From positions 1 through 64,000 of the forward strand of contig JAKAAY010000007.1 of NCBI GenBank assembly GCA_021802055.1: a stretch of DNA of 64,000 nucleotides, given 5' to 3'. The notes under the pieces were generated by a model that ran no database searches, was not told the origin of the DNA, and saw only the letters and a program-made list of their open reading frames with translations. This DNA is from Thermoplasmata archaeon (GTDB taxonomy: Archaea; Thermoplasmatota; Thermoplasmata; Thermoplasmatales; Thermoplasmataceae). The translations under genes and the position numbers were made by a program. Each line of letters starts with the position of its first letter. Within the stretch, counting starts at the first letter, position 1. Below, one piece after another: positions 1-64,000 of the stretch.

Positions 1-1
1 G

Positions 2-403
2 GGCACAGTTTACGATCATCTAAAGGAGAGGATGTGGAGGGAACTTGACAGTGTAGGATATCTTACTTTTATTCATTGCAGCCCTCCGCGGATTCTCTGC
101 ATTAAACACGGAGTTAAGCAGGCACTGCTTCCTTGGGGTGACAGGTACATGCGTTATACGCGAAATTTCATAGGGAACTTCAAGAAGATAACAAAATCCT
201 CCAATATAAGAGCCGCGTCAATTCTCCTTGGAATTTCGTGGGACGAAGCTTCAATGATCCTGGACAAAATTATTGTCGCTGCAAGTTCTGGCGCGAGTAA
301 AGATGGCCGAAACCTTAAGAATGGGGATTCTGCAGAAGCAAAGTTAATCCGCCTAATCGTGTCTGAACTTCAGAATAATCTCTCCGGTACAATGAGTGCA
401 TAA
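2..403 (+). pseudogene. ISL3-family transposase, N-terminal relic (cut by window edge)
   Basis: The frame is open from the first bases of the window (reading GTVYDHLKERMWRELD), so the upstream zinc-finger part lies outside. What is visible resembles the N-terminal zinc-binding and helix-turn-helix region of ISL3 (IS204/IS1001/IS1165) transposases: a Cys followed by PPRILCIKHGVKQ, then a helical segment ending at LLGISWDEA. The frame stops at about 130 visible codons, whereas ISL3 transposases run to roughly 400 residues with a DDE domain. No DDE continuation is recognisable in the next 380 bases, so this is a truncated, probably inactive copy. Family call is from remembered motif similarity; pseudogene status is inferred from the premature end. 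Confidence 0.7.
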
Positions 404-788
404 ATTGGGTATTCCGCCTTCTCACGGGCTTGAACCCATATGCTCCCTGGAACTTTCTTTCCATTTGCGCAATGAAATGATTTCATGCCCAGCTTGACCC
501 CTTAACAAGATGGGTTTCACATATCACCTCGGAATATTGCTTAAAGCGTGCTCTCGGTGATTCGCTGGGAACCATTCCTGAGGGGGTATTACATTGGGAA
601 CAGATATCGGAATGTTGGCTTCACGAGCATTGGTGGAATGATGACACATTCATTCACGAACACTTGCAGATGCCGCGGGATCTCCCGAACCTGCTTTTTC
701 CTGCCCAAACCCCCTGGTTGTAACATGGGTTGCTCCTGAGTCGACCGGAATGTCCAATCAATAAATAGCCCCAGTTCATTTCACCGCA
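404..788. other. Non-coding gap after ISL3 relic
   Basis: No convincing gene, RNA or repeat is visible. The one short plus-strand frame (548-739) has low-complexity Cys/Pro-rich content and no promoter. The last 30 bases hold a TATA-like element (AATAAATAG near 760-768), about 25 bases upstream of the next start codon at 789. Confidence 0.5.
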
Positions 789-1541
789 ATGGATGCCATC
801 ATCACCGCCGCAGGACTTGGAACCCGCTCAGGTCTTAACGGAAGATTCAGGAAAGAAATGCTGCCGGTATACATGATAGAACGAGGAAAACTGGTTCTGA
901 GGCCCATGGTTGAATCCATTTATTCTTCGCTCCGCGCCGGTGGGGTCGAAAAGCTGACAGTTGTGGTAGACCCGGCAGATTCCGGCACCATCGGCTATAT
1001 TGGGAAATACATGCCGGATACGAGAATTGTTTTTCAGCGGACAAGAAATGGATATGGGGGGGCGGTTCTTTCCGCAGCGTATTCAGTCAGGGAAAATTTC
1101 TTCATTCTCAACGCAGGGGATGGGATAATGCTCAACCGCGGGATTATTGAGAGAATGATTTCTCTCCGCAGTTCCGGGAAGTACCGGAGCATTCTTACAC
1201 TCATGGAAGTGGATGAGCCGGAGAAATATGGAACTGCAGTAGTTGAAAGAGATACTGAATGCGTAAAGGTGAGGAAGGTGGTTGAGAAGGAGAAGTCCGG
1301 AAGCAACCTGGCACTGTGTGCGCTCTATCTCCTGGACAGGTCTGTGTTCGACTTTCTCTCCCAGGACCGGTCCGAGATTGTTGAACTCACACCCGCTATC
1401 GAGAAGTCTATTGAGAACGGAGTGGAAACCGGTGGAATAATTGTCAGGAGAAACGAGTGGGCCAGCCTTGGCAGAGTTGAGGACTACTCAAGCGTGGTAT
1501 CCAGGACCCTTGAGTTCTCATCGTCCGGAAGGCTTCTCTGA
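789..1541 (+). CDS. Nucleotidyltransferase, GalU/RmlA-like sugar-1-phosphate family
   Basis: 250 residues. The N-terminus reads MDAIITAAGLGTRSG followed by KEMLPV, the G-x-G-T-R...K-x-x-L-P signature of sugar-phosphate nucleotidyltransferases that bind NTP and activate sugar-1-phosphates; NAGDGIM in the middle fits the metal-binding Asp of the active site. The length matches the catalytic domain alone, without a left-handed beta-helix. The start is ATG about 25 bases after a TATA-like AATAAATAG, consistent with a leaderless transcript. It converges with and overlaps by 24 bases a UDP-sulfoquinovose synthase-like gene, so a role in making a nucleotide-sugar for surface glycans is plausible. 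The exact sugar and nucleotide cannot be told from sequence. Confidence 0.85.
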   Translation: MDAIITAAGLGTRSGLNGRFRKEMLPVYMIERGKLVLRPMVESIYSSLRAGGVEKLTVVVDPADSGTIGYIGKYMPDTRIVFQRTRNGYGGAVLSAAYSVRENFFILNAGDGIMLNRGIIERMISLRSSGKYRSILTLMEVDEPEKYGTAVVERDTECVKVRKVVEKEKSGSNLALCALYLLDRSVFDFLSQDRSEIVELTPAIEKSIENGVETGGIIVRRNEWASLGRVEDYSSVVSRTLEFSSSGRLL

Positions 1542-2705
1542 GAGGCCGGAGCTGCTTTTCCAGAATGTCCTTGGTGTTATGACTTTTTTCAGTGAAAGTA
1601 TTTTTTCCCTGAATTTCTCCAGATCGTTCATTATACTTCTGAGATCGACCCTGAGATCACCGGAAGGGTGGTACCCGAGATGCCTCAGCTTTTCGCTCAC
1701 GGGTTGATAGAAATGCTCCTCTTTCTCCACCCGGGGGTTTTCCACATGCACTATTTCTGCCTTCCCTTCATGGGTTCTTTCATACTCCTCTTTCACGTAG
1801 GTGGCCAGCTGGTTGACTGAATAGTGCTGGTCGAACTGATTGAACACCCTGTACTCTCCCTCTTCGGGCGGGTTTTCGGCAGCAAGCGTGAGGCAGGTGA
1901 TGCTGTCTTCCAGAGACAGGAACCCCCTGGTCTGTCCCCCCTTTCCATAGGGCGTTATGGGAAGACCTGCCACCGCCTGCGCACAGAACCTGTTAAGAGC
2001 CGTGCCCCATACCTCGTCTATGTCAAATCTTGTGAACAGTGAGGTGTCCGTGATATCCCTGGTTCTGGTTCCGTAAACCACTCCCTGCATAACGTCCGTT
2101 ACGGGCAGCTTCCAGAGCCTGTTTGCAAACATGAGGTTGTTGGAGTCATGCACCTTGGTCCAGTGGTACCACGAACCTGCGAATTTCGGAAAAGGGAGAG
2201 AGTCTTTCCTGCCCTTGTACTCGATGTCGAAGAAACCCTCCGGGATCTCAATGTTTGGTGTTCCATATTCACCCATCGTTCCAAGCTTGAGTATGTGTGT
2301 ACCGGGAGAGAGGTCCTTGAGCGCATAGCTCAGGTTGAGGGTACTTATCACATTCCTGTACATTGTGTCCGAGGCCTGCTTAAGGCCCAGCATGGAGTAT
2401 GGCGCGGATCTCTGCTCTGCCAGGTGAACAACCACGTCAGGCTTTGTCTCCTCAATCAACCGGTAGACGAATGCGGCGTTGCTCACGTCCCCCCGCAGGA
2501 ATTCCATATGCAGCCCATTTTCCTTCAGGGCAGCAAGCCTCCTGCCCATTGTGCCAATGGGTATTGCTGAGTCTGATTCCACCTCCCTGACCCTTCGCCT
2601 GGTGAAAAAACTGTCAGCGCCGGCTACCTCGTGCCCCCTGTTCAGAAGCCTCAGGGCGAGGGGCCAGCCTATGTAGCCGTCCACACCAAGGATCAGAGCC
2701 TTCAT
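1518..2705 (-). CDS. agl3: UDP-sulfoquinovose synthase-like epimerase (Agl3/SqdB)
   Basis: 395 residues, NAD-dependent extended SDR enzyme. MKALILGVDGYIGWPLA is the Rossmann GxxGxxG; YHWTKVHDSNN gives the catalytic Y-x-x-x-K, and TMGEYGTPN, QGVVYGTRT and the FLSLEDSI region resemble SQD1/SqdB and Sulfolobus Agl3, which convert UDP-glucose plus sulfite to UDP-sulfoquinovose. Sulfoquinovose occurs in the N-glycan of some thermoacidophilic archaea, which fits the sequon-rich surface proteins elsewhere in this window. The ATG start lies about 27 bases after the TATA-like element at 2729-2735, shared with the divergent gene. Family assignment is strong; the product being sulfoquinovose in this organism is inference. 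Confidence 0.88.
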   Translation of the reverse strand: MKALILGVDGYIGWPLALRLLNRGHEVAGADSFFTRRRVREVESDSAIPIGTMGRRLAALKENGLHMEFLRGDVSNAAFVYRLIEETKPDVVVHLAEQRSAPYSMLGLKQASDTMYRNVISTLNLSYALKDLSPGTHILKLGTMGEYGTPNIEIPEGFFDIEYKGRKDSLPFPKFAGSWYHWTKVHDSNNLMFANRLWKLPVTDVMQGVVYGTRTRDITDTSLFTRFDIDEVWGTALNRFCAQAVAGLPITPYGKGGQTRGFLSLEDSITCLTLAAENPPEEGEYRVFNQFDQHYSVNQLATYVKEEYERTHEGKAEIVHVENPRVEKEEHFYQPVSEKLRHLGYHPSGDLRVDLRSIMNDLEKFREKILSLKKVITPRTFWKSSSGLSEKPSGR

Positions 2706-2728
2706 GTCCAGGGAATTTTCGAGTCAGG

Positions 2729-2735
2729 TTAAAAT
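2729..2735. promoter_or_regulatory. Shared divergent TATA element
   Basis: TTAAAAT reads ATTTTAA on the other strand. Its centre is 25 bases from the ATG at 2757 on the plus strand and 27 bases from the ATG at 2705 on the minus strand. In archaea TATA centres sit about 26 bases from the transcription start, so one AT-rich element could serve both leaderless genes. Inferred from spacing only. Confidence 0.4.
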
Positions 2736-2756
2736 GTATCGATCGGTTTGCATGCC

Positions 2757-3683
2757 ATGGAAAACCCTTCTCCTGAACTGCCCCCCTTCGTCAGGTTCCT
2801 GCCTGAAAGGCTTGAACCCACGGATCTTTCCATAAGAAACCGGGCAGGCGAAAGACCTACACTGCGGTTCTTCGTTTCCATGCATGGGAGAATGTTCAGG
2901 GTAAAGGAATTCTTCATGGACTGGTTTTATCCAGGTTTTCCCAAGAACCTCATGGCCAGCTTCCAGAAGACTTATTCGGATGTGGTCAGTGAGCCGTCAA
3001 GGGGCGGGATTCTCTTCATGGGAAATGATTACCGGGGGTTGAGTTCCTGCTCGATTAACCTTATGGGAACCAGCATTGAGGTTGAATCATCCTCCCCGGC
3101 GCATGCACTGCACTTCCGGAAGCTCATGGATGATCTGGTTCCCGTGGATGACGATGTTGCGCGCATCAGGCAGCTTGGATACAGCAGGCGTTCTTATCTT
3201 GCCGGCGGAGGCGCCGGAAACTGGTTCGAGGACAGGAGAGTGTCAAGCCTCAAGTGGATGGATCTGGACCATAATGCTCTGAAACCTCTTCAGGAGAATC
3301 TTCATGCTGCAGCGGCAGGCATAGGCCTGGCGGGTGACCGAATAGAGCAGGCGATCATTGTGCTCGAGTCGCCCGATCTGAGAAAATCGGCATGGATTGA
3401 TATCGTAATGGAAGGGGCAGAAATCGCTCATGGGCTGTACAGGTTTCGCAAGGAACCGGGAATATTTGATCACTTTGAATTCTCTCAGGAGCAGCTAATG
3501 ATGAGAAAAGGTACGGGACCTGCGCTCGCAAGGGTCAGGGCCGGAGACTTCATTGCAACCATGTCATTCTTCCCCGGGGAAAATTTTCCTGACTCTTCAA
3601 AAATAAGGGAAAGCGCAATCCATCTGCAGTCAGAAATGGATCACCTGATGAGGGTGCTCACGGAGATTGAATATCCTCCCTGA
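2757..3683 (+). CDS. Conserved-looking hypothetical protein
   Basis: About 308 residues; no family recognised. The frame also contains a TTG at 2748, but the ATG at 2757 is 25 bases from a TATA-like element, so that start is preferred. The protein is soluble, mixed alpha/beta, without signal peptide or membrane segment. It contains a glycine-rich stretch (YLAGGGAGNWFEDRR) and many scattered Met and Phe residues; SLKWMDLDHNALK could be a metal-binding or loop motif, but this is not demonstrable. Its 3' end overlaps the convergent UDG gene by 26 bases. It may belong to a Thermoplasmata-specific family. Confidence 0.7.
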   Translation: MENPSPELPPFVRFLPERLEPTDLSIRNRAGERPTLRFFVSMHGRMFRVKEFFMDWFYPGFPKNLMASFQKTYSDVVSEPSRGGILFMGNDYRGLSSCSINLMGTSIEVESSSPAHALHFRKLMDDLVPVDDDVARIRQLGYSRRSYLAGGGAGNWFEDRRVSSLKWMDLDHNALKPLQENLHAAAAGIGLAGDRIEQAIIVLESPDLRKSAWIDIVMEGAEIAHGLYRFRKEPGIFDHFEFSQEQLMMRKGTGPALARVRAGDFIATMSFFPGENFPDSSKIRESAIHLQSEMDHLMRVLTEIEYPP

Positions 3684-4323
3684 TCCTGTCAAGCAGCTCC
3701 AGCAACATCTCCCTGTTCAGCGTGCCCGTATTGACATTCCGCGGGCTGGGATGGTAGGAGCAGTACAGCTTCAGGTTTCCTATTCCATAGCTATTTCCAT
3801 GGTAAAATGGGAACTCAGACTTTCTCTTTCCTGCAGGGAGGATGGCGCGGAGGACGCTTTCATGTGCCAAACGGCCCAGCACCAGGATTACCCTGAGGCC
3901 AGGGAGGGCCACTATCTCACGCTTCAGGAAGGGCAGGCAGTTGTCTATCTCTTGCCTCTGTGGCTTGTTTTCCGGCGGGACGCATTTTACTGCAGCGGTA
4001 AGGAAGATGTCAAAGTACATGAGGCCATCGTCCCGTGATCTTGAGTACGGCAGGTTTGAGAATCCTTTCTCGTACAGGCATGAGAAAAGGAAATCCGATG
4101 TCTTATCGCCTGTGAGGATCCTGCCGGTCCGGTTGGCCCCGCTTATGGCCGGTGCCAGACCTACAACAAGGAGGCGCCCCCGGGTGGTTCCGCTGCCTGG
4201 CACTGGCTTGCACCAGCCATCCCCGTTTCCGTATCTGGAGGCAAGGCTCTCCCGGAATTCCACCAGCCTGGGGCACTTTCTGCACAAAATCACGTCCTCT
4301 GCTATACTTGCCATGGATTCCAT
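3658..4323 (-). CDS. Uracil-DNA glycosylase, family 5 (UDGb), Fe-S type
   Basis: Removes uracil (and often hypoxanthine) from DNA, starting base excision repair. The N-terminal CRKC pair plus later cysteines in AAVKCVPP and DNCLPFL match the four ligands of the [4Fe-4S] cluster of family 4/5 UDGs. Motif A reads GLAPAISGANRTGR and motif B SYHPSPRNVNTG; motif A without the acidic residue found in family 4 points to family 5. The open frame extends to 4473, but that part overlaps the divergent MarC gene. The ATG at 4323 is chosen because ATATTTAC lies about 30 bases upstream and the protein then begins just before the first cysteine pair; ATG 4314 or 4362 are alternatives. Confidence 0.88.
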   Translation of the reverse strand: MESMASIAEDVILCRKCPRLVEFRESLASRYGNGDGWCKPVPGSGTTRGRLLVVGLAPAISGANRTGRILTGDKTSDFLFSCLYEKGFSNLPYSRSRDDGLMYFDIFLTAAVKCVPPENKPQRQEIDNCLPFLKREIVALPGLRVILVLGRLAHESVLRAILPAGKRKSEFPFYHGNSYGIGNLKLYCSYHPSPRNVNTGTLNREMLLELLDRIREDIQSP

Positions 4324-4369
4324 CCATGTGAGAAAAGGAACCTGTGTAAAGTAAATATCCATAGCGCCC

Positions 4370-4993
4370 ATGATCGTGCCATTGAGTTTCGCAATTACCG
4401 AATTCCTGAAGGTATTCATCCCGCTTTTCGTGGTCATAGATCCGTTCGGAGCAATGCTTGTATTCATGACCATGGCCGGTAGTCTGGAAACTCACGAGAG
4501 AAGAGTCATCACGGCTGATGCAGTCATATACGGATTCATTATTCTGGTCTTCTTTGCATTGTTCGGAAATGAGCTGCTGTACTTCTTTGGCATATCTATT
4601 GCCGCGATTGAGATCGCTGGCGGGATCATACTGCTGATTATGTCCGTGCAGATGGTCCGGGAAGGCGACAGACCCAAATCAGCGGGAGGCAATGTGGAGA
4701 GAGATGTGGGTATAGTTCCCCTTGCGACTCCTCTCCTTGCTGGGCCGGGGGCCATTTCTCTTGTCATAATACTTATGAATGGGGGGCTCTCTCATTTCGT
4801 GTTCACAATCGTTTCGCTCATAGTGGTCTTCGGCATCATATTCCTGTTCTTCACCTTCTCCGACAGAATACTGAGGCTGGTGGGAGAGAAGGCCCTTAAG
4901 GTGGTGACAAGAGTCCTGGGCATACTGGTCGCGGGTTTTGCAATACAGTATTTCCTTGATGCCATAACGCTGATTTACACAGGCCTGGCATAG
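4370..4993 (+). CDS. MarC-family integral membrane protein
   Basis: 207 residues with about six hydrophobic segments. FIPLFVVIDPFGAMLVF near the N-terminus and PLATPLLAGPGAISLV in the middle are the two pseudo-repeat signatures (IDP.G and P.AGPG) of the MarC/UPF0056 family. Transport substrate and role are not established for the family, and the old link to multiple antibiotic resistance is not supported. The start lies 46 bases from that of the divergent UDG gene, so their promoters must overlap. The ATG at 4370 is only about 16 bases from the nearest TATA-like element; an in-frame TTG at 4382 is an alternative. Confidence 0.88.
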   Translation: MIVPLSFAITEFLKVFIPLFVVIDPFGAMLVFMTMAGSLETHERRVITADAVIYGFIILVFFALFGNELLYFFGISIAAIEIAGGIILLIMSVQMVREGDRPKSAGGNVERDVGIVPLATPLLAGPGAISLVIILMNGGLSHFVFTIVSLIVVFGIIFLFFTFSDRILRLVGEKALKVVTRVLGILVAGFAIQYFLDAITLIYTGLA

Positions 4994-4997
4994 GGCA

Positions 4998-5756
4998 CTA
5001 CCTGGACATGGCAGTGATTACGCTGTCCACGGATTGATAGAATTCGTCACTCCTGATGTTCCTCGGGCGCCTGAGCGTGATTGGCATCTCCTCAAGCACC
5101 CGGCTGGGCCTTCTGCCGAGGATGATGATCTTGTCGCTCATCTGTACCGCCTCGTCGACATTGTGCGTTACCATTATCACCGTACGCGGCGGTAGGTCAG
5201 GGTTTTCCCACAGGTCGAGAAGCTCCTCCCTGAGCGCCTCCGCAGAGAAGACGTCGAGGTTGACGAATGGTTCGTCCATGATGAGCAGATCAGGACCGGT
5301 GGCCAACGCCCTCGCGAAGGATACTCTCTGCCTCATCCCGCCAGAAAGTTCCTTTGGATACGCTTCCTCAAAGCCGTCGAGTCCAACCATCTTCAGGTAT
5401 CTCAAAGCACGCTCCACTCTCTTGCCTTCGTCCGTTTCAAGCTTCTCGAGTACGATCTCCACATTCTTCTGTACGGTCAGCCAGGGAAGCAGTGCAGAAG
5501 TCTGGAAAACTGCAGCCATCTTCAGTCCGACACGGTTAATCGGTCTTCCATCCACGGTTATCGAGCCACCCGTTGGCTTGGTGATGCCCATTATCATTTT
5601 GAGTATGGTTGACTTCCCGCAGCCGGATGGTCCGGTGATGGTGGTGATTTTGTTCCTCTCGATGGTAAAGCTCACGTCCTCAAGTGCGACCACTTCGGTT
5701 TTTCCGTACTGGTATGTCATCCGCAGATGATCGGCCACAAGAAAAGACGCCTCCAT
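4998..5756 (-). CDS. ABC transporter ATP-binding protein, nitrate/sulfonate/taurine (SsuB/TauB) type
   Basis: 252 residues. Walker A GPSGCGKST, Q-loop AAVFQTSALLPW, signature LSGGMRQR, Walker B LLIMDEPF and H-loop VMVTHNVDEA are all intact. ALLPWLTVQKNV after the Q-loop and the D-loop FVNLD are typical of ATPases serving anion importers for nitrate, sulfonate, taurine or related substrates. No permease or solute-binding protein gene is adjacent, so partners must be encoded elsewhere. A GGAG lies just upstream of the ATG. The substrate cannot be deduced. Confidence 0.9.
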   Translation of the reverse strand: MEASFLVADHLRMTYQYGKTEVVALEDVSFTIERNKITTITGPSGCGKSTILKMIMGITKPTGGSITVDGRPINRVGLKMAAVFQTSALLPWLTVQKNVEIVLEKLETDEGKRVERALRYLKMVGLDGFEEAYPKELSGGMRQRVSFARALATGPDLLIMDEPFVNLDVFSAEALREELLDLWENPDLPPRTVIMVTHNVDEAVQMSDKIIILGRRPSRVLEEMPITLRRPRNIRSDEFYQSVDSVITAMSR

Positions 5757-5934
5757 CTCCTATGGAAAGCCAACACTCTATAAAATTGTGTTTCGTAACT
5801 TCGATGCCGTTTCCCATGCCACTTTTTCCCACTTGCCTTTTCCCTGGTCACGCAGGGTTCCACAGACCTGAATTATACCTGCTCGAATCGATTGGTAATA
5901 TTTTGGGTTTATTGTTTATTTGAGGGAGCGGAAT

Positions 5935-6450
5935 ATGTACATTGGAAGGTGGCGGATCTTCATGATCCTGGATCAGTTTCCCAACTTTGAGCTCTCGGTA
6001 AGCTTGCCTCCTTTAATGTGCAGGACTATAACGTATCTAGCTACTGCTCTTGGTGCAGGCATAAGCTGGGCCATAGATGGCAGCTGTGCACTGGCCCTCC
6101 AGGGGGTGAATGTGCACCCACACGATATAGACATACTCACAGACAGGGCAGGGGCCTACAGCATTGAGACGGTTCTAGCCGCCTTTGCCAGAATGCCTGT
6201 TGAATACGGCGAGACTGAGAGATACAGGTCATATTTCGGAATTTTCATAATCAACGGGATAGAGGTGGAGGTCATGGGGGCCCTGCAGGTCTTCAGGTTT
6301 GGCCACTGGAGCGAGATCCAGGATCCGGGCTCCACGGGGGTGAGACATGTACTTCTTGAAGGTGTGGATGTTCCCGTGGTTCATCTCAATTACCTGGAGT
6401 CCTCAGGCTATTTGGATGAAAGGCTGAAATTGGAGGCTGATCAATCGTAG
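5935..6450 (+). CDS. Nucleotidyltransferase-fold protein (aminoglycoside nucleotidyltransferase-like)
   Basis: About 171 residues. WAIDGSCALALQG followed about ten residues later by HDIDILTD matches the G-S...D-x-D motif of the polymerase-beta-like minimal nucleotidyltransferase fold, arranged as in LinB/AadB-type and related predicted enzymes; GIEVEVMG supplies an acidic residue at about the third-carboxylate position. Three starts are possible: TTG 5920, ATG 5935 and ATG 5962. ATG 5935 has GAGGGAG about nine bases upstream and is preferred. Substrate unknown: it could be a small-molecule nucleotidyltransferase or the transferase half of a toxin-antitoxin type system, but no HEPN partner is adjacent. 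Confidence 0.7.
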   Translation: MYIGRWRIFMILDQFPNFELSVSLPPLMCRTITYLATALGAGISWAIDGSCALALQGVNVHPHDIDILTDRAGAYSIETVLAAFARMPVEYGETERYRSYFGIFIINGIEVEVMGALQVFRFGHWSEIQDPGSTGVRHVLLEGVDVPVVHLNYLESSGYLDERLKLEADQS

Positions 6451-6558
6451 ATCGCGCAACCTGTAGTTTCGTTGATTTTAGATTTCCGGTGGAGTGTGGA
6501 TATCCTCTGACTGGATGCATTCAAGACCGTTATTAAAGTCAGCGTTATTCAGGATCAT

Positions 6559-7131
6559 ATGGCTGAAAGGGACCTGGAAATAGACAGGAGCAGAACGGCA
6601 ATTGTTGTAATAGATCTACAGAAGGGGATAACGCGCAGGGAGGGGAAACCTTATCCGGTTCCCCTTGTGGTCTCCAATGCCTCCAGGCTGGTGAAAGCGT
6701 TCAGGTCCGGCGGCATGCCGGTATTCCTTGTACATGTGGAATTCAGTGGTGGAGTGCCTCTCAGGCCTATTGCAGACACCGTAATGTCAGGTACACAACC
6801 TGCTCCCGACTGGGCAGAATTCGTGCCTGATCTTGAGGTCTCCACCACCGACATACTGATCACTAAGAGGCAGTGGGGAGCATTCTACGGGACAGACCTG
6901 GAGCAGCAGCTTCGCAGGCGACATGTTGAAACCATTGTACTTTGCGGTATTGCCACGACATACGGCGTTGAAAGCACTGCAAGGTTCGCTTATGAGTTCG
7001 GTTTCAACCAGATCTTTCCTGAGGATGCCATGACAGATATGTCAGAAGAAGCCCACAGGGTCTCGGTGGAATACGTTTTGAAGAGGATAGGAAGGGTCAG
7101 GTCCACTGAAGAGATACTTAAGGTCCTCTGA
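6559..7131 (+). CDS. Isochorismatase-family cysteine hydrolase
   Basis: 190 residues. The catalytic triad of the family is visible: Asp in AIVVIDLQKG, Lys in LITKRQWGAF and Cys in VLCGIATTYGVESTAR, with the usual cis-peptide GIAT before the helix carrying the nucleophile. Members hydrolyse isochorismate, nicotinamide, N-carbamoyl amines and others; the substrate is not determinable here. The start ATG lies about 25 bases after TTATTAAAG, so it is probably leaderless. It is on the same strand as the neighbouring reductase but separated by 100 bases containing another TATA element, so it is probably its own unit. Confidence 0.88.
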   Translation: MAERDLEIDRSRTAIVVIDLQKGITRREGKPYPVPLVVSNASRLVKAFRSGGMPVFLVHVEFSGGVPLRPIADTVMSGTQPAPDWAEFVPDLEVSTTDILITKRQWGAFYGTDLEQQLRRRHVETIVLCGIATTYGVESTARFAYEFGFNQIFPEDAMTDMSEEAHRVSVEYVLKRIGRVRSTEEILKVL

Positions 7132-7233
7132 TGCGTTTTCCACGCTTTATCCCAAAAAGATTCCCGGCCATCTTATGTTTTTGGTTTGGGCTGTTTCATT
7201 TCTCAAACCATATTAACCTGTTCAATATTGTTT

Positions 7234-8379
7234 GTGCCGTTGAGAGACGTAATCGTTGTGGGCGCTGGCCCGTCCGGCTCATATTCGAGTTTCCTGCTGT
7301 CCAGAAGAGGCTTTGACGTAGCCAACCTGGAGGAGCACATGGAGGTGGGAAGGCCTGTCGAATGCACAGGGCTTGTCTCCAGGCGGGTCATGAATATGGC
7401 GAAGACTAAATCTGCCGTGAATACGGTTCATGGCGCGCAGGTATTCTTCCCGGACGGAGAATCTGTGCACGTTCGGAAAAACGAGGAAACCATAGTGATG
7501 GACCGCGACCAGTTCGACAAGGATGTCTCCGCAATGGCCATATCGGCTGGAACAGACCTGAGGATCAATTCAAGGGTAATCTCCGTGAAGATCCACCCTG
7601 ACCACGTCCAGGTTCGCTACAGGCAGGACGGCAACCTCAGGGAGGAGAAAGCCAGGGCAATAATCGGTGCAGACGGGATCAACAGCAGGGTCAGAAAGGA
7701 CGTATTCGGGTCTGTGCCCAGGAGAATCGTGTCCTGCTACCAGGTGGATTCTGCCGTAAGGCTGGAAGACCAGGACAGCGTGCAGGTGTTTGTTGGATCC
7801 AAGGTGTCAAGGGGTTTTTTCGCATGGGCCACACCGTCCGGGGACATGACCAAGATAGGACTGGGAAATGTGGGGGGAGGGGCCAAGAGCTATTTTGACG
7901 GTTTCAACAGGCGGTTCCCCGCAAACCGGATCCTGGGGATTAACGGAGGAGCCATACCCATTGCATACCTGAGGAAAACGTACTCGGACAGGACGCTGCT
8001 GGTGGGAGATGCGGCGGGTATCGTGAAGCCACTCAGCGGGGGAGGAATATATACGGGGATGGTGTCGGGATCCCATGCTGCAGCTACGCTTGAGCGTGCA
8101 CTGGAATCGGATGACCTTTCCTGGAAGAGCCTTTCGGCCTACCAGAAGGGCTGGAGGTCTGATCTAGGCAGGGAACTGTGGATTGATGGCCTTGTGCAGA
8201 GGTTCTTCGCAATGCTTGGAGACAGGTCATTCAACTCCATGTACCGGTTCATATCCCGCCCTGAGATCATCGGTTTGATCAACAGGACCGGGGACATCGA
8301 CTTCCCGTCCAGAGTCGTATTATCTCTGATGGCAAGAAACCCATGGATGTTCCTTTCCGCGTTCAGGCATGGCAGATGA
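7234..8379 (+). CDS. Geranylgeranyl reductase-family flavoprotein
   Basis: About 381 residues. DVIVVGAGPSGSYSS is the FAD-binding GxGxxG, RPVECTGLVS is the Cys-containing motif near the flavin, and LLVGDAAGIVKPLSGGGIYTG is the second FAD motif (GDAAG) characteristic of digeranylgeranylglycerophospholipid reductases. Such enzymes saturate the isoprenoid chains of archaeal membrane lipids. The open frame reaches TTG 7186, but GTG 7234 is preferred because TATTAA at 7211-7216 lies about 20 bases upstream, placing the transcript start at or near this codon. The stop overlaps the next gene as ATGA, indicating translational coupling. The precise substrate (lipid or quinone side chain) is not certain. 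Confidence 0.87.
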   Translation: MPLRDVIVVGAGPSGSYSSFLLSRRGFDVANLEEHMEVGRPVECTGLVSRRVMNMAKTKSAVNTVHGAQVFFPDGESVHVRKNEETIVMDRDQFDKDVSAMAISAGTDLRINSRVISVKIHPDHVQVRYRQDGNLREEKARAIIGADGINSRVRKDVFGSVPRRIVSCYQVDSAVRLEDQDSVQVFVGSKVSRGFFAWATPSGDMTKIGLGNVGGGAKSYFDGFNRRFPANRILGINGGAIPIAYLRKTYSDRTLLVGDAAGIVKPLSGGGIYTGMVSGSHAAATLERALESDDLSWKSLSAYQKGWRSDLGRELWIDGLVQRFFAMLGDRSFNSMYRFISRPEIIGLINRTGDIDFPSRVVLSLMARNPWMFLSAFRHGR

Positions 8380-9275
8380 ATAGAAAGCTGTTCTATCTCG
8401 GGATGCTGCTTGTGGTCACCTTCTTCTGGGGAGTGACTTTCCCTGTCATCAAGATATCGCTGGAATACATGAACCCTGTTGTATTCCTCATCCTGAGGTT
8501 CTCCATATCTTCGCTCGTCATGCTGCCGCTCATTGCCAGAAGCAGGAGCCTGCGCCAGCGGAATGACATTATACGCGGATTTTCCGCGGGTTTCCTGCTG
8601 TTTCTGGGATATTTCCTCCAGACCGTCGGCCTTCAGTACACATCATCCTCCCAGTCCGGAATCATAACGGGGATCTATGTTGTGCTCCTGCCTCTGGTCT
8701 CATACGTCTATCTCAAGAAATTCCCGGCCAGGGTTGAAGTTGTTGCCTCCTTTCTGGCATTTGGCGGTCTGATCATAATGTCGGCAGGCAGCATAGCAAA
8801 TCCGTCCTACTTCCTGGGCGACATGCTCACCATAATCTCCGCCGTTGCCTACACTTTCCAGATCGCGTACGTATCCAAGTACTCTGCGGGATTGGACACC
8901 GGGGTTTTCACATTTTACCAGCTGCTTTCTGTGGCTCTCTTCTCCTCGCTCTTCCTTCCTTTCTATCTTTCTGGCGTATCAGTAAACGGCTTCGTGATCT
9001 TCACCCTTTTCTTCACCGCCATACTCGCAGGCGTGCTGGCCATTTTCATCACGAACCGGTCACTTGCATATGTTGAGCCAACGGCAGCAGGGGTCATATT
9101 CGTGGGAGAACCGGTATTTGCAGCAATGGCATCGGTAATAATCATCGGAACCCCTCTGGGGATCTACACGCTGATTGGCGGGTCCATAATGGTACTGGCC
9201 ATGTTCATCACAAGCTTCGGCGGGTACCTCAGGGATCTGTCTCGGAGAAAGGCTCTTCCGCAGGCTCAGAGATAG
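8376..9275 (+). CDS. DMT-superfamily (EamA) transporter
   Basis: 299 residues with about ten hydrophobic segments in two EamA repeats: the first begins FFWGVTFPVIKISL and the second YTFQIAYVSKY, ending with the EPVFAA motif typical of the last helices. Drug/metabolite transporters of this type export amino acids, metabolites or nucleotide-sugars; the substrate is not predictable. The ATG at 8376 overlaps the preceding stop codon (ATGA) and is chosen over an upstream in-frame start at 8343. Its 3' end overlaps the convergent helicase gene by ten bases. Confidence 0.88.
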   Translation: MNRKLFYLGMLLVVTFFWGVTFPVIKISLEYMNPVVFLILRFSISSLVMLPLIARSRSLRQRNDIIRGFSAGFLLFLGYFLQTVGLQYTSSSQSGIITGIYVVLLPLVSYVYLKKFPARVEVVASFLAFGGLIIMSAGSIANPSYFLGDMLTIISAVAYTFQIAYVSKYSAGLDTGVFTFYQLLSVALFSSLFLPFYLSGVSVNGFVIFTLFFTAILAGVLAIFITNRSLAYVEPTAAGVIFVGEPVFAAMASVIIIGTPLGIYTLIGGSIMVLAMFITSFGGYLRDLSRRKALPQAQR

Positions 9276-11998
9276 TGATCGAGGCTGTCGCCGGAACCTG
9301 CAGGAACAGTTTTAGCGCTGTCTCCTCTTTCCCTGGCATACTCTTCCACAAGAGCCCTGTATAACGGCTCATCAGACCTCGCTTCCAGCATGTCCGCAAG
9401 GAAGGATTCCGGGTCGTTCCTGTATGAGACCAGTCTGGACAGCAGTTCGTTGAAGCTGTTGAGCGTCCTTCCGTTTGGCCTGGTCATATCGAGCCTGGTC
9501 TCGCTGGATCCTGTGTTGACAGGCCCCCTCAAGGCCACAAATGCAATGGCTGTGTCTATGTCCTCGTACCTGATACCCTGCGACATGGAGAGCATCTTCC
9601 TGTAGAGCTCAATCTGCGTCCTGTGATGTGAGGCGCGATCAGTGCGCTTATCGGTCTTCCAGTCCACTATGAGATATCTGTTTCCATTGCCGAATAAGGC
9701 GTCAATCTTGCCCTTGAATTCCAGATCGGAATCCAGCCCGGAAAGGTCCTTCAGTGGAACCTTCACTGTTATTTCCTGCCCCAGGCTTTCCGGATAATCT
9801 CTCCTTATACTCTCCATGGTCTTCCTCAGGTTCTCCGCAAAAGGCCGGTCCTCCTCCTGGATGGTGATCTGCTCACCCCTGCACATCGCTTCGGCGATGG
9901 CATGGATCTTGGAGCCTCTTTCAAGAGCAGGCGATTCAAAGCTCACGGCAAGGATGTCCCTTATGAAGAAAGTATACGGGCCGTAGTCCAGGTCGCTCAC
10001 TGCCGAGTATGAAAGTCTCTTCAGGTTTGAAAAGTAATCCCTTACCATGTCGATGAGCCACTTCTCGCGACTCTCGAGAATTTCCCTGGATCGGCCGTAG
10101 TCACCCGCCACAAACAGGCCATAGGCTTCCCTGTATCGTTCATACAGCGCCTCCTCTGCAGTGGTTTCCGGTTCCATGCTTATTCTCCTCGATACCCCTG
10201 AGATATGGTAACCTGGATCCGTAGACTTTGGATCCGGCACAATGAACAACTCCCTCTTTGCCCTGGACAGGGCGACAAAGTCTATCCGCAGATCTTCCTC
10301 GGAGATCTCCTCCGCAGCATTAATTCCATGGGCAAGCAGTATTTTGCTGTTTATTTCGTCTATGAAATTGCCGTTCTCCCTTGGGGACCTCGGAAGGTAG
10401 ATCACGGCGTCGAACTGACGACCCTTAGCGCCATGAACGGTGTCCACAAAAATGCCTGAATCCGCATCTGCTGTGCTGACTGGCGGGCCAGAGTTCATAA
10501 TATAATCAACAAGCCTGGGCAGATCCGGCTCCCTGATGAACGCCTGTGCTTCGTTTATTGTGTCACGCAGGGCATATGCGTTGATGAAATATGCCTTTCC
10601 ATGGGCGGCTGCAATGGGGCCAATGTGGGTGTCAAAGAGTTTCAGCACATCTTGCATCGAGCGGAGTTTTTCCCTCATATCCCTGAAATCAGGGCAGTAC
10701 TCCAGAAATTTCTCGAGATTTTCCCTTCCATGTTTCCTCAGTATGGATAGCTGCTCTCTTATGGGCATCGGGAAGAACGGCGTGAGCATGGCGGCCTTCA
10801 CGTCACCAATGCTGTCACTAAGAAGTCCCTTGATGAAGGAGACTACGTTGCTCACGGGATCCTCAGAGTCGTGGGAAAAAGTGGCCCTGTACTTGACCCC
10901 AAGCCTGTCAAGCTCAGAGGTTATGGGGCCAACCTGCGAATTTTTTCTCACGAGAATCCCAATGGTCCTGTGATCTTTCAAGAGTTTCCGGACCAGCCTA
11001 GAAATGATTCCCTGGGACTCCTCGCTGGTACTTACAACCACCACTGGCGTCTCGCCATCCTCTGCATTGGGGTTCCTGAGGCCATCGAGCTCCGATGAAT
11101 GCTCCGAATACTGCGTCCTGGATCGGAAGTATGTCCTGTAGTAGGATATGATCTGGTTTGTGCTTCTGTAGTTGCTTGTCAGGACAAATGTGTTTTGTGT
11201 CCTGAATCTTTCGAAGTTCCTGACAGAACCACCCTGGAAACCGAATATGGCCTGCTTCCTGTCACCCACTGCGAAGAAGGTCTCTCCTGACCCAAGGGCA
11301 ACCTCGGCCTCGAGGCTGTTGATGTCCTGGAGTTCGTCTATGAGCACATACCTGAACTTCTTCCTTCTTTCCAGACTGAGATATTTCAGTATCATGTCAG
11401 GATAGTCTATACCGAACTTGCCCTTGCTTTCCTCATAATTGCGGTAGATGTCAACGAACCTTGTCGCAAACAGATCCATCTCCCTCTTGGTTATGATACG
11501 GCTTTTCCCGTAATCCCCAAGCATGGACTTTACCTTGTCCAGGTCCACTTCAGGCGGGAGAACCCCGTAAGTTTTCAGGAACCTGATGGCGTTCTCTATC
11601 TTTGGGACCACCGTTTCTATGAGATACTCATCCTCATAGTTCAGCACATTGTTGTCCTTCAGGTACCTGAAAATTGAATATCTCAGGTAATTTGCCGGTA
11701 TGATTTCCTCCTGGGTCAGGTAAAGATTGCAGTATGAGTGGAATGTGTGGACATTGAGCTTTGAGAGTCCCAGGTTGATTCCCGTTTCCTTCAGGATGCC
11801 CGTGATCCTGTCCTCCATCTCCACCATGGCCTTCCTTGTGAATGTCAGGCAGAGGATCTCGTCTGGGCTGATGCCACGGGAGATGAGATCCGCGAATTTC
11901 CTGGCAATGAGTTCTGTCTTCCCTGTGCCCGGGTTGGCTATGACCAGAACGTTTCCCTCTGCCAGCAGGATTTTCTTCTTTTCCTCGTCAATTTCCAT
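9266..11998 (-). CDS. UvrD/AddA-like helicase fused to a RecB-type nuclease
   Basis: 910 residues. Superfamily 1A helicase motifs appear in order: Walker A ANPGTGKTELIARK (residues 21-34), Walker B VLIDELQDINS, motif III VGDRKQAIFGFQGG, motif IV SNYRSTNQI, motif V VHGAKGRQFDAVIYLP and motif VI FVALSRAKRELF. The C-terminal third holds a PD-(D/E)xK nuclease of the RecB/AddB class: GSKIHAIAEAM, then KIDALF, IVDWKTDK and QIELYRKML. This arrangement resembles AddA and implies processing of double-strand DNA ends. The start overlaps the tgtA stop by 11 bases, so it is probably the last gene of an ABCE1-TgtA operon. The extreme C-terminus (GDSLDHYL) weakly resembles a PCNA-binding tail. Confidence 0.9.
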   Translation of the reverse strand: MEIDEEKKKILLAEGNVLVIANPGTGKTELIARKFADLISRGISPDEILCLTFTRKAMVEMEDRITGILKETGINLGLSKLNVHTFHSYCNLYLTQEEIIPANYLRYSIFRYLKDNNVLNYEDEYLIETVVPKIENAIRFLKTYGVLPPEVDLDKVKSMLGDYGKSRIITKREMDLFATRFVDIYRNYEESKGKFGIDYPDMILKYLSLERRKKFRYVLIDELQDINSLEAEVALGSGETFFAVGDRKQAIFGFQGGSVRNFERFRTQNTFVLTSNYRSTNQIISYYRTYFRSRTQYSEHSSELDGLRNPNAEDGETPVVVVSTSEESQGIISRLVRKLLKDHRTIGILVRKNSQVGPITSELDRLGVKYRATFSHDSEDPVSNVVSFIKGLLSDSIGDVKAAMLTPFFPMPIREQLSILRKHGRENLEKFLEYCPDFRDMREKLRSMQDVLKLFDTHIGPIAAAHGKAYFINAYALRDTINEAQAFIREPDLPRLVDYIMNSGPPVSTADADSGIFVDTVHGAKGRQFDAVIYLPRSPRENGNFIDEINSKILLAHGINAAEEISEEDLRIDFVALSRAKRELFIVPDPKSTDPGYHISGVSRRISMEPETTAEEALYERYREAYGLFVAGDYGRSREILESREKWLIDMVRDYFSNLKRLSYSAVSDLDYGPYTFFIRDILAVSFESPALERGSKIHAIAEAMCRGEQITIQEEDRPFAENLRKTMESIRRDYPESLGQEITVKVPLKDLSGLDSDLEFKGKIDALFGNGNRYLIVDWKTDKRTDRASHHRTQIELYRKMLSMSQGIRYEDIDTAIAFVALRGPVNTGSSETRLDMTRPNGRTLNSFNELLSRLVSYRNDPESFLADMLEARSDEPLYRALVEEYARERGDSAKTVPAGSGDSLDHYL

Positions 11999-13898
11999 TG
12001 TCAGACGCCTCCTGGGAACCGTGGTTCACCTTTACGGCAACTCCAGCGCGGTATTTTCCCATTTCCCTTCCTGAGACCATGGCCCGGCCAACGGCCACCG
12101 GCTTACCGTCATCTCCGCATACCACGGTTTCATTCCCGGCGAGAATGTCGGGATCATGGGATATTATGAACTTGGAGAATACGTTGAATCCCTTCGAATT
12201 GTATTCGGCACTGTCTCCTGTAACTGTGACCATGAAGCGATCGCCCGAAGCTGCTATGAGTTTCCTTGCTCCGTCCATGGATAGGGTGAAAAAACCGTCA
12301 TGCGGCCTCAAGGTAGCAAGAATCCTGCCAGATTGTGATACGGTCCTTATCCTCCCGGTGGATCTGGACACCCTGACACTGGATCCGCCATCAAAAATGC
12401 GCATTCCAATGCCTGGATCGAACTGGAAATCTGCAATGGCCCTGACCTGGTTCATGTCCATGTCTCTTATGGGCTCCCCCTTTAAAATCTCTGGCAGTTC
12501 ATCCCTTGTGATAATCCTTGCATTGCCGTAGTTATGCACTGCAGCCGGTATCCTGAAGGAGGCCGCACCTGAGCTTATGGACTGCTGCACCGGGTAAGTG
12601 TCCTTGAGTTCCAGCGGCACAGGTACAGAGTTCCACATGAACGCTATCTGGGCTCCGGTTCTCTCATACACCTGCCTCAGGACAGGGTCCTGAGAATCGC
12701 CTCCAGAGAATATGTCTGGATGCAGGATCCAAATCTCGTCCGAAGACTTCATGATCCTTCCTGCATGGTTGAGGAGCCTCCTGGCCACTGGCTGCTGCAT
12801 GGACATCCTGTCGTGGAAATGGAACGGGCTCTTCCTTGATATCTCGTGAAAGGGCATGGTTGAGGCTGAATGCCTGCAGATCCACCGGAATGCATCAAAT
12901 AGGGCAGGATGAGACCTGCTCTTTCCCTCGACATACTGCCACAGAGTTTGTTCCATGATGCGTTCCCTGATCTCTCTAATTTCCATGAAAATGGCCGTAA
13001 GGTTGTGCCATGCGATCTCCCTCACACGTGACTCCGGATCAAGTTTCATGAATTCCTGAATTGAGTACCTGTTGTAAATCGGGCTCCAGAGGGGAAATTC
13101 TACCATCTTAGCCAGATCACGCGTCCCGTCTGGAAATAGGAACCTTGAGTCCCTGGCGTACTTGATGTATGAGGCTGAATCGAACATGTCTATTCCCATG
13201 AGAACGGACATTGCAAGGAACATGGGATGTCCTGCACCGAACAGGTGAAGTGGTTTTGAGGGATCCGAGTTGAGCCTTGACGCCATGATTATGGAAACCA
13301 GATCCCTGTACCTGTAGGACTCCAGCAGAGGAACAACCCCCCCAACAGGCAGGTATCCTGCCCTGGAACCGCTCATTAACCGGGCTGACCTGGCCCTCAG
13401 ATCAGGGTAGACCGAACCCTGAATGGGCCCTGCAAGTATCATCCCGCCGGTGTCCTCTACTTCCCCCACCCTCTCAAAAGTCTCACGGACCGCTCTTGCA
13501 GCCTTCTCATGAGAGTCCGTTGGCTCGGAGAAGATATCCCTTATTGTACCAATGTCGCTGCCAATGGACTTCTGAAACTCCACCATATCCAGGTTCCCGT
13601 ATTCCACTGATCCGTATACATGGGACTGGAATGTTCCTGAATCCGTCATCACTGGACCATCAAATCCGATCAGGGAATGAACCCCATGAGAAGTGGCTCT
13701 TGCATTGAGATCGGGTGATCTCCTTATTATATAGGCATTGGTTATGATCGCAGAGGCACCCAGCTGCTTCATCCTCTGTGGCTCTATGACGATAAGATTT
13801 GGGTTTATTACCGGCATTACGGTCGGGGTCTCTATCCAGCCGTGTGCAGTACGGAATTTCCCGACCCTGGCCAGGCCTTCTCTGTGAAGAATTTCCAT
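11988..13898 (-). CDS. tgtA: Archaeosine tRNA-guanine transglycosylase (TgtA), zinc cysteines missing
   Basis: 636 residues; exchanges guanine-15 of tRNA for preQ0, the first step to archaeosine. The catalytic domain has VMTDSGTFQ (Asp86, equivalent to Asp95 of Pyrococcus horikoshii TGT) and MFDSASY (Asp240, equivalent to Asp249). The C-terminal half carries the archaeal domains ending in a PUA domain (FSKFIISHDPDILAG...AVGRAMVSG). The usual FPCSCPVC zinc loop reads FPLWSPIYNRY here, so the residues aligned with Cys279, Cys281 and Cys284 are Leu, Ser and Tyr, while the histidine of WHNL (His298, aligned with His307) remains. It sits 21 bases after ABCE1 and overlaps the helicase gene. Confidence 0.95.
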   Translation of the reverse strand: MEILHREGLARVGKFRTAHGWIETPTVMPVINPNLIVIEPQRMKQLGASAIITNAYIIRRSPDLNARATSHGVHSLIGFDGPVMTDSGTFQSHVYGSVEYGNLDMVEFQKSIGSDIGTIRDIFSEPTDSHEKAARAVRETFERVGEVEDTGGMILAGPIQGSVYPDLRARSARLMSGSRAGYLPVGGVVPLLESYRYRDLVSIIMASRLNSDPSKPLHLFGAGHPMFLAMSVLMGIDMFDSASYIKYARDSRFLFPDGTRDLAKMVEFPLWSPIYNRYSIQEFMKLDPESRVREIAWHNLTAIFMEIREIRERIMEQTLWQYVEGKSRSHPALFDAFRWICRHSASTMPFHEISRKSPFHFHDRMSMQQPVARRLLNHAGRIMKSSDEIWILHPDIFSGGDSQDPVLRQVYERTGAQIAFMWNSVPVPLELKDTYPVQQSISSGAASFRIPAAVHNYGNARIITRDELPEILKGEPIRDMDMNQVRAIADFQFDPGIGMRIFDGGSSVRVSRSTGRIRTVSQSGRILATLRPHDGFFTLSMDGARKLIAASGDRFMVTVTGDSAEYNSKGFNVFSKFIISHDPDILAGNETVVCGDDGKPVAVGRAMVSGREMGKYRAGVAVKVNHGSQEASDNGN

Positions 13899-13919
13899 TA
13901 TTCTGATCCGCGTGGAAAT

Positions 13920-15692
13920 TCACGCATGGTAATAATATTCTCCCGTCTCTTTCTGGTGCCTGTCCATGCTGCTGCCATGCTTGTTTATTCTTGGTCTGTT
14001 TGTTTTTTCGTCTCTCCTGAACGTGATTCCAACATCAGCCAGAAATCTGTTCATTCCTGTTCTCATATCAGTTGGCCCAAATGTTCGCCCTATCACTCCT
14101 GGCTCTCCGGAGAAAATCATTGCCCTGTCTGAGATCAGGTCGATAAAATATATGTCGTGGTCGATGACCAGGGCACTTTTTTTTGTGTTTTCCATCACTC
14201 TCCTGATGACCCTGGCAGCAGACATCCTGAATGATGCATCGAGATGTGCAGACGGTTCATCAAGAATGTAAACGTCCGACTCTGACGCAAGTGTACCTGC
14301 AATGGATAGCCTCTGCAGTTCACCACCTGAAAGATCCTGCACTGCAGAATCCATGATTTCGTCTATTTCAAGAGGGTTGAGAATCTCCGACTTTACGAAC
14401 GTATCAGTCATCCTCTCCTTCAGCGTCGTGACCAGAAAATCTGATGAAGTCCCATCGAAGTCCGTAGATATATACTGTGGTTTGTACGAAACCTTGATCT
14501 TCCTGGATACAGATCCGGAGTCTGGTTCCAGTTCACCGGCAATGATTCTCACAAGTGTTGTTTTTCCAAGTGCATTCCTTCCAAGACCACCAATGACTTC
14601 TCCACGCCTGATTTCTCCTGATGAAGCAGAAAGCGTAAAATCCCCCAGCCTCTTTCCTATATCGGACCAGCTCACCAGGGTCTCTGGGGAAATGGATCGT
14701 CGGGCAGACCTGTTGATGAACTCCATGGGGGTATTGCTTATTCTCACATTTTCCTCCCTGAGGTATCCCGAGAGGAACGAGTTTATCGCACGGTTTGATG
14801 CCCGTTGAACTGCAATAACCCCGTAAGCTGCTGTCTCTCCGTAGACAGGAGATACTTCGTCTGCCACCCAGTCCAGGATAGCGAGGTCATGCTCCACGAT
14901 CATTACGGTCTTTTCCTTTGAAAGGTCCTGTATAATCCTGGCTATTCTAATCCTCTCTCCAATATCCAGGTAAGAAGACATCTCGTCGAAGAATAGCGTG
15001 TCACTGTCCTTCAGCAGGGCGACTGCAACAGCCATTTTCTGGAGTTCTCCCCCAGAACAGCTTGATACGTCTTTCTTCAGGGCTTGTTCCATTCCAAGCT
15101 GCTGGATCACCAGATCCTTTTTACCGTTCTGGTCGGATCGGTCAATAACCTGGCCAATGGTACCCTTCACGACCTTTGGTATCTGATCCACATACTGGCT
15201 CTTGAACGATACCTTCCTCTTACCATTGTAGAGTTCCCTGAAGTATGTACCCATCTGCGTGCCAGCCAGTTTCTCTAGGACCGCGTCACGGTCCGGCTTC
15301 TTTTCATATTCACCGAAGTTCGGGATAGTTACGCCCGAAAGGATGTTGAGCGCGGTTGTTTTCCCCATCCCGTTTTTTCCCAGGATGGCGACAACTTTGC
15401 CTTTTTGCAGAGTGGGTACTGAGTAGAGCCTGAACTTGTTCAGGCCGTACTGGTGGAAAAGGTCCCGGTTTAGCTCGTCCGGTACATTTACTATCTTTAT
15501 TGCACCGAAGGGGCATCTCCGGATACAGATCCCGCACCCTATGCAGAGTGGTTCGTTGATGACCGGCTGATCCTGTGTGTCTACAAATTCAATTGTCGGG
15601 GTGCCGCTTCTAACAGGAGGACAATAGGCCTGACACTCGTGGTTGCATTTTTTAGGGTGACACCTTTCCCGGTCGAGAATTGCAATGTGCAA
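13920..15692 (-). CDS. abce1: Ribosome recycling ATPase ABCE1 (Rli1)
   Basis: 590 residues, the usual ABCE1 length. The N-terminus has two 4Fe-4S clusters: RERCHPKKCNHECQAYCPP and CIGCGICIRRCPFGAI. It is followed by two ABC domains: P-loops GKNGMGKTT and GLGRNALGKTT, signatures CSGGELQK and LSGGELQR, and Walker B motifs DTLFFDEMSSYLD and DVYILDEPSAHLD. ABCE1 splits 70S ribosomes after termination. The start is TTG (TTG CAC ATT GCA), fixed by homology at the cluster domain (MHIAILDRERC). It begins nine bases after the preceding small gene and ends 21 bases before tgtA, so these probably form one translation/tRNA operon. Confidence 0.97.
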   Translation of the reverse strand: MHIAILDRERCHPKKCNHECQAYCPPVRSGTPTIEFVDTQDQPVINEPLCIGCGICIRRCPFGAIKIVNVPDELNRDLFHQYGLNKFRLYSVPTLQKGKVVAILGKNGMGKTTALNILSGVTIPNFGEYEKKPDRDAVLEKLAGTQMGTYFRELYNGKRKVSFKSQYVDQIPKVVKGTIGQVIDRSDQNGKKDLVIQQLGMEQALKKDVSSCSGGELQKMAVAVALLKDSDTLFFDEMSSYLDIGERIRIARIIQDLSKEKTVMIVEHDLAILDWVADEVSPVYGETAAYGVIAVQRASNRAINSFLSGYLREENVRISNTPMEFINRSARRSISPETLVSWSDIGKRLGDFTLSASSGEIRRGEVIGGLGRNALGKTTLVRIIAGELEPDSGSVSRKIKVSYKPQYISTDFDGTSSDFLVTTLKERMTDTFVKSEILNPLEIDEIMDSAVQDLSGGELQRLSIAGTLASESDVYILDEPSAHLDASFRMSAARVIRRVMENTKKSALVIDHDIYFIDLISDRAMIFSGEPGVIGRTFGPTDMRTGMNRFLADVGITFRRDEKTNRPRINKHGSSMDRHQKETGEYYYHA

Positions 15693-15701
15693 GGTCGACC
15701 C

Positions 15702-16133
15702 CTAGCTTGCCTTCCAGAATTCCTCTGGGATGTTCTCATAGAAGTTGAAGGTCTCGTCCTCCTTGGCCTTCATCACTTCTTTGGTCTCCATCTTTGAAAG
15801 TTCCGTGATTCTATCTGTATTCAGGAGCCAGTAATGTATCCTCCATTCCCTGCCATCGTATAGCGTGGTTTCCTCTCTCTCGGTCTGGAGAACCCCTATA
15901 TCTTCCATGGTATAGAATGCGTCCCTGTCCTCTGGTTCCAACATGTTGTCAATCACCCTGTCATTGTAACCAAAGAAATTTATCAGGTGCTCTGCTGCCT
16001 GTATGGATTCCTCCCTGCTCATCTTTCTGTTCTGAAGGCTCAACCCTATTCCAATGGCAGTTGAAAGCTCCTCAAGATCGGTATGGGGCTTTTTTCTCAG
16101 TGCAAATTCATTTTTGATCTTGGCGTTACTCAT
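15702..16133 (-). CDS. Small conserved Thermoplasmata-type protein (DUF6015-like)
   Basis: 143 residues, soluble, mostly helical at the N-terminus (ELSTAIGIGLSLQNRKMSREE...HLINFFGYNDRVIDNMLEPEDRDAFYTMEDIG) with a basic, aromatic middle (YDGREWRIHYWLL) that looks like a winged-helix hairpin. The overall appearance matches what I recall as DUF6015, a family found in Thermoplasmata; that label is tentative. It lies immediately upstream of ABCE1 (nine bases), suggesting a role connected to translation or regulation of that operon. AAAATATTG about 15-20 bases upstream of the ATG may be its TATA element. Confidence 0.7.
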   Translation of the reverse strand: MSNAKIKNEFALRKKPHTDLEELSTAIGIGLSLQNRKMSREESIQAAEHLINFFGYNDRVIDNMLEPEDRDAFYTMEDIGVLQTEREETTLYDGREWRIHYWLLNTDRITELSKMETKEVMKAKEDETFNFYENIPEEFWKAS

Positions 16134-16323
16134 ATTATCTCAATATTTTCCTGCGTGGGGTAACATGATCGAAATTCGGTTTATAAGGTTTTATAGAAGT
16201 TGCGAAATAAGGCATTCCAGATACGAAATGCATCATTTGCTCCTTCCAGCCGGGCAGAAACCATAGCAGGGACAGATATTAAGGATGTGCAGTTGAGTTG
16301 AATTGACTCAGCTGGAGCCACCC

Positions 16324-17541
16324 TTATCCGAATAATTCCAGTGCAATGCCCCAGAGGCCTGCAGCCTCAATGGAAAGGAGCAGCAGCCAGTAGGATGTCA
16401 TATACCGCCTGGATAGCGCATAACCGCCCATCACGTCACTGCTTCCGGCAAGACGTCCTACGAATATCCCCGAAGGTACCAGGACGATCACAAGTGAGGC
16501 CATCAGGGCAATGACGAGACCCAGGAGGTTTGATCCCAGGGTAATTGCTATCATCATTGCTGGAAGGCTCTCAGCCACATATAGAAGGTAGAATTTGCCT
16601 GTTTCACCTTTCCTGAAATCACCCTGAGCTATCCACCCGAACGTCTCGGCAACGCCCCACGCGGATGCCAGTGATATGACGACAAGTGCCAGAAACCCTG
16701 CGGACACCATGCACACGGCCAGAAGTATGTTAGCATAGACCTTTTCGGGGAAGATGATGCCGGCAATCTGTGTCTGCCCTAGTCCGTTTATTCCACTGGC
16801 CCCCACAAGGAGTATACATATCATGAGGAGCTCGCTCACTACTGCTCCTGCAGCTGTTTCGTTCCTGATGTGCCTGATGTCCCACTTGGAGGTCTTCTTT
16901 CCAGCAGTTGCACCTATCTGGTAGAATAGCATGAACGGCATTATCACCGCCCCTATCATCGCTGCCATGTAGTAGTCGAAGTGGCCGTTTCCATAGGGCT
17001 GCACCGGAGAAAACCCTAGAATTATGTCTGCTGCCGGAGGGTGAAATAACATTGCCAGGGTTATGACCACGGCAACTGAGAGCATGGATACAGGGAGGAG
17101 GATCTTTTCGATCCTGCCGAAATTTCTGGTCAGAACCACCAGGTTGTGAAGTATGTAAAACACGGGAAGGGAGATGAGGGGCGGTATCCCAATCAGGCCC
17201 AGGCCAATGGCTATTCCCGCATATTCGGCAAGATAGGACAGGAAGTCCGTAGCAGCCATTGGAATTGTGGAAGCTGCAGAATAAATGTTCCCATAATGTT
17301 CCCGTATCAGTTCCCCCAGTCCCTTGCCCGTAACCAGACCAAGTTTTCCTGCCGCGTACTGGATCACCGCCAGGGGAAGTACCAGGACTGCAAGGATGAA
17401 GATTCCATGATATCCGAAGGCTGACCCTGATTCAAGTCCAGTGACTATGCTTGCAACGTCCACGTCCGCAATCATCACCGTCCAGGCAGGACCGAGATTG
17501 AAGAGGTGGGCAATGATCCTTCTCAGAACCTGAGTCTCCAC
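16324..17541 (-). CDS. NRAMP-family divalent metal transporter
   Basis: 405 residues with about eleven hydrophobic segments. The TM1 unwound motif, DPGN in classical Mn/Fe NRAMPs, aligns with DVAS in MIADVDVASIVTG: the Asp is kept, the Asn replaced by Ser. The TM6 motif reads GAVIMPFMLFYQ, keeping the metal-binding Met but not the following His/Asn. This is a divergent NRAMP clade; Mn2+ or Fe2+ import is likely but not proven. The start is GTG, about 25 bases after a TATA-like ATATAG on the minus strand, and the palindrome at 17568-17583 overlaps that promoter. The upstream gene encodes a DtxR-family regulator, the probable controller. Confidence 0.88.
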   Translation of the reverse strand: METQVLRRIIAHLFNLGPAWTVMIADVDVASIVTGLESGSAFGYHGIFILAVLVLPLAVIQYAAGKLGLVTGKGLGELIREHYGNIYSAASTIPMAATDFLSYLAEYAGIAIGLGLIGIPPLISLPVFYILHNLVVLTRNFGRIEKILLPVSMLSVAVVITLAMLFHPPAADIILGFSPVQPYGNGHFDYYMAAMIGAVIMPFMLFYQIGATAGKKTSKWDIRHIRNETAAGAVVSELLMICILLVGASGINGLGQTQIAGIIFPEKVYANILLAVCMVSAGFLALVVISLASAWGVAETFGWIAQGDFRKGETGKFYLLYVAESLPAMMIAITLGSNLLGLVIALMASLVIVLVPSGIFVGRLAGSSDVMGGYALSRRYMTSYWLLLLSIEAAGLWGIALELFG

Positions 17542-17567
17542 TCTCAGTGCTTTTCAACAGACTATAT

Positions 17568-17583
17568 GTAAGGATAACCTTAC
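17568..17583. promoter_or_regulatory. Candidate DtxR/MntR operator palindrome
   Basis: GTAAGG-ATAA-CCTTAC: two perfect six-base arms around a four-base AT spacer, in the 60-base gap between the DtxR-type regulator and the NRAMP gene. It abuts the CATATAG element that would be the NRAMP TATA box, so a bound dimer would block TBP/TFB. The arm sequence resembles the TTAGG/CCTAA type half-sites bound by DtxR-family proteins. Palindrome seen directly; function inferred. Confidence 0.6.
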
Positions 17584-17601
17584 GTTTACAGGAGAATCAT
17601 C

Positions 17602-18240
17602 TCAGCGATGGTAGCGCATGGCACGGGCAATTTTATCTGGGATCTCGACTACCTCATCGGACCCACCATGGTACATCCTGCCTTCCATTATGTTCACCTG
17701 TGAACCGGGGATAAGGCGGTTTTCCCCTAAGAAACTGAGGACTTCCCTGGTTTCAAATATTATCCTGGTTATTTTGGCCCGGGAGAAGAATTTGACCTCG
17801 TCAAATCCCATATCGTCCATATCACGGACCGCTCCGTCTGCCTCTGGAACTGGGTTCCCATGAGGGCAGAAGACACATCCGTACATTTCACAGACTCTTG
17901 CTATTATGGTTTCAGTCATCCCATGCTCTATCCCCATGGACTCCTCGTCCAGGGTCTCCCATGGTAGCTTAAGTGCCTTCCACAACAATATCTCTGCAAC
18001 TCTGTGTTTTCTCAGGAACCTGTTGGCCTCACTCCGGCCTGAATCTGAGAGTGCATACTTTCCTCTCCCTGTTCTTACCACTAGCCCCCGGTTCACCAAG
18101 ATGCCGATCTCATCATAAACACTCTGCCTCTTTTTACCCAGTAGTTTTGAGATCTCGCTTAACGTGGCATATCCTGAATATATGGTAAGTTCTTCAATGG
18201 ATTTCAGGTAGTCTTCTTCAGTCACAGATCTGCCCTGCAT
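17602..18240 (-). CDS. DtxR/MntR-family metal-dependent regulator
   Basis: 212 residues with the three-part DtxR layout: N-terminal winged helix (ATLSEISKLLGKKRQSVYDEIGILVNRGLV), dimerisation/metal domain (residues about 75-140) and C-terminal SH3-like FeoA domain (about 140-210). Metal-site residues by alignment to Bacillus MntR: Asp10 in EEDYLKSI (MntR Asp8; DtxR Met10), His in RKHRVAEILL, then M-G-I-E-H where MntR has E-G-I-E-H and DtxR C-R-W-E-H. Asp plus Met is therefore a mix of Mn- and Fe-type ligands. CVFCPHGNPVPE is the family CPHG-x-P-x-P motif. It is upstream of and co-oriented with the NRAMP gene, with a likely operator between. Confidence 0.92.
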   Translation of the reverse strand: MQGRSVTEEDYLKSIEELTIYSGYATLSEISKLLGKKRQSVYDEIGILVNRGLVVRTGRGKYALSDSGRSEANRFLRKHRVAEILLWKALKLPWETLDEESMGIEHGMTETIIARVCEMYGCVFCPHGNPVPEADGAVRDMDDMGFDEVKFFSRAKITRIIFETREVLSFLGENRLIPGSQVNIMEGRMYHGGSDEVVEIPDKIARAMRYHR

Positions 18241-18745
18241 AGCATCAAATTAACCCAGAGTTATGCATTATATTTTGCTCTGTTGGAAGTTAAGACCTGC
18301 TCTTCTTGAAAGATAGCTTTGACATTATCCAACGCGGCTGATCTGTTCACTGTCTTGATCTCCGCACGTTGCCGTGGCATGTTTGCCGGGTATAATGGGG
18401 TGAATGTCTGACGTTGGCCCATATTGTGGAAAAAGCCCATTTTACGGTGTCATAAGACAAATCCACGCTAAGTCAGCCCCAATAAGGTCTCCCCGCGTAA
18501 TATGATTTAGGCAGTAAAGAGCCCAGTGATTTGTAGTCATGGCCACATGCATCAATGGTTCAGGCCTGAAAAAACCCGCGTGTCCGGATGTTGGTACTTG
18601 AACCGTGGTACCAGTAGAGTTTCCTAATTTTTCACTGTCTGCCTCCGCCTCGAGGTTTAGTCGTGCCAAACACGGTATTGCTATGATTTGTATATAATGA
18701 ACATATAAGTATAATACGTGTTTCTTTCCACGAAACCATTATACA
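18241..18745. other. Gap with possible mobile-element relic and AT-rich promoter
   Basis: The first 50 bases hold the DtxR gene promoter (ATTATATTTT on the minus strand). Positions 18442-18669 contain a 75-codon minus-strand frame, rich in Pro, His and Thr (TGTTVQVPTSGHAGFF), whose composition recalls the variable C-terminal tail of TnpB/IS1341-type proteins; no catalytic motif is present, so at best it is a relic. The last 60 bases are strongly AT-rich (TATATAATGAACATATAAG) and form the promoter of the following operon. Confidence 0.3.
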
Positions 18746-19414
18746 TTGAAGTATTTTTATGATTCAATAAATAACAAAAGAGAAGTGAAAACGGATGAGT
18801 TGGAGATCCGTCCATCGGATATGGGAACCAGCCTTCTGTTTCTTGCAGGGCTATTTTCCATCGCGGTGAGCGGTTTTCTGCTCATGATTGGAGCAGACGG
18901 AGCAGCTAACTTGCAGGAAACTGGGGGGCACAGTAGTTATGCACCTGCCATGATAACTCACCCTCCTGGCGGTGGTTGTTGTTACTATGAATGGGGTGGC
19001 GTACAGTACAACTATGAGTGGGGCTGGTATAACTATGCCACCGGTACATTCCAGATGGTTTCGTATGCTAACGGCACCTATTCCAACGGTAATTTTATCT
19101 TCACTAACTACCACACCGCTTTCCAAAGAAGCACTGGAGGATGTGGAGTGATCAGTTCCCACAATAATGGGCAGTATCAGGTCTTCTGGAATTTGACAGA
19201 CAGCCACGTTCAGACAATGACCAGAACTGGGGACACTGTTTTTTGTGCGAATGACTTCATCCAGTCAAACACAGACAACGTTGAGGTGACTATAAACATC
19301 AACGCGGCCAGCGTCATAAATCCCTCTGTTAGTGGTTTTGCAACGGCTAATGGATCAACCGTCATAGACTGGAACAATATTTTTGGTTTGATCGATGCGG
19401 TAGGTGGAGATTAA
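18746..19414 (+). CDS. Membrane-anchored or secreted Cys/aromatic-rich protein
   Basis: 222 residues; no family recognised. A hydrophobic segment at about residues 28-52 (TSLLFLAGLFSIAVSGFLLM) acts as signal anchor or signal peptide after a charged N-terminus. The ectodomain is unusual: GGGCCYYEWGG, then QYNYEWGWYNYATG, Gly/Asn/Tyr-rich strands, and further cysteines in GGCGVISS and VFCANDF, giving four Cys for disulfides, plus several N-x-S/T sequons. The start is probably TTG 18746, about 14 bases after the transcription start expected from CATATAAG; ATG 18821 would leave a bare signal segment. It is first of five co-directional genes including an ABC transporter, so it may be its cargo or partner. 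Confidence 0.72.
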   Translation: MKYFYDSINNKREVKTDELEIRPSDMGTSLLFLAGLFSIAVSGFLLMIGADGAANLQETGGHSSYAPAMITHPPGGGCCYYEWGGVQYNYEWGWYNYATGTFQMVSYANGTYSNGNFIFTNYHTAFQRSTGGCGVISSHNNGQYQVFWNLTDSHVQTMTRTGDTVFCANDFIQSNTDNVEVTININAASVINPSVSGFATANGSTVIDWNNIFGLIDAVGGD

Positions 19415-19466
19415 ACACCTACCATCGATAATTTTTTGCATTCTTATTTACTTCAGATGAAATTTC

Positions 19467-20366
19467 ATGAGGGTAAAGAAATTCATTGCGTTTGGAATCA
19501 TTATAATGGTCGTAATCACTGCCATACTGTTGGCTGTTCCATTTCTTTCATTGGAATACAGTCAAGAAGGAGATCAGAAGACCATTGTGGCAGGGGAATC
19601 ATTCTTTCTCTATTCTTTTTCGGATGGGGCAGTTTACACATACATAAACGGGACGCCAACCCTCCTCCAGCAGACCGGCGTAATCAAACTTACATATGAT
19701 GGATCAAGCATCATTGAAAGCCTGGCGGTGAGCGGCCCACCTTACGTTGGACACCCGTCAAATTTCACTTACACACAGTTGTTCAAGATGTCAGACACAC
19801 TTGAGTCCGTGTCCGGGTTCGCTCAAACATTTATTAACAGTCTTTCCAGGTCTGACGGCGGCATACTTTCACTGGATGGAAGTGCGGGGGTGGTCTCCGG
19901 AACATTGAGTTATCCATATCATATTCCATATAGCGGTGCAAACCAGACCATTGCGCATTACGCTTCTTCGATTGGGTACACTCAGCCGTTTGTAGTTGCT
20001 TTGAATAACTTCAATGAGACGGGTTCTTCTGAAAACGTTCCCTTCGGAAATTACTATTGCTACGACTATGCGGGATCCACAAATATACTTGTGAGCATGC
20101 ACCTCGTAGCGGGAACCTCTGGAATCAGCCATTTTCTTGAGGAGCTCATCGGTTACACCAATGTCAATAAACCGGTGATACAGGTTGTCAATTTCAACAT
20201 GCAGCTCATAGGTACAAACACAGTACTTTCACCGCTTGATCTTGGCCATTATCTCGAAAAGTTCCTGCTAGTAGAGGTATTGGTATGGATTATTGGCGTA
20301 CTCTACCTTGCAACTACCGTAAAGATGGCAAAGCGGCGTATGAAACCCAAAACAGGATCCAGATGA
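19467..20366 (+). CDS. Ecto-membrane protein with N- and C-terminal transmembrane helices
   Basis: 299 residues; no family recognised. TM1 at residues 7-29 (FIAFGIIIMVVITAILL), a roughly 220-residue extracellular domain rich in Ser, Thr, Tyr and N-x-S/T sequons, then TM2 near 265-287 (FLLVEVLVWIIGVLYLATT) and a short basic cytoplasmic tail. The stop codon overlaps the start of the ABC ATPase gene as ATGA, implying coupled translation. The T-rich TTTTTTGCATTCTTATTTA upstream could act as partial terminator and/or internal TATA element. A likely accessory or substrate-handling subunit of the ABC system; this is inferred from position. Confidence 0.75.
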   Translation: MRVKKFIAFGIIIMVVITAILLAVPFLSLEYSQEGDQKTIVAGESFFLYSFSDGAVYTYINGTPTLLQQTGVIKLTYDGSSIIESLAVSGPPYVGHPSNFTYTQLFKMSDTLESVSGFAQTFINSLSRSDGGILSLDGSAGVVSGTLSYPYHIPYSGANQTIAHYASSIGYTQPFVVALNNFNETGSSENVPFGNYYCYDYAGSTNILVSMHLVAGTSGISHFLEELIGYTNVNKPVIQVVNFNMQLIGTNTVLSPLDLGHYLEKFLLVEVLVWIIGVLYLATTVKMAKRRMKPKTGSR

Positions 20367-21232
20367 GTTGGATGAAACCATGGATCAGGGCCACGGAATT
20401 AACAAAAAAATATGGCAAAACTATAGCTCTTGACTCACTTTCCTTTTCCATTGGCGAAGGGGTCACTCTGCTCTATGGACCAAATGGTGCAGGAAAGAGT
20501 ACGCTCGTATCCATTCTCGAAGGATTGACCATGCGAACCGATGGTCAGGTGCTGGTTGAGGAAATAGATCCTGCCAGAAGACCAGAGACACTTATGAGTA
20601 AGGTTGGATTTCTCCCTGAAAGACCCGTTATATTTGGAGGCAGCATCGTGGCGGATTTTTTCCACTGGTACCTGAAACTCAGCGGTTCCGATTTGTCAAG
20701 ATGCCGGAGGCTCGTAGATGCCTTTTCAGCTGGTTACCTCCTTGAACACAAATTTAACAGCCTTTCCCTGGGCGAGATGCAGCTGGTCAACCTTGTTGCT
20801 GTACTTTCCCTTGAAAGAGATGGATATGTTATGGACGAACCAAACGCCAATCTGGATTTCCACCGGAGAAGAGTCCTGTCCAGAGAAATTTCCCTTCTCC
20901 GGGCTGCCGGGAAGAATCTGCTCATTTCAACCCACATTGTTGACGAACTTGTTGAAGTAGTGGACAGAAGCATCGGCCTGAACAAGGGTAAAATTGCACT
21001 GCTATCAGAGGGTGGGGAGAACTCCAGAGGTGGATTGTTTTCAGTCAATATAATCTCCACTGATTCTGAGTTGCTGATGAATGCGCTTTCTTCGTATTCC
21101 CCAAGAATTTTAGACGGAAGAATCGTGATTGACGGGGCAAAGACTGGCGAAGTCCTCAACAGCCTTTCGGAGTCTGAAAGGCTAGCAGTTTCCTCTGTTT
21201 ACCTCACTCCGAGGATGGATATTTTTGAGTAG
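20363..21232 (+). CDS. ABC transporter ATP-binding protein (ABC-2 exporter type)
   Basis: About 289 residues. Walker A YGPNGAGKST, a Q-loop region VGFLPERPVIFGG, Walker B RDGYVMDEPNANLD and H-loop LISTHIVDELVE are clear. The signature is SLSLGEMQL rather than LSGGQ, a divergent but tolerable C-loop. An additional C-terminal domain of about 80 residues follows, as in ABC-2 type drug/bacteriocin/polysaccharide exporters. ATG 20363 overlaps the upstream stop codon and is preferred to an earlier start in the open frame (20285); ATG 20372 is possible. The stop overlaps the permease start. Confidence 0.9.
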   Translation: MSWMKPWIRATELTKKYGKTIALDSLSFSIGEGVTLLYGPNGAGKSTLVSILEGLTMRTDGQVLVEEIDPARRPETLMSKVGFLPERPVIFGGSIVADFFHWYLKLSGSDLSRCRRLVDAFSAGYLLEHKFNSLSLGEMQLVNLVAVLSLERDGYVMDEPNANLDFHRRRVLSREISLLRAAGKNLLISTHIVDELVEVVDRSIGLNKGKIALLSEGGENSRGGLFSVNIISTDSELLMNALSSYSPRILDGRIVIDGAKTGEVLNSLSESERLAVSSVYLTPRMDIFE

Positions 21233-21938
21233 AACGCTATTAAGCATGGCATTCCAGGACACGGATCCTTTCTTTTCAAGAGAACTTCTGGCCATGTTAC
21301 TTGCCTATCTTGTGTTTATCGGCTATTTCCAGAAACCTGACTTTTATGGGCTTACGTTGTCTCAGGTTTACCTTTCCTCCCTTTCCTCTTTTTATTTCCT
21401 GGTACCCCTTTTATACGCTTCAGAGACTGCCGGTCTTTTTGCCCGCTCCCTGGAGAAGGGATCATTCGGTTTCCTCATGACTATGCCAGTCAAGAGAAAC
21501 CTGCTCCTGTGGATATATGTGCTTGTTGCTGCTCTTGTTTCAGCCTTGATTTTCTGGATACCCGCAGTTTTGCTGGAATGGTACATATTCCCGGGATTTG
21601 ATGTGTTGCTTGCAATTTACATTCTCCTGCTCTTAACAGGCTTCATCCTGCTCTATATCTCTGCGGGGTACCTCATAGCCACAGTGACTTCCAATTCCGT
21701 AATCACTTCACTCTTGGTCCTTGCGTTCTTCTTCCTCGCATCGGTATACTCTGTAAAGTACCTCGCTTCAAATTCATATATTGAGTTCCTTTTTTCAGGA
21801 TTTACTGAGTTCAGCTCAAACCCGGTTCTCAATTATTCCACCTTTGTGGCCGTAATCATTTCGTTCGCGTTATCTGCAGTGATGCTTGCATCAGCTCCAT
21901 TGGTATTGAAAAGGAGAGGAGTAAGGAGCGGGAGATAA
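21225..21938 (+). CDS. ABC-2 type permease
   Basis: 237 residues with six predicted transmembrane helices, the ABC-2 half-transporter size, ending in a basic tail (LKRRGVRSGR). A cytoplasmic segment before helix 3 reads ARSLEKGSFGFLMTMPVKRNLLLW, with the G-S/T...T-x-P-V-x-R pattern (coupling helix) typical of ABC-2 permeases. The TTG start overlaps the ATPase stop; ATG 21246 is a second option. It presumably forms a dimer with the preceding ATPase to move a substrate outward. Confidence 0.85.
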   Translation: MSRTLLSMAFQDTDPFFSRELLAMLLAYLVFIGYFQKPDFYGLTLSQVYLSSLSSFYFLVPLLYASETAGLFARSLEKGSFGFLMTMPVKRNLLLWIYVLVAALVSALIFWIPAVLLEWYIFPGFDVLLAIYILLLLTGFILLYISAGYLIATVTSNSVITSLLVLAFFFLASVYSVKYLASNSYIEFLFSGFTEFSSNPVLNYSTFVAVIISFALSAVMLASAPLVLKRRGVRSGR

Positions 21939-21939
21939 C

Positions 21940-22545
21940 ATGCACAGAAACAATATCATCAGGTTATCGCTTGTTTTCGCCACCTTTTTTCTCTGTTTCC
22001 TTCTTCTCTTCACCGAAACCTGGTATTACGAGCCCCGGGTATATGAAACAGGTGCACCGGTTAACTACATTTTCCTGCAGAACCAGACGGCATCAGCGAG
22101 TGTTGAAAACAGCGTTTACAATGCAACGATCTCTTTCACCTCATATGGCTCCAGCATTACCCTGGAGTCATATTTTCGCCAGAATGTGACCCTGGCGAAT
22201 GAGAGCTACACCGGTAGGATCATCCTCTATTCCCTGCCCACGGGAGGCGGCCGCACACTGATCTCACAATACTTGTACAATTCCACAAACGGTACATGCT
22301 CGCTGTCCTTAGACCTTCATCCTGGGAGTTACGTACTTGTTTCCTACCTGGACTTGTATTTCCATAACTACAATTACACACAGCGCCTCTCAGTAATAAA
22401 TTCAAGACCCGGGACTGCCGGAATCGTTACCGTAATTCTTTCCTTCCCCCAGATCCTCTTTTACCCCGTTATTATCTCCGGTGCGATTACCTTGATATTC
22501 CTGGCGCTTTCCGCGAAGGGAAAAAGGACCTACCTGGAATTGTGA
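21940..22545 (+). CDS. Sequon-rich ecto-membrane protein
   Basis: 201 residues; no family recognised. TM1 at residues 8-26 (LSLVFATFFLCFLLLF), a roughly 130-residue extracellular beta-rich domain with many sequons (NQT, NAT, NVT, NES, NST, NYT), and TM2 near 170-190 with a basic end. Topology and composition copy those of the 299-residue product earlier in the operon, though sequence similarity is not obvious. It begins one base after the permease stop, so it is the last gene of the operon. Possible immunity, anchoring or sensing partner; not established. Confidence 0.75.
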   Translation: MHRNNIIRLSLVFATFFLCFLLLFTETWYYEPRVYETGAPVNYIFLQNQTASASVENSVYNATISFTSYGSSITLESYFRQNVTLANESYTGRIILYSLPTGGGRTLISQYLYNSTNGTCSLSLDLHPGSYVLVSYLDLYFHNYNYTQRLSVINSRPGTAGIVTVILSFPQILFYPVIISGAITLIFLALSAKGKRTYLEL

Positions 22546-22656
22546 AGAATGGCCCACCCCTTTTGAGATCCCGTATAGCTGTTAAGAGCCCATCTCCATT
22601 TGTCCTGTCATGGATGGAATGAAAAACATCATAGCATACTTGCCTATGCCTGTCCA

Positions 22657-23484
22657 TTGATCCGGAATCTCCTGAAATGGGCCGGAGGGAAATCTCAGTT
22701 GCTCAGCGAGATAGTGCCAAGGCTTCCATCCGGTTTCGTGACCTACTATGAGCCCTTCATGGGAGGTGGTGCACTTTTTTTTCACCTTGCCAGGGCAGGG
22801 TTGATACGCAATGCATTTCTCTCTGACGTCAACTGGGACCTTATTACCTTGTACAAGGCTGTCCGGGATGACCCTGAAGGAGTGGACCGGCAGATTTCTA
22901 CCCTGGAATTTAACAATAACCGGCTCGATTATTACAGGGCCAGAAGCCTGTTTAATGAACTGCCTGAAAGTGAATCTACCAGAAGGGCAGCACTCATGTT
23001 ATATCTTAACAGACACTGTTTCAACGGCCTCCACAGGTACAACAGCACAGGCAAATTCAATGTTCCCTTCGGAAATTACAGAAACCCTTCTATGCCGGGG
23101 AGAGAGGAACTTCTGGAGTTCGCCGGGCTGCTGAGAAAGGCCGTTCTGGAGGTCTCTGATTTTCAGGAAATTCTCGGCAGGGCACGTAAAGGAGACTTCG
23201 TTTACATGGACCCGCCGTATGTTCCACTGTCTAAGACTTCAGCCTTTACCTCTTACACAATGAATGGATTCTCCCTGGAAGATCAGAGCAGACTTGCTCG
23301 CGTAGCGAGGGAACTGGACTCCAGGGGAGCCAGGTTCATGATAAGCCACTCTGCAACCCATATAGTCAAGGACCTCTTTTCTGGGTTCAATCTTCATGAA
23401 GTGAAGGCCAGGAGGGCAATCAACTCCATAGGAACCGGGAGAGGTGCCATTGCTGAGCTGATAATCACAAATTATGATGCCTGA
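22657..23484 (+). CDS. Dam-family (alpha-class) DNA adenine methyltransferase
   Basis: About 275 residues, the Dam length. LLKWAGGKSQLL and YYEPFMGGGALFF are the N-terminal AdoMet motifs, VYMDPPYVPLS is the catalytic DPPY motif, and the alpha-class order (AdoMet motif, recognition domain, DPPY) is kept. Dam relatives usually make N6-methyladenine in GATC or GATC-like sites; the specificity here is not proven. No restriction endonuclease gene is adjacent. No ATG fits: the open frame begins at TTG 22600, but TTG 22657 immediately before IRNLLKWAGGK matches family N-termini and lies about 25 bases after an AT-rich CATAGCATAC. Confidence 0.88.
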   Translation: MIRNLLKWAGGKSQLLSEIVPRLPSGFVTYYEPFMGGGALFFHLARAGLIRNAFLSDVNWDLITLYKAVRDDPEGVDRQISTLEFNNNRLDYYRARSLFNELPESESTRRAALMLYLNRHCFNGLHRYNSTGKFNVPFGNYRNPSMPGREELLEFAGLLRKAVLEVSDFQEILGRARKGDFVYMDPPYVPLSKTSAFTSYTMNGFSLEDQSRLARVARELDSRGARFMISHSATHIVKDLFSGFNLHEVKARRAINSIGTGRGAIAELIITNYDA

Positions 23485-23511
23485 TCGCCGTTGAGTCTTG
23501 CTGATTAAACA

Positions 23512-24777
23512 CTACATTTGACTGGCCCAACCGTAAATGAACGGGACAATCATTTCATCCCTTGTAAGCCCTCCGTGCCTTCCCATCATCCATTTCCGGT
23601 CAGAGCCTGCGTGTGCAAGAAGGAGCAGGTTATCCTCAACGGTATACTCCCCGTCCGAGAGAATGTAGAGGTTGCCAAGTGAAATACTCCTCTGCGAGGA
23701 GAGCCCAGGCCCAAAGTAACCTTGAGAGACCAGCCTCTCCGTGGTCTCCACGCGAAGGTGTGCGCTGCTCATCTCTGCAATCCTGTCCGCAAATGATGCT
23801 TCCCTTCCGTCGATGAGATGCAGGGATGCTGCCTGTGCGTCGCCGGTCGGAGGCCGCAGGAAATGCTCGTGAAGCCCGCGATGCCTGTACAGGTTGATCT
23901 CCCTGTTTATGTCTGCCTGTATGTGCCCATGGTCAGCGGTGATGATGATGCCTGTCTTTCCCGCAAGTTCTCCATTAAGTGTTTGAAGCAGCCCTATGTG
24001 CATTGAATAGAAAATGGCCTCAACCTCTGTGGCGAATTCTGCTGAGTGTGGGCCGTTCCAGTGTGCCATGGAATCAGGTGAGGAGAGATAGGCATAGTGT
24101 AACCCATGTTTTCCTGCGTTGATGTTTCTGGCAATCTTCACGAACATCTCGCTCACAGCAGTGTAGGTGAAGACACCTGCTCCTTCAAGAGTCAGCCTTG
24201 AAAGACCGCTCCCCGTTATTCCCTCAGGCATGTATGCATATGAGCCTATATCCTGATCGAGCATCCTCTGATGCACAGTTTCCCTTGCAAACCGGGACTT
24301 AAGTATTTCATCCCTCTCAAGCATGGGCATCCGCCTTCCCACAATGGGACTGAAGTTCAGCATGTCAAGCACAGTTCCCAGTTCCGGGAGATACATCGTA
24401 TACCCGATAATGCCGTGCTGCGAAGGGAGCAGACCGGTATGCAGCGTTGCGATGCTTGTGGACGTTGTGGATGGAAACACGGAAGTGATGCTGTTGCTAG
24501 ATGCTTTCTCCAGGAACCTTCCCAGAAATGTGCGCCCATTACCTGCGAATGGCCGCAGGAGGGCGACTCCCATGCCGTCCATGATTACCACCACAAGGTT
24601 TTCGGCCTCCTCAAGACGGGAATATAATTCAGGGATTCTCAGGCCATTGTCTCCACCAGCCCCCAGAAGCTTTCCGACTGTTCCGGGTATGTTTGCAATG
24701 GAGAAGCCATCATATCTGGGTCTCACAAATTCCGGACCCAGATCACTGGAAAATTCACATGGTTCTTCAAAAATCAT
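23512..24777 (-). CDS. Type I phosphodiesterase / nucleotide pyrophosphatase (alkaline phosphatase superfamily)
   Basis: 421 residues. VVVIMDGMGVALL gives the first metal-binding Asp, SVFPSTTSTSIATLHTG holds the nucleophilic Thr with the family P-S-T-T motif, YLSSPDSMAHWNGPHS, ADHGHIQ and GRHGG give the remaining Asp/His ligands. There is no signal peptide, so it is probably cytoplasmic. Members hydrolyse phosphodiester or pyrophosphate bonds of nucleotides or phospholipids. It is divergent from the dehydrogenase gene with a short shared gap. Substrate unknown. Confidence 0.87.
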   Translation of the reverse strand: MIFEEPCEFSSDLGPEFVRPRYDGFSIANIPGTVGKLLGAGGDNGLRIPELYSRLEEAENLVVVIMDGMGVALLRPFAGNGRTFLGRFLEKASSNSITSVFPSTTSTSIATLHTGLLPSQHGIIGYTMYLPELGTVLDMLNFSPIVGRRMPMLERDEILKSRFARETVHQRMLDQDIGSYAYMPEGITGSGLSRLTLEGAGVFTYTAVSEMFVKIARNINAGKHGLHYAYLSSPDSMAHWNGPHSAEFATEVEAIFYSMHIGLLQTLNGELAGKTGIIITADHGHIQADINREINLYRHRGLHEHFLRPPTGDAQAASLHLIDGREASFADRIAEMSSAHLRVETTERLVSQGYFGPGLSSQRSISLGNLYILSDGEYTVEDNLLLLAHAGSDRKWMMGRHGGLTRDEMIVPFIYGWASQM

Positions 24778-24840
24778 GATTCACACACTCCAGGGTGTAA
24801 AGTGTTGAAGTTTAATAGACGTACCGTGTTAATAGAGGTC

Positions 24841-25827
24841 ATGAAGACTGAGGCAGCTGTCCTAAGCAAGATTGGTGGCCCTGAGAACCTGAGTGTGCAG
24901 GAACATCAGATAGAGAAAGAGCCTGACTCAATTCTTGTGCGTATCACACAGGCAGGCGTAAATCCCGTTGACTACAACCTGATGAGCGGGAACATCATTT
25001 ATTCAGTGCGCCCTCTGCCGCATGTGCCTGGATCTGAGGCCGTTGGAGTCGCTGAGGAATCAGGAAGAAACGTGCGGAAAGGTGACAGGGTGATCATCTA
25101 CCCGCGTATTTTCGACGGCACATGCAGGAACTGCGAGAAGGGGATGGAGGAAATCTGCGTCAAGGCTGGCCTGTTCGGAGTTAACAGCAATGGCGCGTAT
25201 GCCAGGCATGTTTACGTGAGGGAGTCCAACCTCTTTGTGGTCAATCACCTGGAAACAGACGTTTCGGGAGCTATGCCTGTGGGAGGATTGACTGCATACC
25301 ATGCCCTGAGGAGAATGTCGCCCCACGAGGGTGAGTCCGTCCTGGTTTACGGCGCATCGGGAAACACAGGGATATGGGCAATCCAGATTGCAAAGGCCAT
25401 GGGCCTTATGGTTTTCGCTGTTTCAGGGAAGAAGTGGCTGTCTGAATATGGGCTTGAGGGCGTTTACCCCATGGAGAGCATTCCTCCTGATCTGAAGGTC
25501 GACATGGTTATCAATTCACTGGGAAGCGAAATTTTCGAAGATTCCTTTTCACACATGGTGAAGGGGGGAAGACTGACCACGTTTGGAGTGTACACGGGCA
25601 AGAAGACCCAGCTGGACATTTCGGCCATTTATAACAATGAATTCGCTGTGATAGGTTCCACCGGCGGTTCAAGGTCTGACATGTCTGCCCTGATTAACAT
25701 GGCCTCTAAAAATAAGTTCAGGATTCCCGTTGAGAGGCGTTTCGAGCTAAGAAAGATAAGGGAGGCCATGGAGGCATTCAAGAAGAAGAGCACCGGAAGG
25801 ATTGTCATAGAGCCTTCGCAGGCGTGA
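24841..25827 (+). CDS. Medium-chain dehydrogenase/reductase (quinone-oxidoreductase-like)
   Basis: About 328 residues. AGVNPVDYN is the quinone oxidoreductase-type N-terminal motif, HVPGSEAVGV follows, and LVYGASGNTGIWAIQIAKAMG is the nucleotide-binding loop. The structural-zinc lobe has only three of four cysteines (GTCRNCEKGMEEIC, Asp in place of the first), and the catalytic zinc Cys is absent, so a zinc-independent NAD(P)H-dependent reductase is likely. The ATG at 24841 is preceded by GAGGTC and chosen over TTG 24802. It converges with rpe, overlapping by 23 bases. Substrate unknown. Confidence 0.85.
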   Translation: MKTEAAVLSKIGGPENLSVQEHQIEKEPDSILVRITQAGVNPVDYNLMSGNIIYSVRPLPHVPGSEAVGVAEESGRNVRKGDRVIIYPRIFDGTCRNCEKGMEEICVKAGLFGVNSNGAYARHVYVRESNLFVVNHLETDVSGAMPVGGLTAYHALRRMSPHEGESVLVYGASGNTGIWAIQIAKAMGLMVFAVSGKKWLSEYGLEGVYPMESIPPDLKVDMVINSLGSEIFEDSFSHMVKGGRLTTFGVYTGKKTQLDISAIYNNEFAVIGSTGGSRSDMSALINMASKNKFRIPVERRFELRKIREAMEAFKKKSTGRIVIEPSQA

Positions 25828-26467
25828 TGGCTTTCAGTGTGGAAATCCTCTCTGCAACATTTCCGCTGAATATGTACGAGGCTGAGACCAGAATGTCGGC
25901 TCCTGCCTCTGCGACCTCTGCACCCGTCCTTTCATTGATCCCGCCGTCTATCTCTATGCTTGTCTTGAGCCCCATTGCGTCAATATAACGTCTTGCAGCT
26001 TTGATCTTTGGTATCACATCCCGTATGAATGCCTGGCCGGAATGACCGGGATGAACAGACATTATGAGGAGAATTTCAGCTTTTTCAAGGAATGGATATG
26101 CCTTCTCCACTGGAGTTTCCGGGTTTATCACTATGCCATACCTGCACCCTTCAGTTTCCATACGTTTGATGAGATGCCCCGTCGACATGGGCGACTCGAC
26201 GTGAATAAGGATTGTGTCTGAGCCAGCTTCCCTGAATTTCTGGTAATATCTGTCTGGCCTTTCGAGCATCAGGTGACTCTCCAGCCTGAGGTCAGTGACG
26301 TCGCGAATAGCCCTGACAAAATCCGGGCCCATGGTGATGTTAGGCACAAAATGACCATCCATTATGTCGAGATGCAGTGAAAAAGCACCAGCCTGCTCAC
26401 ATTTCTTTACTTCGTCATAAAGCCTCACAAGACTGGACGATACTATGGACGGTGATACAAGCACCAT
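25805..26467 (-). CDS. rpe: Ribulose-phosphate 3-epimerase
   Basis: 220 residues. The TIM-barrel enzyme interconverting ribulose-5-P and xylulose-5-P. SPSIVSS opens strand 1; HLDIMDGHFVPNITMGPD contains the catalytic Asp and metal ligands; SHLMLERPDRY supplies the second His; MSVHPGHSGQ and EIDGGIN hold the phosphate-binding loop and second catalytic Asp. Archaea of this group lack a complete oxidative pentose phosphate pathway, so it probably feeds ribose synthesis. ATG 26467 follows an in-frame TTG at 26470 and is preferred. Confidence 0.92.
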   Translation of the reverse strand: MVLVSPSIVSSSLVRLYDEVKKCEQAGAFSLHLDIMDGHFVPNITMGPDFVRAIRDVTDLRLESHLMLERPDRYYQKFREAGSDTILIHVESPMSTGHLIKRMETEGCRYGIVINPETPVEKAYPFLEKAEILLIMSVHPGHSGQAFIRDVIPKIKAARRYIDAMGLKTSIEIDGGINERTGAEVAEAGADILVSASYIFSGNVAERISTLKAITPAKAL

Positions 26468-26710
26468 CAACCATTGAAGGCCTCTATTTATTTCTTACAT
26501 GGATGGGGTGAATGACTGGGCATTTCAAGCCGCTGTGAAATCCATCTCCATCCGTAAGCTTCTGATGTGGAATTCCTAAGCTGTGCAAAGACAAGTGCAA
26601 TGGCACTAGTCCCCTCTATGAGCATATTGTCCAGAGTTTTCGCTTAAGAATTACAATATTTCATAATCATAAAAGCAAACTATTATAAACCAGACCTCAT
26701 GTTTAATCTG

Positions 26711-27217
26711 ATGGTTCACAAGGAGCCGGGAACGCCCATATCAAGTCGCAAGATTTGGGATATAAACAAGTCGCTGATGGAAAAGGTCAATTCGCTCATA
26801 CAGAAAACCATTACGAAGTATGAGGCCGTGTTAAAACTGGCAACTATGGATCATGTCAGGATGGTGCTGCAGGAACTCATAACTATGCAGGAGCGGCTCA
26901 TGGGGCAGATCAACGATGCAATAGAGAGTGGCGGTTTTCCTGAGGATGACGAGGTTGACTTTCAGTATACGAAATACGAAATGATAGACCATCTCCTTGA
27001 AGAGGATATGCAGATCGATGAAAATGAGATAAGAAGCGTCCTGCTGCATGCCCTGAAGTCTTACAGGGATGTGCTGGCACTTCTGTCACTTGTATCGGCA
27101 GAGTACAATAATCCAAAGATAAGGTTGACAACCGAAACAATATCACAGGGCGTTCTCCTGATCACCAACAAGGTTCAACAACTCTATGACGAGCTTGTGA
27201 ACTCTGACTACTGGTAG
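26711..27217 (+). CDS. Hypothetical helical protein
   Basis: About 168 residues, almost entirely alpha-helical, acidic and without membrane segment: SLMEKVNSLIQKTITKYEAVLKLATMDHVRMVLQE, then an EDDEVDFQYTKYEMIDHLLEED stretch, then helices through LYDELVNSDYW. A four-helix bundle of ferritin/hemerythrin-like shape is conceivable, but no ExxH iron motif pair is seen. ATG 26699 exists, but ATTATAAAC centred near 26686 puts the transcript start close to ATG 26711, so the latter is preferred. 56 bases separate it from the UbiB-like kinase, which may have its own promoter. Not recognised. Confidence 0.68.
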   Translation: MVHKEPGTPISSRKIWDINKSLMEKVNSLIQKTITKYEAVLKLATMDHVRMVLQELITMQERLMGQINDAIESGGFPEDDEVDFQYTKYEMIDHLLEEDMQIDENEIRSVLLHALKSYRDVLALLSLVSAEYNNPKIRLTTETISQGVLLITNKVQQLYDELVNSDYW

Positions 27218-27273
27218 TCTCTCTGCCACGGAAGTGAGTATTTCTTAATAGCCGCTGTGGTTCTTACCCGGAT

Positions 27274-28830
27274 ATGACAGAAGAGATACCGCTCATGGGA
27301 ATAAGGAGGGCGGAGTTCAGGGTCATTTTAAAGTTGTTCCCCGTTTTCAGGCGTTACCTGAAAGACAGGAAGAAGGCAAGGAACAGGCCGGAGGGGGAGT
27401 GGGATCATAAAATCGAGGCCAATGCCAGGAAGGCCGTGAGGGTCTTCATAGAACTGGGACCCACATTCATAAAGCTGGGACAGATCATTTCAGCCCGCCC
27501 GGACCTGATGCCCAATGAGTACATGCTGCCTTTCCAGGATCTGCAGGATCGGGTGGACCCGGCGCCCTTCAATCAGGTCGAGGTCCTTATGAAGGCCAGC
27601 CTTGGCGATAAATACTCCTTGTTTCAGGAATTTGACCGCAAAGCCATATCTGGCGCGTCTCTGGGCCAGGTTTATAAGGCGAGATATGAAGGCAAGGATG
27701 TAGCGGTAAAGGTTGTGAGACCTGGTGTTGAAAATCTGCTCAGGAGGGATCTTGCGGTACTCAGACGTCTCCTGAAACTGGGCAGGAAGAGAATGGAGAA
27801 TTTCCTCTACCTGAGCATCAGCAATGTTGTGGACGACTTCAGCCACAGGATCTTCGACGAGGTAGACTACCTCCGGGAGGCTTCCAACATGGAGAGGATC
27901 GCACACAACATCGGGAATCGGGAAAGAGTCGTGATCCCCTCGGTGATCAGGGAGATGACCACAAAGGACGTCCTGACCATGGAACTCATTGAGGGAATAA
28001 AGATCACGGACATCCAGGGATTGAAAAATGCAGGAATAGACCTGAAAAGCCTGGCCTACAGACTCGATCTCTTGTTTGTCAGGATGCTTCTGAAGGACGA
28101 TATATTCCATGCCGATCCTCATCCTGGAAATGTATCCGTAACCCCTGAAGGGAGCATCATCCTTTACGATTTCGGAATGGTTGGATCGCTGGACTCCACC
28201 ACCAAGTTCAACCTGCTTTCTCTATACATGGGGATGCTCGAGGCCGATCCCGATATGATCATCGATGCGCTGCTTGAGATGAATGCGCTCTCTCCCTCCG
28301 CCAACAGAGGCGTCATAAGGAAGAGCATTGAGATGACCATGGCAGGTCTCCGCGGAGTCCGTGTGGAGAGTCGGGAGATGCAGGAGTTGCTTGAGATAGC
28401 GAATAACGTCATATTCGAGTTCCCCTTCCGGCTTCCCAGGGCGCTTGTGCTCTACATGAGGATGTCCTCGCTGCTGGAAGGCATATGCCGGCAGCTGGAT
28501 GCCGAATTCAGATTCATAAAGGTCCTTGGCCAGATACTGTACAGGGAAGGAGAATTAAAGCAGCTTTATTCCTACCAGCTGTCAAGGTTTGCAAAGAAGG
28601 CCGCGCAGTCCATAGAAAAGGGTCTGGACGTCCTGCCTCTGCTGAAAAGAAGGCTTGAAGATCAGGAGGAACCATTAAGGCAGAGGGAGGAGAGAAGGAC
28701 TCCTGCGGCCATCTTCCTTGGCTTCTTCCTCCTTGCAAGCATCTATATCCTCTCCATGGACTTTCTTGCAGGTCTGCTCATGTCTGCTGCAGATCTGATA
28801 GTATTTGCAACAGTTATGCTTTGGAAATGA
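27274..28830 (+). CDS. UbiB/ABC1/ADCK-family atypical kinase
   Basis: 518 residues. The KxGQ motif (GPTFIKLGQIISARPDLMP) and the Ala-rich nucleotide loop with ExD-type signature (SGASLGQVYKA, VAVKVVRPG) identify the family, followed by HADPHPGNV and YDFGMVG as catalytic loop and metal-binding DFG. Two hydrophobic helices at the C-terminus (residues about 478-518) anchor it to the membrane, as in UbiB. In bacteria and eukaryotes members act in ubiquinone synthesis; archaea lack ubiquinone, so the role here is more likely related to menaquinone or isoprenoid lipids, which is inference. Confidence 0.92.
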   Translation: MTEEIPLMGIRRAEFRVILKLFPVFRRYLKDRKKARNRPEGEWDHKIEANARKAVRVFIELGPTFIKLGQIISARPDLMPNEYMLPFQDLQDRVDPAPFNQVEVLMKASLGDKYSLFQEFDRKAISGASLGQVYKARYEGKDVAVKVVRPGVENLLRRDLAVLRRLLKLGRKRMENFLYLSISNVVDDFSHRIFDEVDYLREASNMERIAHNIGNRERVVIPSVIREMTTKDVLTMELIEGIKITDIQGLKNAGIDLKSLAYRLDLLFVRMLLKDDIFHADPHPGNVSVTPEGSIILYDFGMVGSLDSTTKFNLLSLYMGMLEADPDMIIDALLEMNALSPSANRGVIRKSIEMTMAGLRGVRVESREMQELLEIANNVIFEFPFRLPRALVLYMRMSSLLEGICRQLDAEFRFIKVLGQILYREGELKQLYSYQLSRFAKKAAQSIEKGLDVLPLLKRRLEDQEEPLRQREERRTPAAIFLGFFLLASIYILSMDFLAGLLMSAADLIVFATVMLWK

Positions 28831-29211
28831 CTATTCGACCTTTACCGTTCTTATACCCTTCACAGGGAATTTAACAGTCAGAACGCCGTTTGCATACTTC
28901 GCGCTTATTTCAACGTCCTGATCCACATCGTAGGGCAGCTTCACTAGCTTGTTGACCTTCTCAGGCCTCTGGTTCATGAGAACGACCCCCCTGGTCTCTA
29001 TCTTCCTTGAAGCAGTGATTATGAGCCCGTTGCCTTCAACCCTAACCTTTACGTCCTTCTTTTCAAAGCCTGGGAGATCTGCCTCCACTGTCACTTCGCC
29101 TGAATCCTCGGTTATGGTGACTGCAGGATACATGAACGTAAGCACCTCTCTTGCCCTGTCTCCCAAGTTCTTGACGAACTCTTCGGTGTAGAATCTAAGC
29201 GGTCCATACAT
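28831..29211 (-). CDS. Small heat-shock protein (Hsp20/alpha-crystallin)
   Basis: 126 residues. A short N-terminal arm precedes the alpha-crystallin domain (PAVTITEDSGEVTVEADLPGF through ANGVLTVKFP, with the family GVL-x-V-x-x-P motif); the C-terminus IRTVKVE holds the I-x-V anchor used for oligomer assembly. TTTAAATAATG about 27 bases upstream of the ATG suggests a leaderless transcript. It converges exactly with the UbiB-like gene, ending at the next base. ATP-independent holdase for unfolded proteins. Confidence 0.93.
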   Translation of the reverse strand: MYGPLRFYTEEFVKNLGDRAREVLTFMYPAVTITEDSGEVTVEADLPGFEKKDVKVRVEGNGLIITASRKIETRGVVLMNQRPEKVNKLVKLPYDVDQDVEISAKYANGVLTVKFPVKGIRTVKVE

Positions 29212-29456
29212 AGGGTGAATGAGTATAGCACATTATTTAAACCTTGACGATGCCTGTTTCCAGACATGGCAAACCTTCACAAACGCGCCACGCTGGATGT
29301 TAAGGTCTCTGCTCGTCACGATACCCATAATCTTACCCTGCGCATGTCATGATGCCCCTTATACCAGTTGTCGCGGCATATGATGCGGGCTTTCCCAAGC
29401 GTTGCTGAAGGAATTCGTGTTCTCCCGGGATCAGGACGATCAGGACCATGGACAGG

Positions 29457-30425
29457 TTATTTGCTGGATTTCTGTAATTTCAATGCTTCAGAGAGCCTTT
29501 GCTCCATCAGCAGCTCAGCACCCAAGTAAGGGTCGATCTCCCTTGAGAATACTCTGTCCATAACTTCCTTTGTCAGCCCGCCCTCGTCCATAACTTTTTC
29601 CAGCGATTTCCTGAACACATTCTCAATGATTAGAATAACCTCGCCCCTGAGGCGCCCTTCAGCATCCTTTCCACTGTTCATGTGAATCCAGTGCCTGTCA
29701 ATCTCTGCTGTAAGGTCGCTAAAACCCTCTCCCGTGAGGCTGTTGAGTCCAAGCACGGGTTTAATCCATTTGCCATGCGGTCCCAGTGCAAGGGTGTCCT
29801 GGATCTCCTTCATGGCAATGAAGGCTCCCTCCCTGTCCGTCTTGTTTATGATGAACAGGTCTCCGATCTCCATCATGCCCGCCTTTATCGCCTGAATTTC
29901 ATCTCCAAGGCCGGGCGCCAGGATTACCGCTACTGTGTGCGCAACGGACATGATGTCAAGATCTGCCTGCCCGGATCCGACTGTTTCCACTATTATGGGG
30001 TCGAAACCCGCAGCATCAAGCACCTTGCAGGCTCCCAGTGCCGAAAGGGAAAGGCCGCCCTTAAATCCCCTGTTGGTCAGTGACCTCATGTAAATCCCCT
30101 TCTCCATCAGGGATTCCTGCATCCTTACCCTGTTTCCAAGGAATGCTCCCCTTGAGTAAGGGCTCGAGGCATCTATGGCAAGCACACCAGGCTTTCTACC
30201 CTCATCCGCAAAAAAACCAGACAGTCTTCCTATGAGTGTGCTCTTTCCCACACCTGGAGGGCCCGTAATCCCTATGATGTGTGCCCTGCCTGTGCTCGGG
30301 TAGAGCTTCCTTATGAGTTCTTCCGCCCTGTCCGCAAGAATGTCGTCCTCGAAGATGCTGATAGCCCTGGAGATTGACCTGGGATCACCTCTTGAAATCC
30401 CTTCTATGATCTGATCTATGTTCAA
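29457..30425 (-). CDS. meaB: MeaB/ArgK-type GTPase chaperone of B12-dependent mutase
   Basis: About 322 residues. IIGITGPPGVGKSTLIGRL is the P-loop, VLAIDASSPYSRGAFLGNR the MeaB-specific switch region, ETVGSGQADLDIMSVAHT the switch II, and INKTDREG the guanine specificity NKxD. MeaB loads and protects the adenosylcobalamin cofactor of acyl-CoA mutases, matching the mutase genes just upstream. No ATG fits: the open frame extends to 30494 through the end of the TnpB gene, but the family N-terminus (LNIDQIIEGISRGD) starts at TTG 30425, one base after the TnpB stop codon. The element has therefore inserted right at the gene start. Confidence 0.92.
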   Translation of the reverse strand: MNIDQIIEGISRGDPRSISRAISIFEDDILADRAEELIRKLYPSTGRAHIIGITGPPGVGKSTLIGRLSGFFADEGRKPGVLAIDASSPYSRGAFLGNRVRMQESLMEKGIYMRSLTNRGFKGGLSLSALGACKVLDAAGFDPIIVETVGSGQADLDIMSVAHTVAVILAPGLGDEIQAIKAGMMEIGDLFIINKTDREGAFIAMKEIQDTLALGPHGKWIKPVLGLNSLTGEGFSDLTAEIDRHWIHMNSGKDAEGRLRGEVILIIENVFRKSLEKVMDEGGLTKEVMDRVFSREIDPYLGAELLMEQRLSEALKLQKSSK

Positions 30426-30426
30426 G

Positions 30427-31446
30427 TCAACTACCCATCCCTGACGGAAGGGGCTTGCTGCCGGCCTCCACCATACCCGTAGGCATGGATTCACCGAACC
30501 GCAACGATTGGCTGGTTGACAGCAGCCTGAAGTACTCAGACTTGCCGATTACCCCAATGTTTCTTGAGGCATTCAGATCCGCATGAAGTTGGAAATTGCA
30601 ATTCCTGCAGTGGGATTTTGATCCCTTACGGTTATTCCTTTCAACATACCCGCAATTAGAACGTTTCTGTGATGTGTATTCCAGATCCTCAAGTGCAAAG
30701 ACATCGAAAGGAGCATTCGCTATCTGTTTTGATATCACATGATGTGTGCCAAGCACGAACCGTATCTCTCTTCCGCTTGACTCCCTCAGTTTACGATGAG
30801 CGGGACGAGTGCCTGCGTGCAGCAATTTCTTCCTGTCGTATCTGTACCTTCCGTTTACACTTTTCAATGCCTTTGAATTGAAGAAACTGTTATTTGATAA
30901 CACAGGTATATTCTTTATGCCTCTGTCTATTCCCACTACCTTTATCTCACCATTCGCCTTTCTTCCGGCCTCCTTGTTTGGCAATTCAACCTGGACCGTC
31001 ACGAACATTTTTCTCTGCTTCGCATCAACGGCAACCTGTGCATCGGTATATTCTCCCCTGTATTTCTGCTTGAGTGGAGAATATGCAATGGGAAACACGA
31101 TCCTCCCATGGACGCTTGTCAGCGATATAGTATGGGTATCAGGATAGAGCCTGAATGTTCTCCCGTCATACCTTATGGCCAGGGATTTCATGCGTATCTC
31201 CTTCTCAAGATCGGTCTGTTTCAGTGATTCCGATGCCTTATCCCTCGCTGTCTGCACCAGGGCAAAAGCCAGTGCTGGTATCTTCTTCCTGGCGTCTTCA
31301 TACGTTGCCCTGTTGAGCTTGTTCTTGTTATACGTCTTCTCTGCAAAACCATAATCCAGAACCATCTGGCAAGCTTCCCTGAACTGCCTTCCTGTTTCAA
31401 GAAGGGAGGAATCGTCGGGGAGCTCCAATTTAATAGTTCTGAACAT
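30427..31446 (-). pseudogene. tnpB: Decayed TnpB (IS200/IS605, IS1341-type) RNA-guided nuclease
   Basis: 339 codons, from MFRTIKLELPDDSS (the open frame extends further to 31596). RuvC motifs are present: Asp in VVGIDRGIKN, Glu in FALEDLE, Asp in LHADLNASRNI. However, LEDLE is joined directly to YTSQ, deleting the roughly 50-60 residues that normally lie between RuvC-II and the zinc ribbon, and the zinc ribbon reads SQKRSNCGY...CRNC, with Arg where the first Cys belongs. No tnpA is adjacent. The protein is probably inactive as a nuclease although its frame is open. It sits inside the mutase operon between the B12-subunit gene and meaB. Confidence 0.85.
30439..30452. repeat. Candidate right-end hairpin of the IS605-type element
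   Basis: CCCT-GACGGA-AGGG forms a four-base stem with a six-base loop, next to the 3' end of tnpB. IS200/IS605 elements carry subterminal hairpins and their guide RNA scaffold overlaps this end. The stem is short, so this is a candidate only. Confidence 0.3.
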
Positions 31447-31494
31447 TGTTTGATGGATCACCGTATAATATATTGAATTTCTGTTCGCTTCCAC

Positions 31495-31513
31495 CCCCTG
31501 CCAGGTCAAGGGG
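31495..31513. repeat. Candidate left-end hairpin of the IS605-type element
   Basis: CCCCT-GCCAGGTCA-AGGGG: a five-base stem and nine-base loop lying between the TnpB start and the end of the mutase B12-subunit gene, where the left end of the element should be. Its stem sequence resembles that of the right-end hairpin (CCCT/AGGG). Seen directly; role inferred. Confidence 0.35.
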
Positions 31514-31540
31514 TCTTCCCGCTCACAAATGATAAGCCAG

Positions 31541-32008
31541 CTAAATCCTGTTTTTCCTGAGTCTTGCCTCCGCGGCTCTTTCAGTGATATGATCAATTAT
31601 GACCTTCAGGGGAGTTCCGGGGCCATAGTTTCCCGTGATTCCCATCCTTTCCAGCTTTGGTCGATCATGGTCAGGGATTGTCCCGCCACCCACCACGGAG
31701 ATGTCGTCAATCCCGCGTTCCTTCATAAGGTCCACGACCTTCTTGAACACCGTCAGGTGGGCTCCATTCAGCAGGCTCAGCGCGATCACGTCCACGTCCT
31801 CGTTGACGGCAGTGTTAACCACGTCTTCGGGAGTTGGAAGGAGGCCTGCGTAAAGGACGTCCATGCCTGCATCCCTGAATGCCCTGGCAAGGACAAACAT
31901 TCCTCTGTCGTGGCCATCGATCCCTGGTTTTGCCAGCAGTACCTTGATTGGCTTATCCCTAAACAATGACTGGCTCTTTCCATCCGCCAAATACCTTCCT
32001 CCCTGCAT
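31541..32008 (-). CDS. Acyl-CoA mutase B12-binding subunit
   Basis: 155 residues. KVLLAKPGIDGHDRG carries the D-x-H-x-x-G cobalamin-binding motif with the axial His, SLLNGAH and VVGGGTIPDHD the remaining conserved loops binding the nucleotide tail. It is the small subunit partner of the adjacent large subunit. The ATG at 32008 overlaps the large-subunit gene by 50 bases and is preceded by GAGGAG; a TTG at 31966 overlapping the large-subunit stop would remove the non-conserved first 14 residues. The 3' side is followed directly by the IS605-type element that separates it from meaB. Confidence 0.92.
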   Translation of the reverse strand: MQGGRYLADGKSQSLFRDKPIKVLLAKPGIDGHDRGMFVLARAFRDAGMDVLYAGLLPTPEDVVNTAVNEDVDVIALSLLNGAHLTVFKKVVDLMKERGIDDISVVGGGTIPDHDRPKLERMGITGNYGPGTPLKVIIDHITERAAEARLRKNRI

Positions 32009-33671
32009 TTGATATCTCCTCTAAGGTGCAATAGGCTTCAACAGCTTCCAGATAATGAGGCATCAGGTTTTCGTTAGGGTCTTTCATTGCATCCTCAAGC
32101 CTTGAAAGGATTGCGTCCACCTTTGCCTGGTCCCTCGTTGCCTTGACCTTTTTCAGCCGGTCAAGCTGGGCGTTCTGTGCCTTCTTGCTTATTCTCAGGA
32201 TGCCTATGGGCTTCTCGTTGGCCTCCTGGTACTTGTTTGCTCCGACCATTACCTCTTCACCACTCTCTATTCTCATCTGTCTCCTGTAAGAGGTAGCTGC
32301 GATTTCCTTCTGTATGTACCCTTTCTTTATGGCTTCCAGCATTCCGCCCATCTTCTCTATCCTGTCGAAGTATTCGTAAGCCTTTTCCTCCATCTGGGTG
32401 GTCAGCCATTCCACATAATATGAGCCGCCCAGTGGATCTATGGCAGCCGGTATCCCGCTTTCCTCTGCGATTATCTGCTGGGTTCTCAGTGCAACCTTGA
32501 CTGCTTCTTCAGAAGGCAGCGCCCAAGCCTCGTCATACGAGTTGGTATGGAGACTCTGGGTCCCTCCAAGCACGCCAGCCATGGCCTCGATGGTAGTCCT
32601 TATGATATTGTTAATGGGCTGCTGCCAGGTGAGCGTGTAACCCGATGTCTGAGTGTGGAATCTCATGAGAAGGCTTCTCGGATCCTTCACATCGTACTTC
32701 TCCCTGAGTACCGTAGCCCATATCCTGCGTGCAGCCCGCATCTTGGCTATCTCTTCAAAGAAGTCTATGGAACTGTTAAAAAAGAATGAGAGACGCGGGG
32801 CAAATTTCTCCACCGGTAGCCCAGCTTCTATCCCCAGGTCGATATAGTAGAACCCGTCTGCCAGGGTAAAGGCAAGCTCCTGCACGGCACTTGACCCTGC
32901 TTCCCTGATGTGATATCCTGAGATGCTGATGTAGTTCCACTTGGGAAGGTTGGCAGAGCAGTATGTCATCATGTCCCTTATGATCCTTATGTGGGCTTCC
33001 GGCGGGTACATCCATTCCTTCTGGGCGATGTATTCCTTGAGTATGTCCGCCTGTACTGTGCCGGAAACGCTGTCCATGGGTACCTTTTGCTTTTTTGCTA
33101 TGGCAACATACATTGCAGTCAATATTGCTGATGGCGCGTTTATGGTCATAGACGTGCTGATCTTTGATAGATCGATTCCCCTGAACAGTACCTCCATGTC
33201 CTTCAGTGATGAGATGTTTACCCCGCATTTTCCTATTTCGCCGTCGGCCCTTGAATTATCACAGTCGTACCCATAAAGCGTTGGCATGTCGAATGCAATG
33301 CTGAGACCTGACTCCCCATGAGCGATGAGATATTTGAGCCTCCGGTTTGTATCCTCCGGAGTGCCAAAGCCTGAAAACATCCTCATTGTCCAGAGTTTTC
33401 CCCTGTACATATTGGGATAGATTCCCCTCGTGAATGGGTACTCTCCGGGAAGTCCCAGCTCTCTTTTCTCATAATCTGCCGGAAGGTCCCTTGAGGTATA
33501 AATTTCCTTGATTGGAATCTCTGACGAGTTGAAGAATTCCTTGCCGTCATAGCCGGTTTTCTGATTCCACGGTGCAAGTGTTTCCCTTCTCCATCTCTCC
33601 CTGTCTGGGTCATCTGAATGCCTGCTCTTCATCTCATTCAGCTTCCCGTGATAATATCCTTGACTATTCAT
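31959..33671 (-). CDS. B12-dependent acyl-CoA mutase large subunit, isobutyryl-CoA mutase-like
   Basis: About 570 residues, TIM-barrel substrate domain of the methylmalonyl-CoA mutase family without a fused B12 domain. Family blocks: MYRGKLWTMR, GLSIAFDMPT, SGTVQADILKEY, SISGYHIREAG, APRLSFFFN, TQSLHTNSYDEA, DPLGGSYYVE. Two substrate-pocket positions that are Tyr89 and Arg207 in Propionibacterium methylmalonyl-CoA mutase (RQYAGF and VRNTY) are Phe99 (RMFSGF) and Gln217 (IAQKEW) here, separated by the same 118 residues. Phe/Gln is the combination known for isobutyryl-CoA mutase (Phe80/Gln198). ATG 33671 follows an in-frame TTG at 33680. Operon with the B12 subunit and, across the insertion, meaB. 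Confidence 0.9.
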   Translation of the reverse strand: MNSQGYYHGKLNEMKSRHSDDPDRERWRRETLAPWNQKTGYDGKEFFNSSEIPIKEIYTSRDLPADYEKRELGLPGEYPFTRGIYPNMYRGKLWTMRMFSGFGTPEDTNRRLKYLIAHGESGLSIAFDMPTLYGYDCDNSRADGEIGKCGVNISSLKDMEVLFRGIDLSKISTSMTINAPSAILTAMYVAIAKKQKVPMDSVSGTVQADILKEYIAQKEWMYPPEAHIRIIRDMMTYCSANLPKWNYISISGYHIREAGSSAVQELAFTLADGFYYIDLGIEAGLPVEKFAPRLSFFFNSSIDFFEEIAKMRAARRIWATVLREKYDVKDPRSLLMRFHTQTSGYTLTWQQPINNIIRTTIEAMAGVLGGTQSLHTNSYDEAWALPSEEAVKVALRTQQIIAEESGIPAAIDPLGGSYYVEWLTTQMEEKAYEYFDRIEKMGGMLEAIKKGYIQKEIAATSYRRQMRIESGEEVMVGANKYQEANEKPIGILRISKKAQNAQLDRLKKVKATRDQAKVDAILSRLEDAMKDPNENLMPHYLEAVEAYCTLEEISNAGRKVFGGWKEPVIV

Positions 33672-33777
33672 CAGAACCAACTGAATATCACCTCTGCAAA
33701 TTTAACATTAGCGAGGTGGGCAGTCATGATTCCAATTGGTGGCCGTAAGCAGTTTGTTGTGCCAGGCCGGAAGATAT

Positions 33778-34647
33778 TCACTGCCTCGAATCGCTGGCGA
33801 CTGTGGGAGCATTGGAACTGTCTGTGGAACCTTTGTAGTGCCTTATGAAATCATTTCCAAAGAGTCTGCAGGCTATATAGCCGACCAGTGCTGAAACCGC
33901 CCTTATGATGTACCAGAAGTTTATGACCTCCGGCTGGAAGATCGAAGAAGCTTTGAAATGCGACCATACATGCTTATGTTTCCTGGTTAGCTGCTTCCTT
34001 CCAAAACCATTCCAGAATGCCTGTTCTATGAAACCAATGATTGTGCTGCGTGTGCGGTGGTAGATCACACATTCCTCACAGTAGCCGATCTTTGCTCCAT
34101 GCATGACAGCCCTTATGTTCAGGTCAATGTCCTCTGCAGTGATGAACTGCCTGTCGAAGCCCCCAAGATCAAGGAAAAGGTTCCTCTGGTACCCAAGGTT
34201 CACTGAAGGCGACGTAACATCATAATTCTCGAAGTAAAGTTCCACCCTTGCGAGCTTTTCAAACGCCTCGTAACCCATCTGGATTGTCTTGCCGGCTACA
34301 ACTCTGTAGCCACGTTCAAAGTACCTCCTCACTTTCTGGACCCAGAAGGCGTTTGCAATGGCATCCCCGTCCGTGAAAAGGACATAATCGTATTTTGCCT
34401 CTGCCACTCCTATGTTCCTTCCCTCACCTCTGGAACATTTCTTTCTTATATAGCGGACAAAGGGGTATTTTACCGAGTAACTTCTGAGAATGGCGTAAGT
34501 GTTATCCCTGCTCATTGAATCAACTATGATGACTTCCATGGGCTGCTCCTGAATGACAAGGCTATCCAGCAGGTCCTTCAGGTACAACCCGTCATTGTAT
34601 GTGGTGATCACAACCGAAATGCCAAGAGCGCCGTTACCCAACTCCAT
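33778..34647 (-). CDS. Family 2 glycosyltransferase
   Basis: 289 residues. GISVVITTYNDG starts the GT-A fold, EVIIVDSMSRDNT follows, FTDGDAIA is the DxD metal-binding motif, and TAEDIDLNIRAV the ED catalytic-base motif. A hydrophobic stretch near residues 245-265 (FWYIIRAVSALVGYIACRL) may associate with the membrane. It probably adds a sugar to a lipid carrier or glycan for surface proteins. It starts two bases after the small zinc protein gene and is likely co-transcribed. The acceptor is unknown. Confidence 0.88.
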   Translation of the reverse strand: MELGNGALGISVVITTYNDGLYLKDLLDSLVIQEQPMEVIIVDSMSRDNTYAILRSYSVKYPFVRYIRKKCSRGEGRNIGVAEAKYDYVLFTDGDAIANAFWVQKVRRYFERGYRVVAGKTIQMGYEAFEKLARVELYFENYDVTSPSVNLGYQRNLFLDLGGFDRQFITAEDIDLNIRAVMHGAKIGYCEECVIYHRTRSTIIGFIEQAFWNGFGRKQLTRKHKHVWSHFKASSIFQPEVINFWYIIRAVSALVGYIACRLFGNDFIRHYKGSTDSSNAPTVASDSRQ

Positions 34648-34649
34648 TT

Positions 34650-34841
34650 CTATACCCAGTCCATTCTCTTGAGTTCCCTCTCCTTCTTTGTACCCTTCTT
34701 ATACTCCTTATAGTGTGCCCTGCAGAGATGTACCTTGCTCTTTTTCTCCTTAAACTGGAAGAGCTTCGATGCAAGATCGGCAGGCACTGTCTGGAAACTT
34801 TCTGCGGTACATCCCACAACATCGCATTCCTTGGCTGCCAT
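34650..34841 (-). CDS. Small Cys/His protein, possible zinc finger
   Basis: About 63 residues. CDVVGC near the N-terminus and HLCRAHYKEYKK near the centre give a C-x4-C...C-x2-H arrangement able to bind zinc; the C-terminus is very Lys-rich. GTTAATAT around 34864-34871 is about 26 bases upstream of ATG 34841, so that start is preferred over longer forms reaching 34916. It is followed two bases later by a glycosyltransferase. Function unknown; nucleic-acid binding is plausible from charge. Confidence 0.6.
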   Translation of the reverse strand: MAAKECDVVGCTAESFQTVPADLASKLFQFKEKKSKVHLCRAHYKEYKKGTKKERELKRMDWV

Positions 34842-34916
34842 GTATCTTACCATGTAGAACGCTGTTAATATCCTTTTGTAGCATGATCCCTGATACAAAG
34901 TTACAATAGGCGTCAT

Positions 34917-35565
34917 CCGACCGCAAATTAAGGAGACTTTCGGACTTTCGGGCAGCCGATTTATCTGAATGCATATATATTGTTTCGCGGATGCCTATGT
35001 TCTGCGACAAGCAACTACCTATCTGTGGCATCCTCTTGCCTCGATAAATTTTCTCCCAGATCTGTCCCAATTCCAAAAGACATCACTCACCATGTTTCAA
35101 ACGCCGGAATTGATGGGATAGCTCAAAGATCTGCCTTAGGAAGATGGCTTTCAATTAGGGGAACAAAGCAGCATTGAGTACCGAGATGTATCCTGGGCCA
35201 TAGTTAACAATGTTTTGGGCATGAAAGCCACTTGCATACATGTATTGGGCTGCAGGAATCGTGCAGGTACTGGCTGAGACATCCATTGTGCGTTCAGCCA
35301 TAATTTGGTTGAATGCGCTGACAGTTCATATCATACAATGAGTGTGTTTTCAGCCCGCAATGGAAGCCAGATTATGGCATTCAAGATGGTTCGATGGCGA
35401 TTCATTCCACTTGGCCATTTATGGGGGTTATGAGCCGAAATCGATTTGTTTCTTAATCCACGCTTTCGGTTCGTCATCTGCACAGGTTTCGTGACAGTAA
35501 TTCTCAGGCCATCGTGTCCTCGCAAGACCTGGCGGAATAAGGACCACCAATCCAACTGAGTCTTG
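34917..35565. other. Non-coding gap, 650 bases
   Basis: Contains only short overlapping frames on both strands with stops every 20-70 codons; none has recognisable motifs or a promoter with matching start. Composition is mixed and could be degraded mobile-element DNA. An AT-rich CATATATAT near 34972-34980 is a possible TATA element. No tRNA-like fold or tandem repeat was seen. Confidence 0.4.
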
Positions 35566-37989
35566 TCATACGGTTATCTCCCTTCTGATCTTCTCCAGGT
35601 CCTGCAACAGGATAAGGCACCCGCTTGCCTTTAGATCTCCGATGAGTTCTGAACATAACTTCTCCGCCGTATCCTTTTCTTCACTCATTGAAAGGCGGAT
35701 CGTGTATTCTGCCAGCCTTGCCATGCATTGATTCGGGAAGTCGTTGGAAAGCAAATATTTAGCTACCTTGAGTTTCTCCAGCGATTTGGTGATCTTCCCG
35801 CTCCTGAATAGAAGCTCGGCCTCACTCATGGCCACCAGCCCCAGAGTGCTGTTATCTACCTTAGTACCAGAGATGCGTTTTGCCATCCTCAGGTCATATC
35901 CGCCCCTCTTCGTGTCGTTTGACCTGATATCATTTATTATCTTATGGGCATAAGCGAACATCAGGTCGCGGGGGTTGTATGCCGTGCTTTCGAAAATTTC
36001 AATTGCCTCCTGGAACAGATCGTCTGCCCAGCCCAGCTTACCCATTGCAGAGTGAAAAATTGCCTTCTCAACAATGCAGTCAGCATAACTGTAGAACGCG
36101 TTTAAGGACAGGAAACCGTTTATGGCCCCGTCTATGGTTGAAATGGCACTGTCGATCGAGCCGCCAAGGTAGCTGGTCCAAGCATAATTGGCCAGTGTCA
36201 CATATAAGTTCCTGAGTTCGCCTTTTCGCTTGTACACATCCATCGCTCTCTGGAGGTATGAGTGAGCCACGGAAATTTTCCCCTCCATAACAAGCGGTCC
36301 CGATAGATTGAGGAGCAAGTTGGCCTCGAGAAGCTCATCACGTCCTGCGGTCATGGAAAGTGCTTCCTGCAGGATTTCCAGTGATCTCTTTGGATCCCCT
36401 TTTTCCTCAAGCACCTGCGACTCACCTGACATGGCCTTGATTCTCAGATTGAGGCTAAGATCACTTTTTCTTACCTCTCTGAATAGATGCAGTGATCTCT
36501 CATGATCTCCCTTCATCAAATAGATCTTTCCCATCCACAGAAGCAGCCATTGCCTGGATATGCCATAACCTACAATTTCAGTTGCCCTATCTAGTTCCGC
36601 CAGGAGATTCTCCATAAAACCGGAATCGATCAGCACCGGAACAACACGGTTTAGAGACTCTATTATCCTTTCTTCATCTCCACTCCGCAGGACGTGGTAA
36701 ATGCCTTCTATAACGTGCTCAGCCTTGTCTGAATTGAGGTAGTAGTTGGCAATTCTGCCATGGATCTCGTGCTTTCCGTCTGTCATCTCATATATGATCT
36801 CCCTCAGGAAGTCGCTCATCCCCACCATGGAATTCCGGTTCCTCAGAAAGCCCAGAAATTCACCTTCCTCCAATAATGAGTCATTGAACTTTCCGAATAT
36901 GGACTTGACTTCTGTGACTTCAACATCTTCACGGAAGAAGGAGAGATTACCAAGTACCTCGGAGAGATCCTTTCCCAGTGCGCTCATTATCTCCTTGAGC
37001 AGATATCCTTTTGATTTCCAGCCATCCTTCCCCACTTTACCCTGAAAGGTCCGCAGGAGCGTGATCATCAACGGGTGTCCTCCGGTCATCCTGAAAACCT
37101 CATCGAAATTACTTACGCTACCAAAGAGCCTGGCAGACGATGACATATCCAGCCCTCCCAGATGGATGATCGAAAGGTCGGTGGAACTGAAAGGAAGCTT
37201 TTCCCTGGTGACAAGCTTGACCTGTAGCTTTGGTTCGCTGAGCAGCATGTCCTGCAGGAAGCCCATGATTTCGGGGTCTCTGCACTTATGAAGATCGTCT
37301 ATGATCGTAATTGCTCCTGATCTCCTCAGATAATGAATGACTGTATCGATGCTAAGCCTCAACTGAGACCCATCCTTCATGACGCCTATGGGTTCTTCGA
37401 AACCAAGATCCTTCAGGAAAACGTTGATCTTCATGAGAAGGTACTTCAGGGTATCAACTTCAGTAATCCTATGCCAGAAAGCTGGAACACCACTGTTGGA
37501 AGCGTATTTTGCTAGAAGCGTAGTCTTGCCAATCCCTGGAAGCCCTGTCACAAGGACGTGAGCGTTCGCCTGAATCACCTTCAATTCCTCTTCTCTGCCC
37601 ACGAACCTGGACACATGAGGGACCTTTGACCTGTAAGACTCCATGGAGAAAATTTTCATTTCCTTCTCATTCAGGGAAGAGGCGGCGGTTATCCTCCCGT
37701 CACCAAAGGAGATGGATATCCTGTCAGCATTTAACCTGTACATCTTTACAGGCTTTCCAGAAATCGTCGTCCAGTACTCGGATATTAACCCCGCAGATTT
37801 CAGAGACCTGACCTTTTCAGAAATCCGGCTTTCCGGCAACTTAAGTATGCCTACTAGTTCTCTGTTATAGAAAGGCTTGACTGACAGGGCCTTGAGTATT
37901 TCCAGACACTTTCTGTCCGATAATACCCTCAGTACCTGGGGGATGGTATCAGAGTTTTCCATAACTACAGCGCGATCTATGCGCGCCAT
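35566..37989 (-). CDS. HTH-STAND ATPase-TPR protein
   Basis: About 807 residues. N-terminal winged helix (residues about 15-95: ELVGILKLPESRISEKVRSLKSAGLI), a linker and FVGREEEL, then a STAND-type ATPase: P-loop TGLPGIGKTTLL (about 150-161), Walker B AITIIDDLHKC, and a GGHPLMI motif (GxP) in the helical lid. The C-terminal half (about 450-790) is TPR-like helical repeats (YLMKGDHERSLHLFREV, GELRNLYVTLANYAW). This architecture matches MalT-like signal-sensing regulators, and also STAND defence proteins; no effector domain other than the HTH is present, favouring regulation. GTTTAAG near 38010 suggests a leaderless start at ATG 37989; ATG 37995 is in frame. Confidence 0.85.
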   Translation of the reverse strand: MARIDRAVVMENSDTIPQVLRVLSDRKCLEILKALSVKPFYNRELVGILKLPESRISEKVRSLKSAGLISEYWTTISGKPVKMYRLNADRISISFGDGRITAASSLNEKEMKIFSMESYRSKVPHVSRFVGREEELKVIQANAHVLVTGLPGIGKTTLLAKYASNSGVPAFWHRITEVDTLKYLLMKINVFLKDLGFEEPIGVMKDGSQLRLSIDTVIHYLRRSGAITIIDDLHKCRDPEIMGFLQDMLLSEPKLQVKLVTREKLPFSSTDLSIIHLGGLDMSSSARLFGSVSNFDEVFRMTGGHPLMITLLRTFQGKVGKDGWKSKGYLLKEIMSALGKDLSEVLGNLSFFREDVEVTEVKSIFGKFNDSLLEEGEFLGFLRNRNSMVGMSDFLREIIYEMTDGKHEIHGRIANYYLNSDKAEHVIEGIYHVLRSGDEERIIESLNRVVPVLIDSGFMENLLAELDRATEIVGYGISRQWLLLWMGKIYLMKGDHERSLHLFREVRKSDLSLNLRIKAMSGESQVLEEKGDPKRSLEILQEALSMTAGRDELLEANLLLNLSGPLVMEGKISVAHSYLQRAMDVYKRKGELRNLYVTLANYAWTSYLGGSIDSAISTIDGAINGFLSLNAFYSYADCIVEKAIFHSAMGKLGWADDLFQEAIEIFESTAYNPRDLMFAYAHKIINDIRSNDTKRGGYDLRMAKRISGTKVDNSTLGLVAMSEAELLFRSGKITKSLEKLKVAKYLLSNDFPNQCMARLAEYTIRLSMSEEKDTAEKLCSELIGDLKASGCLILLQDLEKIRREITV

Positions 37990-37995
37990 TATCAT

Positions 37996-38349
37996 TAATC
38001 TTTTGACATCTTCTTAAACGTTGCCAAGTCAACAAATTCTTTATGCCGGAACTTCAGGCGCGAAGAGGAGTGGTGTTACCATGCTTTCTCTGGCAAAATT
38101 AGATGAGAACCTGATTCTATATTGCATCATTTAGAGGAGTTCTTTGATCAAATCCCTCGCTTATTTGATTCAAAGGACTGCGTGGGTCATTCTAGGGAGT
38201 CGTGAATCCTATCATTCGCCGCATATATATAGCAGGGGACGTCCCCTGGACGACGTTGCGTACTTCATCTTCTTTCATATTTCAATGAAAATGGGAGGCA
38301 CAGGTAAAACCGGCGCCTTAATGCGGGATATCTGGCAATTATTATGTCT
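37996..38349. other. Gap with TATA box and palindrome
   Basis: Holds the promoter of the STAND gene near its right-hand start, then about 200 bases without a gene, then CATATATATA at 38223-38232 directly followed by the perfect palindrome annotated separately. No open frame here has supporting motifs. Confidence 0.4.
38233..38248. promoter_or_regulatory. 16-base perfect palindrome next to a TATA box
   Basis: CAGGGGACGTCCCCTG is self-complementary over all 16 bases and begins one base after the TATA-like CATATATATA. Such an arrangement suits an operator for a dimeric regulator. The regulated gene is unclear: the plus direction runs into the antisense 3' part of the giant surface-protein gene, the minus direction reaches the STAND gene after about 200 bases. 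Confidence 0.4.
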
Positions 38350-41300
38350 CTACCATAAGCCCTTCCTCTTTGTTATGAACAGGGCCAGCGCAACGATCAC
38401 GGCAGATACAGATATGAGCGAGATGACATACAAGTCGTTTGTGCCACTGGACGATTTGGACCCTGGCGAAACCGTATTGGCTGAAAAGCTGACGGCAACT
38501 GACACTGGAGATCCAGACACGGAAACTGTTCCATTCTTGGTTAGTGTACTATAGCCCGCAACGTGCGTGATATTGAACTGGAACGTGCCGTTAGGTTCTG
38601 CAAAAGTTATGTTCTTACCAGTGGAGTTTTCCATAACACCGCCGAAGGTTACCGACCACTTGGTTCCGTTGGAGAGCCCTGATTCGGTGAATGTAACGTC
38701 GAATTCCGCAGATTTGGTCTGTAGCTTCACAAATGACACTGATACTGTGTTCCCTGCACCATTGATCGTTAAAGAGCCGGAGGATGGGGAGGAAGAATAG
38801 CCACTGAGTGAGCCGACGGTGTAGTCATAGGTCCCGTTTGGTACGTAGAATGATACGGAAGAGGTTGTGGAGCTTGCATAGTCTCCGCCAAATGTTACAC
38901 TCCACTCCTGTCCCTGAGGAAGGCCTGTCTCCGTGAAAGTCGCTTCATAATCAGACTCATATCCTGATATTATAGAGACCGTGTCTGAACCCATGTTGAG
39001 GACATACATGGAAGACGATGGGCCCACGTACTGGATGGAGGCGGGATCGTATCCCACCGGGATGCTGCCGATATAAGTGCTGTTGGAGAGATCGATCAGA
39101 AATACCGACGATGGGTTGCAGTTAAAGCTGTAGTTGCCCACGTAAAGATATCCGCTGGCTGGATCATACGCAATGGATGTGCCTCCGTTGGGAATGGTTA
39201 TGTTTTTAATCACAGTCCCAGAGCTCAGGTCAACCACCATTACCATGTTCACATCTCCAGACAGATAGAGATATCCTGTAGAGGCTACGAAGGCACTCCC
39301 GGTTATTGAGAACCATGCAGGAACGGTGATGTTCTTCAGGACGTCACTTCCCGAGATAATGCTGACGTTGCCCGTGCCAGAATCGGTCATCAGCACGTTT
39401 CCGTTCAGATTGTCACAGGAAAGCGTGATCTCTGCCCCCTCTGATATGGGGATTGGAATGTTCCTTACCACCGTATTGGTGAAGGTGTTAATCACCGACA
39501 ACACACAAACTCCTGCTTCGAAAGCATACAGGTAGTGGTTGTAGCTGTCATAGAGAAGTTTTGAAGGTGCAGAATCAGTTCCGGTCTGGATGTAACCTTC
39601 TATGGCCTGGGATGATGCGTTCAATAGGGCTATGTTCCCCCCTTCCCGATCCGCCACGTAGAGGGTATTGCCGTATGTATCCAGTGCGAGACCGGAGGGG
39701 GCGTCAAGGCCGGTGGTGATGCTGAAGGCCGATCTTCCTGCTGTGTTTATGACGTAGAGTGCCACCGAGTTCGCAACGTATGCGAGACCGCTGCCAGGGT
39801 CTGAAACAATGCATGACGTCCCATATATCTGGTCAGCCTGGTAAAAGTCTCCTGTATAGGTTCTATAGCTGTTCAGATCGACGGTACTGCTTACGTATGG
39901 AGATGATGAACCATGATTCGGTATGAAATAAATGTATACCCCATAGGTACCATAGTTCACCAGATGGAGCACCCCGGAACCGGGGTATGCAGAGTAACCA
40001 GCTTCCCCGGCAACCTCGAATGTGTAAGACCCAAGAGGTAGAGTGAAATATATTTGCGACGAAACGGAACTATGTGTCATTCCATCTATTGAGACTCCCC
40101 ATCCTGTCCCGTCAGGCAGTCCGATCTCGGTGAATATCTCAGTGGCGTTAGTTATGAACCCAAAGTTGGCATATATTGTCACATTTGCACCGGACAGCTT
40201 GAAGGTACCGCTTCCAACCAGAGGGAAACCGTAGTAGTTGTTGAATACACTGTAAGTATATGTCCCATTCTGGGCAATGAATGTCATCCGATCCTGGGAA
40301 TAATAGGTATAACCCCCATATTGAGAACACTCATCGTCCTCCAGGTAGCCAGTTGAGTTGGATAACTCTCCGACCCAGTTGCTTCCGGGCTGCTTGCCAG
40401 ATGTCGCAAGAGTGACCGTATAGTAACCGTTCTTGAGATAAAAGTCCACAGTTCTGGTAAATCCACTGGTGGAGATGTTAAGATAAGGCGACGTGTAATT
40501 TTCCACCACTCCGTGAAAAGGGCCTTCCCACGAGGCTGTAACAAGGAATACTTCTACGGTGAAGTTATATGATGGCAGGAATATGCTGGCGTTGCCTGCA
40601 GAGCTGTAGGTATATGCTAGCCACGTCCCGTTCACATAGAAATATACATACCACTCGGCACCTGTTGGCATACCGCTTTCCTGGTAGTTAACCTGGTAGA
40701 AGGGGATTGAGATGTGAACTGCCTGTCCCTTTACGGATACCGTCCGTGACGTTGACCCGAATACGGAACCGGAACAGATTCCATTGGCACTGTAGTAGGA
40801 GTCTGTTCTAATCGCATATGTGTAGGTACCGTTGGCCAGGAAGAGTGTCAGATTAGGGGTCAGCCCTAGCAGGGTAAAGCCTAAGCCACCAATGGTAATG
40901 CTGATTTCCCAACTCGCGTGCGCAAATAATATACCCGTCTCCTGGAAGTTCACCTGATATATGCCCTTAAAGGCCACTTGTTCCAGGTTGGTTCCTGATG
41001 ATACTACCATGTAAACCGGAGTTGTGTTGGAATATGTAGTGGCATATCCGTAGGAATACTGAGAGTAAACGTACCTGACATAGGAGTATTTGGCTGGCAG
41101 CAGGTAGAGAGAAAAGGCGTTTCCAGATATCTGCCCGGTGGATACCGTGCTGGGTAGGATGCTGGAGTTGGTGATACCCACACCCCAGTACGCCCCTGAT
41201 GGCAGGCCACTTTCCTCTAACGTGACATTCTGAAGGTCAAAGGTTCCCGGGCCGCTGGATGTTGCGGTATTTACACATCCCGAGGAGAAGTAGTAGCCAA

Positions 41301-42084
41301 ACCCACTCCTAAGAATCACCCTGGCCTCATACGAATAGTTGCCGGGCATAACATAAAAGGAAATGGAGCCTGGAGTCCCGATGACTACGTTTGCATAATT
41401 TGAAGTGTTTGTGAGAAAAATGCCCCACTCAGAGGGATAACCGGTAGCGGAGAATTTGATGGTATCGAAAGGCAGAGGGATGGAAACGCCCTTCCCTTCT
41501 ACAACTGCACTTCCCCTGGTAGCTGGCAGAAGTTCGTTAAGGCTTGTTGTGTATACACAATAGGAGTATTTTCCGTTTGCCAGTACAAACTCTGCAGAGG
41601 AACTATTCGTGACCTGGGCCGAATTGAAACCGGAGTCGTTCCGGATGGAGACCTCCCAGGTGCTGCCTGAAGACATACCGGATTCTACGAAGGTGATCGT
41701 CTGGAAGGACAGATCGGTGATTATGCTATTCCCTGGAACCGTCAGTGTTCCGCTGAAGATGTAGGAATTTTCACCCTGGACGTAGGCAAAATAGTCATAG
41801 GTTGAGTTTGCCAAGTTGAAGCTTATTGATGACTGGGTTGACGTCTTGTAACAACCGCCCGCCTGGACGGCCCAGGACATGCCTGCCGGTATCCCGGTTT
41901 CCGTGAATGTCACGGAGTACAGTGCTCCGGGGTACTGCACCTCCGGCGTTGCAGCTCCATGAAAATTAGGTGCCGCTGCTTCCTTGGAGAATGGTGCACC
42001 TGACATTATATAGGATACGGGAAATGCTAACGCCAATACCAGTATCACTGACAGTATTGCTCTTCTTTCTTGTCTTGTAAACAT
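38350..42084 (-). CDS. Giant surface protein with repeated FTESGLP modules and YVTN beta-propeller
   Basis: 1244 residues. The N-terminal hydrophobic segment (ILSVILVLALAFPVSYIM) is a signal peptide; the C-terminus has a transmembrane helix followed by KRKGLW, so the protein is anchored with a large ectodomain. About eight modules of 75-90 residues precede and two follow a central beta-propeller. Each module opens with a motif like FTETGIPAGMSWAV or FTESGLSNGTKWSVTF and contains LANGTYSY. The propeller (residues about 740-1070) has YVTN-type blades such as GLAYVANSVALYVINT. Sequons are abundant. Probably an S-layer-like or adhesive surface glycoprotein; such modules are common in acidophilic Thermoplasmata surface and thermopsin-like proteins. 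Confidence 0.88.
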   Translation of the reverse strand: MFTRQERRAILSVILVLALAFPVSYIMSGAPFSKEAAAPNFHGAATPEVQYPGALYSVTFTETGIPAGMSWAVQAGGCYKTSTQSSISFNLANSTYDYFAYVQGENSYIFSGTLTVPGNSIITDLSFQTITFVESGMSSGSTWEVSIRNDSGFNSAQVTNSSSAEFVLANGKYSYCVYTTSLNELLPATRGSAVVEGKGVSIPLPFDTIKFSATGYPSEWGIFLTNTSNYANVVIGTPGSISFYVMPGNYSYEARVILRSGFGYYFSSGCVNTATSSGPGTFDLQNVTLEESGLPSGAYWGVGITNSSILPSTVSTGQISGNAFSLYLLPAKYSYVRYVYSQYSYGYATTYSNTTPVYMVVSSGTNLEQVAFKGIYQVNFQETGILFAHASWEISITIGGLGFTLLGLTPNLTLFLANGTYTYAIRTDSYYSANGICSGSVFGSTSRTVSVKGQAVHISIPFYQVNYQESGMPTGAEWYVYFYVNGTWLAYTYSSAGNASIFLPSYNFTVEVFLVTASWEGPFHGVVENYTSPYLNISTSGFTRTVDFYLKNGYYTVTLATSGKQPGSNWVGELSNSTGYLEDDECSQYGGYTYYSQDRMTFIAQNGTYTYSVFNNYYGFPLVGSGTFKLSGANVTIYANFGFITNATEIFTEIGLPDGTGWGVSIDGMTHSSVSSQIYFTLPLGSYTFEVAGEAGYSAYPGSGVLHLVNYGTYGVYIYFIPNHGSSSPYVSSTVDLNSYRTYTGDFYQADQIYGTSCIVSDPGSGLAYVANSVALYVINTAGRSAFSITTGLDAPSGLALDTYGNTLYVADREGGNIALLNASSQAIEGYIQTGTDSAPSKLLYDSYNHYLYAFEAGVCVLSVINTFTNTVVRNIPIPISEGAEITLSCDNLNGNVLMTDSGTGNVSIISGSDVLKNITVPAWFSITGSAFVASTGYLYLSGDVNMVMVVDLSSGTVIKNITIPNGGTSIAYDPASGYLYVGNYSFNCNPSSVFLIDLSNSTYIGSIPVGYDPASIQYVGPSSSMYVLNMGSDTVSIISGYESDYEATFTETGLPQGQEWSVTFGGDYASSTTSSVSFYVPNGTYDYTVGSLSGYSSSPSSGSLTINGAGNTVSVSFVKLQTKSAEFDVTFTESGLSNGTKWSVTFGGVMENSTGKNITFAEPNGTFQFNITHVAGYSTLTKNGTVSVSGSPVSVAVSFSANTVSPGSKSSSGTNDLYVISLISVSAVIVALALFITKRKGLW

Positions 42085-42794
42085 TCTGCTTTAAGAAGAA
42101 TGCCTGCTGTATTCAAGATTGGTTTTACGGTGAAAACGTATAATCATTCGCGGATGCTCTTTTCTTCTAACTCTTTCGTGGCATCTTTATGGTTATTTAA
42201 CGGGTTGGACCTTCCCCGTATTGACCATAATCGGATTACCGGCAATTCTCATAGTTGTGGAATGATAGAGAACCCGGGAACCATGAGGTGGAGTTCCGCG
42301 GAGGTGGTGGGAAACATGGTTTCTCAACGGTGAATATGCAGGTCAAGGCAACACCGTTCTGAGGGTGTAATCCATAATTCAACATGTCTGAGGTTGCAGG
42401 AATCTTCGGTATGGTTGCATCAAACCTGGGATATACGGGAAGCAGGCATGTGGAGTTCGGCGATGCGGTAAGCATTTTCATGTTGCACCATAGTTACAGC
42501 ACCACACATGGGTTTATCTCAAACCCTAAAAATGGGGAACCCAGGTACGTGGAGGAAGAGTATGTGCAGTTTACCGTTTTCCTTCTGGCTGCCCCATGCA
42601 TTGTTCATTACTGCTCTGTAAGTTACATCCTTAGCTCTATTATAAGGCAATATAATCTTATCCGGAAGGGACTGGCATCGATTAACTGTGCGGCACTCCT
42701 GACTGCATGCTGGAGTTCAGGGTCGCACCCAGTCTTCCATACTCACGATATCTGACGCAGGAATCAAGTTTGAGCGGGAGTCAATAAATGTCAA
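42085..42794. other. Gap, 710 bases, no supported gene
   Basis: The first 60 bases carry the promoter of the giant surface-protein gene (CTTAAAG on the minus strand). A 123-codon plus-strand frame at 42384-42755 has no motif, atypical amino-acid use and no clear promoter, and is not called. The right boundary is set by the 3' end of the RNase P RNA. The rest looks non-coding and may include degraded sequence. Confidence 0.4.
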
Positions 42795-43124
42795 ATGAAA
42801 GGATAAATGCCCGGAGTAAGCCCCTTTCTGTTGGCTGCAAAGGCAGTTGGCAACATTCAACTCTGAGGCTTTCGCCTCCGTCTTACCCGGATCTCACGAT
42901 ACCGCTCGGCGACCCTGTTTAGACTTTCTCCCCCCAGGGAGGCATTCCCATCGGTGATTCCGGAAACGTCGTCTTGCGAGTCACCCTTGACCGGAGCCGT
43001 GAATTTCTTTTTCCTCTTCCATCCCTCTCGGGATACTGGCTTGCGCCAGTTGGGGTGTATCGAGGAGAGGGGACTTTCCTCACTCTATGAGCGTAAGTTG
43101 CCCTCGGGCTTTTTATCCTCTCAT
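42795..43124 (-). ncRNA. rnpB: RNase P RNA (archaeal type)
   Basis: Catalytic RNA of tRNA 5' maturation. On the minus strand the conserved block GAGGAAAGTCC occurs at 43071-43081 and the 3' block ACAGAAAGGGGCTTA at 42817-42831, the two halves of the P4 core. The ends pair as P1: ATGAGAGGATAAA at the 5' end with TTTATCCTTTCAT at the 3' end (one G-U), extended by GCCCG/CGGGC. Internal hairpins such as GAGGCGAAAGCCTC (GNRA-type loop) and CTGGCGCAAGCCAG are present. About 330 nucleotides fits archaeal RNase P RNA. A TATA-like CAATAAGATT centred at 43150 is 26 bases upstream of the predicted 5' end. Confidence 0.92.
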
Positions 43125-43144
43125 CCTGAATTGTCTGCAGGTGA

Positions 43145-43155
43145 TAATCTTATTG
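43145..43155 (-). promoter_or_regulatory. TATA element of RNase P RNA gene
   Basis: On the minus strand CAATAAGATTA lies with its centre 26 bases upstream of the first base of the P1 helix, the standard archaeal distance. It sits between the GINS stop codon and the RNA, so the RNA can be transcribed independently of GINS. Confidence 0.5.
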
Positions 43156-43194
43156 ACTTGTCTCCAGTGTGAGCATTTCCCAATGCAGGCGTGA

Positions 43195-43818
43195 TTATGT
43201 TTCCACCAGTGCCGCAATCTTCCTCTTCACAAGCAGATCTGCGAATTTGCTGTCGACGTGCACCATATCATTGTCCCTGAAGTAGTAATTTCTCTCGGGC
43301 ATGGCTATTGGAGGCTGATCCCCAATGATCCTGACAAGCACGAACGTTTGCTGCTCACGTTTTTCTGGCATGGAAGCTTGCTGTGTAACTTCCTGTGGTT
43401 CACCGACGGGCTGGGACTCTGAAGGTTTTGTGGGCTCAGCTCTCTGGGTGATCGCCGCAAACTCCTCCCTGACCAGAGCCTTGACCCTTGGCAAAAACTC
43501 CTTCTCCTGCTCTATGAGTTGGGTTGCCTCGTCCTCCATTTCATAGAGGGACAGCCTGAGGATCTTCGAGAACCTCAGCTGGAAGAATGACCTGAACTCT
43601 CTCTCAAATTGCGAAATTCTCTGTTTGATTGCAATGTATTCATCAATGTTTACGGGAGCCTGCCTTATGGCCTCTTCTTCAAGAGATTTCATTGCTTCCA
43701 CTACGTTGCGGTAGAACCTTGGATCGAGTTTCCTTATCCTTCTGCTGTTCTTTTCCGCTCTCACAGCACTCAGGAGGTCTGTATAGATGGAGCCTATCTC
43801 CTTTGGGGTCATGGGCAT
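43195..43818 (-). CDS. GINS complex subunit, Gins51 type
   Basis: 207 residues. N-terminal helical A domain (LDPRFYRNVVEAMKSLEEEA, FEREFRSFFQLRFSKILRL) followed by a Pro/Gln-rich linker and a small beta-rich B domain at the C-terminus (VRIIGDQPPIAMPERNYYF ending VDSKFADLLVKRKIAALV). A-before-B order is the Gins51 (Sld5/Psf1) type. GINS bridges MCM helicase and the replisome; Thermoplasma is known to encode one Gins51 that forms homotetramers. It is upstream of the RNase P RNA gene and downstream of the TatD-like gene on the same strand. Confidence 0.85.
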   Translation of the reverse strand: MPMTPKEIGSIYTDLLSAVRAEKNSRRIRKLDPRFYRNVVEAMKSLEEEAIRQAPVNIDEYIAIKQRISQFEREFRSFFQLRFSKILRLSLYEMEDEATQLIEQEKEFLPRVKALVREEFAAITQRAEPTKPSESQPVGEPQEVTQQASMPEKREQQTFVLVRIIGDQPPIAMPERNYYFRDNDMVHVDSKFADLLVKRKIAALVET

Positions 43819-43860
43819 TCTATATCACATGATCATCCAGTAGATAACATAGATTTGCTT

Positions 43861-44718
43861 TTAGTCGGGGTTCAGGAGGTCGATCCCATATACCTTCCTT
43901 GGAACTTCTTCAAAGCATCTTGAGAAAATTCGTTCCCAGTCTTCATATTGTTGAGCTATCATGATTGCGCGCCTGGGAACAGAATCAGGGGGTATGACCT
44001 TGTCTGGTTTGCCTGGATCGTCCACAAAATCTGTCTCAAGCATGAAGTCCTGCCCGCTTTCTATTGCCCTGTGGACATTATCCCTTGTTGCCAGCGTGGA
44101 TTTTGTGATCATGCTCTGGAATTTGAAATCGGCGCCGAGAGCGTGATGCTTTACTATGCGGTAGGGAGCAATGCCATGTCTGGATGCCATATGTTCCAGT
44201 TCACTGAATCCGGATTGTCCGAGGTCTTCAGTGTGCAGGATTAGGGGACAGTCAATATCGGATGCGACCTCTATGGCATATTCCATAATTCCGGTTATCT
44301 TCCTTAGGTCTTCAGGCTCCACCGGAAAGTGTGGGCGGCCTAGCTCACCCATTGCGTTTACCCTGTGATCCAGAAATAGTTCTGCTGCCATGTCAATTCC
44401 CCGTCTCATCATATCCTCCGGATCCAGCCCTGCCTTCTGAAACATGTAATAGTCGAGAGGATAGGGACCAACAGAGACCATTACCTTTACCGTTGTCTCC
44501 GCCCTTACCCTGTTGGCCATGTCAAGAGTCTTGCTGTAAACCGTCTCGTAATAACCCGAAGGGGGGGCTTCCATATCCGGCAGGGAAATTAGATTTATCG
44601 CGGTTCCCCCCTTTGACTGAAACCTGAGTACCGCTTTGACATTCTCGCCACGCGGGGTGAGGTGCACGTGGTTGTCGAAGACCGATCTTGCTCCGGGAAG
44701 ATTCATAGGTGAGCTCAT
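43861..44718 (-). CDS. TatD-like metal-dependent hydrolase
   Basis: 285 residues of an amidohydrolase-type TIM barrel. FDNHVHLTPRG is the first HxH metal motif, MGELGRPHF the Glu ligand, LILHTED and IVKHHALG the further His ligands, and MLETDFVDDP the final Asp. It resembles the archaeal TatD-related branch rather than bacterial TatD DNases; the substrate is not known. It lies 42 bases upstream of the GINS gene on the same strand, so co-transcription with replication genes is possible. Confidence 0.85.
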   Translation of the reverse strand: MSSPMNLPGARSVFDNHVHLTPRGENVKAVLRFQSKGGTAINLISLPDMEAPPSGYYETVYSKTLDMANRVRAETTVKVMVSVGPYPLDYYMFQKAGLDPEDMMRRGIDMAAELFLDHRVNAMGELGRPHFPVEPEDLRKITGIMEYAIEVASDIDCPLILHTEDLGQSGFSELEHMASRHGIAPYRIVKHHALGADFKFQSMITKSTLATRDNVHRAIESGQDFMLETDFVDDPGKPDKVIPPDSVPRRAIMIAQQYEDWERIFSRCFEEVPRKVYGIDLLNPD

Positions 44719-45165
44719 TATACCTGCACCTTTAATCCAGACTTTTTATTTACAGTCTCCTCCATTGCTTCATAACATCCATGTGCGGAAGAATTTACTC
44801 ACAACCTGATGAGTTCCACCTTATGTGCATAACGAGAACGTCATGTTTCCTTGATATCCTTTAGGAAGCCGGTAATTGCTGTTTTACCGCCTGCCTCTGT
44901 CAGATTTTCAAGATCGCACGTTTATCTTTGGCGCGGCCTTGTGTATATCTATGGGTTTCAATGATCTTGCGCATTGCCAGAGTATTGCTCGTAACCTCAT
45001 TGGCCCCGGGAGAAGAAGGGTCCCTGTGCCGGAGGTTCACCCTGTCCTCCGTTTTCCTGGATGATGCGAGAAGCCAAAATCCACTGAACTGGCATAATAG
45101 AACAATCGTGTCCATTTTGAATGAGAAACATTTATTAATTTTACCATTTTTGTCAACTGAGATAG
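44719..45165. other. Gap, 447 bases
   Basis: No gene supported. Short frames on both strands lack motifs. The right end carries TTTATTAA near 45130-45137, the probable TATA element for the following surface-protein gene. Confidence 0.45.
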
Positions 45166-47784
45166 TTGCCCCAAAAAACACTGGCTTTGCTTTTGATCTC
45201 CGCTATGGTCCTGACCTCATTCGCCGCGGTCGGGAGTGATCTCGCGGGAGGTGGTGGTTCATACACCCATCTAATAAAAGGGAGCGTTATGCCCACCGTA
45301 GTACGCGGCGACGCCTCCAGTCCGTGCCTTGTAACGGATACTCTGGAAATGCGCCCGGACGTTCTTGCCCAGGGGAACGCACAGATTAAAATGTACGCTC
45401 CAGTTGCGATTGCTTTCGATAAATTTAGCGGCCTGGCCTACCTGTCAAACTACGGGGATGTAATACCAATCAATACCGTTGCTGGCAGCAACACGATATT
45501 GAGCCCGCCTGTGTATACGGGGATGTCCCAGCCATATGGTGGGTTAATGTTCGATACCTCCAACAAGGTTTGGTACCTGGAAAACGCCACCAATACGATA
45601 TCAGCCATTAAGGCTGGTGGTCCGACCAAGATTACGGTTGGAAGCTGTCCGGATGGGATGGCTTTTGATCCTGTGAGCGGTTTCGTTTACGTGGCAAACT
45701 ATAACTCATGCAATGTAACGGTGATCAACGGGACTACGGATAAAGTGGACACCTCCATTGCAGTCCCGGACCCTATAGGGGTGGTATATGATCCCGGGAC
45801 TAATGACTTCTATGTCTCCAATTATACTCCAGGCGACGCCACTGGAAGCCTGACCGCGATAAATGGTTCCACGAACAAGGTTGTTTCTGTAATGAATGTG
45901 GGCATGAATCCTGCTGGACTTGTGTACGATCCGTCCAATGGGTACCTCTTTTTGATAGACTCATACTACCGGAACGTTTCCGTCATAGACCCAAGTAATG
46001 GTAAGTTCATAGCGAACATCACCCTTGTGAGCGTGCCAAAAACTACTGCGCTGATGGCCGGATCCGCGCCGGGTGGTATAGCCTACGACCCTGTGGATGG
46101 AGATGTCTACTTTGTTGACATGTATTGTTCCTCTAACAGCTACTCAAACGTTTTCGTGATAAATGCCACTACACATAATGTCGTCAGGACATGGACTGTG
46201 GGTCGTGGGGCCTTCCGCGTGGCGTTCAATCCAATCGATAATGAGGTCTACGTGACCAACGTTAACTCCGGTAACATTTCAGTCATAAACACCACCACCG
46301 ACAGCATTTCCTCTTTGTATATCGATGCGGGGCCGGCCGGCATGCAATATGTACCTTCCAGCGGGACACTATATGTCGCGAATCCCGTTAGGAATGAGGT
46401 TTCGGTTATAAACACCTCCACAGATTTGATTTGCTCCAACATTACTGTTGGAAATGCCCCGTTTTCCTTGGTCACGGACAGTCAGAACGGATATATCTAC
46501 ATCACAAACAAGTACTCCAATAATGTCAGCATACTGAATCCGCAGACAAAGAAGGTGACGGGGAGCATAGATGTTGGGTCTGAGCCTGACGGGATCGCGT
46601 ATGACAGCAACAACGGGTTCTTATATGTTGCAAATTCCGGGTCAAACAACGTATCGGTGATAAACCCTGCAACCAATAAAGTCGCGGCCAGTATCCATGT
46701 TGGCCAAAGGCCGGAAGGGATAGCGTATGGAGACCACTTTGTTTATGTAGCCAACTCTGCGTCGGGAAATATTTCGATTATAAATGACACAGAAAACAAG
46801 GTAAATGCCACTTTCTCAGGGAGCGCAGGATACGGGTTTGCCTTTGACTCGAACAATGGATACATGTATGTGCCATTGAGCACGGGCTCCATATTGATAT
46901 TCAGCGGCGATAAGAAGGTGGATATTCTTAGATCCGTGTCTCAAAGCGTGTCTTATGTCGGCTGTGCCGTATTTGACAGGCTGAACGGGTATATCTATGT
47001 CTCCGGATATTATGACGGTAAAGTGACAGTGATAAACGGGGCCACAAACGAAATTTTATCGAATATCTCCGCAGGCTGTTTTCCCCTGGGATCAGCTTTT
47101 GATCCGGCTAACTCTGTATTATTTGTTGGCAATGGAGAATCAGGCACCATATCCATTATTCCCCTCCAGCATCCTAGCCCCCAGAAGCAATACGGCGCCA
47201 GTTTCGTTGAGTCTGGGCTTACCTCAGGCACTTCGTGGTCGGTTACGTTTAATGGCACCTCTGAATCGTCAACAACCGACAGTATTGATTTCACTGCAGT
47301 CAACGGCACATACTCATATACGATTTCCAACGTTTCAGGATACAACCTGACCACGTCCAGCGGCTCTATATCCATTAGTGGAAAGAACGTAACCCAGAAC
47401 GTAACGTTCACGCCTGTAAAATTGCCTTCCGCAAAATACGCAGTAACTTTCACAGAATCTGGTCTCAGTCCCGGAACCATATGGTATGTCAATCTCAGCG
47501 ATGGCCTGAGTTCTGGCCCCATAACCGGATCAACCTACACGTTCTACCTTGCGAATGGAACATACACTTACGAGATTAGCGTGGTTTCAGGATATTCCGT
47601 GTCGACCACTTCCGGTTCTTTGGGGGTCAGTGGCAGTAACATATCGAGAACCGTAACCTTCTCACCTGTCAAGAATTCTACTTCAGGAATACCGATGCTG
47701 GAAATATACGTTGCAGCTATAGTGGTTGTTTCCGCTGCATTGGTAGCTTCCCTGGTTTTCATGAAGAGGAAGAAGAAAAGTTGA
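45166..47784 (+). CDS. Surface protein: YVTN beta-propeller plus two FTESGL modules
   Basis: 872 residues. The start is TTG, about 30 bases after TTTATTAA, followed by a signal peptide (TLALLLISAMVLTSFAAVG). Residues about 70-660 form many YVTN/NHL-type propeller blades with repeated GFLYVANSGSNNVSVINPAT and GIAYD motifs; this is enough for two seven-bladed propellers. Two modules follow, opening with FVESGLTSGTSWSVTF and FTESGLSPGTIWYVN, then a C-terminal transmembrane helix and KRKKKS. The same building blocks appear in the 1244-residue protein but in a different order. Sequons are very abundant. A cell-surface glycoprotein with binding or structural role. Confidence 0.88.
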   Translation: MPQKTLALLLISAMVLTSFAAVGSDLAGGGGSYTHLIKGSVMPTVVRGDASSPCLVTDTLEMRPDVLAQGNAQIKMYAPVAIAFDKFSGLAYLSNYGDVIPINTVAGSNTILSPPVYTGMSQPYGGLMFDTSNKVWYLENATNTISAIKAGGPTKITVGSCPDGMAFDPVSGFVYVANYNSCNVTVINGTTDKVDTSIAVPDPIGVVYDPGTNDFYVSNYTPGDATGSLTAINGSTNKVVSVMNVGMNPAGLVYDPSNGYLFLIDSYYRNVSVIDPSNGKFIANITLVSVPKTTALMAGSAPGGIAYDPVDGDVYFVDMYCSSNSYSNVFVINATTHNVVRTWTVGRGAFRVAFNPIDNEVYVTNVNSGNISVINTTTDSISSLYIDAGPAGMQYVPSSGTLYVANPVRNEVSVINTSTDLICSNITVGNAPFSLVTDSQNGYIYITNKYSNNVSILNPQTKKVTGSIDVGSEPDGIAYDSNNGFLYVANSGSNNVSVINPATNKVAASIHVGQRPEGIAYGDHFVYVANSASGNISIINDTENKVNATFSGSAGYGFAFDSNNGYMYVPLSTGSILIFSGDKKVDILRSVSQSVSYVGCAVFDRLNGYIYVSGYYDGKVTVINGATNEILSNISAGCFPLGSAFDPANSVLFVGNGESGTISIIPLQHPSPQKQYGASFVESGLTSGTSWSVTFNGTSESSTTDSIDFTAVNGTYSYTISNVSGYNLTTSSGSISISGKNVTQNVTFTPVKLPSAKYAVTFTESGLSPGTIWYVNLSDGLSSGPITGSTYTFYLANGTYTYEISVVSGYSVSTTSGSLGVSGSNISRTVTFSPVKNSTSGIPMLEIYVAAIVVVSAALVASLVFMKRKKKS

Positions 47785-48221
47785 TCCAACCCCGGATAGC
47801 GGTGATAAGGTGTGGTTTGAGTGACCTGGTTTACTAACGTCTAAGGGCAGGTGTAGACGCCGGATCAAATTTCCCCATTTTTGGAGGTTCCGGATGGGTC
47901 GATAACTAGCGAATCTATTCAAGAGGCCAATAGAATCAAAATCTATGAAATAGCGTAGTTTATATAGACACGCTCTTCAGCCAGTTGTATGCTCAGCATA
48001 TGGCATGCTTTCGTGATCGCCCGGTCTGAATACGAAACCTTCAGGAATAACATCAATACACTGATACGGTAATGCGGAGATGAGTTTTACCCCACCCGGG
48101 ATTGAGGATTCAATAGAATGATTGGCATGTCCAGTGAACAGCCATCAATGATTCATAATGCTGATCTGATTCGTCACAGAACCGGAACATATCACTTTGG
48201 ATTATTTCTCACGTTTTTGGC
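47785..48221. other. Gap, 437 bases
   Basis: No gene supported. Plus-strand frame 48118-48348 overlaps the better-supported membrane-protein gene and has no motif. A TATA-like GTTTATATAG near 47957-47966 has no matching downstream gene. Otherwise nothing recognisable. Confidence 0.4.
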
Positions 48222-48809
48222 TCACTGGATCAGTTTTCTCTTTTTTTCTTCACTGGTCCTGGAAAAATGCCAGATGAGCCAGAATAATAGGGAGAACATT
48301 GCTATTGCTTCAATTACTGGAATGACTAAAATTGATAGAATTTGGTAGAACCAACTCCAGGGGTTCGATATTGAGTATTGGATGGTCATTAATGCAAATC
48401 CCACCATGAATGAGATTATGGATGCTTCCAAAAATTGAGATTCTTCTTTCTTAAGCTTTAAAATATACTCATCTCTGAACTCGGGTTTTTCAGATTCGAT
48501 CTTGCGTGATTCCCGGTCTATGGACAGTCTAATTGAGTAAATTATGAGTATACCTGCAAAGTTGATCAACGATAGAATGTTAAAGTCTTCAAAACTAATG
48601 TAGTGCAATACTGCAGCCAATAGAATTACCAAAACAAGCAAAACGATCCCGCTAAGAGACGAATTAAGAACGCGGTGGAGATAAGATTCTGCGTCAGAAG
48701 CTGAACTCTCAATTAGACGGCATGACAGAATAAAACTGCGAATTGCAAAGAAATAAAAAAGCAAGATAACCAAGATAAAAAAGGGAAATAAAAATGAAAT
48801 TGTGGCCAT
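48222..48809 (-). CDS. Hypothetical four-helix membrane protein
   Basis: 195 residues, four predicted transmembrane helices: near 5-25 (FLFPFFILVILLFYFFAI), 53-75 (LSGIVLLVLVILLAAVLHYI), 130-150 (ISFMVGFALMTIQYSI) and 160-185 (ILSILVIPVIEAIAMFSLLF). A charged segment between helices 2 and 3 (RESRKIESEKPEFRDEY) and a Lys-rich C-terminus are cytosolic. No family recognised. The coding sequence is visibly more AT-rich than neighbours, which may indicate recent acquisition. The ATG at 48809 follows a GTG at 48812. Confidence 0.65.
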   Translation of the reverse strand: MATISFLFPFFILVILLFYFFAIRSFILSCRLIESSASDAESYLHRVLNSSLSGIVLLVLVILLAAVLHYISFEDFNILSLINFAGILIIYSIRLSIDRESRKIESEKPEFRDEYILKLKKEESQFLEASIISFMVGFALMTIQYSISNPWSWFYQILSILVIPVIEAIAMFSLLFWLIWHFSRTSEEKKRKLIQ

Positions 48810-49054
48810 CACATCCCTTCAAACACTCCTTCCCCTATCCATACAGTACCATACTGATTCTGGGAATCATGGGCATTTTGAGAAAGAGATTGTGGCATTA
48901 CCGTACTCAAAGTTAAGGGCATTAAGAAATTTTTCACAACCTTCATGGCCCCACTGTGAAAGCACGAAACCTGCTGTTTGTCATATACTGGGATTAGGAA
49001 AGAGTCTTTCATTAAAATATATATGTTACCTATCACTATATTGTATATATATGA

Positions 49055-49071
49055 CAATATCTGATATATTG
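49055..49071. promoter_or_regulatory. Inverted repeat in AT-rich promoter of MFS gene
   Basis: CAATAT-CTGAT-ATATTG: six-base arms and five-base spacer, 35-50 bases upstream of the MFS start codon and embedded in a very AT-rich promoter region (several TATA-like runs). Possible operator; AT-richness makes chance occurrence likely. Confidence 0.25.
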
Positions 49072-49106
49072 ATAATGTTAATATCTACTTATGGCTTCGT
49101 TTTTTG

Positions 49107-50531
49107 ATGACCAAAGAAGAAAGTAGAGAGAATGAATTGGTGGAAGCCATAAACAGGACGGAACTGAAAGGTTTCCATTACAAGACATGGATCCTCTCTG
49201 GAATGGGATTTTTCACTGATGCATATGACCTGTTCATAATAGGTGTTGTACTCAGCATTCTTCCTCTGGCTGGATGGGCGAGTCTTTCCAGCACCATGAC
49301 GGCACTTATAGCGTCGACTGCGCTTCTTTCGGCAGTGATTGGAGCGCTTGTTTTCGGTCGTTTGCTGGACTTGCTGGGAAGAAAGACTATTTATGGGTTA
49401 GAACTGGTAATTCTTGTAGCCGGTGCACTTGGAAGCGCCTTCCTTACCCCGGTCAACAGCGGACTAGCGCTGCTTCTGTGGAGATTTCTCCTGGGTATAG
49501 GTATTGGCGGAGACTATGCCACAAGCTCGACTATAATGGCAGAATACTCCAACACCAGGAACAGAGGCAGACTGGTTGGAATGGTTTTTTCAATGCAGTC
49601 TATTGGTCTGGTTGCTGGACCTGCAATCACACTCGCGCTGATCTATTTTGGAGTCGCACCGTCATTGATGTGGAGATTGCTTCTGGCTTTCGGAGCAATA
49701 CCCGCACTGTTGGTGATCTATGGGAGGAGAAAACTTCCTGAGACCCCTAAGTACAGCATAAACGTTAAGGGAGACGTCAGCACAGCCACAAGGAACTGGA
49801 CAAAATACACTGGAATTGAGCCGGAACACGTCAGCAGTGCAAAGCCGGTAAAGGTGCCATGGTACAAACTGTTCACCGACAGAATATTCCTGATAACCCT
49901 CATCGGAACTGCAGGAACATGGTTCCTCATGGATTGGGCACTATACGGCAACTCGATCATGTCGAGCCAGATGCTTTCAGCCCTGGTGCCATCTTCTGTC
50001 TCTGGGATAGATGCGCTGAGAATGAGCACGACCTATACGCTCCTTGTCTTTGGAGTCGCGGCTTTCCCAGGCTACTGGCTGGCAACCTTCACCATTGACA
50101 GAATAGGCAGGAAACCCATACAGCTTGTGGGATTCCTGGCAATGGCTTCAAGTTTTGCTGTCCTGGGGATGTTCGGCTATCTGTTATCCGCAGCATACGT
50201 TGTGCAGTTCCTTGTCATCTACGGCCTCAGTTATTTCTTCATAGAGTTCGGTCCAAATGTAACAACTTTCATCTATCCTCCGGAGGTTTTTCCCACAGCA
50301 AACAGAGGATTCGGAAGCGGGATGTCCGCAGCTGGTGGTAAGACAGGCGCATTCATCGGAACTGCTCTGAACATAGGCATAAGATCTATTTACGGCGAAT
50401 CTACGCTGTTTGTGATCCTGGCTGTGCTTTCTGCAATTGGTTTTGTTCTTACCCTGGTTGCCCTGCCTGAACCGAAACAGAAGGATCTGGAGGACATTTC
50501 TGGTGAGCGGAGACTGGCTGCAGAATCTTAA
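49107..50531 (+). CDS. MFS transporter, phosphate:H+ symporter (PHS)-like
   Basis: 474 residues, twelve predicted helices. SGMGFFTDAYDLFIIGV in helix 1 and LGIGIGGDYATSSTIMAEY in helix 4 are the diagnostic motifs of the PHS/Pho84 type; GRLLDLLGRK and DRIGRKP are the two MFS motif-A loops after helices 2 and 8. The N-terminal cytosolic extension (ESRENELVEAINRTELKGFHYKTW) is also typical. Likely a proton-coupled inorganic phosphate or organic-acid importer; related archaeal proteins are often annotated as sugar transporters. The ATG at 49107 directly follows a TTG. A T-rich terminator follows the stop. Confidence 0.85.
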   Translation: MTKEESRENELVEAINRTELKGFHYKTWILSGMGFFTDAYDLFIIGVVLSILPLAGWASLSSTMTALIASTALLSAVIGALVFGRLLDLLGRKTIYGLELVILVAGALGSAFLTPVNSGLALLLWRFLLGIGIGGDYATSSTIMAEYSNTRNRGRLVGMVFSMQSIGLVAGPAITLALIYFGVAPSLMWRLLLAFGAIPALLVIYGRRKLPETPKYSINVKGDVSTATRNWTKYTGIEPEHVSSAKPVKVPWYKLFTDRIFLITLIGTAGTWFLMDWALYGNSIMSSQMLSALVPSSVSGIDALRMSTTYTLLVFGVAAFPGYWLATFTIDRIGRKPIQLVGFLAMASSFAVLGMFGYLLSAAYVVQFLVIYGLSYFFIEFGPNVTTFIYPPEVFPTANRGFGSGMSAAGGKTGAFIGTALNIGIRSIYGESTLFVILAVLSAIGFVLTLVALPEPKQKDLEDISGERRLAAES

Positions 50532-50580
50532 TCTTTTTTCCATTTCTTTTTACTTTCCAACCATCTTTTTCCTTTTTTCA
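50532..50580 (+). terminator. T-rich archaeal terminator
   Basis: Runs of T directly after the MFS stop codon (TCTTTTTTCC, TTTCTTTTTAC, ATCTTTTTCC, TTTTTTC). Archaeal RNA polymerase stops at such oligo-T stretches without a stem-loop. Confidence 0.6.
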
Positions 50581-51014
50581 TTCCATATGGCTTTATTCAC
50601 ACTAAAATGCTGCTGGAATTTTTGCAATGGCAAAACCCTGATCCAATGTGCATTGCCTACATTTAGATGATGGACTGAATGTTCTAAATTCCATACCTTG
50701 CTTTCCTCCTGGAAGCGCTGATACGGCCTTTACAGGCCACCTGACTTAAGCTGTGCTGCATGGATATCTTCCTGCGGGAACACACCTTGTTAAGGAGACA
50801 AGCTGTCATTCAGTGACTTCAACCTGCCGAGGTTCTGCCACAGTTAGTAGAAAATCCTGTGCGGAGAAGAATGATTAATTAGCATACGTTGACTTCACCC
50901 GCTGGCATTTTATGATCAGGGTTGATGCCACCCGCTCTTTGAGGATTTGCGTAACAGGCATATTTGGGCCGGGGCCAGGAAACATAGAGATCATGATGCC
51001 AGGAGCGATAACCG
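50581..51014. other. Gap, 434 bases
   Basis: No gene supported; short frames carry no motifs. No clear TATA box was identified right before the next start; ATGATTAATTAGCATACG near 50870 is the most AT-rich candidate. Confidence 0.4.
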
Positions 51015-52358
51015 GTGACTGATCCTCCCGAAGACGGCATGAAAGAAGAGAAAATTTCCAGCGACCTATGGTACATTGGCTATCTGCTTTCTAACACAGG
51101 CTCTGGCATCACAACTCCTCTGATTCCTCTATTTCTGGTGTATTACCTGAATGCCAATGTCTTCGACCTTGGAATCACAACTTCCGTTGCATCCATCGCC
51201 TCCGTGGTTGCTCTGATTTTCTGGGGGAATCTGTCAGACTTCTTCAGGAAAAGGAAGATATTCATACTCGTAGGTTTCATCGGAAGTTTTGCAAGCCTGC
51301 TCCTGATCCTTTTTGTACGAGATCTCGGGGAGTATATCATGGTCCTGGTTATATTCCAGGTGCTTTCCATGGCCTCCGTCCCGATCTCCACCCTCATACT
51401 TATTGAGAACTCAGAAAAGAGGAAATGGGCCACTGTGCTTTCCAAGTTCAACACTGTAGCCTCGGTTGGCACGGTACTCGGACTTGTTGCCGGTACCATC
51501 CTTATAACAGTCCTGTCTTCAGATCTCAAGGGCACCCTTGTACTGATTTACGAGGTCTCTGGAGCTTTCTACCTGGCAGGTGCTGTCGCTGTGTCTATAT
51601 TTGTCGGGGAGCCCAGACGCACATTGAGGAGGCAGTGGCTATGGAGAGTCAATAGCGTCAGGATTTGGGAGCGCTTAAGATTTTTTCCCGCAACCATCAT
51701 CCATATCATAAATATAGGGATGGGTGGGAGCAGGAAACCGCTTGGAAATGACCTTAAGCTTTACCTTCTAGGCTCAACCATTCTAATGCTGGGCTTCCAG
51801 ATGTTTATGGTGCCTTACCCGCTCTTCCTCCTGGAAAGAATGGGTGCAGACGAGTTTGCAGTCTTCATGATGTATCTCGCAAATGCCGTGATTGCAGCAC
51901 TGACCTACCGAATTTCCGGAAAGTCCATCGACAGGTTCGGTTCCAGGAGGGTGCTGGTTTTCAGCGTGTTCATAAGGATTCTTATATTCCTGGCTATGGT
52001 CCCGTTTGCCATCTACGCTTCTGCAAGCCCTGCAGGGGTGTTGATAACAATTGGTGTTTACGGTGCTCTGGGTGGCATTTGGAGCTTTATTGGCATAAGC
52101 CAGGTTAACTCCGTGTCGCTTATGGCGAAGTCCGAGGCAAGAGGCAAGGCCATAGGCTATTACAATTCCTTCAATGGAATCGGACAGATTATTGGTTCTT
52201 TACTGTCAGGTTTTGTGGCCCTTTACTATGGATTTGGTGCCGCATTCCTGGCATCTGCTTCTATGGTGGTTGTGGGCCTGGCCATCGCGCTTAGGTCACT
52301 GCCTGCTGAAAAAGCTCCAAAATCCAGAGTTGAAATCAAAACAAGCGGATCAGTATGA
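51015..52358 (+). CDS. MFS transporter
   Basis: 447 residues, about eleven to twelve hydrophobic segments in two halves. The motif-A loop GNLSDFFRKRKIFI follows helix 2 and its weaker counterpart GKSIDRFGSRRVLV follows helix 8. The pattern suits a drug-efflux or metabolite MFS family; substrate unknown. GTG 51015 starts the open frame; ATG 51039 (MKEEKISSDLW) is an equally possible start because residues 1-8 are not obviously conserved. The 3' end overlaps the convergent sepF gene by nine bases. Confidence 0.82.
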   Translation: MTDPPEDGMKEEKISSDLWYIGYLLSNTGSGITTPLIPLFLVYYLNANVFDLGITTSVASIASVVALIFWGNLSDFFRKRKIFILVGFIGSFASLLLILFVRDLGEYIMVLVIFQVLSMASVPISTLILIENSEKRKWATVLSKFNTVASVGTVLGLVAGTILITVLSSDLKGTLVLIYEVSGAFYLAGAVAVSIFVGEPRRTLRRQWLWRVNSVRIWERLRFFPATIIHIINIGMGGSRKPLGNDLKLYLLGSTILMLGFQMFMVPYPLFLLERMGADEFAVFMMYLANAVIAALTYRISGKSIDRFGSRRVLVFSVFIRILIFLAMVPFAIYASASPAGVLITIGVYGALGGIWSFIGISQVNSVSLMAKSEARGKAIGYYNSFNGIGQIIGSLLSGFVALYYGFGAAFLASASMVVVGLAIALRSLPAEKAPKSRVEIKTSGSV

Positions 52359-52721
52359 TCCGCGAATCTTGTTCCTGTCTATGGAGATCCCTTTTGGTGT
52401 CAGAATCATTAGTTCCTTGGTTATGGCTGCGACGTCTCCATTTATATCACGGCCCATGGACTTGATCTCCTCTGTTATCCTCTTCATGAGCATGTCATCG
52501 TTGGCGATTGGTTTGCAGTCGAAGAGTATGATGTTTCCCCCATAAACATAGTCCGTAAGATTTATGACGTCCTCGTACCTGTAGATTTCCGCCACCTTGA
52601 ATGAGGTCTTTACCTGATCGGTGTAATCCGGAAGGTTAATGGTGTTGAGATCGATGAATTTCCTCTGCCCTCTGGGCAACTGGTCAGCCTTGGAGGATTT
52701 CTTCTTCAGTATGGATACCAT
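52350..52721 (-). CDS. sepF: SepF-like cell division protein
   Basis: About 123 residues. The SepF domain is recognisable: KVAEIYRYEDVINLTDYV (strand and helix), GGNIILFDCKPIAND, a helix MLMKRITEEIKSMGRDING, AAITKELMILTPKGISI. In archaea SepF anchors FtsZ to the membrane through an N-terminal amphipathic helix. ATG 52721 would give MVSILKKKSSK, a good short amphipathic membrane-targeting segment; the frame also runs to ATG 52775, but TTTATAT lies only about 14 bases before that codon, so the transcript probably starts inside it. It is downstream of and co-oriented with a polyprenol-phosphate glycosyltransferase-like gene. Confidence 0.82.
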   Translation of the reverse strand: MVSILKKKSSKADQLPRGQRKFIDLNTINLPDYTDQVKTSFKVAEIYRYEDVINLTDYVYGGNIILFDCKPIANDDMLMKRITEEIKSMGRDINGDVAAITKELMILTPKGISIDRNKIRGSY

Positions 52722-52809
52722 CGCGTAATTGAGGTTTGTCAGACGTATAAACCTTTTGCCCCCAAACGCGTTCATAAAATTCCGATATAAATCCTGGGGA
52801 TGCCTGCCA

Positions 52810-53481
52810 TCATTTCCTGACCCTCTTCACGAAAATCTGAAACAGGTTTGAAAAGCCGTCGTTCCACGTCCTGAGTTTTGGCTTGGTTATCCTTATGCCG
52901 TATTTCACCGGGATCTCTATGAGCCTGCCATGTTTCAGGGCTTCAATCTTGAGGTCCTGGGAGAACGACATTCCATCGCTGAGGTGCCTCATTTTCTGAT
53001 AAAGTGATTTCCTGAAGACCCACATACCGCTCTGGGAATCAATCATCCTGTACCTGAAGAGCAGCTTTATGGCCGTGTTCAGGACGCTGTTGCCTACAAA
53101 ATGAAGCATGGTATAGTTTCGTTCAGTTCTCAGGGTCATCCTGTCGCATGAAATAAAATCGACATTATCCAGATCCATTATCTCTATTGCCGGGGCTATA
53201 ATCTCTGGCGGATAAGTCGAGTCTCCATCGATTCCAACCAGGATTTCACCCGACGCAACGTTGAAGCCGGTCTTGTAGGCAACCCCATATCCGCGGCGTG
53301 GCTCATTGATTACTTTTGCCCCCATCTCAGCCGCGATGTCCCTGGTACGATCCTTTGAGTCTGTGTCAACTACGATGATTTCAGCATTGCAGACCTTCCT
53401 TATCCTGGATATGACTTCCCCTATGGTCTTTTCCTCGTTTATGGTTGGAATCACCACGCTTATATTGTGCAATCCTGACAT
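52810..53481 (-). CDS. Family 2 glycosyltransferase, dolichyl-phosphate sugar synthase-like
   Basis: 223 residues. ISVVIPTINEEKTIGEVI, IIVVDTDSKDRT, EPRRGYGVAYKTGF and VGIDGDSTYPPE (DxD) follow the DPM1/polyprenol-phosphate mannose or glucose synthase pattern; SQDLKIEALKHGRLIEIPVKYG is the typical acceptor region. It has no membrane helix, so it is a catalytic domain alone. It likely makes dolichyl-phosphate-linked sugar for N-glycosylation. The donor sugar is not determined. Confidence 0.88.
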   Translation of the reverse strand: MSGLHNISVVIPTINEEKTIGEVISRIRKVCNAEIIVVDTDSKDRTRDIAAEMGAKVINEPRRGYGVAYKTGFNVASGEILVGIDGDSTYPPEIIAPAIEIMDLDNVDFISCDRMTLRTERNYTMLHFVGNSVLNTAIKLLFRYRMIDSQSGMWVFRKSLYQKMRHLSDGMSFSQDLKIEALKHGRLIEIPVKYGIRITKPKLRTWNDGFSNLFQIFVKRVRK

Positions 53482-53577
53482 CCCGAGTCAAACAGAATTC
53501 TAACACCCTAAATATACTTACAATCACCTAACTGCATTCATGGTACATTTCTCGCAGTTGAGAGACCGGGGTTCGCT

Positions 53578-54081
53578 CTATCCTCTGCCAAACAAGTAAT
53601 CCATGGCCTTGCCAGAAAGTCCCGTTATGCTGAGGTATCTGTCCTTCCCAAAGGTCTCTATAATGTCCAGCGCCTCGGATGCACCGATTTTTGCATCTCT
53701 GTGGTCTGCTGAGGACCAGAGTGGAAAGACGATCTCATCCTCGCTCCTGTTGTGCTCTACCAGCAGCCTGAAGTAGAGTGGTAGACGCTCCTCGTAAAGC
53801 TGCATGTTTCCCGATTCCTTCCATTTTGCAAGGTTGTCTGCGAGCGTTTCAATGAGCCTGTGATCCGCCCTAATCTGTTCTATTCTCGGGAACGATGCCT
53901 GGGCGTTATCGCGGGCGTATGAGAGGATCAGAGGAAATACTATCTTCTCCTCTATTTCGATGTGACAGTTCTTCAGGTATGCATTGAACTCGTAAAAAGT
54001 GGCCTCCTCAGGTTTTCTGCATCTGCTGATGTTCCTTATCGCAAGGTGTTCAAGCATAAGTATTTCCACAATGTCAGCCAT
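53578..54081 (-). CDS. Hemerythrin HHE-domain protein
   Basis: 167 residues, helical. HHE-type metal ligands occur in order: EHLAIRN, NCHIEIEEKIVFP (H...E), DHRLIETL, EHNRSEDEIVFPLW (H...E), the doubled pattern of diiron hemerythrin-like proteins. Members bind O2, sense redox state or repair Fe-S clusters. A strong GAGGAGG stands about seven bases before the ATG, showing that it is translated from an internal position of a longer mRNA; it follows a small membrane protein by nine bases, downstream of rad50. Exact role unknown. Confidence 0.88.
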   Translation of the reverse strand: MADIVEILMLEHLAIRNISRCRKPEEATFYEFNAYLKNCHIEIEEKIVFPLILSYARDNAQASFPRIEQIRADHRLIETLADNLAKWKESGNMQLYEERLPLYFRLLVEHNRSEDEIVFPLWSSADHRDAKIGASEALDIIETFGKDRYLSITGLSGKAMDYLFGRG

Positions 54082-54090
54082 CTATCCTCC

Positions 54091-54552
54091 TCATTCATCC
54101 TCCCTGCTTCTGCCTCCTGTGTTTCTGGTTCCCTTCACTGCCCTTACTATGTTGGCCGCATGCATCAAAACCGATAGAAGCATGGATATCAGCCCTGCAG
54201 CAGCAAAATATTCCCCCACGGGCGGGAAGAGAAATCCTGAATACCCGGCGAAGAAGGCTATTATACCTGCATTGAGAAGGGCATACTCGGCAGACATTGT
54301 GGAGTTCATGGAAGCAGTTGCCCTGGTGAGCCCGGATGCGAACATGTATGACAGCCCAAAGATCATCATTGCCACAAATCCAAACAGCCAGAGGACAAAT
54401 ATGGCATCAGACCTTACGTGAACAGTTCCGGTGATTGCCAGAAGCAGCAGGATCAGACCAGCTGGCAGATAGACAAAGCTTGTGGCCATGAACCTGAGAA
54501 TCCATTTCATGGGAAGCGCCGTTCCGTATCTCCTAGGGCTCTGCTCCGTCAT
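54091..54552 (-). CDS. Hypothetical four-helix membrane protein
   Basis: 153 residues. Four hydrophobic segments: about 25-42 (FVYLPAGLILLLLAITG), 50-72 (AIFVLWLFGFVAMMIFGLSY), 92-115 (ALLNAGIIAFFAGYSGFLF) and 118-140 (EYFAAAGLISMLLSVLMHAA); the C-terminus is charged. No heme-ligand pattern is evident. It starts immediately after the rad50 stop codon and ends nine bases before the hemerythrin-like gene, making the three genes probably co-transcribed. Not recognised. Confidence 0.75.
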   Translation of the reverse strand: MTEQSPRRYGTALPMKWILRFMATSFVYLPAGLILLLLAITGTVHVRSDAIFVLWLFGFVAMMIFGLSYMFASGLTRATASMNSTMSAEYALLNAGIIAFFAGYSGFLFPPVGEYFAAAGLISMLLSVLMHAANIVRAVKGTRNTGGRSREDE

Positions 54553-57072
54553 TCATGCCACCGCCACAGTCGAGTTTCCGTTGAGCTTGTTCACCCGGTA
54601 AATCTGGTCCGCAAAACTTTCCATGTCCTTCTCATGAGAGACAATAATCACCTGTGAAGCCTCCATCATCTCCAGTATCTCCCTTATCTTCAGCAACTGG
54701 TCCCTGCTGAAGCCGTCGGTAGGTTCATCCAGTATGAGAGGGTTCCTGTCGCTGTACATGAGGTGCCGCTTGACCATCCTGTTAAGCGTAAGCCTGTACG
54801 CCAGAGCAACGCTTGTGCGCTCTCCTCCGCTGAGGTACGATATTTCCTGGGCGATCCCGTCCTGCTCCACAATCGGGGTGAAGGCCTCGTCAACCCTTAT
54901 GTTCTTACCCGGATCGTCCACCAGCATCCCAAATATGGTCTGGATGTTCTCATTAAACTCATTGTTTAACGATACCATGGCATTTTTCTCCACCAGGTCT
55001 ATGGTGGGCAGAAGGAACTGGTCCAGCCATGAGACATATTCCAGTATCTCTGCTGATCGCTGGCGCATTTTTGATTTTAGATCCACTTCCTCTCTGAGCG
55101 AGGCCATAACTTCCCGCAGCTGATTTCTGCTCCCCTCTGCCTCTCCCAGTTTTCTCCTTTCCTGCCCCAGGAGTGCCTCTTCCCTATCCACCTGCTGTTT
55201 TGCGCTGTCGGCCCTTGACCTTAGAGAATCCATCGATTGGAGGTCAGCTGACAGTTTTGTGGCCTCCCGGCTCAGATCTTCCATCTCCTCCGTTATACTT
55301 TCCATTTCCCTTCCGATCTCCGAGAGGTCTGAATTCATGCGATCCAGGTCTTCCATGGCTCTCCTGATCTCCCCACTGGTCATGGCCATGGTAATGGCCG
55401 TCTCTTTCTCCTTCTCAACAGACCTGATCTGATTGTTAAGTTTCCTGAGTTCCGTTTCTTGTGACTGTACCGACAGGTTTGCTTCGGTTATTGCCCTGTC
55501 CATTGCTTCTATCTCCTGCAACTTCTCCAGTATGCGCTGATTCTGCTTCTCAATGGATTCAAGCGTGGACTCGAGGCTTTTGCTTATCTGTTTGAGCTCA
55601 ATTGCAGCTCTTTTCGTCTCCTCTCTTGATCCCCTGTAAACAATGGCTCTTTCTCTGGCTTTCTGCAGAGTTTCCAGTCTCGCTGACAATTCACCCATTT
55701 CCCCCTCTATCACCTCATATGCCTTCTCCCTGGATGTGAGCCTGGACCCGAATGTGGCCGGATCTTCAACTGGCCTTTCACAGGTCGGGCATGTTCCATT
55801 GCTCAGGATCTCAGAATAATCGCTCACCTTTGCCAGTATGGTGCCAGATTCAGTGGCCTTGAGAAACAGTGACTTCTGAAGAGCGGCTATCTCGGATCCA
55901 ATGGCCTCAGGGTCTCCGTCAGGTCGCTCTGCTGCAGACCTTTCCTCTATGAAAGCCCTTTTCTCCCTGATCCTTTCCTCCTCCGCTTCCTTTCTTTTGA
56001 CCAGCGAGGCCAGATCGTTCCTGTTTGTCTCAAGATCCTTCTGTGTGCGCTGCCTGGAAGAGGTGAGATTCTTGATTCTTTCCAGAACCTCTCCTTTTCT
56101 CGATGTCATCGATGAAAATTCCCCCTGCAGTACTGTGATCTTAGCCTTCAGGGATTCAGGATCAACGGATGGGATAATGGATTCTGACTGCTGTTTGATA
56201 AATGCGGTTTTCTTGCCAATGGAAGATTCCTGCATCCTCTTTCTTTCATCAAGCCTTTTGAGGTTATTCTGTTTTCCAGCAAGTTCCCTCATGATCTTGG
56301 CGTGTTGCTCACGTTTTGCCTCCATGGACTCCAGGGATCTTCTATAGCCATCATGCTCCTCCCGGGCTGCAGAAAGTCTCTTCTGGATGGCATCCACATG
56401 CCGCGAAAGATTGCCTATATCCTGATCCAGGAGTTCCAACTTCTTCCTTCCGTCTTCCAGTTTCGCAGTCTTCTCCTCAAGGTCGAAAGCCTGGCTGAGT
56501 ATTTCGGAAGACTTCTGCCTCATGTACCTTGAGATATCCGCAATGTTGGATGCCGCGATCTTGTAGTCCTCTATTCCGAATGCCTTTCTGAGGATCTGGA
56601 GGCGTGCGTCCTGATTGATGGAAAGAATGATCTTCATTTCCTCCTGGGGCGTGAAAATTGAGTATCTGAATATTTTGGACTCACTGTTGGTTGGGGGTTC
56701 ATTGAAGCGAAGTATCTCCAGCACCTTCGCCTTGAGTTCCCTGGGCGTGAAATGAGTCATAACCCCTCCGGTTGTAAGGGTGCAGGCTTCCTGGACAACG
56801 GAGTTGCCTTTCCTTGCAAGTCCCCTGTGGATCGCATATGTATTGCCAAAAGCCTCGAATTCAAGCTCGACAAATCCCTTCTGCCTGTTGACCCCGAGAA
56901 GGGCCTGGCCGTCGTCAGCCCCGAGGCCGAAGAGTGCAAATTCCATGGCCATCAGTATTGTGGACTTCCCGCTCCCTATGTCACCGGCAAACAGTGTGCA
57001 TCCCTCGGGGAATTCAATTTCCTGACGCACATAGCTCCTCACGTTCGAAAGCCGTATCCTGTTGAACTTCAC
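54553..57072 (-). CDS. rad50: DNA double-strand break repair ATPase Rad50
   Basis: 839 residues. N-terminal ABC half: MKFNRIRLSNVRSYV and Walker A AGDIGSGKSTILMA. Long heptad coiled coils flank the zinc hook CPTC (in SNGTCPTCERPVEDP, near the middle). The C-terminal half has signature YLSGGERTSVALAY, Walker B PLILDEPTDGF and H-loop IIVSHEKDM. With Mre11 it tethers and processes DNA ends. The start overlaps the mre11 stop as ATGA. Length is close to other archaeal Rad50 proteins. Confidence 0.97.
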   Translation of the reverse strand: MKFNRIRLSNVRSYVRQEIEFPEGCTLFAGDIGSGKSTILMAMEFALFGLGADDGQALLGVNRQKGFVELEFEAFGNTYAIHRGLARKGNSVVQEACTLTTGGVMTHFTPRELKAKVLEILRFNEPPTNSESKIFRYSIFTPQEEMKIILSINQDARLQILRKAFGIEDYKIAASNIADISRYMRQKSSEILSQAFDLEEKTAKLEDGRKKLELLDQDIGNLSRHVDAIQKRLSAAREEHDGYRRSLESMEAKREQHAKIMRELAGKQNNLKRLDERKRMQESSIGKKTAFIKQQSESIIPSVDPESLKAKITVLQGEFSSMTSRKGEVLERIKNLTSSRQRTQKDLETNRNDLASLVKRKEAEEERIREKRAFIEERSAAERPDGDPEAIGSEIAALQKSLFLKATESGTILAKVSDYSEILSNGTCPTCERPVEDPATFGSRLTSREKAYEVIEGEMGELSARLETLQKARERAIVYRGSREETKRAAIELKQISKSLESTLESIEKQNQRILEKLQEIEAMDRAITEANLSVQSQETELRKLNNQIRSVEKEKETAITMAMTSGEIRRAMEDLDRMNSDLSEIGREMESITEEMEDLSREATKLSADLQSMDSLRSRADSAKQQVDREEALLGQERRKLGEAEGSRNQLREVMASLREEVDLKSKMRQRSAEILEYVSWLDQFLLPTIDLVEKNAMVSLNNEFNENIQTIFGMLVDDPGKNIRVDEAFTPIVEQDGIAQEISYLSGGERTSVALAYRLTLNRMVKRHLMYSDRNPLILDEPTDGFSRDQLLKIREILEMMEASQVIIVSHEKDMESFADQIYRVNKLNGNSTVAVA

Positions 57073-58337
57073 CTTTCATCCGCCCCCAGCAGGTTGTTTA
57101 TTCCCAACAGGGCTATGGCCTCCTCCCTCTTGCGCGAGGCGTAATCCGCCTTTGACTCGTTTAGTTTGGATTCCTGCTTCATGCTGGCCAGAAGTTCCTC
57201 TGCCCTTTCAGCTCCCTTGTTTCCACCAAGCGCAGCAATGCTCCCCCTGTAGTTGCCTATGTTCTCCAGAATAAGTTTTTTCTCCAGTACCCTCAGATCC
57301 GTCTCGACATAATTGACCGCTGAATATTCCCGGGAGAATAGAGAGTGTCTGTTGACATATACGTGTAGAGCGCCGTTGGATATCAGTCTCTCCCTTATCC
57401 TGCCGATGTCAACATCAGACGTGCGCCCAGATTCTATCGTCCCCCTGAGCTTCAGGACCACAACCCTGCCCCTAATGTCTGCATCTTCAGCACCTCGTGA
57501 TACCTCTGCCGAGAACTCAGACGAGGATTTGCCGGTTGCATCAAATTCCAGGAATGCCCACGAGCATGCCGTAGTATCGATAAACTGTATTTTCCTCACT
57601 TTGCTGTCAAAGTCGACTATATAGAAACCTCTCTTCTCTCCCCTTGCTGAATTTTCCAGATCTTTCCCGTAACCGGTAAAAAGGGGTCCTGGAAACACAA
57701 TATTGTCATATCCTGGCTGCCGATAGATGCCTGAACTGTGAATGTGACCTCCGGCATAATAGTCGAAATTTCTCGGGAAATATGAAATGGGGATGGTTTC
57801 CATCTGCACCAGTTCAGGGGGCTTGAACTCCGTTATCCCGGAATGAAATACGAATATCTTGAATCCGTCCTCGGCCTCGAGGCTTTCCCTGTCAAGAATT
57901 TCATAATATTTCCTCTCCAGCCCATTGCTTCTGGCCGATATGCCCCATAGCCTGGCGCCAGTCGCAGGGTCTCTGGTGGAATCAAGGCAAAGCTTTCCGC
58001 CTTCCATTCGGGGTTTGACCACCTTCTGAAGCATTCTGGCGGTGGTGAGCAGATCAATCACCGACGTGCCCGCGGGAGTGTAGTCGTGGCTTCCGTATAT
58101 CACGTAAACCGGTATTCCTGTATCTTTCACCTCACTTATTTTCCTCAGTGCCTCGTTGACAACTGAAAGGTCCGGTATACCCGTGTGAAACAGATCGCCC
58201 GAGAAAATTATGAAATCAACTTTTTCCGATATGCAACGGTCCATTGCGTCAGAGAATGCCTTGATCTCAAGATCACGCATTGCCTTCTCCCTGTTTGAAC
58301 CCAGGTGCACGTCCGCTATATGCGCAAATCTGCCCAT
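57069..58337 (-). CDS. mre11: Mre11 nuclease
   Basis: About 422 residues. Metallophosphoesterase motifs in order: FAHIADVHLGS, FIIFSGDLFHTG, YVIYGSHDYTP (usually GNHD; Ser replaces Asn), FVFHSGITEF and GGHIHSSGI. The C-terminal region includes a capping domain and a coiled, charged tail for Rad50 binding. A GTG at 58349 overlaps the herA stop, but ATG 58337 is preceded by GAGGT with good spacing and gives the expected MGRFAHIADVH start. Ser in the GNHD motif affects the residue next to a metal ligand and is worth noting. Confidence 0.95.
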   Translation of the reverse strand: MGRFAHIADVHLGSNREKAMRDLEIKAFSDAMDRCISEKVDFIIFSGDLFHTGIPDLSVVNEALRKISEVKDTGIPVYVIYGSHDYTPAGTSVIDLLTTARMLQKVVKPRMEGGKLCLDSTRDPATGARLWGISARSNGLERKYYEILDRESLEAEDGFKIFVFHSGITEFKPPELVQMETIPISYFPRNFDYYAGGHIHSSGIYRQPGYDNIVFPGPLFTGYGKDLENSARGEKRGFYIVDFDSKVRKIQFIDTTACSWAFLEFDATGKSSSEFSAEVSRGAEDADIRGRVVVLKLRGTIESGRTSDVDIGRIRERLISNGALHVYVNRHSLFSREYSAVNYVETDLRVLEKKLILENIGNYRGSIAALGGNKGAERAEELLASMKQESKLNESKADYASRKREEAIALLGINNLLGADER

Positions 58338-58345
58338 CTCTGACC

Positions 58346-59875
58346 TCACATTATAAGCCCTTCCTGATGTTTCATGGGCTTTTCTGAAGATTCCACAATT
58401 TGCTGGAATTCGGGTGTGTATACGGGGACAGCGAACCTGGTGAATATGCTGCTCACTATGGCCTCTCCCTTGTCCAGGCTTGCGATGGATCTGTCCTGAT
58501 CCGAGAGATCCTGCACCGCACTGTTTATTATGGCCTCCCGCTCTATTGCCATTTCGTTTCCCAGGATAATCTTTGTGTTGATGTTGGAAAGAATGGTTCT
58601 TGGTATGACGCTTGTAAGCTGTGTTATGGCTATGAGGCCAACGTTGAACTTTCGTCCTTCCCTTGCTATTGTGGAGTATATGTTTCCCTCTTCTGCGATT
58701 TTTTCCTCCGAGAGAATTCTTGGTGCTTCCTCGATGACTATGCTAACGGGAGCCTTGGTATCAAGTTCCCCACTCCCCTTGTAGTTCCTGTAAAGACTGA
58801 ATATCCTTCCGGCCACGATACTTCCTATGAGAAGTTCACCGTCGTCGCCAAGCCTGGAGGTATCCAGTATAACGGTCTTTCCAGACTCCAGGAACCTCAC
58901 AATGTCCCTTAATGTAGTCGTTCCCGAGTCTGCAGAAAAGACTGAATTTTCGCACCTGATCTTTCCGCCTTCCTCGTATATTCCCAGTACCCTCCTCAGC
59001 TTTCGCTGGATAACCCTGATCGTTATGTCCGATACACTTTCCCTGATCTCCTTTCCCTTTACCATGGCTTCAATCCATTTTTCCCTGAATGTTCGGTGGT
59101 AGAGTGATATGGCCTGTTTCTGTGCCTCCGTGAACGACAGTATGCCCTCAAAGTGATCGGGCTCTATCGATTCCAGGTTGATCACCAGGCTGTATGATCC
59201 AGGGACAGAGTCTGTGGAATAATACGCCAGTCTTTCACCGGCGTAGGGGTGCTCCCTTAGACCATGTCCGGTTCTGCCATAGTACTCGTCATGCGAGTCA
59301 AGAAGCAATATCCCGAACCTGCCGGAATTCAGGATGCTCCACAGCATAACCTTCACAAGATTACTCTTACCCCTTCCGGTGGTAGCCGGGATCATCACAT
59401 GGTGGGTGAGCAGATCCCTGCCGTTGAGCCTGATGTCAATGTCCAGGACCCGGCTGCCTGACCTTATTTTCCCGATGAATATGGTATCAGGCGACGCGTT
59501 GGTGAGAAACTCAAAGTCGTGTTTTTCAGCCCTTCTGACCTGGGACCAGATCGCGGGGATTACCTTGGGGATTCCAAGCCTTCCATCGTTGTACCTGAGC
59601 ACCGGTCTTGCCATGTAGAACATGGCATCCCTTTCTCTCACAGGGGTATCCGCCTTATGATCTGCATCTACCGCCTTGACGGGAATTTCATTGCTCACAG
59701 AGGTCCCGTACCTCATACCGTTGATCTTGAGTACCGTATAATCACTGGGAGAATTCTCGGAGACAAGCAGCTCGTCAAGTTCCAGCGTGGCTTCGTTCAG
59801 GCCTTCTATTTCAAGAGATACTGAGTCCCCACCAACGATTCTTCCCACTGTCTTTTGCCCCTGTCCTGTTCCCAT
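58346..59875 (-). CDS. herA: HerA hexameric DNA-translocating ATPase
   Basis: About 509 residues. N-terminal HAS-type barrel ([19 protein letters not shown]), Walker [17 protein letters not shown], Walker [14 protein letters not shown], and the arginine/sensor region [19 protein letters not shown] typical of HerA/FtsK-like ATPases. HerA works with NurA and Mre11-Rad50 in end resection. A TATA-like TATTATATG about 25 bases upstream supports ATG 59875 as leaderless start. It leads an operon herA-mre11-rad50; nurA is not present in this window downstream of rad50. Confidence 0.94.
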
Positions 59876-60145
59876 TGCATCATCGATTTTCTGAACATAT
59901 AATAAGGCTTTCCAAAACACCGTGCCTTTAGCGTTGTGAATCTCGTTCCAAACCCCAGAGACGATATTGCTGCACCATTACTTTCACCTCTTCGCCCGTG
60001 GATGTAATGGTCGGATTTTGAGTGCTACAGTGTCAAACCGTTCGAAGCGAGAAAAATTTTGGCCCGTAGACCAGCATTGCAGTGTTTCCCATCCATCGAT
60101 GCATTCCAGAGTCTTTGGTTTTGGTTATGAAGATATTGTGGGATC
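59876..60145. other. Intergenic region between herA and the copper module
   Basis: 270 bases without a gene. The left end carries the herA promoter; the last bases (GAAGATATTG) may be the TATA element of the YHS protein gene, only about 15 bases from its ATG. No repeat found. Confidence 0.4.
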
Positions 60146-60352
60146 ATGGTAAATACCTTCATCGGATTACTTCCCGGGAGATGCAGCATTGCTACTCCTG
60201 GAGTTGAAAAATTGGCAGTTGACGTGATTTGCGGCATGAAGGTGAAGGAGGACTCGAAGTTCTTTAGTGAGTTTCAGGGGAAGAAATTCTATTTTTGCTC
60301 GTCTCACTGCAAGGAAACGTTTGACAAGAACCCCCTGAAACACAGCAGGTAA
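60146..60352 (+). CDS. Small YHS-domain metal-binding protein
   Basis: 68 residues. AVDVICGMKV, then GKKFYFCSSHCKETFDKNP match the YHS domain, in which Cys residues bind metals. The same domain begins the copper ATPase nine bases downstream, so this is a probable metallochaperone or sensor for copper/silver. ATG 60146 is taken as start; TTG 60212, directly before the domain, is possible and would give a 46-residue protein. Confidence 0.82.
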   Translation: MVNTFIGLLPGRCSIATPGVEKLAVDVICGMKVKEDSKFFSEFQGKKFYFCSSHCKETFDKNPLKHSR

Positions 60353-60360
60353 ATTGCTGA

Positions 60361-62430
60361 ATGCCCACGGACCCTGTATGCGGCATGTACGTGCCGGATA
60401 CTGCAGACATATATGCAGAACAGGACGGGGAAAGACTTTACTTCTGCTCGCGGTCCTGTTTGGTAAATTTCACCTCCCCTGAAAGGGAGGCATACAGGCT
60501 GAGAATAAAGCTGGCACTGGCCTGGCCGCTGGCACTGGCCGTACTGCTCATTACTTATCTGAATACAGGACTTCCCTACCGTGATTACGTTCTTCTGGCA
60601 CTGTCCATCCCCGTCCAGTTCTATTCTGGGTTGGGATTTTACGACGGCGCTTACCACGCGATAAGACAGAAAACAGGGAACATGGACCTCCTCATTTCCA
60701 TTGGGACTCTCACCGCCTTTACATTTTCAGTCTTTGTAACCATATTCCCTTCTGCCATTCCAGGCTCTGAAGTGTATTTTGATGCTTCTACTTTCATTAT
60801 TACCCTCATCCTGACGGGAAACTACATAGAAAATATCACCAAGTCAAGGGCAAATAAGGCAGCCGGAAAACTTATGGCGATGCTTCCCGAAACGGTGCAT
60901 CTGGTAGGTGATGGGTCTGAGCCAGTGGACGTACCTGCCTCAACCCTGAAGCCTGGAGACGTGATCCTCGTAAGGCCGGGAGAGATACTGGCCGTCGACG
61001 GGACTATTGCTGAAGGGAACAGCGAGATTGACCAGAGCATGCTCACCGGCGAATCAGAACCGGTGCTGATGGGCCCGGGAAGCATCGTATCCTCTGGAAC
61101 CAGAAACCTCAACGGGGCAATCAAGGTTAAAACTGAAAGGGCAGGGAAGGACAGCACGGTGAGTCAGATATACCAGCTGATACAGAAGGCCGCCTCCGGG
61201 AGAGCGAAGGTTCAGAGAATAGCTGACGCGTTTTCAGCGGTTTTTGTGCCCATAGTTTTAGTTGCGTCCATTGTCACCTTTATCTTCTGGTATCTTTATC
61301 TCAGCAGCACCGGTTATGGGCTTCCACTTGAAATTGCAGTCCTGGCCTTCGTCTCTGTTGTTGTTGTAGCCTGCCCATGTGCAATTGGGCTTGCCGGTCC
61401 CATCACCCTGCTGATCTCCTCCAAAGTCTCGTCCGAGAAGGGAATAGTGGTCAAGAATGCCTCATCCCTTGACAGGATTTCAAAACTTACCATGGCTGTG
61501 TTTGACAAGACAGGAACGCTGACAGAGCCGGAGCCTGTCGTGGTAAGTGTGAAACCTGAGCCGGGTCACACAGAGTCCGAGATACTTGGTTTAGGAGCCT
61601 CCGTCGAAGCCAACTCAAACCATCCCGTTGCACGCTCAATAGTATCCGCTGCTGCCAGGTTGGGCATCCAGGCCGTCGAAGCACGAAGCGTTGTGGAGAG
61701 GCCGGGGGTAGGAATATCAGGACTTGTGTCTGGAAAATCGGTCACAGTCAGCAGGGCAAAGCATGCTGAAAATTCCAGCGTGGAGATCAGTGTTGACCAA
61801 GTACTGTGGGGGAGCATTACACTCTCATACATTCTGCGCCCCACATCAGCCCCTGCCATTAAAGCCCTGAGAAACATGGGCGTAAAGACCGTCATGATTA
61901 CGGGAGACTCAAGAGAGGAGGCGTCCAGGATAGCTTCTGAACTGGGCATAGAAGATTTCCATTGGGAGATCCTGCCCGGAGAAAAAAGCGAGATCATAAA
62001 GTCATACCAGGAGAAGGGAGAATATGTAGCATTCACCGGGGACGGCATCAATGATTCCATAGCCCTCGAAACCGCAGATGTCGGCATTGCAATGGGCTCA
62101 GGAACAGACATAGCAAGAGAGAGCGGAGACCTGATTCTGCTAAGCAACGACCTCAGGCACGTGGTCTATTCAAAGGTCATTGGAGATAAGACCATACGGA
62201 AGATCAGGCAGAATATTGGCTGGGCCATTGGATACAATTCAGTCCTGATACCTGTGGCCGCAGGAATACCTGTTCCATTTCTTGGACTGGGGATATATTC
62301 ATTCCTTCCAATACTTTCTGCACTTGCAATGGGGTTGAGCTCTACCTCAGTTGTCCTGAATTCCATGGCCCTGCGAAGAAAGCTGCTTGCTGAATTTTCC
62401 AGACTTGACAGAGCTTTTCCGGGTTACTGA
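60361..62430 (+). CDS. copA: Copper-transporting P1B-type ATPase with N-terminal YHS domain (CopA-like)
   Basis: 689 residues. The N-terminus has a YHS domain (TDPVCGMYV...YFCSRSCLVNF). P-type motifs follow: TGES in MLTGESEPV, the transport site VVACPCAIGLAGP, phosphorylation site VFDKTGTLTEP, HP in NSNHPVARS, and hinge TGDGINDSIA. YN in IGYNSVLIP and M-x-x-SS in AMGLSSTSVVLNS are the other Cu+ ligands, indicating the P1B-1 group. It exports Cu+ (or Ag+) from the cytoplasm. Overlaps no neighbour but is nine bases from the YHS protein gene, so they form an operon. Confidence 0.93.
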   Translation: MPTDPVCGMYVPDTADIYAEQDGERLYFCSRSCLVNFTSPEREAYRLRIKLALAWPLALAVLLITYLNTGLPYRDYVLLALSIPVQFYSGLGFYDGAYHAIRQKTGNMDLLISIGTLTAFTFSVFVTIFPSAIPGSEVYFDASTFIITLILTGNYIENITKSRANKAAGKLMAMLPETVHLVGDGSEPVDVPASTLKPGDVILVRPGEILAVDGTIAEGNSEIDQSMLTGESEPVLMGPGSIVSSGTRNLNGAIKVKTERAGKDSTVSQIYQLIQKAASGRAKVQRIADAFSAVFVPIVLVASIVTFIFWYLYLSSTGYGLPLEIAVLAFVSVVVVACPCAIGLAGPITLLISSKVSSEKGIVVKNASSLDRISKLTMAVFDKTGTLTEPEPVVVSVKPEPGHTESEILGLGASVEANSNHPVARSIVSAAARLGIQAVEARSVVERPGVGISGLVSGKSVTVSRAKHAENSSVEISVDQVLWGSITLSYILRPTSAPAIKALRNMGVKTVMITGDSREEASRIASELGIEDFHWEILPGEKSEIIKSYQEKGEYVAFTGDGINDSIALETADVGIAMGSGTDIARESGDLILLSNDLRHVVYSKVIGDKTIRKIRQNIGWAIGYNSVLIPVAAGIPVPFLGLGIYSFLPILSALAMGLSSTSVVLNSMALRRKLLAEFSRLDRAFPGY

Positions 62431-62453
62431 AACTCTCAGTCCTTAGGCGGGCT

Positions 62454-62497
62454 TTGCACCTGAAGTCAATCTTGCACCTAAAATAATCCACTTGCAC
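62454..62497 (+). repeat. Three direct repeats of TTGCAC
   Basis: TTGCAC at 62454-62459, 62472-62477 and 62492-62497 (two longer as CTTGCACC/T), spaced 18 and 20 bases, about two helical turns, ahead of the promoter of the membrane HTH regulator. CTTAGGC also occurs twice nearby (62443, 62539). Likely binding sites for a regulator. Confidence 0.4.
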
Positions 62498-62633
62498 TCA
62501 AATTACCTCGAGAAATGCCTTATAAGTGAAAAGCCCCCTTAGGCTCAAACCTTTATAAATCGATGGCCGTTTGGTTATCCTGAGAAGGGGCATCTTACAA
62601 CGGCCAGTGCCGGATCGCCTCTTTGGAGCCAGA

Positions 62634-63185
62634 ATGAAAGATTTGGGATTTTCCGGAAAAGTCAGGTCTCGCGACGGGAGAGGTCCATTCAGAAAGCTTG
62701 TCTTTTATGGAATATCGTTGCTTCTCTCCCTTCTGGTCATCGTGACTTCCACTTCGGTGTACTTCGTTCTCTCCTTCATGGAAGGGAGCATGAACTGGTA
62801 TCTGTTCTATCTCTACCTGGCCATCCTGACCTGTAACATGCTGGTCGCCGGAGTTTCACTTGCAGGCGCTCTCAGATCATACATGGCCCTGGAAAAAACC
62901 GGTTCGCACGTGATATTTGCCGGAGACGTGAGCCCGGGGTTGATTGACAGAACCAGGACGGAAAATGGGATCTCGAATCTCACGGGCCTGGAGTCAGAAA
63001 TCGTTGACGCCCTTATTAAGAGTCATGGAAGAGCACTGCAAAGCCAGTTGGTGCATTCGCTGGGAACATCGAAAGCCACCCTTTCAAGAGCCCTCACTGC
63101 ACTTGAGAATAAAGGCATGGTAGTGAGGATAAGGAAGGGAGTGACCAACGAGATCATCCTGGATTCTGAAATCCCTCAAAAATAG
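62634..63185 (+). CDS. Membrane-anchored winged-helix regulator
   Basis: About 183 residues. Two transmembrane helices near the N-terminus (FYGISLLLSLLVIVTSTSVYF and WYLFYLYLAILTCNMLVAGV) precede a cytosolic C-terminal winged helix (ESEIVDALIKSHGRALQSQLVHSLGTSKATLSRALTALENKGMV). The layout resembles archaeal membrane-bound MarR-like regulators. Of possible starts, ATG 62634 is preceded by GGAG at suitable spacing; the frame opens at TTG 62571, which lies too close to TATAAA at about 62552. It follows CopA and may sense metal or redox at the membrane. Confidence 0.78.
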   Translation: MKDLGFSGKVRSRDGRGPFRKLVFYGISLLLSLLVIVTSTSVYFVLSFMEGSMNWYLFYLYLAILTCNMLVAGVSLAGALRSYMALEKTGSHVIFAGDVSPGLIDRTRTENGISNLTGLESEIVDALIKSHGRALQSQLVHSLGTSKATLSRALTALENKGMVVRIRKGVTNEIILDSEIPQK

Positions 63186-63242
63186 TTCCATGAAACATGT
63201 TTCAGTCAAACCTTAAGGACTGTTTCACCCTTTACTACAAAC

Positions 63243-63596
63243 ATGGAAAACAAGATTGGGAATCTCATGTGGATTCTTGTTGGGCTGGTTGCAGTCGTCG
63301 CGGCCATGGCAATCATCGTGCCATATATTTCCGGCACCTTTTACCAGCCGGGCCCGTACGGAATGATGGGGGGTTATGGGTACTATCCCATGTTCATCCT
63401 GATGCCCGTAATGGGAGCGATCACCCTGGTGTTCGTCATACTCTTCATCTATTTCCTGGTGGAGGTTTTCAGAGGAGAGGAATGGAAGCACTCTGAGGCT
63501 CCGGGAAAGACACCCGAGGAAATAGCGAAAGAGAGATTTGCAAGGGGAGAGATCACGGAGGAGCAGTACCTGAGAATCATGGATACAATAAAGTGA
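63243..63596 (+). CDS. SHOCT-domain membrane protein with Met/Gly-rich loop
   Basis: 117 residues. Two transmembrane helices (MWILVGLVAVVAAMAIIVPYI; MFILMPVMGAITLVFVILFIYFLV) are linked by a Met/Gly/Tyr-rich loop (GPYGMMGGYGYYPM) that could bind Cu+. The C-terminus (PEEIAKERFARGEITEEQYLRI) is a SHOCT motif, a short oligomerisation segment common at protein ends. It sits at the end of the copper gene cluster, 57 bases after the regulator gene. Role in copper handling is inferred from location and Met-richness. Confidence 0.8.
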   Translation: MENKIGNLMWILVGLVAVVAAMAIIVPYISGTFYQPGPYGMMGGYGYYPMFILMPVMGAITLVFVILFIYFLVEVFRGEEWKHSEAPGKTPEEIAKERFARGEITEEQYLRIMDTIK

Positions 63597-63626
63597 GCGA
63601 GCCCGCAGCATCGCTGATTGATCACT

Positions 63627-64000
63627 TTATCCCCGGCGTCGCACTGTGTCTGCAGCATCAGATGCAGACTTCTTCCTTGGCTCCCCTTTCTTCATAAGTT
63701 CTCTTTTTATCCGTTCACTGGCCAGATCAACATATTCCTGCACATTCTCATAACCCACAAACCTCCTTCCGGCCCTTATGGCAGCTATTGCAGATTGGCC
63801 GCTGCCCATGAACGGGTCAAGGATGATGTCTCCATGAAACGTGTAGAGCTGGATCAGCCTGTATGGCAGTTCCACCGGAAACGGCGCCGGATGCCCCACT
63901 GCATTGGCCTGTTCTGCAGGCATGTTCCATATGCTTCTGGTGTATTCCAGAAACTCCTCAGAACTCATTGTGCTCTCCTTCCCTTTGCCCTTTCTGGAAT
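63627..64000 (-). CDS. DNA methyltransferase (N4/N6, beta-type), C-terminal part at window edge
   Basis: The reading frame continues beyond the right end; 124 codons are visible (SRKGKGKESTMSSEEFL onward). ILDPFMGSGQSAIAAI is the AdoMet-binding FxGxG motif, and RRFVGYENVQEYVDLASERI the following acidic motif, in the order of DNA methylase family N6_N4_Mtase (catalytic motif first, AdoMet motif last). The catalytic D/SPP-Y/W motif must lie in the missing N-terminal part. The target sequence and whether a restriction partner exists are unknown. Confidence 0.85.
   Translation of the reverse strand, partial: SRKGKGKESTMSSEEFLEYTRSIWNMPAEQANAVGHPAPFPVELPYRLIQLYTFHGDIILDPFMGSGQSAIAAIRAGRRFVGYENVQEYVDLASERIKRELMKKGEPRKKSASDAADTVRRRG

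Follow-up and report, generated by a model that had tools for sequence, protein, structure and literature searches.

The window analysed in this study, a 64,000 nt stretch of DNA from a Thermoplasmata archaeon, carries five co-directional genes at 18746-22545. All five open reading frames named in the original prediction are present on the + strand, and they specify, in order, a signal-anchored secreted protein (P1), a membrane protein (P2), an ABC ATPase, an ABC-2 type permease and a second membrane protein (P5). The genes and the features discussed below are as follows.

18746-19414, + strand: P1, 222 aa, TTG start, signal-anchored secreted protein (ORF call; homologs lie directly upstream of P2 elsewhere)
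18803-18823, + strand: P1 leader motif EIRPSDM, pattern [DEN][IVL]xxxD-hydrophobic, just before the membrane helix
18833-18889, + strand: P1 membrane-spanning segment (hydropathy; helix in the AF2 model)
18959-18982, + strand: P1 Gly-rich linker HPPGGGCC (alignments; (P)GGGG in most anchored members)
19355-19411, + strand: P1 C-terminal hydrophobic/amphipathic segment, STVIDWNNIFGLIDAVGGD (alignment, hydrophobic moment, helix in a low-confidence model)
19467-20366, + strand: P2, 299 aa, membrane protein with a helix at each terminus and a beta-rich ectodomain (ORF call, AF2 model)
20363-21232, + strand: ABC ATPase (PF00005), 289 aa (Pfam E=1.5e-17)
20759-20782, + strand: ATPase signature SLSLGEMQ (alignments; family consensus LS[MLS]GExQ)
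21225-21938, + strand: ABC-2 type permease, 237 aa (Pfam ABC2_membrane_2, weak at E=2.4e-4; relatives have six TM helices)
21940-22545, + strand: P5, 201 aa, second membrane protein, likewise with a helix at each terminus (ORF call; family conserved downstream of the permease)
18282-22672, no strand: accessory segment, missing from the syntenic mntR-dam junction of genome G086 (tblastn synteny, blastn of the junction)

Two of the gene junctions overlap, by 4 nt and 8 nt, another has a gap of 1 nt, and P1 and P2 are separated by 52 nt; the earlier description of most start and stop codons as overlapping therefore holds for two junctions and is otherwise a slight overstatement.

Sequence and structure of the five proteins

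The identification of the third and fourth genes as an ABC-2 ATPase/permease pair was borne out. The ATPase matches PF00005 above the cut-off, and although the permease match lies below the curated cut-off, the gene stands beside the ATPase in all complete loci, so that its identity as an ABC-2 permease is weak by profile but clear by context. Together they have the composition of a generic ABC-2 type transporter, an ABC_tran ATPase with an ABC-2 permease. The SLGEM signature of the ATPase, formerly regarded as atypical, is no oddity of the window copy, because LS[MLS]GE is the consensus of its family.

The leader of P1 fits a pattern found in 16 of the 18 anchor-type P1 proteins with a full leader and in none of 219 control ORFs with an N-terminal TM segment; since the motif was read off the same, related members, these counts describe the family and are not an independent test. 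A Gly-rich linker follows the helix in most anchored members, and the C terminus is hydrophobic and moderately amphipathic (its rank comes from the highest-scoring of 13 windows and is therefore biased upwards). The Ferroplasma-like members have, judged by eye, an apparently ordinary cleavable Sec-type signal peptide. The stretches GGGCCYYEWGG and QYNYEWGWYNY and the four Cys reported earlier for P1 are all present, as are the terminal helices of P2 and P5. The label 'Cys/Tyr/Trp-rich' applies in a milder sense, the composition being only slightly unusual (W+Y 8.1%, against 5.6 +/- 2.2% for other ORFs), and the four cysteines are not a defining trait of P1, since cysteines are not conserved across its members and are entirely missing from four relatives. 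A 402-aa protein that adjoins P2 in another locus (L111 6217-7425) combines the P1 leader with a different, longer ectodomain and a C-terminal helix, which suggests that the leader may be modular.

P1, P2 and P5 fit no known family, as had been proposed for three of the five products. None of them matched a family in Pfam, NCBIfam or PADLOC; Pfam and NCBIfam scans of all members of the three families gave isolated, non-repeating hits only, and the anti-phage defence models of PADLOC returned only generic ATPase hits, from the ABC ATPase. No pilin, archaellin or S-layer profile was among the Pfam and NCBIfam hits of P1 members. Profiles of the three proteins found no relatives among PDB sequences (P5 had one match at E=0.25), and the sole PHROG match was an unconvincing one for P1, to a protein of unknown function (E=0.05), with none for P2 or P5. 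The AlphaFold model of P2 (pLDDT 75, pTM 0.75) shows an ectodomain rich in beta structure, flanked by a membrane helix at either end, and fold searches in the PDB and in viral structure libraries returned nothing at E <= 0.001; the top hits, ApoB and lipovitellin, had poor TM scores and were set aside. The model of P1 was unusable (pLDDT 40), and no relatedness between P2 and P5 was detectable (hhalign probability 28%).

ABC-2 type pairs with ecto-proteins are also a feature of NosDFY and CcmA systems, labels that are used in genome papers on the Thermoplasmatales (PMC10354927), and the ABC genes of this operon have seemingly been labelled NosY, CcmA or 'multidrug' until now. NosY and CcmA labels are reported in multiple copies for the related archaeon E-plasma (PMC10354927), and the ABC ATPase gives a CcmA match, though one that does not reach the ccmA cut-off (60.8 vs 131.6 bits). 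It is nevertheless highly improbable that the transporter is a NosFY/CcmA-like maturation system that assembles P1 outside the cell as a metal- or haem-binding enzyme. P2 and P5 lack Pfam or NCBIfam matches, and P1 has no conserved metal or haem motif and no conserved Cys, with four members Cys-free and CxxCH absent from 23 of 24 P1 proteins; the idea was rejected for this want of conserved ligands in P1.

Distribution and co-inheritance of the operon

A search with the single P1 sequence found one relative only, and it was the ABC proteins that led to many loci. The order P1-P2-ATPase-permease-P5, on a single strand, occurs in 22 complete loci in 18 Thermoplasmatales genomes, a recurrence that is more than chance. 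The original prediction had been staked on a conserved linkage of P1 with the ABC genes in relatives; P1 stays linked to P2 and the ABC genes throughout the Thermoplasmatales, so the prediction withstood this test, and the undescribed system it envisaged is real and conserved. P1 is the gene immediately 5' of P2 wherever both are readable, the exceptions being a contig end or an IS element. In a sample of 400 genomes of the class, a P2 profile matched 28, every one of them in the order Thermoplasmatales and none beyond it, and a P1 profile matched 26 of the 117 genomes of the order. Among the genomes searched, the operon is found only in these wall-less, acid-loving archaea.

Pattern scans of genome contigs and viral contigs with P1 alone found nothing, and since the P2 alignment was too divergent for such a scan, a fragment of the ATPase was used instead; hits past the first 18 were generic ABC proteins and were left out. 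The 18 loci with named records all belong to Thermoplasmata MAGs, some of them labelled Cuniculiplasma or Thermoplasmatales. A further locus is in a closed genome whose 1,564,906 bases equal the genome length of Thermoplasma acidophilum. The operon is present in one Thermoplasma genome; another member of that genus, with a closed chromosome, yielded no match.

The five genes travel together, as the score matrices of their proteins are strongly correlated (Mantel r 0.89-0.95, p <= 0.001), with P1-P2 at r = 0.95. Because P1 co-varies so tightly with P2-P5, a hypervariable swapping of cassettes of the polymorphic-toxin kind was ruled out. An ordinary housekeeping operon for an ABC-2 drug or lipid exporter, in which the first gene is incidental, is improbable as well. 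ABC-2 pairs are indeed common in these genomes, but P1 lies directly before P2 in nearly all readable places and co-varies with it, and the three family-specific partners are always the same.

The operon is also an accessory module, since genome G086, of the same genus, has nothing at the corresponding position: mntR and dam, the neighbours of the window copy, adjoin each other there without an intervening operon (blastn, and tblastn comparison of the DtxR/MntR, Nramp, Dam and flanking genes). G086 has a related operon at another site (L052). The genome of the window has four copies that belong to four different subfamilies, and for three of these copies the nearest relatives are found in other species and not among the other copies. 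Flanking genes do not recur from locus to locus, except for generic ABC domains and a few shared neighbours, and a comparison of the junctions revealed no terminal repeats that would mark a mobile element at the ends of the window module.

Loss of P1 and of other genes

P1 is split by IS elements in two loci, and the two insertions are independent. The element in L103 has a 514-aa transposase and 11-nt perfect inverted ends, and that in L105 is a different one, with a 400-aa transposase, 34-nt inverted ends and flanking AAATATTT; the P1 of L105 also bears a stop codon and a frameshift. IS insertions were found in P1 only. Frameshift or truncation has affected P1 elsewhere, the gene being broken at L052, truncated at L061 and frameshifted in its leader at L117, although some frameshifts lie in low-coverage MAG contigs and may be errors. 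At L069 and L121 no trace of P1 was found between P2 and the next gene. In all of these loci P2, the ATPase, the permease and P5 are open. P2-P5 are under purifying selection in the two loci without P1, L069 (dN/dS 0.15-0.41 against Thermoplasma relatives) and L121 (0.10-0.24), the loss of P1 being undated in these comparisons; the values are 0.12-0.25 in a comparison pair that retains P1. The pattern of a bacteriocin-immunity module, in which the toxin gene is lost and its partners are kept under selection, is seen at L103, L105, L052, L069, L121 and L117, and this repeated loss lends support to the resemblance to bacteriocin loci that was first suggested by the gene layout.

The rate at which P1 itself evolves varies. 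In the pair L063/L064 its dN/dS is 0.76 vs 0.21-0.39 for the partners, and in a Thermoplasma pair it is 0.17, constrained like the partners. Decay is not one-sided, as P1-P2 persist at L113, and probably at L107 and L108, where the ABC genes are not intact, and L102 and L109 retain P2 alone; this tally favours P2, because most of the ABC-less or P2-only loci were found by P2 search. The P1-P2 pair of L113 (6188-7669) lies in a closed, Ferroplasma-like genome, and its P1 has a C..CH motif. The leader frameshift of L117 falls at a poly-T run (around 7673-7780) and could mark a phase-variable site or be an error of sequencing. A remnant of P5 (6219-6635) precedes the broken P1 of L052 and is perhaps left from a second, decayed operon.

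These observations bear on two further explanations. The ABC-2 transporter, P2 and P5 could be dedicated to the extraction, folding, anchoring or display of P1, which would then be a non-toxic surface protein of cells that have no wall, such as an adhesin, a receptor or a cell-cell recognition protein, with the leader as recognition tag. We consider this somewhat unlikely. It is consistent with the inheritance of the five genes as a unit, strongest for P1-P2, with a leader that is specific to P1 and common to the 402-aa protein that carries another ectodomain next to P2, with the signal-anchor topology and Gly-rich linker, and with the purifying selection on P1 in the Thermoplasma pair. However, P2-P5 stay intact and selected where P1 is gone, the IS insertions are confined to P1, and the distribution is patchy, multi-copy and accessory, all of which argue against a display function. 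Alternatively, P1 or a fragment of it may be a secreted signal or pheromone, a cue sensed by P2 and P5 and then passed on or removed by the ABC transporter. An ABC pair with two ecto-proteins at its side does recall sensor-transporter modules, and a listener strategy would likewise account for the loss of P1 where reception is retained, but P1 is a large folded protein, and no regulator gene or recurrent neighbour linked to the operon was found, making such a role rather improbable.

A possible antagonist with self-protection

The interpretation that we favour, tentatively, is that the operon is an accessory, bacteriocin-like antagonism module with a secreted P1 and membrane-bound immunity. 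Broken P1 genes with kept partners, divergent copies, patchy occurrence and the fast evolution of P1 in one pair would fit a secreted antagonist with self-protection, and in the genomes compared the operon evolves in the manner of a self-protected antimicrobial module. Against an antagonist stand the absence of any toxin-family match for P1, the loci in which P1-P2 persist but the ABC genes do not, the tight co-variation of P1 with P2-P5, the possible errors among the frameshifts and the Thermoplasma pair, where P1 is as constrained as its partners.

P1 would leave the cell by the Sec route, with its dedicated leader, and once released or displayed, its putative beta-rich ectodomain and C-terminal amphipathic segment may target the membranes of rival archaea that have no wall. 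P2 and P5, predicted to be anchored at both ends with their ectodomains outside, would be immunity partners, P2 possibly as immunity or receptor partner, and with the ABC-2 transporter they could shield the producer cell, capturing P1 and driving it out of the membrane. The original prediction saw the ABC pair mainly as an exporter of P1, a role that now appears doubtful. P1 has a signal anchor or Sec-type signal of its own, so that the pair more likely protects or processes than exports, and the ordinary-looking signal peptide of some members means that the pair need not be required for P1 export; a Sec-capable P1, and ABC genes under selection in loci without P1, fit immunity or tolerance better than export.

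Several known systems invite comparison. Lactococcin 972 loci, such as the pneumococcal scbABC, likewise begin with a secreted bacteriocin gene, and the genes that follow, for a membrane protein and for an ABC protein, are predicted to act in immunity or transport; loci in which only the toxin gene is missing are common, 27.5% of pneumococcal genomes retaining scbBC without the bacteriocin gene (PMC11796350). No homology was claimed when this likeness was first pointed out, a caution that proved sound, as full Pfam and NCBIfam scans gave no hit of Lactococcin_972 profiles to the window P1 or its relatives. The bacteriocin-associated multi-TM integral membrane protein is absent from the operon, which has instead two bitopic ecto-proteins, P2 and P5, with two terminal helices each and no family match. 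P1 also exceeds the mature lactococcin 972 peptide several-fold in size, and that peptide binds lipid II, which archaea do not have. Self-protection transporters of the LanFEG/BcrAB type with a NisI-like accessory protein are similar in that an ABC-2 pair and an extracellular, membrane-anchored protein share one operon, in which they would jointly keep a membrane-active product away. However, the ATPase falls far below the cut-off of TIGR03740 (70.7 vs 309.75 bits) and, unlike lantibiotic systems, this operon has no modification enzymes and its P2 and P5 are not lipoproteins. Halocins and sulfolobicins (PMC4609331, PMC10105419) are archaeal proteins that are likewise secreted and have a presumed action against related archaea, as is proposed here for P1, but they have no recognised sequence relationship to it. 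The literature searched, which did not extend to an earlier survey of archaeal toxins, contained no bacteriocin system from the Thermoplasmatales, and antiSMASH and BACTIBASE gave no bacteriocin locus in E-plasma (PMC10354927).

It may be speculated further, and with more reserve, that P1 represents an undescribed family of archaeal protein antimicrobials with a leader of its own, directed against acidophiles whose membranes are not covered by a wall, that an ABC-2 transporter and two ecto-proteins anchored at both ends make up the complex for self-immunity, and that the family is widespread and multi-copy in the Thermoplasmatales. If so, dense acid-mine communities, cultured species included, would hold many variants of one weapon. 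Even if P1 is no toxin, three new protein families and a leader motif have been defined in a recurrent operon.

More divergent versions of the operon are present in another family of the order (L118 and L120), where very Trp/Tyr-rich secreted proteins, without Pfam or NCBIfam matches, are encoded directly before P2-like and ABC genes (L118 1-540, L120 4605-5159). A possible variant operon at L053 13811-15999 has genes for two Cys-containing secreted or membrane proteins, one of them weakly P5-like, followed by a gene for an ABC ATPase.
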